This document shows, in pieces, positions 1 through 31,879 of a stretch of 31,879 nucleotides of DNA. The stretch spans positions 1 through 31,879 of the IMG/VR virus record IMGVR_UViG_3300049734_000489. One strand, 5' to 3'. Both the position numbers and the translations under genes were made by a program. The notes under the pieces were generated by a model, which was given only the letters and a program-made list of their open reading frames with translations, ran no database searches and was not told the DNA's origin. Each line of letters begins with the position of its first letter. Position 1 is the first letter of the stretch. The stretch comes from a virus.

Positions 1-16
1 CACGTTGCGAGATGGC
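1..16. repeat. Terminal 16-bp direct repeat, left copy
   Basis: The bases CACGTTGCGAGATGGC are identical to the last 16 bases of the window. The repeat lies in the short gap between the HNH gene (ends at 45) and the terminase small subunit (starts at 31841), the usual neighbourhood of cos sites in HK97-type phages. It is either a circular-assembly overlap or the filled-in copy of a cohesive end. Confidence 0.9.
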
Positions 17-44
17 TGGTGGGTGGTCCCTGACGGCGCGAGCG

Positions 45-371
45 CTAGAGATTGCTGGCCCCCCTCCTACCCCAACCAGAGGATTGGTGCGCGGTTTTGC
101 GGCGATGGTGGGTGGCGCACAGTGCTTGCAAGTTGCGCTCGTCATCGGTGCCGCCAAAGGCGCGGGGCAGGATGTGATCGACGTCGGATGCCTTCTCGTA
201 GCACTGGTCGACCATGCACAGATAGTGGTCCGTGAGGACGCGAGCACGCAGTCGCACCCATGCTGAGTCATAGCCGCGTTGATGTCGGCTGCCTCGAGCC
301 GGCAGGTGAGCAGGACAGCGACCGGCGGTGACGAGCTCGGGACAGCCGGGTTGCGCACAGGGCCGACGCAT
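45..371 (-). CDS. HNH endonuclease next to the terminase genes
   Basis: The 108-residue protein has the HNH fold signature: a zinc-binding pair C52/C57, the catalytic segment DVDHILPRAFGG (D65, H66), then N80 and CATHH (C85, H88/H89). Cys-rich N-terminal residues (C5, C10, C19) may hold a second metal. HNH proteins encoded directly upstream of terS are required for cos cleavage by terminase in several HK97-type phages, and across the window ends this gene precedes TerS by roughly 65 nt. I took the ATG at 371, one base after the stop of the preceding gene; an in-frame GTG at 380 is the alternative. The role in packaging is inferred from position; the family call is firm. Confidence 0.88.
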   Translation of the reverse strand: MRRPCAQPGCPELVTAGRCPAHLPARGSRHQRGYDSAWVRLRARVLTDHYLCMVDQCYEKASDVDHILPRAFGGTDDERNLQALCATHHRRKTAHQSSGWGRRGASNL

Positions 372-372
372 C

Positions 373-663
373 TCAGGCACTCGTCTCAGGCGACTCTGTC
401 GGTTGCGTCAATGCGCCCGTCCAATGGCCACACCAGTCGGTGGCCTTGACCTCGGGCCATTCGACGCCGAGGACATACGCAGTGCGTTCGCTGGGATAGG
501 AGGCAGGCTGACTGGCTGGTCGTTGCGAAGGGAAGGGTTGAGCGACGCGGCAATAGCCGACCTGGACGCCGTCGAGAGTAACTTGATGGCCGTAGAAGGC
601 AACGGGACCGGCGAAGTCGATAAACGAACAGTTGCCACAACTCTGGTTGGTCGGTTTCGGCAT
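373..663 (-). CDS. Small Cys-rich phage protein (metal-binding candidate)
   Basis: A 96-residue protein with SCGNCSF near the N terminus (C9, C12), YCR (C38) and DWCGHW (C78, H80). This C-x2-C ... C ... W-C-x-H-W pattern recurs in small phage proteins of unknown function and suggests one zinc or iron-sulfur site. The ATG at 663 is preceded by a weak Shine-Dalgarno (TGAGG); the open frame extends upstream to 789, but the conserved-looking part begins here. The stop nearly touches the HNH start, so the two are probably cotranscribed as the first genes of the late operon. A competing frame over the same bases lacks the Cys pattern. Function unknown. Confidence 0.7.
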   Translation of the reverse strand: MPKPTNQSCGNCSFIDFAGPVAFYGHQVTLDGVQVGYCRVAQPFPSQRPASQPASYPSERTAYVLGVEWPEVKATDWCGHWTGALTQPTESPETSA

Positions 664-890
664 GAGCCTCAGGGCCTTCGTCGATGCAGCCGGCGGGCGC
701 CGTCCCCGAACACAGGAAAGGCACGCTGTCCACGTTTTCTCCTGGCCCGAGGACAGCGTGCCAACCCGTAGCGTAACGCATACCGTCAAGTGAATGATGC
801 CGGCGGCGCCACGTTGTTGCAGCAGGTGTTCACCGATGTTTCACATCGCGCTGCCGAATTCTTGACCGCAATGCATTAGTACGAGCCCAC
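664..890. other. Intergenic control region ahead of the late operon
   Basis: This 227-bp stretch separates the leftward late genes from the rightward gene at 891. It holds the perfect 12-bp inverted repeat at 720-762, a 6-bp dyad CGATGT/ACATCG at 834-848, and a leftward TTGACG hexamer (784-789) that could be a -35 box although no good -10 follows at 17 bp. I infer that the late promoter lies here because the late gene string starts just to the left. Confidence 0.45.
720..762 (-). promoter_or_regulatory. Perfect 12-bp stem hairpin with a Shine-Dalgarno-like loop
   Basis: GGCACGCTGTCC (720-731) and GGACAGCGTGCC (751-762) are perfect complements around a 19-nt loop. On the minus strand the loop carries CAGGAGAAAAC followed by GTG, a good Shine-Dalgarno and start spacing, and the right stem is followed by TTTCC. 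It could be a leader hairpin, an attenuator of the late operon, or a terminator-like element with a weak U-tract. Confidence 0.6.
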
Positions 891-1346
891 ATGCAACGTC
901 GCGCCAGTACCTCATCAGTCGTGGCACCTATAGTGCTGGGCGTCCTTGGGCTGTTCACGTTGATCTTTCTCGCGGCAGCAGGACTCCCGCCCTTCCCCCG
1001 CATGGGCGGCACTACGCCCCTGGTTATGGCGACGTCGGCCCGAGCGAAATCCGAGACATCTGTCTATGAAGTCATGCTCGCGGGCGAGAACTCACGCGAC
1101 GGTGGCCCGGCAACAGTCAAGTTTGACGGCGGCTGCCTTGTCACGGGATCAGATGGTTCATCAGAATCGAAAACCATCGAGGGCAGGACGCCGAGCACAT
1201 ATAGCTATTCAGGTCGCGGAATTTCCTGCAGTTACCAGAAACAAGGTGGAAGCGACAGGCTCAGAGCAACAGTCAAACGCGATGGGCAGATCGTGAAGAC
1301 TATTGAGACCAGCACGGAATACGGGATCATCAGTTTCGCGATCTGA
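891..1346 (+). CDS. Putative membrane-anchored protein, rightward cargo gene
   Basis: The 151-residue product starts with a short basic segment and a hydrophobic stretch (about residues 10-30: VVAPIVLGVLGLFTLIFLAA), consistent with a signal anchor or signal peptide, followed by a polar Ser/Thr/Gly-rich domain that is probably extracytoplasmic and contains two cysteines (in GGCLVTG and ISCSYQ). It is read opposite to both neighbouring operons and ends 4 bp from the convergent stop at 1351. Its base composition looks less GC-rich than the flanks. This is typical of a moron, a gene expressed independently in the lysogen. I recognise no family, and no clear promoter is visible. Confidence 0.6.
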   Translation: MQRRASTSSVVAPIVLGVLGLFTLIFLAAAGLPPFPRMGGTTPLVMATSARAKSETSVYEVMLAGENSRDGGPATVKFDGGCLVTGSDGSSESKTIEGRTPSTYSYSGRGISCSYQKQGGSDRLRATVKRDGQIVKTIETSTEYGIISFAI

Positions 1347-1350
1347 TCAC

Positions 1351-1563
1351 TTACTCGCCGGCGACCGCCTCGAGAAGCCAGGTACGTGGCACGTCGGCGA
1401 CGTCGATCCATTCAGCACCCAGGACGACAGTCGGGTCGGACTGTGCATCTTCAACCCACCGCAGGATCACGGCGAGTGCAAGCAGGCGTTCCGGACTACG
1501 TGCGTCTGACGTCATAGCATCGATCAGCAGAACCCCATAAGGGCTGCGGTTATGCTGAGCCAC
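1351..1563 (-). CDS. Small hypothetical protein, last gene of the early operon
   Basis: A 70-residue mostly helical protein with the central stretch RSPERLLALAVILRWVEDAQ and the C-terminal WIDVADVPRTWLLEAVAGE. I chose the GTG at 1563, which overlaps the end of the preceding gene by 14 bp; the frame is open further upstream but there overlaps a better-supported coding frame. No Shine-Dalgarno is obvious, so expression may depend on translational coupling. No family recognised. It ends 4 bp from the stop of the convergent gene at 1346. Confidence 0.5.
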   Translation of the reverse strand: MAQHNRSPYGVLLIDAMTSDARSPERLLALAVILRWVEDAQSDPTVVLGAEWIDVADVPRTWLLEAVAGE

Positions 1564-1753
1564 GTGTACGCAACGCCCACAGCTCGCGTTGGAGAGTCGA
1601 CCGACGGGTCGCCAGCGCATCGCGCAGGACCGCCAGCTTCTTCGCCCGCGTACCTTCCTGTCGGTCCACGGCCAAAACGAACTCGTTCTCGAGATAGACC
1701 ATCTTGCGGCCAAGACGGCTGATCCTGCCCTGAAGTAACGAGCCGCGATTCAC
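1550..1753 (-). CDS. Small basic coiled-coil protein
   Basis: A 67-residue product rich in Arg and Leu; its second half (QEGTRAKKLAVLRDALATRR and onward) has heptad-like spacing and probably forms a helix or coiled coil. The GTG start at 1753 overlaps the stop of the preceding gene as GTGA, the coupling pattern used through this operon. Function unknown; small basic coiled-coil proteins in this position often act in DNA binding or as adaptors, but nothing here proves that. Confidence 0.55.
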   Translation of the reverse strand: MNRGSLLQGRISRLGRKMVYLENEFVLAVDRQEGTRAKKLAVLRDALATRRSTLQRELWALRTRGSA

Positions 1754-1929
1754 CTGGTGAGCTCCTCGGCAGGCCCGCGGATGCAATCGTGGCGCCGCGC
1801 CGGATACAGCTCATCATGCATCGAGCAGAAGAACGCGCGACACAGCGGACACCAGGTCGCGACGGGCGCCCGGCAGCCGAATTGCTGACACAGCTCGGGC
1901 ACGGTACTCACCCATGCTCTCAGGGTCAT
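1750..1929 (-). CDS. Small zinc-finger-like protein
   Basis: A 59-residue protein with a dense ligand set: CQQFGC, WCPLC, FFCSMH and RRHDC. The spacing C-x4-C-x7-C-x2-C-x4-C-x2-H ... H-x-C resembles AN1- or B-box-type zinc fingers that bind two metals. The ATG at 1929 overlaps the upstream stop as ATGA. This is one of several very small Cys-rich proteins in this operon; a protein-interaction or regulatory role is likely but unproven. Confidence 0.6.
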   Translation of the reverse strand: MTLRAWVSTVPELCQQFGCRAPVATWCPLCRAFFCSMHDELYPARRHDCIRGPAEELTR

Positions 1930-2171
1930 ACGCTGACCGGGCGCGGCTGCCACGCCGTCAGCATCTGTGAAACCAGCTCGTAGGATTCGGCGACGAAGTG
2001 CAATCCGCCGTCGCGCATAGTCAAGCACGCCTGGCCGTTGCGCTGGTCGCGGAACACGAGCGTGACCTCGGCCAGATTGAACAGTCGCTTGTCCTGCTTA
2101 TCCGGTGGCTGATGCGGGTCGAAGCCCTGCGATCGGTACAGGGCCGTCAGCTCGATGAATTGCTGTGTCAT
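1926..2171 (-). CDS. Hypothetical protein, 81 residues
   Basis: The ATG at 2171 has a good Shine-Dalgarno (AGGAG) about ten bases upstream. The product has no transmembrane segment and no cysteine cluster beyond one residue. A predicted beta-rich middle (LAEVTLVFRDQRNGQACLTM) suggests a small alpha/beta domain. It ends in a 4-bp overlap with the zinc-finger gene. I do not recognise the family. Confidence 0.6.
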   Translation of the reverse strand: MTQQFIELTALYRSQGFDPHQPPDKQDKRLFNLAEVTLVFRDQRNGQACLTMRDGGLHFVAESYELVSQMLTAWQPRPVSV

Positions 2172-2190
2172 ACGGCATTTCTCCTGTTGC

Positions 2191-2298
2191 TTAATCGAAA
2201 TCGCCTCGCAGGAACTTGAACCAGCGGCACATGCCGATCGTCGCGAGGATGCTCGCCAGAATCCAGGTGACGACCACCCAACCCCACCACTCCATCAT
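2191..2298 (-). CDS. 35-residue single-pass membrane protein
   Basis: This very short gene begins with two ATG codons at 2298; the first overlaps the stop of the vWA gene as ATGA. The product (MMEWWGWVVVTWILASILAT at its N terminus) is one transmembrane helix followed by a short basic tail ending in KFLRGDFD, predicting a cytoplasmic C terminus. Single-helix proteins of this size are common in phages as small inhibitors or membrane tethers. Its coupling to the vWA gene suggests a functional link. Confidence 0.55.
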   Translation of the reverse strand: MMEWWGWVVVTWILASILATIGMCRWFKFLRGDFD

Positions 2299-2969
2299 GG
2301 CGACCCTTTCGGTGCAGGCAACTGCAACGGATAGAAGCGCCCGGGCAGTGCCTTGCGCCCGGGCGCACGCTGTTCACGTCGCCAGCGGCTGATACTGTCC
2401 GAGGTAGTACGGAAGCCGGCGATGACGCCCTCGCGCGTCGGCGAATAGCTCAGACTGTTGAACATGCCGACGCCCATGTTCTCGCCGGTCTGCCAGGACT
2501 CGAGCTCGGCGCCGAGGTAGGCGAATACCCACCCGTCGCGTTGCTTCTCCCGGACGCGCGCGCGCACCTTGTCGAGCGTGGCCCACTTCGGGCTGGCGTT
2601 CTCGTAGCCGTCGGTCTGGATGACTACCAGCGCATGATCCTGCGTTCGCACCGAAGGCTCGAGATCCGAGATGGCCGACAGGACGGCGACGAACAACGGC
2701 GTGTCGCCTCGAGGCCTGTAGGCCTGGCGGGCGATCGCGTTCGTCTCGTACGTCAGGCTCGAGTCGAACAGGACGTTCAGCTCCAACTGGCCGTCATCGC
2801 CGGTCCCGAACTCCACTACGCGTACCGAGGTCTTCGGTTGCCCGACCTGCTGATGCAGCAGCGTGTTGAGCCCCTGCAGCGTCGGGCCTGCGATCGTCTC
2901 CATGCTCGCCGAGCGATCGACCAGGATCAGCACCCAATCAGTCCAGTCCAGCAACGGCATCTCGGTCAT
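2295..2969 (-). CDS. von Willebrand factor A (vWA) domain protein
   Basis: The 224-residue product is a single vWA domain with a complete MIDAS metal site: DRSAS (D18, S20, S22), GDT (T90) and QTDG (D120). vWA domains are metal-dependent protein-binding folds that in bacteria often pair with AAA+ ATPases, chaperones or tellurite-resistance-like modules. The ATG at 2969 overlaps the stop of the nuclease gene as ATGA, and the gene ends in a 4-bp overlap with a tiny membrane protein. A basic segment near residues 194-205 follows the core domain. No signal peptide is present, so it should be cytoplasmic. The partner is unknown; J-domain and nuclease neighbours are candidates. Confidence 0.85.
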   Translation of the reverse strand: MTEMPLLDWTDWVLILVDRSASMETIAGPTLQGLNTLLHQQVGQPKTSVRVVEFGTGDDGQLELNVLFDSSLTYETNAIARQAYRPRGDTPLFVAVLSAISDLEPSVRTQDHALVVIQTDGYENASPKWATLDKVRARVREKQRDGWVFAYLGAELESWQTGENMGVGMFNSLSYSPTREGVIAGFRTTSDSISRWRREQRAPGRKALPGRFYPLQLPAPKGSP

Positions 2970-3745
2970 ACCAGTACCCCTTCGCCGCGGACGCTGACGC
3001 GCGGCGGCAGACCCGTCAGGTCGCAGACATGGGCGTGGTCCCACACCGCGCCGCACTCGAGACACGGACCGTGCTTGCCGTGGCAGGCGAAGTCGCCGTC
3101 GAGCACGCGCAAGGAGATCTGACGCGCCTCGTCATACATTGCGGACCAGCGCTCCTCGGGATGCTCGATGTCGAAGATCTCGACGCTGCGGCTGACCTTG
3201 TTCAGCACCACATAGGTGAAGCGCTCCGGCCAGTCCGCTTGCTGCTCGCCGACGGCCCACGAGTACAGGCAGGGTTGCCACGCGTCGCGCTCGGCACGCT
3301 TCTGCGACCACTTGCCCATCGTGGTCTTGAAGTCGAACACGCGCCGCCCGTCGGTGCTAACGAGGTCGACGAAGCCTATCGTCGGCGCGCCCCATGCCAG
3401 TCCCGTTTCGAGTCGAAATTCCCACTCGCTCTTGCCCGCGAGGCCGAGCTCCATCACCTTGTCGAAGAGCGCGAGCCCGACGCCGGTGAGCTGCGGACTG
3501 GCGTCGGCGCCGAGGTACATGGCGACGGCATCCTTCCAGGCCGAGCGGAACTCGCGCTCGCCGTCGCCGCCCTTGTAGTGCACGTCGAGGCCATGGTGCA
3601 GTGCCGACCCGAACAGCATCGGTTCCGTCGGGTCGACGGCGAGACCGGCGATGTAGCGCGCGTAGAACTCCGCGGGGCACTGCTGCCAGCACAGAAAACG
3701 GCTCGCCGACCAGTGGTCGAACGGCAGCACCTTCTGTTTCTTCAT
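2966..3745 (-). CDS. RecB/Cas4-like PD-(D/E)XK nuclease
   Basis: A 259-residue nuclease of the PD-(D/E)XK superfamily (PF12705-like). Visible motifs are H51 in GSALHHG, D127 in IGFVDL, the FDFK core (D138, K140) and the QxxxY motif in AWQPCLYSWA. Cysteines at C19 and C23, and again at C221, C228, C231 and C241, resemble the split Fe-S clusters of Cas4 and AddB-type enzymes, though the exact spacing differs. It probably acts as an exonuclease on DNA ends in recombination or replication. There is no CRISPR array nearby, so a spacer-acquisition role is not suggested. ATGA overlaps on both sides place it in a tight operon with the coiled-coil and vWA genes. Confidence 0.85.
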   Translation of the reverse strand: MKKQKVLPFDHWSASRFLCWQQCPAEFYARYIAGLAVDPTEPMLFGSALHHGLDVHYKGGDGEREFRSAWKDAVAMYLGADASPQLTGVGLALFDKVMELGLAGKSEWEFRLETGLAWGAPTIGFVDLVSTDGRRVFDFKTTMGKWSQKRAERDAWQPCLYSWAVGEQQADWPERFTYVVLNKVSRSVEIFDIEHPEERWSAMYDEARQISLRVLDGDFACHGKHGPCLECGAVWDHAHVCDLTGLPPRVSVRGEGVLV

Positions 3746-3942
3746 GGGCGTGAACCTGCCTGGAACACGTCACGTTTGGTGTCGCGCACGAGCTGCAGCA
3801 CGCGTCGCCGATAGCTGAAGAAGTCAGCCTGAGTGCGCTCGGCCAGCCGCGCGTACTCGTCGCAGCGCCGCTCGAGCATGCGGATGTGCTCGTGCAGCGC
3901 CTCGTATTCGCTGATGGGAATCGTCATGTACTCGTCGCTCAC
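3742..3942 (-). CDS. Small coiled-coil protein
   Basis: The 66-residue product is almost entirely helical with strong heptad character (EHIRMLERRCDEYARLAERT), a likely coiled coil. It overlaps the upstream J-domain gene by 4 bp (ATGA) and the downstream nuclease gene by 4 bp. Its position between a chaperone-like and a nuclease gene suggests an adaptor, but there is no direct evidence for function. Confidence 0.6.
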   Translation of the reverse strand: MSDEYMTIPISEYEALHEHIRMLERRCDEYARLAERTQADFFSYRRRVLQLVRDTKRDVFQAGSRP

Positions 3943-4496
3943 GCCAGCGCCCCCATGAGTTCTTTCAAACGGTCATAAGCGGTGCGGATGCGAATGAAGT
4001 CAGACGTGTTGCCGCCCATGTCCGGGTGGTGCGTCATCGCCAGCGTGCGGAACGCCGACGTGACCTGCGTCATCGTCACCGGCCACTCGAGCCCGAGGTG
4101 CATCAGCCACAGATGCACCGCGTCGCGCGGATCGAGCACCGTCTCGCGCGGAATGCCGCCCGCGGACGCAGGACCGGCAGCACCAGCTCCAGACGGAACG
4201 CCCATGCAGCTATCGAAGTGGCACTCGTACGTGGGCTCGCTGCCCTCGATGTTCATCGGGCGCCGTTTGCCGCCCGGCGTGGACTCCCAATACACCTTCT
4301 CGTGGCACGCCTTGCACGTGCTCACACGCTGCCGATTGCCAAGCGAGTCAGTGATCCACTCCTGCGCCGCACAACTATCGAAGTGCGAGTGCTGCTCGTC
4401 GTCGTCGTCGAACGGAAACGCCTTCGCGCTGTTGTACGGCGAGGTGCCCCACCAGATCCTGGAGCGGCAGTTACGACACGTGCCCCAACCCGCCAT
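3939..4496 (-). CDS. Zinc-binding protein with C-terminal J-domain (DnaJ-like)
   Basis: The 185-residue protein has two related Cys/His modules, CRNC...HFDSC (C7, C10, H38, C42) and CKAC...HFDSC (C61, C64, H93, C97), each a likely zinc site, then a Gly/Ala/Pro linker, then a C-terminal J-domain (residues about 137-182) with the HPD signature at 157-159. J-domains stimulate Hsp70 ATPase; phage and viral versions can recruit host DnaK to replication complexes. The ATG at 4496 has a Shine-Dalgarno (GGGAGG) and follows the inverted-repeat element directly, so a promoter inside that element may drive it. Domain order (zinc first, J last) differs from DnaJ itself. Confidence 0.85.
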   Translation of the reverse strand: MAGWGTCRNCRSRIWWGTSPYNSAKAFPFDDDDEQHSHFDSCAAQEWITDSLGNRQRVSTCKACHEKVYWESTPGGKRRPMNIEGSEPTYECHFDSCMGVPSGAGAAGPASAGGIPRETVLDPRDAVHLWLMHLGLEWPVTMTQVTSAFRTLAMTHHPDMGGNTSDFIRIRTAYDRLKELMGALA

Positions 4497-4690
4497 CAGA
4501 CGCCTCCCACCTCGTCCAATTCGTCAATTCGTAGGGTCTTATAGTTTTCGTTTTTCCGAGGCTCAGCAGGCATCCCGGACCCCTCGCAGCAAGTAGCTGA
4601 ATTCGGGTCCGGTACTTACGAAGTAGACGAATTCCTTCTCGGAAAAAACGAACACTATAAGGAGGTACGAATTGACGAATTGGACGAAGA
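4497..4690. repeat. Large inverted-repeat element with iteron-like 8-mers (origin candidate)
   Basis: Outer 22-bp arms at 4512-4533 and 4666-4687 are perfectly complementary. Inward of them lie further complementary blocks: CTTATAGT (4538-4545) with ACTATAAG (4654-4661), and CGTTTTTCCGAG (4549-4560) with a one-base-longer partner (4638-4650). A central stem is CCGGACCC (4575-4582) and GGGTCCGG (4605-4612). Each arm holds two back-to-back copies of ACGAATTG (4517-4532 reversed, 4667-4682), and a variant ACGAATTC lies at 4627-4634. The element is AT-richer than its surroundings, sits between the helicase and J-domain genes, and each arm has an outward-facing TATAAG. I infer a replication origin or a strong cis-regulatory cruciform. 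Confidence 0.8.
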
Positions 4691-6337
4691 TCACCGCGGC
4701 CTCCAGTACTCGGTCGGCGGACCCTGAGAAACGTGCACGCCACCACGCCGCTCGAAGACCGCGAGGCCACACTGCAGCAGGAGCTGCAGCGCGTCGCTGA
4801 TCTTGTCGGCCTTGACGTTGCGATGCAGCAAGCCCGAGATTTCCGTGCGCGTCATCTCGCCGTTGGCGCGCAGCGCGACGATGATCGTGTCGGCGATCGG
4901 GTTGCCGGTCCGATTGCCGAAGATCCAGCGCGCACTGTCGTTGCAGTACCGCCACACGGCGAGCCCGGCGTCGAGGTGCTCGAGCTCGATCGTCGACGAG
5001 CAGTCGAGCGCCGCGTACAGCACAGCCAGCCGTAGGACCTGCGCTTCGGCACGTTGGGTCGCTGCTCCGAACAGACCCATCACGCCTGTCGACAGCTCTT
5101 CGTAACCGGCGTCCCACCGTGCGCCGGCCTCAGGCGACCAGTCGATCAGCCCGTGCGCGGTCTTGACCCACCTCCGTGTGCGATCGAGCGCCTCGGCGTA
5201 CGCCTCGAGCACGCGCTTGGGTGCGTTGCCGCCCCGCGGCAGGAACTTACTTCGCTTCGCAGCGAACCAGAGGAAGCGATTGGCGAAGCCCGAGGTGATC
5301 TCGGTCGGGTACAGGTACTGGCGCAGCTCCTCGAGCGTGATGTGCGCCACGATGTTGATGTGGGCGCCCGTCGCACGCGTCGGGTTCACTTTGACCAGCG
5401 TCTCCAGATTGCCGGTGTCCCACGCGTCGCGCAGCGTGGCGGAGATGGCGTTGCCTTCGCGTTCCATCCGCCGCAGCAGCGTGGCCAGCTCGCCCTCGAT
5501 GATCACCAGCCGCTTATCGGAGACGCCCGGGTCGGTCACTTCGTACTGGTGCTTCTTGGCGTTCCACTTCTCGAGCTTGTCGCGCACCTGGTGGACGAAC
5601 CCCTCGGCCGAGCTGAGGCCCGAGGCGATGCGCACCGGCTCGTCAGCGTCTTTGAGTGCCTGACGGAACGGTGCTGCGCTGGTGCCCTTCCTGCCCTTGC
5701 TGGTGTCGCCCACGATGGCGCCGAAGAACCGCGCCGGATGCGGCATGTCGCCCGCGTGGGCATGCATCTTCAGCCCGATGTAGCCGCTGGCCACGGCGAC
5801 CGCGTGCGCCAGCAGCGCCGCGGGATCTGCCTCGCTGTGCGGCTCGATGCCGCGCACAACGTCTCCCAACGGACCATAGAGCGCTGCGTCTGCCAAGGGC
5901 GACGGCCAAGCAGCAGGCACGATCGGCGGCGTCTGCGTTGGCGGAGTGACTGCTGCCGTGACCGTGCCGTTGAGCGAGATCCGCGGCATGACGTTAGCCA
6001 GCTGCCGCCGCGCGATGTCGACGTACGCCTGATCGCTGCGACGGTTGGCGTACTTGAACCAGCCGAGCGTCACGTCTCGTTCTTTCAACGCCTCGACGAT
6101 CGTCGCCTCGTTGGCGCCGGCGCTCGCCAGCTCACCGGCGATCGCCCACAGCCCACCGCTGCGGTCGTTGTCGAAACCCTTGCCGTTCCACACGTCGCGG
6201 TCGATGTCGAGCGGCGGCTCGCCGTTCTCGCCAACGATCGTGTCGCCCTCGAGCGTGGCCGTGGCCGCGGCTGTGCGCCCTTCGACCTGCAGCACGAGCA
6301 GTTCGACGGCCCACGCCGGCGGCAGGTTCAGTCCCAC
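4691..6337 (-). CDS. DUF3987-type primase-associated helicase/ATPase
   Basis: The 548-residue protein matches the DUF3987-type ATPase usually fused to or encoded beside prim-pol domains. A P-loop GDTSKGRKGTS lies at 210-220, a Walker-B-like LVIIEGE at 277-283, and a likely arginine-finger segment GFANRFLWFAAKRS near 350-363. The C terminus (about 475-525) resembles a winged helix. The first residues (NLPPAWAVELL) look like the interdomain linker that normally follows a prim-pol domain. The GTG at 6337 has GGGGAG five bases upstream and overlaps the prim-pol stop by 10 bp. The reading frame is also open upstream to 6628, but that part encodes Arg-rich noise in another gene's frame. Confidence 0.82.
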   Translation of the reverse strand: MGLNLPPAWAVELLVLQVEGRTAAATATLEGDTIVGENGEPPLDIDRDVWNGKGFDNDRSGGLWAIAGELASAGANEATIVEALKERDVTLGWFKYANRRSDQAYVDIARRQLANVMPRISLNGTVTAAVTPPTQTPPIVPAAWPSPLADAALYGPLGDVVRGIEPHSEADPAALLAHAVAVASGYIGLKMHAHAGDMPHPARFFGAIVGDTSKGRKGTSAAPFRQALKDADEPVRIASGLSSAEGFVHQVRDKLEKWNAKKHQYEVTDPGVSDKRLVIIEGELATLLRRMEREGNAISATLRDAWDTGNLETLVKVNPTRATGAHINIVAHITLEELRQYLYPTEITSGFANRFLWFAAKRSKFLPRGGNAPKRVLEAYAEALDRTRRWVKTAHGLIDWSPEAGARWDAGYEELSTGVMGLFGAATQRAEAQVLRLAVLYAALDCSSTIELEHLDAGLAVWRYCNDSARWIFGNRTGNPIADTIIVALRANGEMTRTEISGLLHRNVKADKISDALQLLLQCGLAVFERRGGVHVSQGPPTEYWRPR

Positions 6338-6831
6338 GCGTACTCCCCACCGCTGACGTGATTGGACGGAGGAAAGACGGCGTAGCCGTCGCTCATGATG
6401 TCGTAGTGGCCGGGCACGCACAGTCGCGCCCGCGGCGTGTTCGGCGGGCGTTGATACAGGAAGTGGCGATGCCCCTCGCCGCCGCCGCTGCGGAACGAAA
6501 GCGTTTCGGGCATGCCGCGCGCGATGAACTCCGCCAGATCGTCGATGCCATCGGGTGCGACATCGATCAGGCCGGCTTCCCACAGCGCCACGCCGATGTT
6601 CGCGTCCGGCCACATCGTTGGACCCCACCAGCGTCTGACCGTGTCAGGATCGAGCGTGGCGTCTTTGACGCCGTGGTGCAGATTTGCGAGCGGGTGCTTG
6701 CCGGGCGTGCACTTCTTCTCGCGCTTCTGGCGCGGCGTACACGAGCATTCGCCATTGACGATCCAATACAGGGGCAGCACCGGCCACCCGCGCGTGACGT
6801 ACTCGAGGGCCCATTCGAGTCGTGTTTTCAC
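6328..6831 (-). CDS. Bifunctional primase/polymerase (prim-pol) N-terminal domain
   Basis: The 167-residue protein is a stand-alone prim-pol domain (PF09250-like). It shows the amphipathic start LEWALEYVTRGWPVLPLY, the CSC ... CTPGKHPL zinc/loop segment (C29, C31, C41), the WWGPTMWPDANIGVAL block and SGGGEGHRHF (H121/H123) matching the nucleotide-binding Ser-x-His region. The usual catalytic Asp-x-Asp is DVA here (D90, A92), so one metal ligand may be missing. It ends in GGEYAWD exactly where fused homologues continue into the helicase, which here restarts in the -1 frame from a GTG. Start is GTG at 6831 with AAGG upstream. Confidence 0.78.
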   Translation of the reverse strand: MKTRLEWALEYVTRGWPVLPLYWIVNGECSCTPRQKREKKCTPGKHPLANLHHGVKDATLDPDTVRRWWGPTMWPDANIGVALWEAGLIDVAPDGIDDLAEFIARGMPETLSFRSGGGEGHRHFLYQRPPNTPRARLCVPGHYDIMSDGYAVFPPSNHVSGGEYAWD

Positions 6832-6852
6832 CGTCTGCCTTTCTCCTGGACT

Positions 6853-7179
6853 TCATGCGGCGAACGTCTCCCAGATCTCCTCCTGATCCGTTGGGCGCCA
6901 CACCTTGGCGTCGACCCCGCACACCACGAGGTCCTCGAGTACGCGTTTTTGATGGCGGCTGATCCGACCCGTCACGGTCTTCAGCTCGCGCTGCATGTAC
7001 TTGCGTTTGTCTCGATTCCAGAACTGCCAGTCCAGCGCGCCGTAGGCATCGTCGTGCAGGTCCTCGCGGAAGTGGTGCACGCCCGCCACGGACCCGATGC
7101 TCTTGCGGTTGTGGTGGCCGCACCAGCCGAAGCGCTTGGCCACCCGCACTACCCACCGCTCGAATTCGTCTTCGGACAT
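6853..7179 (-). CDS. VRR-NUC family nuclease
   Basis: The 108-residue stand-alone nuclease carries the VRR-NUC (PF08774) core: an acidic residue in GALDW (D50), the E-x-K pair in RELKT (E65, K67), and Q77 in RHQKRVLEDL, followed by VWRPTD. Phage VRR-NUC proteins cut branched or flap DNA and sit in replication modules. I chose the ATG at 7179; it overlaps the methyltransferase gene by 31 bp. The frame remains open upstream but reads as the shadow of that gene. Its neighbours (methyltransferase, prim-pol) support a role in DNA replication or processing. Confidence 0.82.
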   Translation of the reverse strand: MSEDEFERWVVRVAKRFGWCGHHNRKSIGSVAGVHHFREDLHDDAYGALDWQFWNRDKRKYMQRELKTVTGRISRHQKRVLEDLVVCGVDAKVWRPTDQEEIWETFAA

Positions 7180-7745
7180 CGCGGAATGTGCCGCTGCGAA
7201 CCGCGGCGATACGCCAGGTAGATAGCGCCGTTGTTGCGCGCTGAGAGCTGCAAGCGCCACTTTGGATCGCGCAGCGCGCGCTCGCGGACCTGGAAGACCT
7301 GTTCGTACGGCTCGCCGAGCTCCTCGATCACCCACCGCGACATGCGCACGAGCTGCTGGCCGTGCACGGCGTCGACCACCTTGAACAGCGCGCCGACGCG
7401 GGCTATACGCCACGCTTCGCGTACTCCCGCGCGGACGGCGGGCTCGAGCTCGTGGTGCTTGTATTCGCCGCCGTAGCGCTGGCCCATGATGCCGCTGCGA
7501 CTGTCCTCGGTGTGCGGGGGATCGAGGATGGCGAGGTCGTAGCTACCGTCGGCGTAGGGCAAGTCGCGGAAGTCGTACGTCGAGAAGTCGACGAGCAGCG
7601 GCGTCTCGTCGCGCCAGAACGCGCGGCGCCCGGGCGTGAGATCGATCGCCGTCCGCGCGTCGGGGTAGACCACCCTGATGACGCGGGCGATGATCTCCGC
7701 GGTCGGCACACCGTGACTGAAGCGCAGCAGCTCATCGGCAACCAC
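7149..7745 (-). CDS. DNA methyltransferase (DPPH-type, N6-adenine/N4-cytosine)
   Basis: The 198-residue protein has the catalytic motif LAILDPPH (D75-P-P-H78), the amino-methyltransferase D/N-P-P-Y/F/W/H signature, and an upstream motif AIDLTPG (33-39) in the position of the SAM-binding motif I, diverged from the usual glycine-rich form. It is short, lacking an obvious target-recognition domain. The GTG start overlaps the stop of the SSB-like gene (TAGTG). Orphan phage methyltransferases can protect phage DNA from host restriction. There is no full restriction partner, although the overlapping VRR-NUC gene is a nuclease. Confidence 0.75.
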   Translation of the reverse strand: MVADELLRFSHGVPTAEIIARVIRVVYPDARTAIDLTPGRRAFWRDETPLLVDFSTYDFRDLPYADGSYDLAILDPPHTEDSRSGIMGQRYGGEYKHHELEPAVRAGVREAWRIARVGALFKVVDAVHGQQLVRMSRWVIEELGEPYEQVFQVRERALRDPKWRLQLSARNNGAIYLAYRRGSQRHIPRCPKTNSSGG

Positions 7746-8320
7746 TAGAGCGGGACGGCGTTGTCGCTACCGTCGTCAGCGTCGGCAAGCGTGCGTCCGC
7801 GGTTTGAGCGTGGCGCTGCTGGCGTCGGCGACGGCGCCGCCCCAACGGGCTGTGGCGGCGGCTCAGCCTTGCGATACGGCTTGACGCGGATGATGCGCAG
7901 GCGCTCGGCGCCCTCGGCCGTGGTGTACCACTCGAGGTCGGCGACCACCATCTTGCCGATCAGCGTCTTCGCCCACCCGTCGATGTTCATCTGCTTGATG
8001 TCGTCGTCGGTGAGGCGCCTGCCCATCAGGGCGTTGGCGTACTCGCGCGCTGGCGCGATCTTGCCCGACGACTGGTTGTCGTACGTCAGATCGCCGGTCT
8101 GCTTCCACTGCTCGTAGAGCTCGCCGGTCACCTGGTCCTCGACGCCAATGCCCGTGTCCACGTCGTAGACGAGGAACTTGAACGTGAGCATCATGGCGTC
8201 CTTGCGGCGATCGCGGTACGCGCTCGGCGACTCGTCGAGCGCACACAGCTTGAGGACCCACTTCTTCGAATCGTCGAGGTCGACGGCTGGTGCAAACGAT
8301 GCGTTCGGATCTGCTGGCAT
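7745..8320 (-). CDS. SSB-like single-stranded DNA-binding protein
   Basis: A 191-residue protein with a central alpha/beta domain (MMLTFKFLVYDVDTG ... GWAKTLIGKMVVADLEW) and a disordered Pro/Ala/Arg-rich tail that ends in the acidic tip DADDGSDNAVPL. That ending resembles the conserved C-terminal peptide of SSB and gp2.5-type proteins (acidic residues then Pro and a hydrophobic residue), which recruits partner enzymes. Position at the head of the replication genes fits. Classical OB-fold motifs are not obvious by eye, so a related phage ssDNA-binding family is possible. The ATG at 8320 follows AGAGG. Confidence 0.55.
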   Translation of the reverse strand: MPADPNASFAPAVDLDDSKKWVLKLCALDESPSAYRDRRKDAMMLTFKFLVYDVDTGIGVEDQVTGELYEQWKQTGDLTYDNQSSGKIAPAREYANALMGRRLTDDDIKQMNIDGWAKTLIGKMVVADLEWYTTAEGAERLRIIRVKPYRKAEPPPQPVGAAPSPTPAAPRSNRGRTLADADDGSDNAVPL

Positions 8321-8371
8321 TGGGGGCCTCTGCCCGGCGCGGTATGAAGCCCCGCGCGGCCACTAGTCACC

Positions 8372-8752
8372 TCAGGCGCAAGTCCAGGCGCGGGCGCCTC
8401 CTGCGAGAAGCCGCTGCGCCAAGAAACGCACGGCTTCGTATGGGTTGAACGGGTCCGAATAGCCATAGGCATAGAACCGCGGCAGCTCGCCCCTGGGGTG
8501 GAGCTGAACGGCGCCGAGCTCGCGCGCGCGCCCGATCGAATAGGGGTTGAACGTGCCGCCCGTCTCGCAGCGCACGATCCAGTACAGGCGGTGCCACGAG
8601 ACGTCCATCTCGGCCGAGGCCTCGTCGATCGCGTAGTAGGTATCGGACGCCGTGTAGCTCTCGGCGTGCGCACGGCCACCGACGAACCACGTGATGACCA
8701 GCGTGCCGATCACTGCGCCGTGCAGTGCCCATCGCAGGTACTGATCACTCAC
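8372..8752 (-). CDS. Membrane-anchored lytic transglycosylase-like protein
   Basis: The 126-residue product begins with a signal or anchor segment (residues 9-28, ending GGRAHA) and continues with a goose-lysozyme/SLT-like core: YWIVRCETGG with probable catalytic E63, then NPYSIG, GAVQLHP, and NPYEAVRFLAQRL. C62 and C125 could form a disulfide, as expected for an exported enzyme. The GTG at 8752 has GAGGAG eight bases upstream and overlaps the small zinc gene. It probably cleaves peptidoglycan. Its place in the early operon rather than beside the lysis genes is unusual; a role in DNA entry, superinfection exclusion or lysis are all possible. Confidence 0.75.
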   Translation of the reverse strand: MSDQYLRWALHGAVIGTLVITWFVGGRAHAESYTASDTYYAIDEASAEMDVSWHRLYWIVRCETGGTFNPYSIGRARELGAVQLHPRGELPRFYAYGYSDPFNPYEAVRFLAQRLLAGGARAWTCA

Positions 8753-8879
8753 TCTTCGGCTCCTCGAGCGGGCCCACCGGTTTGTTGCAGTCGGGGCAAT
8801 AGACGGGCGCATGACAGTGGCACGCGCACTCGCCTTCTTCTTCGGGCACGGCTTCGCCAGGGGTCGGTGTGGTCATCAT
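8745..8879 (-). CDS. 44-residue zinc-ribbon-like protein
   Basis: Starting at tandem ATG codons (8879, 8876) directly after the upstream stop, this small protein has an acidic N-terminal tail and a compact ligand cluster CACHCH followed by YCPDC, a likely zinc ribbon. It overlaps the start of the transglycosylase gene by 8 bp. No function can be assigned; it may be a small regulator or adaptor. Confidence 0.55.
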   Translation of the reverse strand: MMTTPTPGEAVPEEEGECACHCHAPVYCPDCNKPVGPLEEPKSE

Positions 8880-9047
8880 CTACGCTGCCTTCTCAGGCTT
8901 CAGGCACGGCCGCGGCGGTAGCGGTAGCTCGAGGCGTGCCTTGATGAGCCACACCAGGAACCACTTGGCTGGCACGCCTTCGAGCCTGGCGCGCTCCTTG
9001 ATGACGGCATCCTCGGTGTCGGGCACGTAGAGCGTGTAGCTCGGCAT
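8880..9047 (-). CDS. Ribbon-helix-helix-like small DNA-binding protein
   Basis: The 55-residue product has the layout of an Arc/CopG-type ribbon-helix-helix: a short beta strand (YTLYVPD) followed by helix 1 (DAVIKERARLEG), a turn, and helix 2 (AKWFLVWLIKARLE). The ATG at 9047 lies between the XRE regulator and the early genes, and the gene abuts the zinc-ribbon gene with no gap. Two of these could bind DNA as a dimer and regulate the early promoter. A Pro-rich C-terminal tail is present. Confidence 0.55.
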   Translation of the reverse strand: MPSYTLYVPDTEDAVIKERARLEGVPAKWFLVWLIKARLELPLPPRPCLKPEKAA

Positions 9048-9094
9048 GCCTGCCAGTCTGTGCAGGCACCTGGTGCCGCGGACAGATCAGAAAA

Positions 9095-9349
9095 TCAAGT
9101 TGACGAGGACTGTGACGCCTGCAGTACCGCGGGGCGCACACCCAGCGCCTTCGCCAGCCGCCGCACGCTCGCCGGACGGATCTCGCCGCTGGCCTCGGCC
9201 TTCATGACCGTCTTGCGCGATACACCAGCACGCCGGGCCAGCTCAGCCTGCGAGTACGCCCGATCCAGTCTCAGTGCTCGAAGACGAGGGACAAGCACGC
9301 GTCCAAAGATGATCACGAGTGGGACATCGATCGAACCAGTCCCACTCAC
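9095..9349 (-). CDS. XRE-family helix-turn-helix regulator (Cro/CI-like)
   Basis: The 84-residue protein carries a standard XRE HTH: RLRALRLDRAYSQAELARRA (22-41) then GVSRKTVMKAEAS, and the supporting helices RRLAKALGV. It has no C-terminal peptidase or dimerisation domain, so it looks more like Cro or a short CI-type regulator. I chose the GTG at 9349, which has GGAG six bases upstream; an in-frame GTG at 9394 would add 15 residues without a Shine-Dalgarno. It is the first gene of the leftward early operon and faces the PAS gene across a 227-bp region containing palindromes that are its likely operators. Confidence 0.85.
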   Translation of the reverse strand: MSGTGSIDVPLVIIFGRVLVPRLRALRLDRAYSQAELARRAGVSRKTVMKAEASGEIRPASVRRLAKALGVRPAVLQASQSSST

Positions 9350-9411
9350 GTCCCACTCCGGTCCGCGCCGGCATGCCGTCGACGCGCCGTTCACGATCCG
9401 TTAAACCATTG

Positions 9412-9429
9412 TTAAGACAGGTGTCATAA
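9412..9429. promoter_or_regulatory. Operator-like palindrome TTAAGACAGGTGTCATAA
   Basis: The 18-bp site is symmetric at 14 positions (TTA-GACA--TGTC-TAA), the size and form bound by XRE dimers. It lies 63 bp upstream of the XRE start and 148 bp upstream of the PAS start. Extra TGACA half-sites follow at 9441 and 9449. Binding by the adjacent XRE protein is inferred. Confidence 0.6.
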
Positions 9430-9494
9430 ACCCAGGTTGGTGACAGATTGACATAGCCAACGCGCCCGGGGGGCGGCAGAATGGGGATAAGGCC

Positions 9495-9510
9495 TCGAAC
9501 GGCCGTTCGA
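9495..9510. promoter_or_regulatory. Perfect 16-bp palindrome TCGAACGGCCGTTCGA
   Basis: A fully symmetric 16-mer about 67 bp ahead of the PAS gene start, distinct in sequence from the 9412 operator. It may be the binding site of a second regulator (the PAS or RHH protein) or a hairpin in the PAS-gene leader. Confidence 0.55.
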
Positions 9511-9576
9511 TTCCCGCAGTGCAGCGCGCGCCCCGCACACGCGCTGCTGTTCATCGACACCACAGGGGGCTAGCGG

Positions 9577-10608
9577 ATGTCGCAGATCGTTGACCTGCAA
9601 GGGGGCGCGCGAGGCTATGCATTCGTCTCAGGGGCGATCGACACCCAGGAATCCGTGGTGCGCTCGCTGCGAAACACGTTCCGTGAGAGACCCATAGTGG
9701 CCCGCCCGCGCCAAGAGCACGCCCCACACCTGATCCGCCTGACGTGTTCGATCACGCCCAGCGGGCACATCGTCAGCCCGAATCAGATGATGACGGTAGC
9801 GCTCGGCTACTCGCGCGAGGAGCTGGAAGGAGCCACCGTGGGCGCCCTGCTGCGGCCTGGCGAGAACGTCCGCGAGACGGAAAGCGACATCTTCCGCAAG
9901 TTCGACGCCGTGCGTAGCGGCGAGACCGCACGCGAGACGTTCTCGAGCTTCATGATCGCCAAAGGCGGGGCGCGCGTGGAGGTCACTTCGAGCGTCGCCT
10001 GGAACAGCCTCTTCGAACGGTGGGACATCGTCGCCGAGGTCGACGCCAACCGCATGCCATCCCACCCGCAGTTCGCCACGCCGCTCGATCGCGTCCCGAT
10101 GCTCGAATGGCTCGTCGCACAGCAGCAGCAACGTCTGCGCGAGCTCGCGCTCCAGGTTGAAGACCGCATGGCGTCAGACGCACAGGAACGGCATCTGCGC
10201 AGCGTGGCGCGCGACATCGTGCACGAAACACTACTCGACTACGACGCCGAGCACCCGATTACCCCGTTGAAGAAGGCCGATCGGGGTGAGCACCACGGCG
10301 GCGCCCCGCGCAAGTACGACGATCCCGAAGAGGTTGTTCGACAAGCCGCGGCACTGATGGCCAGCGCAGATGACTTTTGGGGCATGACCGTGCAGGATGT
10401 GTGCGACGGGCTCGATCCGAAACTCACCCGCAACCAGCTCATCGAGTACCTTGTGCGCGCCGGCCGCATGCGCAAGGCCGAGAAGGGCAAACGCGGCGAC
10501 TCGCTCAAGGAAACGCTACGGGTGCTTGGCCGCGAGGCACTCGAGCGCCTGACCGTGATAGCGATCGCCGCCACCAACGTCACAGTTGGCGTCAACCTGA
10601 TTTTCTGA
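9577..10608 (+). CDS. PAS-domain protein with winged-helix-like C terminus, candidate lysogeny regulator
   Basis: The 343-residue protein has a PAS-like domain at about 50-155 (ITPSGHIVSPNQMMTVALGY, then EELEGATVGALLRPGE, FDAVRSGETARETF, and a closing strand VEVTSSVAW), a helical linker rich in Gln, Leu and Arg (175-215), and a C-terminal region (245-310) with helices TVQDVCDGLD and TRNQLIEYLVRAG resembling a winged helix, followed by a basic loop and a hydrophobic end. PAS domains sense ligands, redox state or light, or mediate dimerisation. It is rightward, facing the XRE gene, with the excisionase gene 39 bp downstream. I infer a signal-responsive regulator of induction. No kinase, GGDEF or other enzymatic output domain is visible. 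Confidence 0.65.
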   Translation: MSQIVDLQGGARGYAFVSGAIDTQESVVRSLRNTFRERPIVARPRQEHAPHLIRLTCSITPSGHIVSPNQMMTVALGYSREELEGATVGALLRPGENVRETESDIFRKFDAVRSGETARETFSSFMIAKGGARVEVTSSVAWNSLFERWDIVAEVDANRMPSHPQFATPLDRVPMLEWLVAQQQQRLRELALQVEDRMASDAQERHLRSVARDIVHETLLDYDAEHPITPLKKADRGEHHGGAPRKYDDPEEVVRQAAALMASADDFWGMTVQDVCDGLDPKLTRNQLIEYLVRAGRMRKAEKGKRGDSLKETLRVLGREALERLTVIAIAATNVTVGVNLIF

Positions 10609-10618
10609 TGTCGACGCC

Positions 10619-10644
10619 GGTCAGCCCCGGCAGGCAGGCTGACC
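10619..10644 (+). promoter_or_regulatory. Hairpin immediately upstream of the excisionase start
   Basis: GGTCAGCC (10619-10626) and GGCTGACC (10637-10644) are perfect complements around a 10-nt loop. The stem ends three bases before the ATG at 10648, so the folded RNA would cover the ribosome binding region (only CAGGCAGG is available). It could act as a translational control element or as a protein-binding palindrome. Confidence 0.5.
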
Positions 10645-10647
10645 ACT

Positions 10648-10944
10648 ATGGCCGACGTGCTCAACGCCTTGATCGATCAGTTCGCTGATACCGTCGCACG
10701 CCGCGTCATCGAGCGGATCGACGAGCACCTCGAGGCTCGAGGCGGCGGCGTAGCGCAGGACGCATATCGCGTCGATCAGGCAGCCCAGGCGCTCGGCCTG
10801 TCTGAGGGCGAGGTCAGAAAGCAGATCGCCACCGGGCAGCTAGGCCACAAGCGCGTGGGACGAGCAGTGCTCGTCCCACGGTCAGCGATCGATGAGTTCC
10901 TGGCGTCGGAGCCAGTTCAGCTATCGAGCAAGCGCGGCGCCTGA
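10648..10944 (+). CDS. Excisionase-like HTH protein
   Basis: The 98-residue protein has a helical N terminus (about 1-32) and then a MerR/HTH_17-type DNA-binding domain: AYRVDQAAQALGLSEGEVRK (39-58), QIATGQLGHKRVGRAVLVPR and the closing helix SAIDEFLAS. This is the excisionase (Xis)-type fold. Its 3' end overlaps the 3' end of the integrase gene by 24 bp on opposite strands, so xis and int transcripts would be antisense to each other there. Location between the regulator and integrase fits control of excision. Confidence 0.75.
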   Translation: MADVLNALIDQFADTVARRVIERIDEHLEARGGGVAQDAYRVDQAAQALGLSEGEVRKQIATGQLGHKRVGRAVLVPRSAIDEFLASEPVQLSSKRGA

Positions 10945-12072
10945 CAGAATCCCGCTCATCAGGTCGGCAGCCTCGCGACTCGTCTCCTTGAGCAGATGGC
11001 CGTACGTGTCGTTGGTGATGCTCATGCCGCTGTGCCGCAGGATCTTCGACACCATCCATAGCGGCACGCCCTTCGCGAGCAGCAGCGACGCCGTCGTGTG
11101 CCGCAAATCGTGCAGGCGCAGCCGTCGCAGACCGCGCTCCTTCAGGAACGCGGGAAAGCGATGGGTGATGTTGTCCGGCTCGAGCGCCGTGCCTGTGGTG
11201 CTGGTGAACACGTACCCATCATCGGCATAGTGGTGCCGAAGCTTCTGCACATCACGCTGCGCCAGGAGCGCCTCGGCTACGAATTCGGGAAGGTCGAGCG
11301 TGGCGATGCTCGCGTCGGTCTTCGGCGGCAGATCCAGCAGCCCAGTCTCGCGGTTGACATTGGTCTTCCGCCGCCTGGTGATGCGCTGGAGCTGGCTCGC
11401 GATCGTCAGCGTACGCGCGTCGAGATCCACGGCTGCCCACTTCAGCCCGAGTAGCTCACCGCGACGGAGGCCGAGGCCGAGCTTGGTGATGTACAGCGCC
11501 TCGTGCTCATCGCCGCGCACCTCCTCCAGGAACCGCAACGCCTCCTCACGCGTCCACGGGTTGATCTTGGACCTGGTGGCCGCCGGCGGCGACACCAGCG
11601 CGGCGTAGTTCTTCTCGACCAGCTCCTCGGCTTCGGCCTGCTTGAGGATGACGTTCAGCGTCGAGTGAGCGTTGCGCACGGTCTTCGCCGACAGGCCGCG
11701 ATCCCTCATCTCGCGGTGCAGCTTCTTCACGTGGTTGGCCCTCACGTCGGCGAGTCGGACGCCGCCAAGGATCGGCACGATGTAGCAGCGGATGTTGGTG
11801 TCGTTGGCGTTCCACGACTTCGGGCGCAGGCGCTCGGCAGCGTCCTGGAGCCACGCTTCGGCGTACGCCTTGACGAACACGTCGCGTGGTGGTGGTAGTG
11901 GCTTGTCCTGCTCGACAGCCAGTTGAAGCTCGAGCAGCTTTTTCTTGACCTGATCGGTCGGGACGTTGAACGAGCGGCGCTTGCCGTCGATCATCATCTC
12001 GATTCGGCTGCGACCAGGGCCGATCTCACGGACGGAGCCAGCGCCGTGTGCGCGCTTGGGCTTACTCGTCAT
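10921..12072 (-). CDS. int: Tyrosine recombinase (phage integrase)
   Basis: The 383-residue protein is a three-domain tyrosine integrase. The N terminus (AHGAGSVREIGPGRSRIEMM) resembles arm-binding domains, a SAM-like core-binding domain spans about 65-150, and the catalytic domain shows R203 in LGLRRGEL, K251 in LPPKTDAS, H321 and R324 in HDLRH, H347 in LRHSG and the nucleophile Y357 in NDTYGHL. It should recombine attP (12453-12497 core) with the host tRNA-Asn gene. The ATG at 12072 was chosen; a GTG at 12081 is in frame. It overlaps the coiled-coil gene upstream, so the two are coupled. Confidence 0.95.
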   Translation of the reverse strand: MTSKPKRAHGAGSVREIGPGRSRIEMMIDGKRRSFNVPTDQVKKKLLELQLAVEQDKPLPPPRDVFVKAYAEAWLQDAAERLRPKSWNANDTNIRCYIVPILGGVRLADVRANHVKKLHREMRDRGLSAKTVRNAHSTLNVILKQAEAEELVEKNYAALVSPPAATRSKINPWTREEALRFLEEVRGDEHEALYITKLGLGLRRGELLGLKWAAVDLDARTLTIASQLQRITRRRKTNVNRETGLLDLPPKTDASIATLDLPEFVAEALLAQRDVQKLRHHYADDGYVFTSTTGTALEPDNITHRFPAFLKERGLRRLRLHDLRHTTASLLLAKGVPLWMVSKILRHSGMSITNDTYGHLLKETSREAADLMSGILSGAALAR

Positions 12073-12301
12073 CGGAGTCACCCGGGATCAGCACGAGATC
12101 TTCGCCCACAGGCGTGGCGCCCATCGCCTTGGCGATCAGCCCGACGATGTCATCGAGCTGGGCGTCGATCAGATCGAGACGCTCCTCGACTCCATCGAGG
12201 CGCTCATGGAGAGCGGTGAATTCGGCCACGACCAGTTCGGTCAGCGGATCTGGCGTCGGCGTGGGCCGTGAATGTGACCGCTTGCTAGAGTTTCGTGTCA
12301 T
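12062..12301 (-). CDS. Small coiled-coil protein cotranscribed with integrase
   Basis: A 79-residue acidic protein with a strong heptad stretch (EFTALHERLDGVEERLDLID and on to DDIVGLIAKAM) and an acidic tail ending DSDDE. The ATG at 12301 has GAGGAG nearby. It overlaps the int start and is the first gene after the predicted int promoter. It may form a dimer that modulates the integrase, but no homolog is recognised. Confidence 0.65.
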   Translation of the reverse strand: MTRNSSKRSHSRPTPTPDPLTELVVAEFTALHERLDGVEERLDLIDAQLDDIVGLIAKAMGATPVGEDLVLIPGDSDDE

Positions 12302-12328
12302 CGGGAAGCTCCTCTTCTCGGTGATATG

Positions 12329-12357
12329 GCCCTACGTCATGTGGAGTGACGTAGGGC
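12329..12357 (-). promoter_or_regulatory. Perfect 11-bp inverted repeat at the int-operon transcription start
   Basis: GCCCTACGTCA (12329-12339) and TGACGTAGGGC (12347-12357) are perfect complements with a 7-nt spacer. The repeat begins about 7 bp downstream of the leftward TATAAT box at 12364-12369, at the expected transcription start, and precedes the ribosome binding site of the coiled-coil gene. It is therefore a likely operator or leader hairpin controlling int. Confidence 0.6.
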
Positions 12358-12363
12358 TTCTTC

Positions 12364-12369
12364 ATTATA
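12364..12369 (-). promoter_or_regulatory. Consensus TATAAT -10 box for the int operon
   Basis: On the minus strand the sequence reads ACCTATAATGAAG, a perfect -10 hexamer. A TTGGCG hexamer lies upstream (12390-12395) but with a long 20-bp spacer, and it overlaps the arm-type repeats, so integrase binding there could autoregulate the promoter. Confidence 0.5.
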
Positions 12370-12373
12370 GGTA

Positions 12374-12393
12374 ATTACGCCCATGATTACGCC
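12374..12393. repeat. Left pair of integrase arm-type site repeats
   Basis: ATTACGCC occurs at 12374-12381 and 12386-12393, same orientation, 12-bp period. The same arrangement recurs on the other side of the att core (12591-12610). Paired direct repeats flanking the core are the hallmark of arm-type sites bound by the N-terminal domain of tyrosine integrases. Confidence 0.7.
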
Positions 12394-12413
12394 AAAACGG
12401 GTCCTGGGCATCA

Positions 12414-12439
12414 AAAACCCCCTCGCTGGCGGGGGTTTT
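12414..12439 (-). terminator. Rho-independent terminator adjoining the att core
   Basis: A 9-bp stem (AAAACCCCC with GGGGGTTTT, 8-nt loop) is followed on the minus strand by a run of T. It lies 13 bp beyond the CCA end of the tRNA fragment in the direction of tRNA transcription, so after integration it would terminate the reconstituted tRNA-Asn transcript before it enters the int operon. The A-run on the other side makes it potentially bidirectional. Confidence 0.8.
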
Positions 12440-12452
12440 GAGTTCAATTTTC

Positions 12453-12497
12453 TGGCTCCGCGACCAGGATTCGAACCTGGAACCTACCGGTTAACAG
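12453..12497 (-). other. attP: attP core: 3' part of a tRNA-Asn(GTT) gene
   Basis: On the minus strand these 45 bases are the 3' half of a tRNA from the anticodon loop onward: loop CTGTTAA with anticodon GTT, anticodon-stem strand CCGGT, variable AGGTT, T-arm CCAGG-TTCGAAT-CCTGG, acceptor strand TCGCGGA, discriminator G and encoded CCA. The 5' half is absent, since the bases beyond 12497 do not continue a tRNA. This is the expected form of a phage attachment site that restores the host tRNA-Asn gene on integration. The integrase gene begins about 380 bp away. Confidence 0.9.
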
Positions 12498-12507
12498 ATG
12501 GCTGGAA

Positions 12508-12568
12508 CCGTTACATTGGGTAATTCTGAGGCACACCCAATCTCAGAGTTTCCTACCGAATGTAACGG
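12508..12568. repeat. Nested, interleaved inverted repeats beside attP
   Basis: CCGTTACATT (12508-12517) pairs with AATGTAACGG (12559-12568). Inside, ATTGGGT (12515-12521) pairs with ACCCAAT (12535-12541), and CTGAG (12526-12530) with CTCAG (12542-12546), an interleaved order that would form a pseudoknot if transcribed. As DNA these dyads may be Xis or host-factor sites in the attP arm. Confidence 0.6.
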
Positions 12569-12590
12569 TGGCACGCCGGATCATGTGGGG

Positions 12591-12610
12591 TTTACGCCTG
12601 CGATTACGCC
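12591..12610. repeat. Right pair of integrase arm-type site repeats
   Basis: TTTACGCC (12591-12598) and ATTACGCC (12603-12610) are direct repeats with a 12-bp period, matching the left pair at 12374-12393 in sequence, spacing and orientation. Together they bracket the 45-bp tRNA core. Confidence 0.7.
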
Positions 12611-12689
12611 TGCAGTCGCACCGTTCATGACTCTGTCATGCGTGGACGCTTGGGTCATTTCCAAAGCTCGCTTATGGTCCACGACGACC

Positions 12690-13064
12690 ATGCATCCCCG
12701 TTTCTTTCTGGCTCCAGTAGCAGCCGCATTGACCGTCCTGACATTCAGCGCGCCCGCGAGCGCGCAATCCGCTGATCTTCACGCTGACCTTCTCGCGTTG
12801 CGGCGCGAGGTCAATCAAAATCGCATCGCCGTCGCCCGCGTAGTGCGTGTCAACGACCGTTGCGAGACGCCTGATCCTGATGAGATCGTGGCACTCATGG
12901 CAACGGCGAATGCGCTGTCGCGACGGGCGAGCGCTATCGCCCCGCGTGTAGCCGCGCGTGACCATGTGCTGGCCCTTGGCTTGGCGGAACAGGCCGAAAC
13001 TAGCTACGTACACCTAAGGTTCCTCGAGGCGCCCGACATCTGCTACGTGCCGCCAGCTGAATAG
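12690..13064 (+). CDS. Putative secreted protein, cargo gene next to attP
   Basis: Starting at the ATG at 12690, the 124-residue product has a classic signal peptide: MHPRF, a hydrophobic core (FLAPVAAALTVLTFS) and an APASAQS cleavage region. The mature part is helical (ADLHADLLALRREVNQNRIA) with two cysteines, in DRCETPD and APDICYVPP, that could pair. The frame is open upstream to 12498, but that would run the gene into the att arm and hide the signal peptide. A rightward gene at the attachment site that is not part of the lytic operons is a typical lysogenic-conversion position. Function unknown. Confidence 0.6.
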   Translation: MHPRFFLAPVAAALTVLTFSAPASAQSADLHADLLALRREVNQNRIAVARVVRVNDRCETPDPDEIVALMATANALSRRASAIAPRVAARDHVLALGLAEQAETSYVHLRFLEAPDICYVPPAE

Positions 13065-13169
13065 AGTGTTAGTACCAGCTCTGACCATTCATGACCTTGC
13101 TGATGCGATCCGGTCCACCACCAGCTATAGGAGAAGCGGCTGACCGCTTGGTAACGCTTAAGGAGTGAT
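13065..13169 (+). promoter_or_regulatory. Leader region with small hairpin and strong RBS
   Basis: The gap ahead of the gene at 13170 contains the hairpin AAGCGG-CTGA-CCGCTT (13134-13149), a TATAGG hexamer at 13126-13131, and the ribosome binding site AAGGAG at 13159-13164. The hairpin lies about ten bases before the RBS and may modulate its use. Confidence 0.4.
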
Positions 13170-13439
13170 ATGACGACCAAGGTCACCCATCAGGCATCGG
13201 GCGCGAGCCGGCCTCAAGCGATGGTTACAAACTTCGACATTGACAAACTCCGCGCCGAGATCGAGCGGCTTACGCTGGCGGACCGACAATGGGCCGACCA
13301 CGTCAGGCGTCTGAGTGAGGACAACGAACGGCTCAAGGCCGACCCGTACCAGGCCGGCTACATCGACGGGCACCATGATGCTCACGCTCGACGCGGCGAG
13401 TCATACCGCGACTGCCCTCGTTGCGTCAGCCAGACATAA
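13170..13439 (+). CDS. Small hypothetical protein with coiled-coil centre
   Basis: The 89-residue product follows a strong Shine-Dalgarno (AAGGAGTGAT). It has a polar N terminus, a heptad-like central helix (IDKLRAEIERLTLADRQWAD, then VRRLSEDNERLK), a short motif AGYIDGHHDAHARRG and a C-terminal CPRC that may bind metal. The Q-x-G-Y-x-D-G-x-H pattern occurs in small phage and plasmid proteins of unknown role. It is rightward and convergent with the lysis genes. Function unknown. Confidence 0.65.
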   Translation: MTTKVTHQASGASRPQAMVTNFDIDKLRAEIERLTLADRQWADHVRRLSEDNERLKADPYQAGYIDGHHDAHARRGESYRDCPRCVSQT

Positions 13440-13468
13440 GAAGTAATAGCTCTTACAAAGCGCCCTCG

Positions 13469-13564
13469 AGCTTTGGAACCCCGCCAACACGCGGTCCTTC
13501 AAAGCTGACCGCCCGAGCCACCGCGCCAGACCCCCTGAACTCAGGAACGCAGCAACTCGGGCGG
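13469..13564. other. Structured intergenic element with two complex hairpins
   Basis: Hairpin 1 is AGCTTTG (13469-13475) with CAAAGCT (13500-13506), enclosing CCGC/GCGG (13481-13484, 13491-13494). Hairpin 2, two bases later, is CCGCCCGAG (13509-13517) with CTCGGGCGG (13556-13564), enclosing a CCTG-AACT-CAGG hairpin. There is no U-tract, so this is not a simple terminator. The element lies between convergent genes and could be a transcript-end structure or a small RNA; I cannot assign a family. Confidence 0.5.
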
Positions 13565-13565
13565 G

Positions 13566-13820
13566 CTAATGCAATCGCTTGCCGCTGATGCCGAACCAGT
13601 ACGAAACGACGATCGCCGCTAACGCCACCCCGCCGCTGGCGATGGCTCCTTCCTGAAACACGACGATCAGCAAGAACACGCCCACCAGCACCGCGAGACT
13701 GATCAGAAACTGGAAGATCAGATAGACCAGCTCATAGCGCGCGGTGAGGAGCTCGGTCTGGTCGGCCGGCAACCCCCTCGGCGGCGACTCGAGACGATAC
13801 GTGGCCTGCTGCTCTTCCAT
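13566..13820 (-). CDS. Two-helix membrane protein, holin candidate
   Basis: The 84-residue protein has a polar N terminus of about 30 residues, then two hydrophobic segments (YLIFQFLISLAVLVGVFLLI and IASGGVALAAIVVSYWFGI) separated by a short charged loop, and a basic end SGKRLH. Size and topology fit a class II holin or a small lysis membrane protein. It is the last gene of the late operon, starts on the base after the preceding stop, and lies near the peptidase-like lysin candidate. Confidence 0.55.
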   Translation of the reverse strand: MEEQQATYRLESPPRGLPADQTELLTARYELVYLIFQFLISLAVLVGVFLLIVVFQEGAIASGGVALAAIVVSYWFGISGKRLH

Positions 13821-13955
13821 TTACGGAACGAGCTGCGCCGCGGCCCAGCTCGCCAATCCAATCGGGACCATCGCCACGCCGCCAACCTGCACATTGAATG
13901 CAGCCAGCACGAAAACGATCACGGCCACGAGCACCAGCAGGCGCGAAACGGTCAC
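13821..13955 (-). CDS. 44-residue membrane protein of the lysis region
   Basis: From the GTG at 13955, which overlaps the upstream stop as GTGA, the product is mostly two hydrophobic stretches (LLVLVAVIVFVLAAF and VAMVPIGLASWAAAQLV) joined by NVQVGG. The longer frame to 14006 would overlap the preceding gene by 55 bp and is less likely. It may partner the 84-residue membrane protein as holin/antiholin; evidence is positional only. Confidence 0.5.
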   Translation of the reverse strand: MTVSRLLVLVAVIVFVLAAFNVQVGGVAMVPIGLASWAAAQLVP

Positions 13956-14167
13956 ATATCCGGACACAACAACCCCTCCTCCCATTCGAGTCGCTCGCGC
14001 ATCCACCTAAAGAAAAGAATCGAATCCAGCCAGCGCTGGTCGAATAAGGCCAGGTGCGCGCCGCAGCATGTCTTGCCGTCGCACGCGCAGTTATGCACGA
14101 TCGCCAGCGTCAACGCCGCCGCCTCGTCGCTCGAGCCGTGCCACACAGGAAGCGGCACACGCGGCAC
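13952..14167 (-). CDS. Small Cys/His protein in the lysis region
   Basis: The 71-residue protein has HNCACDGKTCCGAH, a tight Cys/His cluster that likely binds zinc, followed by an amphipathic helix (DQRWLDSILFFRWMRERLEW). The GTG at 14167 lies just after the peptidase stop. No signal or membrane segment is present. I do not recognise a characterised family. Confidence 0.55.
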   Translation of the reverse strand: MPRVPLPVWHGSSDEAAALTLAIVHNCACDGKTCCGAHLALFDQRWLDSILFFRWMRERLEWEEGLLCPDM

Positions 14168-14171
14168 AGCA

Positions 14172-14705
14172 TCACCGCTTGCCTGTTATCCAGAGGCCGT
14201 TCCATGCGCCCCACGCTGCGGCCTCGCTGGCGTCCATCTGCTGGCCGACGCCCTTCCAGGTCGGCGCGGGATTGGCGAGGTAGAGCAGTTCTGGACCCAG
14301 CGCTCTGGCGCCCGAGTGGTGATACCAGCGAGCTCCGTTGATCTGTAGCGGATAAATGCCCGCGACGCGCACCACGTCGTCGACATTCAGGAGTTGCTTG
14401 CGCTGGACGGTGTAGCCGAGCGCGTTGAACATCGTCTCGAGGTCGCACATGTCCGCGCGCGCCAGCCCATAGGACGGGTCCACAGCGCCGGGGTAGGTGT
14501 ACCAGCGCAGCGCATCCACCACGTCCCACTCGGTCCACGGATGCCCCAATCGACCGTCATGGACGCTATTGAGAAGCCATGCGCTCGAGGCGCACGAGCA
14601 CGTCCAATCCGCGGTCTGGATGACGGGCGGCGTGGTTGGGTCATACGTGCAGCCGAGCGGCCCGGGCCGCGGCTCAGGCGGAAAGGGCGGCCGCTCGTTC
14701 GGCAT
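14172..14705 (-). CDS. Papain/C39-like cysteine peptidase, candidate endolysin or virion hydrolase
   Basis: The 177-residue protein has a Pro-rich N terminus (about 1-30), then DWTCSCASSAWLLNS (C36, C38) in the position of a nucleophilic Cys at the start of a helix, ARWYHHSGARAL (H129/H130) in the position of the catalytic His, and LYLANPAP (N145) as a possible third residue. This order and the tryptophan-rich ending GAWNGLWI fit a papain-fold peptidase resembling C39-like proteins. It lies between the fibre genes and small membrane proteins, the normal endolysin position. The ATG at 14705 is preferred; a GTG at 14816 would overlap the upstream gene. The fold call is by eye. Confidence 0.5.
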   Translation of the reverse strand: MPNERPPFPPEPRPGPLGCTYDPTTPPVIQTADWTCSCASSAWLLNSVHDGRLGHPWTEWDVVDALRWYTYPGAVDPSYGLARADMCDLETMFNALGYTVQRKQLLNVDDVVRVAGIYPLQINGARWYHHSGARALGPELLYLANPAPTWKGVGQQMDASEAAAWGAWNGLWITGKR

Positions 14706-14739
14706 CCACGGCCTGCTGGGCGCCCAGAACGGGGCCGCG

Positions 14740-14979
14740 CTAATCGTTGCAGAAGTAGGCACCGTGTTCTGGATCCCATCCCAGGACTGCTCCACTGGAG
14801 AAGCCCTGCTGTACACCCGCCTCGGTCTCGATCTCGGGCGTGACCGGCACTCCGATGTACTGCGGTGGATCGGCCTGCCGCAGGCTGCGCCAATAGCGGT
14901 AAATGCCTGCGTCGGGATTGAATGGCAGATCCTCGATCACGCTGGTCCACAGTTCGTCGTCGATGTACGAGCCAGTCAC
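14740..14979 (-). CDS. Hypothetical tail-module protein
   Basis: A 79-residue product from the GTG at 14979, which overlaps the preceding stop as GTGA; a GTG at 15012 is also in frame. It is acidic and aromatic (SYIDDELWTSVIEDLPFN, YRYWRSLRQADPPQYIG) with no membrane segment. It lies between fibre-like genes and the peptidase. Residues such as GWDPEHGAYFCND at the end show no known motif. Function unknown; probably a late virion-related or lysis-accessory protein. Confidence 0.5.
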   Translation of the reverse strand: MTGSYIDDELWTSVIEDLPFNPDAGIYRYWRSLRQADPPQYIGVPVTPEIETEAGVQQGFSSGAVLGWDPEHGAYFCND

Positions 14980-15293
14980 GACGGGCACTCGATCATCAGG
15001 TACGGTGCCCACACCTTGTTTACCGCTACCTCGAACTGGATCACCAGCCGATAGCGCTTTCGAGGCAGCAAGCCCGTCACCGTCTGGGTCAGATCGGTGC
15101 CGGCGATCGCGACGTCGCCCAGGCGCCCCGCGGCGTAGTCAAGACCCGTGTCGATCTGTACCAGCTGCGCGGTGGCATTCGAGATCGCCTCGCCCTCGAG
15201 CACGATGCCCGAGGCGTCGAACGTCAGCGGCAGCGTTTCCCCACTGCCCATCTCGAACGGACTATGAGATACAGCAAGATCGCGACAACTCAT
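14976..15293 (-). CDS. Small beta-rich tail-associated protein
   Basis: The 105-residue product is predicted to be mostly beta strand. Phrases such as DLTQTVTGLLPRKRYRLVIQ resemble the end of a fibronectin type III or Ig-like domain, where a T-x-T-x-L-x-P-x-x-x-Y pattern precedes the last strand. The first ATG overlaps the repeat-protein stop as TGATG. Such small domains often decorate tails or contact the cell surface. Function is inferred from the strand pattern and the position among fibre genes. Confidence 0.55.
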   Translation of the reverse strand: MSCRDLAVSHSPFEMGSGETLPLTFDASGIVLEGEAISNATAQLVQIDTGLDYAAGRLGDVAIAGTDLTQTVTGLLPRKRYRLVIQFEVAVNKVWAPYLMIECPS

Positions 15294-16444
15294 CAGCGCA
15301 CCCCCACGACAAAGCGGGCTCGACGACCCGGAACGGCGAACTCACCCGAACGTTGGCCAACGACGAACTCGGCGTGCCGCGTGTCCACGGCGAAGCGCTT
15401 CGCCGGCGCGCCCGTATCCGACATGCTCAAACTCACGGTCTGCGACACGCTCGCTGTCACGAGGATCTCGTACAGCGGCGTGACGTCGGCGACCTCGAGA
15501 CTGACCGATTGCGCCTGCTCGATAGAGCGCATGAGCTCGATCGCCTGCTGACGCTGCAGCGCGGTCGGCTGCACGATCGACACGACCAGGTCGAGCCCGC
15601 CGGCGAGATATGCCGAGGTCGCCTGCACCACCGAGCGCGTGAGCGTGATGACACGCCCGAGGTCCAGCGAGCGCGTCTGCACCACGCTCATGACCTCGAG
15701 CTGGACCGGCAGTCCCGACAGGCTCGCGCTCGTCGGCTGGCTCAGCGTCGGCCGTGTGAGGCGTACCTGCTGCAGCAGGCGCACGGCCGTGCGTTGAGTG
15801 ACGGCGCGCGTGCGCCCCGCCTGCCGCGGTCCGAGACGGACGCTGGTGGCAACGCGGCGATTGCCGACTGTCGCGCGGCGGATGGCGATCAGCTTGCTCA
15901 GCGTGACCGCCATGCTCTGGGTCGTGGCGACCAGGACCGAGGCGCCGCGCGTCATGGCCACGCTGACCGCGTGCGCCTGGGTGATCGCGACCACCACCGA
16001 CACCCGCCGCCACAGCGACACGCTGACCGCGGTTGCCTGGCTGATGGCCACAGTGAGCTGGACTGCGGTTGGTAGGCGGTAGACCTCGAGCGCGACCGCG
16101 GCCGGCTGGGCGACCGCCAATGTCAGAAAGCGTGGCTGCAGCCGCAGCGAGATCGCCGTGCCCTGACTGGCATTACCCGTCAGCGGATAGATCGTGCCGC
16201 CGGGGACGACCGTCGTTTGGAGGGCGACCGCGGTCGCCTGCGTGGCCGAGACCAGGACAGGCGTCGCCGGCGTACCGTTGACGTCGACCATGACGCCGAT
16301 CAGACCGGTCTGCCGCTCGAGGATAATGCCCGTGCGGTTGAGATCGACGGTGACGCCCACCGCGCCGGTCTGGCGCTCGAGCGTGATCCCGGTGCGCCGA
16401 AGGTCGACCGTGACCCCGACGCTGCCGGTTCGTCGATCTGTCAT
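15293..16444 (-). CDS. Repetitive beta-rich tail-fibre candidate
   Basis: The 383-residue protein is built of two repeat types. Residues 4-63 are three 20-residue repeats of the form R-x-T-G-x-x-G-V-x-V-D-L-x-R-T-G-I-x-L-E. From about 66 to 350 a looser 20-22-residue unit recurs at least ten times, typified by VVAITQAHAVSVAM and LTVAISQATAVSVSL, alternating hydrophobic strands with a conserved Q and A-V/T-S turn. The last 35 residues (KRFAVDTRHAEFVVGQRSGE) form a third pattern, FxV near-repeats. Such regular strand-turn units suggest a beta-solenoid or fibrous shaft. It lies among the tail genes after the LamG protein. No family recognised. Confidence 0.65.
   Translation of the reverse strand: MTDRRTGSVGVTVDLRRTGITLERQTGAVGVTVDLNRTGIILERQTGLIGVMVDVNGTPATPVLVSATQATAVALQTTVVPGGTIYPLTGNASQGTAISLRLQPRFLTLAVAQPAAVALEVYRLPTAVQLTVAISQATAVSVSLWRRVSVVVAITQAHAVSVAMTRGASVLVATTQSMAVTLSKLIAIRRATVGNRRVATSVRLGPRQAGRTRAVTQRTAVRLLQQVRLTRPTLSQPTSASLSGLPVQLEVMSVVQTRSLDLGRVITLTRSVVQATSAYLAGGLDLVVSIVQPTALQRQQAIELMRSIEQAQSVSLEVADVTPLYEILVTASVSQTVSLSMSDTGAPAKRFAVDTRHAEFVVGQRSGEFAVPGRRARFVVGVR
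16264..16444 (-). repeat. Three tandem 60-bp coding repeats
   Basis: The 5' end of the repeat-fibre gene consists of three 60-bp units encoding the RxTGxxGVxVDLxRTGIxLE block. The first two units are most alike; the third diverges after its first half. Segments such as CCGGTCTGGCGCTCGAG recur at 60-bp spacing. Recent in-frame duplication is likely. Confidence 0.7.
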
Positions 16445-16451
16445 TGGGGCT

Positions 16452-17531
16452 CTAGCGGACGGTCGTGCCGGCCTCGAGCGCGCTCACGGCGGCGACCGTC
16501 CATGCCGTGCTGGTGGCGGGATCGGTTTCGTACAGCTGCCGGAAATACTGAGCCGACATGACCAGGTTTTGCGCCGTGCCCTCGTTGGTGGTGGCGCCGC
16601 TCTTGACCGTCAGGCCGAGCGAGCCGGTGCCCGTATCGTTGTTCTGTCCATAGGCCAGGACTTCGCAGCAATTGACCGTCCACGAGCCGGCCGGTACATC
16701 CTCGAGCGTGTACAGGTCGCGCGTACCGACCGTCGCCGAGTAGACGTAGTCGGTCATCGATGGCGGCAGCTCGTCGACTTGCGACCAATTGGCGCCCGAA
16801 TCCGTTCCGCCGCGCGTGAGAGCCGTGGTGCTGCCCGCACCGTTCGGTTTCAGCAGATAGATTCTGCCATCGCCGATCTGGCCATTGTTGATGGTACCTG
16901 CGATGTCATTTATGGCGATATCGTCAAATGCGACGTAACTACCGGGGTTAGCCATGGTTGTAGCGCCCGAGGCTGTGTGACCGAGCCTCAGTTCCTGCAC
17001 ATTCGCGTTTGCGCTCGCGACGTTATCGCCTGAGAAGTTGATGAGCCGAGCACCATCTAACCAGACCTCGGTTATACCGGCCGATGGACTGGTGATCTGA
17101 CTGCGCCAATCGATCAGATGCCACGCGTCAACTGACATCGAAAGACTGCTGGTGCCCAAGAGCGTCCCAGCAGACGATGACTGAAGTCGGGCGCGAATGA
17201 GACCTGAGTTGCAATCATATGTTAGGCAATGCTGCGCACTACTTGCTGAGTCATAGAACGAAGCGAAGACCACCTCGGCCGAGATGACTGTCGGATGGAA
17301 ATAAACACCGAAACGTACCCAGGTCTCGGTTTTTGATGCAGCCAAGTTAAACCGCTGGTATGAAGGGTTCCAACTAGTGGCCGTCGTATGTGTGACTTTC
17401 AGGCAATACGATCCGCTACGCGGGTTAGGCGTAGCAGTTACAAGGCCGAGCGTGGTGCTGGACCCGATTACAGAAATGCCCGACTCGGCGATATCGCCCG
17501 TCTCATAGCCACACGTCAGTAGGCGTGTCAT
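16452..17531 (-). CDS. LamG/concanavalin-like tail protein, receptor-binding candidate
   Basis: The 359-residue product looks like a jelly-roll lectin domain in its first 210 residues: paired strands such as SGSYCLKVTHTTATSWNPSY, ETWVRFGVYFHPT, AWHLIDWRSQI and TEVWLDGARLINFSGDN, ending FDDIAIND, the typical closing strand of a LamG-like domain. The remaining 140 residues (DELPPSMTDYVYSATVGTRD and onward) form a second beta domain of the kind seen in phage fibre proteins. It is in the tail-fibre position. Its middle, about 16,830-17,500, is visibly AT-richer than the genome, which suggests horizontal exchange of a host-range gene. Confidence 0.65.
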   Translation of the reverse strand: MTRLLTCGYETGDIAESGISVIGSSTTLGLVTATPNPRSGSYCLKVTHTTATSWNPSYQRFNLAASKTETWVRFGVYFHPTVISAEVVFASFYDSASSAQHCLTYDCNSGLIRARLQSSSAGTLLGTSSLSMSVDAWHLIDWRSQITSPSAGITEVWLDGARLINFSGDNVASANANVQELRLGHTASGATTMANPGSYVAFDDIAINDIAGTINNGQIGDGRIYLLKPNGAGSTTALTRGGTDSGANWSQVDELPPSMTDYVYSATVGTRDLYTLEDVPAGSWTVNCCEVLAYGQNNDTGTGSLGLTVKSGATTNEGTAQNLVMSAQYFRQLYETDPATSTAWTVAAVSALEAGTTVR

Positions 17532-17535
17532 CGGG

Positions 17536-17931
17536 CTATGTGTATTGAACGCGGGCAGTGAACTGTATGCTGTCGCCCGAGTTCAGCGCTTGCGATAGCC
17601 CGTCGAAGATCGCATAGAGCGATCCGCCCGACGGCGGCGAGCCCGTACCCGCGGCATCAAAAATCCCCAGGTTGGTGATCGTCTTGTTCGCATTCGCCGT
17701 GAGCGTGCCCACGACCTGATGCGTATCGTTAGTGACCGTGGTCGTGTACTGGGTCGATGTGCCTGTCGCACGCGCCTCGGTGGCCGCCGTAGACACGTCG
17801 GTGCTCGAGGCTGAGCCCGCGCCTGCGCCCGTGCCCCAGCCGAGATAGCGTGGCTCGGCTTGCGTCGGCGACGTGCCGAACATGCGACCGCTGATTACTG
17901 CTTTACCCGCGTTCGGAACCAGGCTAGCCAT
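17536..17931 (-). CDS. Small tail-fibre-like structural protein
   Basis: The 131-residue protein is rich in Thr, Gly and Ala with repeated strand-turn pattern (YLGWGTGAGAGSAS, STQYTTTVTNDTHQVVGTLT, NKTITNLGIFDAAG). This form, with a G-W-G-T-G opening and an N-D-T-x-Q-V-V-G strand, is common in minor tail proteins of siphoviruses. The ATG at 17931 has AAAGGAG upstream and overlaps the end of the preceding gene by 37 bp. It probably forms part of the tail tip or a fibre; exact role unknown. Confidence 0.65.
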   Translation of the reverse strand: MASLVPNAGKAVISGRMFGTSPTQAEPRYLGWGTGAGAGSASSTDVSTAATEARATGTSTQYTTTVTNDTHQVVGTLTANANKTITNLGIFDAAGTGSPPSGGSLYAIFDGLSQALNSGDSIQFTARVQYT

Positions 17932-18098
17932 GACGATGGTGCTCCTTTGTCTTCAGTCGTATCGAATGTGGCGATCTGGCCGAGCTCCTCGACTCGGCGC
18001 TGCTTACAGGTGAGCGGACAGCTCTTATGCACCGCGCACTTGCGGATGATCCGCGCCTCGAGCGATCCAGACGTCGGCTGCGGCGCATCTTCACTCAT
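17895..18098 (-). CDS. Small Cys-containing hypothetical protein
   Basis: A 67-residue product from the ATG at 18098, overlapping the previous stop as ATGA. It contains CAVHKSCPLTCKQRRVEELG, where three cysteines and a histidine could form a metal site, and a tryptophan-containing C terminus SWLAWFRTRVKQ. The longer upstream frame to 18158 is not needed. It is the only non-beta protein in this part of the tail module. Function unknown. Confidence 0.5.
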   Translation of the reverse strand: MSEDAPQPTSGSLEARIIRKCAVHKSCPLTCKQRRVEELGQIATFDTTEDKGAPSSWLAWFRTRVKQ

Positions 18099-18661
18099 CC
18101 GACGATCGTCGCCAAGCGGGCAGGGATAGCGGTCAGCGGTGGTGTGACGCCGCACCACTCGTTCGACCAGATGCTGGCGCCCCAGTCGAATGCCATCGCA
18201 TCGGTGCCAGGAAAGTAGAGGTTGACGAGTTTTATCTGGAGATGCGTCGGCTCCTCGGTGGTCGTGATCCAGGTGTCATCATCGGTGAGCGGCTGGATCT
18301 CTTCGGCATACACGTCACCTAGGAGCCACCCAGTCTGGGCAACCGGGGTCGAACTCCCCAGATAGTTGAACCAGAGTTGGATGGTGCAGTTTCGAGCAAC
18401 CTCTCCGATCGCGTTGAAGTGCGCCCAGACCAGAATCTTCGATAGGTTGCACGACGTCGTGCCGAATGCCGCAGGCAGCATGATGTCGTAAATGAGGGAT
18501 CTATGCCCTGCGTCGGGGGCTGGAAAGTCCGCGTTGTACCAGGGCCCAGAACACGGCGGGTCGTTGTTCAGGTAGGTGTTCGCCGGTAGAAAGACCGAGC
18601 ACGTCGGTTCGCCCGGATCGCCGGTGCAGAAACCGTTGTACGGCGGGTCGCTGGCACCCAT
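18095..18661 (-). CDS. Hypothetical tail protein, 188 residues
   Basis: The product is rich in aromatic residues and Pro/Asn (PPYNGFCTGDPGEPTCSVFL, WIRTT-like strands, IQLWFNYLG) and probably forms a beta-sandwich. It has several cysteines, unusual for a cytoplasm-assembled virion protein. The ATG at 18661 overlaps the upstream stop as TGATG. The much longer open frame to 19342 reads as noise upstream. Its place among baseplate and fibre genes suggests a tail-tip component. No family recognised. Confidence 0.55.
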   Translation of the reverse strand: MGASDPPYNGFCTGDPGEPTCSVFLPANTYLNNDPPCSGPWYNADFPAPDAGHRSLIYDIMLPAAFGTTSCNLSKILVWAHFNAIGEVARNCTIQLWFNYLGSSTPVAQTGWLLGDVYAEEIQPLTDDDTWITTTEEPTHLQIKLVNLYFPGTDAMAFDWGASIWSNEWCGVTPPLTAIPARLATIVG

Positions 18662-19116
18662 CAGGGCTCGAGCCGCCTGATGCGCAGCGCGACATGGATG
18701 CGCATGATGGTCGCCGCGCTGGTCACCGAGAAGCGCAGGTAATCGCCGCGCTCGAGGTAGGTGTCCGACCAGGCGCTCACGTCTTCCTGCGCAAAGTAGC
18801 GGCCGCTCGAGATGGCAAGCCCGCTCGAGATCGTCGTCCAGCTCGGCGAGGCGCCGCCCACTGAGCGGGCAACGGTGACGGCGACCGAGCCCGATGTGCC
18901 GTCGAACTCCTGCAGGAACGCGCCCGTGACACGACTGCGAAAGTCCACTCTGAGCGCCGCGGCCACGCCGGCCACGATCACACTCGCGCCGTCGCCGATG
19001 ATGACGTTGATACTGTCGACCTCGGGACCAGCAGAATTGCCGACGAGCTCGCGCGTATGGTCGTCGACCCGCTGCATCAGTCGCTCGACGAACTGAATCG
19101 CCACGGTGTCGGCCAT
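18661..19116 (-). CDS. Hypothetical tail protein, 151 residues
   Basis: A product with a helical N terminus (AIQFVERLMQRVDDHTRELV) followed by a beta-rich domain (SINVIIGDGASVIVAGVAAA, GDYLRFSVTSAATIMRIHVA). This arrangement, a short coiled segment leading into a beta domain, is common for trimeric tail-tip or fibre-base proteins. Starts with ATG at 19116 overlapping the upstream stop (TGATG). Exact role unknown. Confidence 0.55.
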   Translation of the reverse strand: MADTVAIQFVERLMQRVDDHTRELVGNSAGPEVDSINVIIGDGASVIVAGVAAALRVDFRSRVTGAFLQEFDGTSGSVAVTVARSVGGASPSWTTISSGLAISSGRYFAQEDVSAWSDTYLERGDYLRFSVTSAATIMRIHVALRIRRLEP

Positions 19117-20204
19117 CAGATTGGCGGCTCGGTGTAATCCTGTGGCAAGCCGCCGCCGGTGAGTCCAAACGTCGCAACCCACCCTTGCGTGCTGAACTCC
19201 CACGCATAGTCCTGCACCCAGAAAGGACCTTCAAGTGCCAGCCGAGGCTGGGTGCCCTCGAGCAATACGGTCTGACCCGGCCCGTGAAGATCGTCGCGCC
19301 ACGTCCTGAGACTGGCCTCAACGAACTCTTTATTGACATCATTCAAGACGGCATCGGCGATGGTCTGGGCATTTAGCCCGGTCTCTTCTGCGGGCTCCCC
19401 GTCTTCGTCATTACCGTCTTCGATCATGTCGCTTGAGAAATGCTCCCAACGGTCGGGTGTGCCAGGAATAGGCCCGGCGGTCGCGATGCCGAGGACCGGG
19501 CCAGCGAAATTGCCGTAATCGTGTCCGGTGACGCGGACATTGTTTCGGGTCTGCTCGGTATTTCTCGAGGCCGTCGAGCCGTCGAGCACGTCGCCATCGG
19601 TCATCGTGAACGATGGCGTCTCATTGGGATGGCCGATCATCTGCACGCGGTAGATGGTGCCGTCGTGCGTCTGGTACGTCCTGTAGAGCGTGGCGCGGTC
19701 GAGCTGTTGGATATACGACCAGGCCGAGGTGCCGGCCGCCCAGTAGAACGCTTCGGGCGCCGACAATCCGAGCGTGATACCCGTGCCGCCGATGTTGCCA
19801 GCGGTGTAGACGATGTTCGGTACATGGTCGAGCGCCCATTGGACGATTGCCTGATCGGTCGCACCGTCAGGGAACTCGACGTCGAACTCGATATCTTCGT
19901 CCGGCGCCCACTCCGCGGCGTAGGCGAGCGTGCCCATCGCCAGCATCTCGATCGACTTGGGAAACGCGATCGGCCGAAAGCGTCGCACCTTGCCCACAAA
20001 ACGCGTCTCGACATTCGACAGACCAGCCACAACGTTGATGTCGTCCTCTTCGTTGCCGACCAGCGGCTTGGCGGTCACGAACACGCTGCACTGCGGCCAG
20101 CCTCGGTCGGCCGAGACCTGGCCGCGGGCGCCGATGACGTCGGTGAGCAGATTGCCGCCGAAGGTGACCTCGAGCACGCCGCCGCGGACCATCGCGACGG
20201 TCAT
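19116..20204 (-). CDS. Baseplate hub-like tail protein
   Basis: The 362-residue protein begins with a beta-barrel-like domain (GGVLEVTFGGNLLTDVIGAR, then QCSVFVTAKP and VETRFVGKVRRFRPIAF) and continues with the helical insertion ATDQAIVQWALDHVPNIVYT, a layout resembling gp27/Mu gp44-type hub proteins that cap the tail tube. The C-terminal part contains the repeated strand motif GPFWVQDYAWEFSTQGWVAT. ATG at 20204 overlaps the upstream stop (ATGA). It is the third gene downstream of the G chaperone/tape-measure block, where tail-tip hub proteins are normally encoded. Confidence 0.6.
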   Translation of the reverse strand: MTVAMVRGGVLEVTFGGNLLTDVIGARGQVSADRGWPQCSVFVTAKPLVGNEEDDINVVAGLSNVETRFVGKVRRFRPIAFPKSIEMLAMGTLAYAAEWAPDEDIEFDVEFPDGATDQAIVQWALDHVPNIVYTAGNIGGTGITLGLSAPEAFYWAAGTSAWSYIQQLDRATLYRTYQTHDGTIYRVQMIGHPNETPSFTMTDGDVLDGSTASRNTEQTRNNVRVTGHDYGNFAGPVLGIATAGPIPGTPDRWEHFSSDMIEDGNDEDGEPAEETGLNAQTIADAVLNDVNKEFVEASLRTWRDDLHGPGQTVLLEGTQPRLALEGPFWVQDYAWEFSTQGWVATFGLTGGGLPQDYTEPPI

Positions 20205-20554
20205 GGCGCCGGCGCCGTGAGCAGGAATGTCGCGGTTCCAACGCTCTGTTGATTCGGCAGCCACCGCGAGCGCTCGCAGCTGGTCATGACGGCGAACCAC
20301 GCGCCGAGCCCATCAATCGTCAGCAGACCTTGCCCGGCACCGCGCAGCACGTCGAGCACCACCGTGTCGCCGCCGATCGGACTGTGGACAGCGTAGGTCG
20401 TGGTCAGCAGCGAGTACAGCGCCTCCCACTCGGCGGCATCGATAAAGTAGGTGCCGACCGTGAGCTGCGGCAGATCGTCCTGGTTCGAGTGTCGGGCGCC
20501 ATTGATGGTCGCCCTGAATGTCGCGGTCGTGAGGTCGACGACAAACGAGGTCAT
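20201..20554 (-). CDS. Small tail protein after the tape measure, distal-tail candidate
   Basis: A 117-residue beta-rich protein (MTSFVVDLTTATFRATINGA, PQLTVGTYFIDAAEWEALYS, GGDTVVLDVLRGAGQGLLTI). It starts with an ATG overlapping the tape-measure stop and ends in a 4-bp overlap with the hub-like gene. In siphoviruses the gene after the tape measure usually encodes the distal tail or a tail-tip adaptor, which I infer here from position; the protein is shorter than typical Dit. Confidence 0.55.
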   Translation of the reverse strand: MTSFVVDLTTATFRATINGARHSNQDDLPQLTVGTYFIDAAEWEALYSLLTTTYAVHSPIGGDTVVLDVLRGAGQGLLTIDGLGAWFAVMTSCERSRWLPNQQSVGTATFLLTAPAP

Positions 20555-22317
20555 CGCCGCACGCCTGAGACCTTGACGACGGTCGGGCCCTGCGCTTGCT
20601 TCTCGGCTTCCACGAGCTGCTTGAACACCTCAGTCTGAAACTCCTCGGTGCCGAGGTTGATGGTGAGCTCGATCGCCTGACTTTTTTGGGCGGCGATTTG
20701 CGATAGGTAGCCATTGGCCGTCTGCTGTGCAGTCACCTGTTCCAGCTGGCGTTGACTGTTGATCTCGAACAGTTGCGCTTCCATACCGAGCCGCGTGGCA
20801 CCACGCTCGGCCAGGGTGACGCCGCGGCCGGCCTCGAGCGCCGCGAGCTCAGCGCCGGGCATCGCGCGCCCGATACTGCGCAAGTCTCGGCGTGCGGCGC
20901 TGCGCTCCTCGGCACTCATGCTCCGGTTGGCAGCAATCAGTTGGGCGCGCTGCTGAGCGAAGCGCAGGTCCTCGAGCGCTTCAGTCGCCGGCAGCGCGGC
21001 CTGACGTGCACGGATCTGCTGCTCGGTCATCTGCCGCTGTCGCTCGGCCATCTCGGTCATCGCCGGCAGCATGCCGAGCCGAATCTGCGCCTCCTGGGCC
21101 GCCAGGTCGACAGCTTGGCGCTGCAGATCAAGCTGGTGCTGCTGGACACTGGTGATATCTCGGACGGCAGCTTCGGCCTGATCGCGGAGCGCTATTTCTC
21201 TGAGTGTCTGGATCCGCCGTTCCTCGGCACGAGCAGACGCCGCCCGTTCAGTCGCCGATGCCCCACTGGCCGCGAACTGCTCGAGTGGCTTGGGAGTAAC
21301 CCGCTCGAGGCCCCGTCGCAATGCTTCGGCGGCGCTCTCACCGGCGCGCGCCCCAACATCCGAGCCGAGTGGCACTGGCGGCGCCGGTAGCGGCCCGATG
21401 ATTGGCAGTCCCTTCTCGATCGCGGCGGCGCGCTCGCGCACTTCCTGCTCGGTTGGCATCTTCTGCCATTGTTCGAGCCAGGTAGTGAGCCCATCGGTGG
21501 CCGCCTTCTGTTGAATGGCGACCTCTTTGAGTGCAGGCGCGAGCAGACTGCCGAGTTTCTTACTCAACTCTTCGCTCGAACGTGCCGCTTGCCGCTGAGC
21601 ACCCTCCAGAGTGCTTGCGCCGCTGGCAGCCAACCCGCTGAACTGTGCCGTCTGGCGCAGCAGCTCGCCGTAGCGAATCTGCGCCTTTTCGGCATCCGTC
21701 ATGCGTTCGAACGTGTTCCTTACTGAGCCGTTCAGTGCGTTGTTTTTGATGAACGTGTCGTTCAACGTGAGGCCCAGAAACTCGCTGGCTTCCGCTTCGC
21801 CGCGAATGGCCGACTGCACACGCTCGAACGCTTCGGCGACGCCGATGCCCCGTACAGTCGCCAGATCGGCGGAAGCCTGGATGAGCTTCTGTGTCTGATC
21901 GGTGGTCAGACCGTAGTTCGCGGACAGCGTTCTGGCCGAGAGTGCCGCTTCGAGAATGGCGGTATTGCTGAAGCCTGTCGCCGCACCGAGCCGTTGCGCA
22001 AACTGGGTGAAGCTGCCAGCGGCCGAGCCATAGGCCGCACTTGTGGCCCGCGCCACGCGCTGCGATTCGGCGAAGACGCCTGGTGCGTCGGCCACGAACC
22101 CGACGAGTTGCTGCACTGCTTGCGCCGCATATTGAGCGGCGGATTGCACGCCGAGAAATGCCGCGCCGGCTGACAGGGCAGACCGCGCGGTGATGTTCAT
22201 ACCTTCGCTGGACTGGCTTGCCTGGCGTTGGACCCGACGCAGCGCCTCGTTCGTCGTTTCGGCACCCGACGTATCAGCAACGGTGCGCAGCAGCAGGCGC
22301 AGATCGGCTTCAGCCAT
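20551..22317 (-). CDS. Tape measure protein
   Basis: The 588-residue protein is long and mostly helical. The N terminus (MAEADLRLLLRTVADTSGAE) is followed by a coiled segment, a small-residue hydrophobic region at about 45-80 (ALSAGAAFLGVQSAAQYAAQ), and repeated Gln/Ala/Arg-rich helices such as LDLQRQAVDLAAQEAQIRLG. It is the longest gene of the tail module and directly follows the G/T chaperone pair, with a TGATG overlap. Tape measures set tail length at about 0.15 nm per residue, predicting a tail of about 90 nm. No lysozyme or peptidase domain is visible. Confidence 0.9.
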   Translation of the reverse strand: MAEADLRLLLRTVADTSGAETTNEALRRVQRQASQSSEGMNITARSALSAGAAFLGVQSAAQYAAQAVQQLVGFVADAPGVFAESQRVARATSAAYGSAAGSFTQFAQRLGAATGFSNTAILEAALSARTLSANYGLTTDQTQKLIQASADLATVRGIGVAEAFERVQSAIRGEAEASEFLGLTLNDTFIKNNALNGSVRNTFERMTDAEKAQIRYGELLRQTAQFSGLAASGASTLEGAQRQAARSSEELSKKLGSLLAPALKEVAIQQKAATDGLTTWLEQWQKMPTEQEVRERAAAIEKGLPIIGPLPAPPVPLGSDVGARAGESAAEALRRGLERVTPKPLEQFAASGASATERAASARAEERRIQTLREIALRDQAEAAVRDITSVQQHQLDLQRQAVDLAAQEAQIRLGMLPAMTEMAERQRQMTEQQIRARQAALPATEALEDLRFAQQRAQLIAANRSMSAEERSAARRDLRSIGRAMPGAELAALEAGRGVTLAERGATRLGMEAQLFEINSQRQLEQVTAQQTANGYLSQIAAQKSQAIELTINLGTEEFQTEVFKQLVEAEKQAQGPTVVKVSGVRR

Positions 22318-22918
22318 CAGTCCTCATCCAGATCGCCAATGAACTCATCGTCGGGGCCCAGCCCCTCGTACGCGCGCGCGACCTTGCCCTCGATGACCAG
22401 CAGGCCGAGTAGCTGCTCGCGCTCGTCGGCCGGCACGTCGCGATACAGAAACGGGCCGCCACCGAAGCGCTCGGCGAGGAGGATCGGCAGATAGGCATTC
22501 GGTGGTGCAGCCCCTATCCGCTCGGCTGGCTTGCGTCGCTGGTCCTGGAGGTAGGCGAGGAGCTGGCGTCGGGTCCTTTTGGGACTTCGGTTGCCGCCCG
22601 CACGGCCTCGACGTAGCGCGCAAACAGGAACGTCAGCACGCCATAGGGCAGGTCGAGCTCTTTCTCGGACGCGACCGCGCGCGGGACGGGGACCGGTTCG
22701 CCTCGCTCGTCGACGAAATTCCACTCCAGCACGATCTGGCCGAACGCCGACCACCATCCGTCCTCGAATGCCACGAGCTGGTCGTAGACCGAGCTGCGCG
22801 GATTCAGTCGGACGGTTGCATGCCAGCCCGCATAGCCGATCTCGTCGAGCGCGATCTCGGCGGTCTTGATCGGAAACGCGACCGCGGTCCCATTGCGGAC
22901 GCCCTGATCGAGGAGCAT
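22317..22918 (-). CDS. Tail assembly chaperone G-T fusion (via -1 frameshift)
   Basis: The frameshifted product reads the G frame from 22918 to 22577, slips back one base at CCCAAAA and continues to 22317, giving about 200 residues. The T part begins RTRRQLLAYLQDQ and contains RFGGGPFLYRDVPADEREQL, ending in an acidic tail (DEFIGDLDED). G and G-T proteins coat the tape measure and recruit tail tube subunits. The order tube protein, G/G-T, tape measure is the conserved siphovirus arrangement. There is no separate ribosome binding site for the T frame. The stop overlaps the tape-measure ATG (TGATG). Confidence 0.85.
22514..22918 (-). CDS. Tail assembly chaperone G
   Basis: The 134-residue unshifted product starts at the ATG overlapping the tube-protein stop by one base (TGATG). 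It has a beta-rich front (VAFPIKTAEIALDEIGYAGW, ATVRLNPRSSVYDQLVAF) and a helical second half ending with ASSSPTSRTSDASQPSG, a disordered tail. Tail chaperones of lambda-like phages have this length and always sit between the tube and tape measure genes. The slippery heptamer lies at codons 113-114. Confidence 0.85.
   Translation of the reverse strand: MLLDQGVRNGTAVAFPIKTAEIALDEIGYAGWHATVRLNPRSSVYDQLVAFEDGWWSAFGQIVLEWNFVDERGEPVPVPRAVASEKELDLPYGVLTFLFARYVEAVRAATEVPKGPDASSSPTSRTSDASQPSG
22577..22583 (-). promoter_or_regulatory. Programmed -1 frameshift site CCCAAAA
   Basis: On the minus strand the G frame reads C CCA AAA, exactly the X-XXY-YYZ form; slipping back one base gives CCC AAA then AGG, entering the T frame, which is the -1 frame and stays open to 22317. 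This is the conserved arrangement of siphovirus tail chaperones. Confidence 0.92.
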
Positions 22919-23322
22919 CACAGATTGTCGATCGCCGTCCCGCGGGCATCGGCGGTCACCGTGATCGTCTGCGCCGCTCGCGAACCGCTGCTGTAATTGA
23001 AGTCCACATCGGACAGCACAGCGTAAAACTTGGTCATGCTGGTCGGGTAGTTCGGGTACACCCCGAGCCACACGCCCGTCTCCACAGTGCGAGCCGCGTG
23101 CAGCGTGGTGTCATCCAGGTCGTAGAACCCCTGCATCCGGATATTGGATTTGGGATAGCCCTTGACCGAGGTCTCGTTGCCGTCCTGAAACGAGGTGGTG
23201 TCGACCCGATCGGGCTGGCGCTCGATGTCGACTTGGCTGACCGAGCCGAGCAGGACGAATGGCCCGGTGGTCGTGGCGGTCATGAACACGGCCGTGTGCT
23301 TACCGTGAAGTCGGGTAACCAA
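22918..23322 (-). CDS. Major tail (tube) protein
   Basis: The 134-residue protein has the tube-protein pattern: FVLLGSVSQVDIERQPDRVD, then TTSFQDGNETSVKGYPKSNI, a strand motif placing D-x-T-S-F-x-D near the first loop, and IRMQGFYDLDDTT. The start is TTG at 23322, with AAGGAG seven bases upstream, an uncommon start for a highly expressed virion protein. It follows the glycosyltransferase gene and overlaps the G gene by one base. It is short for a tube protein and lacks an extra Ig-like domain. Confidence 0.85.
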   Translation of the reverse strand: MVTRLHGKHTAVFMTATTTGPFVLLGSVSQVDIERQPDRVDTTSFQDGNETSVKGYPKSNIRMQGFYDLDDTTLHAARTVETGVWLGVYPNYPTSMTKFYAVLSDVDFNYSSGSRAAQTITVTADARGTAIDNL

Positions 23323-23324
23323 GA

Positions 23325-24410
23325 TCAGTCTCCTTCCGCTGAGAGCTCAGCAACGATCTGGGCCGCGCGGGCGGCGAACGTGTGCGGCGCAATGGCGGCG
23401 CGCATCGCCTCGGCACGTTGTTGCCGGGCGCGGTCGTCGTACAGGAGCTGGCGCACCAGGTCCTCGAGTTGCTCGGGACTATCGAAGGTCGGTGCGGCTT
23501 CGCCGAAGGTGTCCAGGAGCTCGGCACGCGCATCGCTGCACAGCAAGGCACCGCCCGTGGCGGCCTGTTCGTAGCAGCGCGGGTTCATGCTCTCGGCACC
23601 CGCGACGTGGCGGCCGGAGGCCAGATCGACCGACGTGCGGTGCAGGTTCAGCCCGATTTTTGCCGCGCGATACAGCGCGGTCGTGTACTCGTTACTGACG
23701 AAGCCGACGTACAGGTAGGGCTCGAGGACTGCCCGCTTCCGCTCGTTGTCCGGATTGGGAAAACGCTGAAAATCGAACAGATCGGCGCTGCCGTAGATGC
23801 CGAGGTTGATGCCGGTCCAGTCGACGGCGCTCAGCAGGTCGATGCGCTCTTGCCACAGCGTGCCGACGAACACCACGTCGTGCGCGGGGACGTCAGGGTC
23901 CGGCGCCGCCGGGCAATGCCGTGCGGGATCGTAGGCGTGCCGCAGATAGAACGTGTTCGGGTTGGCCTCGCGCAGCACGGGCACGCTGGTGCGCTCGTTG
24001 GTCCACACGACGTCGACCTGCTCGGCGATCTCGGACTGCCGCTCATCCTCATACGGGCTCTCGGTCAGGACCATGGCGGTGCGGACATGCGCTTGCCGCA
24101 GCATCGCGTACACGGCGGGATGGACGATGCCTGAGGCGACGAACAGCACCCGGTCGACCTCGTGGTACAGCGCGTACTGCACCACCTCCGACGAGGCGTG
24201 GAACAGCACATTGTTGGTGTCGGGCTCTTGCCCGGGCGGCGAGCCCGCACCCTCGAAGCGCAGCTGTAAACAGCGGCTGGCATGCTCGAGGCGAGTGTGC
24301 GTTCGGAATTCACCCACCTGCTGGCCAATGGCGCGCAGTCCGCCGACGATGCCGTTGTAGACGTCGATGGTGCTGTGGGTCGGACCTGGCGCGCAGCACA
24401 AGATCCTCAT
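23325..24410 (-). CDS. Glycosyltransferase (GT-B, CgeB/group 1-like)
   Basis: The 361-residue protein has a GT-B layout: N-terminal Rossmann-like half starting MRILCCAPGPTHSTIDVYNG, a central VVFVGTLWQERIDLLSAVDW strand-helix typical of the second domain start, LYVGFVSNEYTTALYRAAKI, and the donor-binding region GRHVAGAESMNPRCYEQAAT then GGALLCSDARAELLDTFGE, matching the glycosyl transferases group 1 (PF13524-like) C terminus. It should transfer a nucleotide-activated sugar. The ATG at 24410 overlaps the methyltransferase stop (ATGA); the frame upstream reads as noise. It lies inside the head-tail operon directly before the tube protein, so a virion protein is the likely acceptor. Confidence 0.82.
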   Translation of the reverse strand: MRILCCAPGPTHSTIDVYNGIVGGLRAIGQQVGEFRTHTRLEHASRCLQLRFEGAGSPPGQEPDTNNVLFHASSEVVQYALYHEVDRVLFVASGIVHPAVYAMLRQAHVRTAMVLTESPYEDERQSEIAEQVDVVWTNERTSVPVLREANPNTFYLRHAYDPARHCPAAPDPDVPAHDVVFVGTLWQERIDLLSAVDWTGINLGIYGSADLFDFQRFPNPDNERKRAVLEPYLYVGFVSNEYTTALYRAAKIGLNLHRTSVDLASGRHVAGAESMNPRCYEQAATGGALLCSDARAELLDTFGEAAPTFDSPEQLEDLVRQLLYDDRARQQRAEAMRAAIAPHTFAARAAQIVAELSAEGD

Positions 24411-24910
24411 GCCCGAGCTACCAGGTACAGATCGCCGCGGTCGAGATGCTCTTCGCACACGAGCACTCGCAGGCCGGCATCTTCGGCCCACCCGACGAGC
24501 TCATCGCCTGACACATTCCGATAGAACTCGCCATCTCGCAGCGGGCCGCCGTCGATGCCCGAATGCGGCGCGCGTGGGTGCGTGGCGCAGGTAACCAGCA
24601 AGCGACCGCCAGGTTTTCTCAAGATCGCCGCCGCGTTGCGCACGATAGCGCACGCCTGGTCGGTGTGCTCGAGCGTCTCCGTACACACGACCAGGTCGGG
24701 TGTCTGGATAGGGACGAATGTCGCCCCATCGGCCTGGATGTCGACGCCGGGCCCCGCCCGCACATCGATGCCCGTATAGCTGGCCGCGTGCGCCAGGAAC
24801 GGCCGTACGGAGCCGTTGAGATCCCGCGACCCGATCTCGAGTACGTGGTAGCCCTGGACCTGGCGACCGCCGAGCGCGCGCGCCGCGAACCGCATCGCTT
24901 CGGGATGCAT
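24407..24910 (-). CDS. SAM-dependent methyltransferase (class I)
   Basis: The 167-residue enzyme has motif I VLEIGSRDLNG (23-33), an acidic residue at the end of strand 2 (GID, D49), DLVVCTETLEH (72-82) as motif IV/post-motif, and RKPGGRLLVT as the following strand, the standard Methyltransf_11-like layout. There is no N-P-P-Y motif, so the target is unlikely to be a DNA base; a small molecule, sugar or protein is more likely. It is coupled to the glycosyltransferase gene by an ATGA overlap, which suggests that both act on the same substrate, possibly a glycan on a virion protein. Confidence 0.82.
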   Translation of the reverse strand: MHPEAMRFAARALGGRQVQGYHVLEIGSRDLNGSVRPFLAHAASYTGIDVRAGPGVDIQADGATFVPIQTPDLVVCTETLEHTDQACAIVRNAAAILRKPGGRLLVTCATHPRAPHSGIDGGPLRDGEFYRNVSGDELVGWAEDAGLRVLVCEEHLDRGDLYLVARA

Positions 24911-24912
24911 GC

Positions 24913-25335
24913 CTAGGCCAGCACTTCCACGTCGAATCGCACGCCGATAAATTCAGGCGCGCGGCCGTCCTCATCGGCGCCGACGCGCATGGTCCCATAG
25001 TCACGCCAGCCCATGACCGTGGCACTGTGCGCGCAACCACCCAGACTCGGGTCAGCTTCCAGCGCGCACGGAATACTGGCCGGACCTTCGGTGGCGAGAT
25101 ACGCGTCGAGGTCTTCTTGCACGGACTGCAGGTGGCCGAGCTGAAGCAGCAACGTGATCTCGAACTGGTGCGTCACCGACCCGCCCTCGTCCTCGTGATA
25201 GGAACCGCTCAGAGGACGGACGACCGCAACCGGCGGATTGATCGTCGTCGGCCAGACATCGTACGCGCGCAACTCGCTAATGGTCTCCAGACGCCGCCTG
25301 AGTCCGACGCGGATGTCGCGAACCGAGGAGGTCAT
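24913..25335 (-). CDS. Tail terminator / tail completion protein
   Basis: The 140-residue protein starts MTSSVRDIRVGLRRRLETIS, continues with LRAYDVWPTTINPPVAVVRP and has the strand-rich middle HQFEITLLLQLG followed by VQEDLDAYLA. This is the usual layout of gpU/HK97 gp10-region tail terminators: N-terminal helix, then R-x-x-x-x-W/P-x-x-I-N-P-P-x-A motif. It follows the gp10-like gene with an ATGA overlap. Position just before the tail genes supports the call. Confidence 0.7.
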   Translation of the reverse strand: MTSSVRDIRVGLRRRLETISELRAYDVWPTTINPPVAVVRPLSGSYHEDEGGSVTHQFEITLLLQLGHLQSVQEDLDAYLATEGPASIPCALEADPSLGGCAHSATVMGWRDYGTMRVGADEDGRAPEFIGVRFDVEVLA

Positions 25336-25739
25336 CGTGTCCAGATCCGTTCGATGTAGCGTTTGGCTTCCTCGACGCGGCGTCGCAGGGCGGTCCTGGC
25401 CGGGGTGATCGTGTCCCGAAACCAGCGCTGGTGAGGCGACTTCGAGCCGTACTCGAGCAAGCGTGGATAGCGATACCCGCGCGAATACTTGCGGCTGCGC
25501 CGGCGCGCGGTGACCGACACGCGCGCCCAGGTCGGCACCGGGCGCGCGTCGAGCCGATGCGTGATGCTTGCGACCAGACGACCCGAACGCCGCGGCGCCG
25601 CGCGCTCGACGAGCTGCACAGCATCGGTAACTGTCGCTTTCATGGCGCCCTGCAGCGGAGGAGCGAGCAAGACCTCTTTACGCAGCTTGCGCTGTATCGC
25701 AGCGAGACCCTCGACCCGCACATTGACACGGATAGGCAC
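25332..25739 (-). CDS. HK97 gp10-like head-tail joining/tail completion protein
   Basis: The 135-residue protein from the GTG at 25739 (overlapping the connector stop as TAGTG) shows the gp10-family pattern: VEGLAAIQRKLRKEV, AMKATVTDAVQLVERAAPRR, SGRLVASITHRL and YPRLLEYGSKSPHQRWFRDT, that is, a helix, the A-P-x-R-x-S-G-x-L-x-x-S-I motif and a conserved Y-x-x-x-x-E-Y-G. The gene lies between the connector and the tail terminator, the normal order. The frame is open much further upstream, but there it overlaps the connector gene. Confidence 0.8.
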   Translation of the reverse strand: MPIRVNVRVEGLAAIQRKLRKEVLLAPPLQGAMKATVTDAVQLVERAAPRRSGRLVASITHRLDARPVPTWARVSVTARRRSRKYSRGYRYPRLLEYGSKSPHQRWFRDTITPARTALRRRVEEAKRYIERIWTR

Positions 25740-26356
25740 TACACGACCACCATGCGCTTGAATTGACTCAGAATGAGCTTGCTGTAGTTCGACAGACTGA
25801 CCGTCGTAGGCGCCGCGGCGCCGCCGCCGTCGCCCGCGGTCATGCCGTAAGGCGTGACGTTGGCTTGCGCCTGGAACAGTGATTCGCGAAGGCACACGGC
25901 TTCGACGCCGCTGGGCAGATCGGCCAGCTCGCAGAAGCCTCGGCGAACGGTCAGCCTGATCCCTCGAGGCACGCCCACCGGGAAGCGATAGCGCCCGGCA
26001 GCCGTCACTTCGATCCACCAGTAGGGCCGCGGCTGGCTGCCGGTCTGCGCGTTGTAGGGACCGAGCACATAGTCGGTTGGCTCCCACGCCGTCTCGAACG
26101 TGCCGGAGCCCGCGTGGTCGGTTTCCAGGTTGGTGACCGCCAGGATGTCGTCGACCAACAGCTCGTGGTCGAATTGCGCCGTGTAATACAGCGTTTCGAT
26201 CGTGGCGGCGAATTGCGTGTTGCACTCGGCATCGATCAGCCGACTGACCGCTTCGATGATGCCCTCGAGCATCTCGTCACTCCGCGTATCGCCTATGCCG
26301 AGCTGTGCCTTTAACTGGCTGAGCGAGCAGTAGACGGCTGCCGAGGGCATCGTCAT
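25739..26356 (-). CDS. Head-tail connector protein (HK97 gp6-like)
   Basis: The 205-residue protein starts CSLSQLKAQLGIGDTRSDEM followed by LEGIIEAVSRLIDAECNTQF, the D-x-x-L-x-x-x-I-x-x-A-x-x-x-I-D helix typical of gp6-like connectors, then a beta-rich middle (YVLGPYNAQTG, RYRFPVGVPRGIRLTVRRGF) and C-terminal helices. These proteins form the dodecameric ring under the portal. Position after the capsid gene fits. The ending VVV-stop overlaps the gp10-like GTG. Confidence 0.82.
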   Translation of the reverse strand: MTMPSAAVYCSLSQLKAQLGIGDTRSDEMLEGIIEAVSRLIDAECNTQFAATIETLYYTAQFDHELLVDDILAVTNLETDHAGSGTFETAWEPTDYVLGPYNAQTGSQPRPYWWIEVTAAGRYRFPVGVPRGIRLTVRRGFCELADLPSGVEAVCLRESLFQAQANVTPYGMTAGDGGGAAAPTTVSLSNYSKLILSQFKRMVVV

Positions 26357-26360
26357 TTGG

Positions 26361-26471
26361 TCAGGTGGTCGGTGGCGCCGGCTCGGGCTGCGGTCCGCGT
26401 TCGCGCGCCTCGTCGCCCTCGTCGACGGGCTCGGGCTCCGGTCGTGGATCGGGTTGTTCGATGGATCGCAT
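26361..26471 (-). CDS. 36-residue Pro/Glu-rich protein
   Basis: A tiny gene between the capsid and connector genes with a strong Shine-Dalgarno (GAGGAGG) upstream of the ATG at 26471. The product is almost wholly Pro, Glu, Asp, Arg and Gln (PDPRPEPEPVDEGDEARERG), so it is probably disordered. Small acidic/Pro-rich proteins in this position occur in several HK97-type phages; function unknown. Confidence 0.6.
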   Translation of the reverse strand: MRSIEQPDPRPEPEPVDEGDEARERGPQPEPAPPTT

Positions 26472-26489
26472 GTCTATGGCCTCCTCATC

Positions 26490-27800
26490 TCAGGTCGCTG
26501 AGTTGGCGTAGTACTTGATCGGTGCATTCGTGCCGCCCGCGTTCGCGAGCAGCCCATCGGTGCGCACGAATGCCAGGAAGCCGGCCTGGAGATAGTCGGC
26601 GTAGCGCTCGTCCAGGCGCAGCACGCGCAGGTCCTGCACCTCGCGGATCAGGTAGTAGCTGAAGTCGCCAAACAGGATCGACTTCGCATTGGCCGCCATC
26701 ACCGCCACGTCCTGATTGATGACGTACGGATAACCCAGGATGGTGGGCCGTTCGCCGAGCGCCATGTCCTGCTGCCACAGCGGGCGGTTCTGGGAGTCCT
26801 TGATCTGCTTGATCGCGCGCAGTGTCGAATCGTTGAACATCCACTCGGCGTTGTCGCGATACGCCGGGTCGACCGAGTGGATCAGGTTGACGAGGTTGTC
26901 GTAGGTCACACCCGTCGCGTTACCGGCCGCCGTCGTGCCGTACGATTGCGCGCCGGTGACCACACCCTCGGGTTGGCTCGTGCCGGTGCCGGTGGTGAAT
27001 TGCGCGTTGACCGCTCGAGCGATCCTGGTCGCCAGTGCGCGCGCCAGCCAACCGTCGACGTCGAAAAACGCATCCTGCAACATCTGGAAGCTGACGCGCA
27101 CGAGCTTGGAGGTGTAGACGTACGACTTGAGCGTCTTGACCGCGAACGTGAAATCCTGCTCGGTGACCTGCGTGTTTTCGGTGAGCAGCGCGCCGACGTT
27201 GGCCGTATCGTCGACCAGTGGAATCGGCATGTCCGCACCGCTGGCGGTTTGCACCACGGTCGCGCGTGATAGGCGGACACCGCCGATGGCTTTCATCGCC
27301 TCGATCAAGCGGCGATAGAAGTCCTCGGGAATGAGGGCGCCGCCCGCGGTCGCCGGTGTGGTCGCCATGGCACGCGTGTCACTGGCACCACTGAAGTACG
27401 GCTGAAATACCTCGCGGTCCTCAGCGTTCATACCGCCGACGCCGTGCCGAATGTAGGTACTGAACGCCCGGGCGTAGCGCTCATCGCTCGGGAAAAATGA
27501 CCGCTCATTCGAGCTCGCCGCGCGCACGATGGCGTGGACCGGTGCCGGCCGGGTGACCGCCAGCGATTGCGCACCATTGCTCGACGGCTCCGAGATCGTC
27601 GCCGTTTGCTCGTCCAGCTCGCGCAGGTATTCCTGGTATTCGATGGTTTCGCTCAGAATGCCGACCCGCGTCCGGCTGCGCTCGACGGCCGAGCGTTCCT
27701 CGTCGGACAGGCGGCGTTCCTCTCGCGCGGCCACATCTGCTACGGACCGAATATGTTCGCGCAGCTCGGCGCGCTCGCGCCGTGCATCGTTTACGTCCAT
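26490..27800 (-). CDS. Major capsid protein, HK97 fold
   Basis: The 436-residue protein has an N-terminal helical delta domain (residues about 1-75: RAELREHIRSVADVAAREER, DEERSAVERSRTRVGILSET), then GGALIPEDFYRRLIEAMKAI, the usual start of the mature HK97 domain, VYTSKLVRVSFQMLQDAFFD (E-loop/spine area), and the C terminus ITPF-like SILFGDFSYYLIREVQDLRV. The delta domain acts as internal scaffold and is removed by the protease upstream. The ATG at 27800 (GAGG eight bases upstream) overlaps the protease gene by 10 bp and is preferred over the start at 27818. Confidence 0.93.
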   Translation of the reverse strand: MDVNDARRERAELREHIRSVADVAAREERRLSDEERSAVERSRTRVGILSETIEYQEYLRELDEQTATISEPSSNGAQSLAVTRPAPVHAIVRAASSNERSFFPSDERYARAFSTYIRHGVGGMNAEDREVFQPYFSGASDTRAMATTPATAGGALIPEDFYRRLIEAMKAIGGVRLSRATVVQTASGADMPIPLVDDTANVGALLTENTQVTEQDFTFAVKTLKSYVYTSKLVRVSFQMLQDAFFDVDGWLARALATRIARAVNAQFTTGTGTSQPEGVVTGAQSYGTTAAGNATGVTYDNLVNLIHSVDPAYRDNAEWMFNDSTLRAIKQIKDSQNRPLWQQDMALGERPTILGYPYVINQDVAVMAANAKSILFGDFSYYLIREVQDLRVLRLDERYADYLQAGFLAFVRTDGLLANAGGTNAPIKYYANSAT

Positions 27801-28501
27801 TGGTTGTCCTCGAGCCACGAATTGATTTCGTCGAACTCCTGTTGCCAGGTTGTCGGCTCCGGTTGCGAGTGGTTGCCCGGCTCGGTTCCCGTAGTGGCTG
27901 GCGCCTGCGTCGAGTGGTTGCCCGGCTCAGACAGCAGGTAATGCTCGATACTGGCGATCGCGGACCGCGCCCACGCCTCGGTCTGCGGGTACGCGGGGAA
28001 GGTGACCACCGACACGTCGAAGAGGCGGGCTTCCTGAAGGGTCACCTCGAGTGGCTTGCCCGGATCTTCGGCGGGTTCCTCGGTCCATTTGACCGGGCGG
28101 AAGCCGAAGGACATCTGCGAGATATCGCCACGTTTCATGCTGACCATCAGGTCGCGCGCCCATTGGGCGTCGGGTGGCACGATCTCCACTGCGAGCCCGT
28201 GCTTATCCTCGCGCAACTGGAGCGTGCCGGCCCGATTGCGGCCCAGCACGTAGTTGGGATCGTGGTTGACCAGCGCACGCACGTCAGCTTCGCGGATCGT
28301 TTTCCTGAACGCGCCCGGTGCGATGCGTTCGCGGAACACGCCAGGAATGATGTCCGCCCATTCGTTGAAGACCGCGGCATACCCGCGAATCGTCGGCGTG
28401 TCGTCATCGTCAGTGCCCGAGCGCACCTCGAGGTTCTGGAGAGTGACGGTCCGATGCTGGATCACGTCTGGATCGAACACCCGCAGCTCAGTCGTTACCA
28501 T
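27791..28501 (-). CDS. Prohead protease (HK97 gp4 family, peptidase U35/S78)
   Basis: The 236-residue protein has the family motifs RGYAAVFNEWADIIPG, FRERIAPGAFRKTI, ALVNHDPNYVLGRNRAGTLQ (catalytic His in NHD) and ISQMSFGFRP (catalytic Ser in MSFGF). It cleaves capsid delta domains during head maturation. The C terminus carries two similar PGNHS-containing stretches, a short low-complexity repeat. The ATG at 28501, with GAGGAG ten bases upstream, is preferred to the one at 28510. The gene overlaps the end of the portal gene by 14 bp. Confidence 0.93.
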   Translation of the reverse strand: MVTTELRVFDPDVIQHRTVTLQNLEVRSGTDDDDTPTIRGYAAVFNEWADIIPGVFRERIAPGAFRKTIREADVRALVNHDPNYVLGRNRAGTLQLREDKHGLAVEIVPPDAQWARDLMVSMKRGDISQMSFGFRPVKWTEEPAEDPGKPLEVTLQEARLFDVSVVTFPAYPQTEAWARSAIASIEHYLLSEPGNHSTQAPATTGTEPGNHSQPEPTTWQQEFDEINSWLEDNQWT

Positions 28502-29771
28502 CGGTCGCATTCTCCTCGGCTGCTGGCGCCGAGGGCGCCGGTTGTGATTGCTGGCCTGCCTGGTCGATCGGGACCATGTTGCCGTTGACGAGCAGCTCGT
28601 CGCCGCCCTCGGCCGGGTTCATGTCCTCGAGCTCGCGAATCTCGTTGGCCGTCATCCAGCCGTTCTGGCGCGCCGTGGCGTAGGCGTTGAAGCGGCTCGC
28701 GATGTCGCCGCGCACCAGTCCGCCCAGGTTGAACTTGACGAACAGACGCCCGCGCTCGGCTTCGGTGAACAGCGTGCGATTGAGCGCCTTCTCGATGCGC
28801 ACGGCCCACGGCGCAATACACAGCGTCGCGAACTCCTGCCCCAGGTGCTCGACGTTGGAAAAGGTCGCCCGATCCAGATCGTTGATCAGGTGCGCCGGCA
28901 CGCGATACAGCCCGGCAATCTCGGAACGCGTGTATTTGCGCGTCTCGAGCCATTGCGCGTCATCGTTGGGCATGCCGATCGACTGCCACTTGAGACCGTT
29001 TTCGAGCACCGCGACCCGGTGTGAATTGCCCGACACGGCGCTGTGCGCCGCTTCCCAGGAGGCTTTGAGGCGGTCGATCGCGTCCGGCGACAGTTGCCCG
29101 TCGAGCTGCAGCACACCGCCCGGACGCGAGTCGTTAGCAAAGAACCGCGCGCCGTAATTTTCGGTCGCTTTGGCTATCCCAAGTGACTCACGCGCCAGGG
29201 CGACCGGGGTATAGCCCACGAGCCCGTCGAAGCTGAGCCCGCGAATGTGCAGGATGCGATCGCTGCGCCGCCGGCGTGGCTGCCCGTCCTCATCGGTCGT
29301 TTCGTAGACCAAGGCGTTGCGCGAATTGCGAACGGGCCTGGTGCGGTCCGGGCGCAACGGCCAGATCGATGACAGATCTCCGTCCGCGGAGCGCTGGACT
29401 TCGGCGTAGCCGTTGCCCCACAGCAGCACGTGCCCCGTGAGCGTTTCGAACAGGTCGACGGTCGACATCTCGTCGTTTGGCCCGAGGTCGAGCGCACGCG
29501 CCGCGGGATGGCTGCTCACCAGCTCGCGACCGCGCGCGATGCGCCGATACACGTGCACCGGTAGTGTGCCGATCGTCTCGGCGATCACCCGCACACACGC
29601 GTAGACCGTCGCGATTTGCAGTGCATTTGAAGGGCTGATGTAGGCGCCGGAGGCACTCGGGATCGCCCCAAATGCAGCCAGGAGCGAGGCACCGGACAGT
29701 GGCGTCGTCGGTCGCTCGAGCGCGCCCGGCTGCTGACGCAGCATGAGCAGTTGACCGAGCCGCTCAAGCAT
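28488..29771 (-). CDS. Portal protein (HK97 family)
   Basis: The 427-residue protein shows the classic HK97 portal N-terminal helix VYACVRVIAETIGTLPVHVY, HPAARALDLGPNDEMST, LLWGNGYAEVQRSADGDLSS and the clip/stem phrase FSNVEHLGQEFATLCIAPWA followed by RIEKALNRTL. It forms the dodecameric DNA-entry ring. The Gly/Pro/Gln-rich C terminus is probably disordered. The ATG at 29771 is preferred; a GTG at 29777 is in frame. It follows TerL directly. Confidence 0.94.
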   Translation of the reverse strand: MLERLGQLLMLRQQPGALERPTTPLSGASLLAAFGAIPSASGAYISPSNALQIATVYACVRVIAETIGTLPVHVYRRIARGRELVSSHPAARALDLGPNDEMSTVDLFETLTGHVLLWGNGYAEVQRSADGDLSSIWPLRPDRTRPVRNSRNALVYETTDEDGQPRRRRSDRILHIRGLSFDGLVGYTPVALARESLGIAKATENYGARFFANDSRPGGVLQLDGQLSPDAIDRLKASWEAAHSAVSGNSHRVAVLENGLKWQSIGMPNDDAQWLETRKYTRSEIAGLYRVPAHLINDLDRATFSNVEHLGQEFATLCIAPWAVRIEKALNRTLFTEAERGRLFVKFNLGGLVRGDIASRFNAYATARQNGWMTANEIRELEDMNPAEGGDELLVNGNMVPIDQAGQQSQPAPSAPAAEENATDGND

Positions 29772-29778
29772 CGACACC

Positions 29779-31419
29779 CTAGACCACCAGCAGCCCGCGG
29801 TCCTCGTACACCGAGTGACCGCTCAGCCCTTTGGCGACCGCGTCGAGCCGCGCACCCCAGCTCAACACGGCCGCCATCGCCGCATCGATCTTTCTCAGCG
29901 AGTTCTTGTGTTCCTTGCTGATCGTGTACAGCCGCTCCCCATCCTCGTCGCGTAGGTTCACGTCGCGCTTGACCGCATTGCTGATATGCGCGGCAAACAC
30001 CTCGGCCGGGCAGCGCTGGTCCCTGGACTGACGCACACGGCACTGACAGCGTTCGTGCGTCAGCTCGCCGCGACGTACGGCGGTTTCAAATGCCTTCAGC
30101 GTGCGCGTCATGCGCAACTTCTGTGTGTTCGTCTGCAGGAAGACCACCCTGTCCTCGCCATAACGGCCCATCCACCGCGCAATCGTGTCTTCCCACCAGT
30201 ACGGATCGGCGTACAGCCGCCAGACCGAGAATCGTTCGAACGCCCCCTCAACGGCCAGGTCGACCTCGCCGACCGGTACCTCCCACTCCGGCGGCGCCAG
30301 CTCAGGCCGCTCCCACACGCCCACGACCCACTGGTAGCCGGTCGCTACGACCGTGGCGACCAACGCTGTTGCGTCGCGTGTCCTCGAGCCGTCGAATCCG
30401 AGCGTGACCACCGTGCCGCGCGGCACATCCTGTGTGCTCTCAGCTGATGCCCACTCGTCCGCGGTGATCCAGGTATTGGTTTCCTGGCGGATCTGGTTCA
30501 AGTAGTACCGCCGCCGCGTTACCTCCGGGTCGCGCTCGTCGCGCGCATCGATCATGATGCGGTCGACCGATATCCACGAGGAGTCGCCGCGGGCAGCCAG
30601 AATCCCGTTCCGCAGCGATTCGTCGTCCTCGAGCCTGGTGTCGGCAGATGCCTCGGTCGAGTCGTACAGGATCTCACCGTCGTCGCCGTCGGCGACATAC
30701 TTTGTCCAGTCGCTCTCGGCTACTGACCCTTCGCCAATGCGATGCGCATTGGTGATCGCCAGCCCGCGCCCGCCTACTTTCGCGCTGTTGCGGCGGATCG
30801 TCTTGGCCATCTCCTGCCCGTCATTGTTCTCGAGCCAGTGCTGCGTCTCGTTCAGGATGACCAGCGTGCTGCGCGCGCCCTCGAGCGTCTTGGGCGAGCT
30901 CGTCACCGCCTGAATCTGGGCACGGCCGCCCAGGGCGTAGATGACTTCTTTGCCAATGTCCAGGCTGTACTCGGTAGTCGCCCGCGGCGTGAACAGCGAT
31001 GGGAACAGCACCATCGTGTTGCGCGTCTGTTCCTTGGACACCGCCGCGATCTGCACCCATGCCGCCGGCTGCGCGACCACGATCGGCTCTCCGTTGTCGG
31101 CCCATCCGCCGAATCGGCACGGTCCGGCCATCTCCACCGCGGCGATGACCGCGGCCAGCGGGTCTTTTCCCCAGCCCTTCATGCGGCGTAGCACCGCGTA
31201 CGTCTTCACGAAGTCGCCTCGCTCGTCGATGGCGTACCACCAGGCGATAAACCGCTTCTGCTCGTCCGTGAATTGCCATGGCTGTCCAGCGATCGGTCTG
31301 TCAGGCTGCTGCAAGTACGTGGCGGCCCATTTCATCGCCACCCAGCCGAGCGTCAGTCTCGGCAGCCCAGGTGGGCCGTGCCTGATGGCCTGGGGGGGTG
31401 GCGCTGCACACGTCGTCAT
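29779..31419 (-). CDS. Terminase large subunit
   Basis: The 546-residue packaging motor has an ATPase domain with the P-loop RRMKGWGKDPL (79-88, K85), a Walker B LVILNE (186-191) where the usual Asp is Asn190 followed by catalytic E191, and the coupling segment AITNAH (221-226). The C-terminal nuclease domain has LGFDGSRTRDAT (D343, D349) and a later acidic residue in LYADPYWWEDT. It cuts and pumps DNA into the prohead. It overlaps the TerS stop as ATGA. The Phage_Terminase-type (HK97-like) TerL usually goes with cos packaging. Confidence 0.94.
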   Translation of the reverse strand: MTTCAAPPPQAIRHGPPGLPRLTLGWVAMKWAATYLQQPDRPIAGQPWQFTDEQKRFIAWWYAIDERGDFVKTYAVLRRMKGWGKDPLAAVIAAVEMAGPCRFGGWADNGEPIVVAQPAAWVQIAAVSKEQTRNTMVLFPSLFTPRATTEYSLDIGKEVIYALGGRAQIQAVTSSPKTLEGARSTLVILNETQHWLENNDGQEMAKTIRRNSAKVGGRGLAITNAHRIGEGSVAESDWTKYVADGDDGEILYDSTEASADTRLEDDESLRNGILAARGDSSWISVDRIMIDARDERDPEVTRRRYYLNQIRQETNTWITADEWASAESTQDVPRGTVVTLGFDGSRTRDATALVATVVATGYQWVVGVWERPELAPPEWEVPVGEVDLAVEGAFERFSVWRLYADPYWWEDTIARWMGRYGEDRVVFLQTNTQKLRMTRTLKAFETAVRRGELTHERCQCRVRQSRDQRCPAEVFAAHISNAVKRDVNLRDEDGERLYTISKEHKNSLRKIDAAMAAVLSWGARLDAVAKGLSGHSVYEDRGLLVV

Positions 31420-31841
31420 GCGCCCATCCGCTGGCGGAAGTCATCGATATCGGACACGCCTGGAGGCGGCACCACGTCACCTGCCGGCCGTCGCTCGACC
31501 TCGATCCGCGCGCGGCGCCGTGCCGCCTCGGTCGTTAGCAGATCGCCCATCGCCGACCACAGCCCTGCGAACGCAGGACCGTTGATCGCGCGCGATGACT
31601 CGAGCAGCCGCGTCATCTGCTCGACGAGCAGCAGCGCGGCTGCCCAGTCGGACGGCTCGAAGAACTGGGCCTGCCCGGAACGCCGCAGGTCGTGGAACCA
31701 GCGCCGAGCAATCGGGTGCGCCAACCGCGGACACGGCGGCATGGTCACCCGCCCCCGAACTTCAGCCTTATCGGTACGACCGTCCACGTTGCGGCGCCGT
31801 CGCTCGCTGCTGCGCTTCGGCAGCGGCCCCGCCTTGCCCAT
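31416..31841 (-). CDS. Terminase small subunit
   Basis: The 141-residue protein begins MGKAGPLPKRSSERRRRN, then has HPIARRWFHDLRRSGQAQFF and EPSDWAAALLLVEQMTRLLE, and a basic RRRARIEVER helix. This order (basic R/K-rich start, H-P-x-A-R-x-W, S-G-Q-x-x-F, E-P-S-D-W) matches terminase small subunits of actinophages and related HK97-type phages. It recognises the packaging site on DNA. The gene starts 38 bp from the window end, so its upstream region continues at position 1. Confidence 0.88.
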   Translation of the reverse strand: MGKAGPLPKRSSERRRRNVDGRTDKAEVRGRVTMPPCPRLAHPIARRWFHDLRRSGQAQFFEPSDWAAALLLVEQMTRLLESSRAINGPAFAGLWSAMGDLLTTEAARRRARIEVERRPAGDVVPPPGVSDIDDFRQRMGA

Positions 31842-31863
31842 CAGTCCCCGTTGGAAACCCGTA

Positions 31864-31879
31864 CACGTTGCGAGATGGC
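31864..31879. repeat. Terminal 16-bp direct repeat, right copy
   Basis: The final 16 bases equal the first 16 bases of the window. On the closed molecule the repeat lies about 22 bp upstream of the TerS start and about 28 bp past the HNH stop, the expected cos neighbourhood. Confidence 0.9.

Follow-up and report, generated by a model that had tools for sequence, protein, structure and literature searches.

A PAS-domain gene behind a LexA-type box in the predicted lysis-lysogeny switch of a phage that probably infects uncultured Chloroflexota

The complete 31,879-nt sequence of virus record IMGVR_UViG_3300049734_000489 (referred to as the window) was analyzed, with a focus on a set of regulatory genes and candidate control sites next to its integrase gene (Table 1). 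The open reading frame (ORF) at the center of this region, named pas herein, is present as the initial annotation had described it, and gene calls and profile searches bear out its placement at a lysogeny-switch position, divergent from a Cro/XRE gene and beside xis and int. The pas gene is transcribed away from xre and is followed on the same strand, after a gap of 39 nt, by xis and then by the convergent integrase gene. The XRE protein matches HTH_3 with an E value of 1.7e-9, scored on the enclosing ORF, and its GTG start is suggested by the ATG at which the homologous gene of a relative begins. A Pfam search with the product of the first leftward gene gave zero matches; an ORF at 8893–9141 was considered for this gene and discarded as lying in the wrong frame, the conserved frame being that of the 55-residue ORF. 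The 22-bp block upstream of xre is probably the promoter or control region of that gene. A consensus scan for sigma-70-like promoters returned none that were convincing. A perfect 8-bp dyad (GGTCAGCC...GGCTGACC, 10616–10650), which is also found in the relative, sits just before the xis start and is a possible hairpin or operator.

Table 1. Coordinates of genes, protein domains, and candidate control sites in and around the switch region of the window
Feature	Coordinates	Strand	Evidence or remark
First leftward gene, 55-residue ORF	8880–9047	-	Conserved in relative
Left operator-like site, inverted-repeat arm	9086–9117	-	39 nt before leftward ORF
xre, Cro/C1-type HTH	9095–9349	-	84 aa; HTH_3
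22-bp block GATCCGTTAAACCATTGTTAAG	9395–9416		Identical in both loci
Middle operator-like site	9423–9452	+	Between xre and pas
LexA-type SOS box TCGAACGGCCGTTCGA	9495–9510		82 nt before pas start
pas	9577–10608	+	343-residue protein; ORF and translation, homologues, codon-position bias
PAS domain, residues 45–157	9709–10047	+	Profiles, AlphaFold model, Foldseek, VIA
C-terminal helical domain, residues 245–323	10309–10545	+	Model; weak VIA matches
Right operator-like site, other arm	10578–10609	+	Overlaps pas 3' end; 39 nt before xis
xis, excisionase family	10648–10944	+	TIGR01764, E 1.9e-10; HTH_17
Tyrosine integrase	10921–12081	-	Convergent with pas-xis
attP core, 3' end of tRNA-Asn(GTT)	12454–12497	-	44-nt exact match, G240

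Relatives of pas were identified on only two viral contigs (L003 and L004), with 58% protein identity to the window. These contigs are 99% identical to each other, and all statements on conservation compare two independent loci, namely the window and this near-identical pair (the relative). Across the 329 codons compared between them, differences number 89, 83, and 153 at the first, second, and third positions. We consider pas a genuine gene because it has homologues at 58% identity and because the differences are concentrated at third codon positions, an excess that would be expected for a protein under purifying selection. The most conserved parts of the protein are the C-terminal domain (66% identity) and the PAS domain (62%). 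No relative of pas was found in the annotated phages searched, a scan of bacterial genomes returned generic PAS stretches only, and the 29 genomes from the probable host class that were searched with a profile yielded a single generic PAS stretch. Three Rhizobium plasmid records were set aside as candidate relatives, the match being confined to a stretch of the PAS region.

When the window's first 12.5 kb was compared to 12.5 kb of L004, similarity spanned positions 8937–10716, with none detectable outside. A serine recombinase with Resolvase and Recombinase domains (L003:7325–9043) takes the place of the window's tyrosine integrase. Since the flanks lack similarity and the type of integrase differs, the switch module, which runs from the small ORF through xre and pas into the beginning of the gene in the xis position, appears to travel as a unit. 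The whole module would then move between otherwise different phages that use different types of integrase.

Profile searches and structure prediction agree on a PAS domain in the pas protein, as had been proposed for residues 55–150. The PAS_9 profile scored 18.4 bits with the window protein (E value 2.6e-3) and 25.7 bits with the N-terminal part of a relative (E value 1e-5 for the relatives), both under the curated cut-off of 27, and TIGR00229 matched the window protein with an E value of 9e-4. An AlphaFold model of the full protein was built from a three-row alignment and has a mean pLDDT of 55.8, which is low confidence. In this model, residues 51–160 have an average pLDDT of 68–84 when taken in blocks of ten, and their strands and helices, with a five-stranded sheet, follow the order of a PAS fold. 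A Foldseek search of the PDB returned many PAS domains, with E values from 3e-5, and VIA-align superposed residues 45–157 on solved PAS domains with Z scores of 12.8–14.3 and ~100 residues aligned. Taking profiles and model together, we regard the PAS fold as settled. Two further helices of the full-length model (residues 169–195 and 201–225) are consistent, at low confidence, with the helical linker of the initial annotation. Inspection of alignment A1 by eye revealed neither a LOV cysteine motif nor the FixL-type haem histidine of the F helix. The haem PAS protein FG214 (10jx), a one-component transcription factor, likewise has a PAS fold in a single-chain regulator (VIA Z score of 12.9); unlike FG214, the pas protein lacks that histidine by eye and has an output domain that showed no recognized sequence family. 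Ligand sensing is plausible, and the domain would serve to dimerize the pas protein, possibly gated by a bound cofactor or metabolite.

Modeled alone from a two-sequence alignment, the C-terminal domain has a mean pLDDT of 75.3 and folds into four helices, the last of them long. A winged-helix-like C terminus had been suggested, with the HTH at residues 270–300, and is not supported by this shallow, two-sequence model, which is all-helical, with no wing strands; no winged-helix structures occur among its Foldseek and VIA rows. The best resemblances are the top four VIA entries, which are weak (Z scores of 4.1–4.7) and which we take to be TetR-type regulators. Neither Foldseek with this model nor a sequence search of solved structures gave anything significant, and the segment did not match the TetR_N profile. 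By inspection, the pattern TVxDVC...L(S/T)RNQL..Y resembles a TetR-type HTH. The C-terminal domain is possibly a TetR-type HTH, as judged from the model and this pattern. The GerE profile for LuxR-type HTHs was absent from the full protein at E values up to 1 and from the C-terminal segment at E values up to 10.

The dyad that had been reported between xre and pas was confirmed, and it matches a LexA-type box, TCGAAC-N4-GTTCGA, perfectly, with 0.003 exact matches expected per shuffled window. The relative carries CCGAACAGTTGTTCGG at the corresponding position upstream of pas, and in this sequence the dyad is kept despite changes to both bases of the outer pair. The window's box fits the LexA consensus measured in Streptomyces venezuelae, tCGAAC-N4-GNNCGa (PMC9380542). 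No LexA is encoded on the phage record.

The attP core is an exact match over 44 nt to a complete tRNA-Asn gene in the Chloroflexota genome G240, and 36–37 nt of this site are matched in two other genomes of the same class. From the 44-nt match, the host is probably an uncultured member of the Chloroflexota. An actinobacterial host, considered on the basis of a terminase with 42% to Streptomyces phages, was dropped in favor of Chloroflexota after this match. One host contig (G152:C18, L044) has the 3' half of tRNA-Asn but no recognizable complete tRNA and may carry the distal end of a different integrated element. A GAAC-N4-GTTC box precedes the best lexA in each of five Chloroflexota genomes of the probable host class (G240 included), beginning 42–73 nt ahead of the start codon. 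Because boxes of the same type precede lexA in the host class, the LexA of the probable host would be expected, judging by sequence, to use boxes like the one before pas and is predicted to bind it.

No inverted repeat in the region is longer than the one (32 nt, 88%) formed by two operator-like sites, one at each end of the xre-pas gene pair, and the relative has the same two arms. The 28 of 32 matching positions are slightly above the shuffle maxima of 27 and 26 (100 shuffles) by count alone; the weight of the repeat comes from its recurrence at matching places in two loci rather than from the pair count. The arms share their first part across the two loci; their final ten bases are locus-specific, being identical within each locus but not between them. 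The pattern TGAY-N3-Y-TGAY, with GTCA ahead of each copy, has exactly three occurrences in the whole window and another three in 14.5 kb of the relative; each set consists of one copy per arm and one in the xre-pas interval. Each site is oriented with transcription of the gene that follows it (the leftward 55-residue ORF, pas, and xis), and none points towards xre. In both loci, the outer sites lie exactly 39 nt ahead of the flanking start codons. In the search with the operator pattern, a third hit (L014) falls within a large unrelated ORF and was attributed to chance. The conserved peptide VTVGVNL at the C terminus of the pas protein was considered as a degradation tag and set aside, as the same DNA is found in the left arm outside the xre frame; the peptide is conserved because it is encoded by the right-hand DNA site. 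The three sites are placed as would be expected for a shared operator or promoter element of three lytic-side transcripts, presumably bound by XRE.

The balance tips towards pas as a LexA-controlled, xis-linked gene on the inducer side of the switch, with XRE as the repressor. The LexA-type box before pas and the co-orientation of pas and xis 39 nt apart fit an SOS-derepressed induction gene better than a repressor. In a lysogen, XRE would repress the leftward early operon, pas, and xis through the three ~30-bp sites, and host LexA would add a second lock on the pas promoter. DNA damage would remove LexA, and pas would be expressed together with the xis gene behind it. The PAS-HTH protein, as a presumed antirepressor or activator, would then relieve or override XRE at the shared sites and turn on the leftward operon and excision.

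Comparable arrangements are known. Tum of phage 186, AntC of N15, and GfoA/GfhA of the Gifsy prophages are LexA-controlled antirepressors (PMC3121763), and pas would resemble them as a lytic-side regulator gene behind a LexA box that ties induction to SOS. These known SOS-controlled antirepressors are small and have no sensor domains (PMC3121763), which counts against our preferred explanation; unlike them, the pas protein is 343 aa long with a PAS domain, and its gene lies inside the immunity region. Also counting against it are the tentative identification of the C-terminal domain as DNA-binding, the number of independent loci compared, which is two, and the lack of a convincing sigma-70-like promoter in the consensus scan. 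In phage GIL01, the repressor consists of LexA and a small phage protein, gp7 (PMC4551915). Host LexA acting directly on a phage switch promoter, as in GIL01 (PMC4551915), is what the sequence predicts here, although the window differs in having a separate XRE gene. A tentative and rather doubtful extension of the inducer model is an AND-gate in which LexA times the making of the pas protein and a PAS-bound cue licenses its action. If true, the phage would leave only those damaged hosts that are also in a particular metabolic or redox state.

The initial annotation had the PAS protein replacing the repressor and deciding lysogeny in response to a cue. In such a circuit, the PAS protein would be the lysogeny repressor and XRE would oppose it as Cro does; a ligand or the redox state, sensed by the PAS domain, would decide between lysogeny and excision, and the dyad at 9495–9510 would be an operator of the pas protein's own. 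The divergent arrangement beside xis and int is compatible with this, as is the modeled sensor plus HTH-like layout, and the three operator-like sites could be bound by the pas protein itself. We nevertheless find it unlikely, since a repressor that maintains lysogeny would be poorly served by a host-type LexA box ahead of its gene, expression of pas would tend to bring with it expression of the co-oriented xis gene, and the middle site faces pas.

Less likely again is a sensor-activator in the manner of VqmA, in which a cue at the PAS domain leads to direct activation of the left and xis promoters and the LexA-like box is incidental or minor. The PAS-HTH plan is like that of VqmA, and the outer sites keep a constant distance of 39 nt to the start codons downstream and lack consensus promoter hexamers. 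Activator-dependent promoters often lack consensus hexamers. Against this activator stands the box itself, which is a perfect match of the host's own type at a conserved position. The 32-nt inverted repeat flanks the xre-pas pair in both loci and could instead mark a mobile or invertible cassette rather than operators, a highly improbable reading that was rejected because similarity between the loci runs past both arms (8937 to 10716), and against which also stand the same orientation in both loci, the 39 nt from each arm to an outward start codon, and the presence of a further copy of the site in the xre-pas interval.

To our knowledge, few phages have a sensor domain in the lysis-lysogeny circuit, the VP882-type VqmA being the clear case, and we know of no phage with such a sensor gene behind a host LexA box. 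VqmA of vibriophage VP882 combines PAS and HTH domains in a quorum receptor for DPO and is an activator of qtip (PMC8284805, PMC12802170). Like it, the pas protein would be a phage-encoded PAS sensor with a DNA-binding-type domain, as modeled, in a lysis-lysogeny circuit, and the role of the VqmA PAS domain as dimerizer and ligand gate is taken as a parallel. Unlike VqmA, the pas protein lacks a LuxR-type HTH by profile search, and its gene has a LexA-type box ahead of it, is divergent from xre, and is linked to xis. By the GerE-profile test, the pas protein is not a VqmA. In a phage of uncultured Chloroflexota, a PAS regulator with a LexA box ahead of its gene would be a case of two signals converging on a single switch gene; the box and the three repeats are concrete sites for testing this.

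Elsewhere in the window, two leftward early genes have weak profile matches, one to a VWA domain (2295–3065, E value 1.3e-3) and one to a DnaJ domain (3939–4496, E value 3.5e-5), and a PD-(D/E)XK nuclease is encoded beside them at 2966–3745. Between the integrase and the tail genes, the gene at 16452–17531 has a weak match to a polysaccharide lyase (E value 8e-5).
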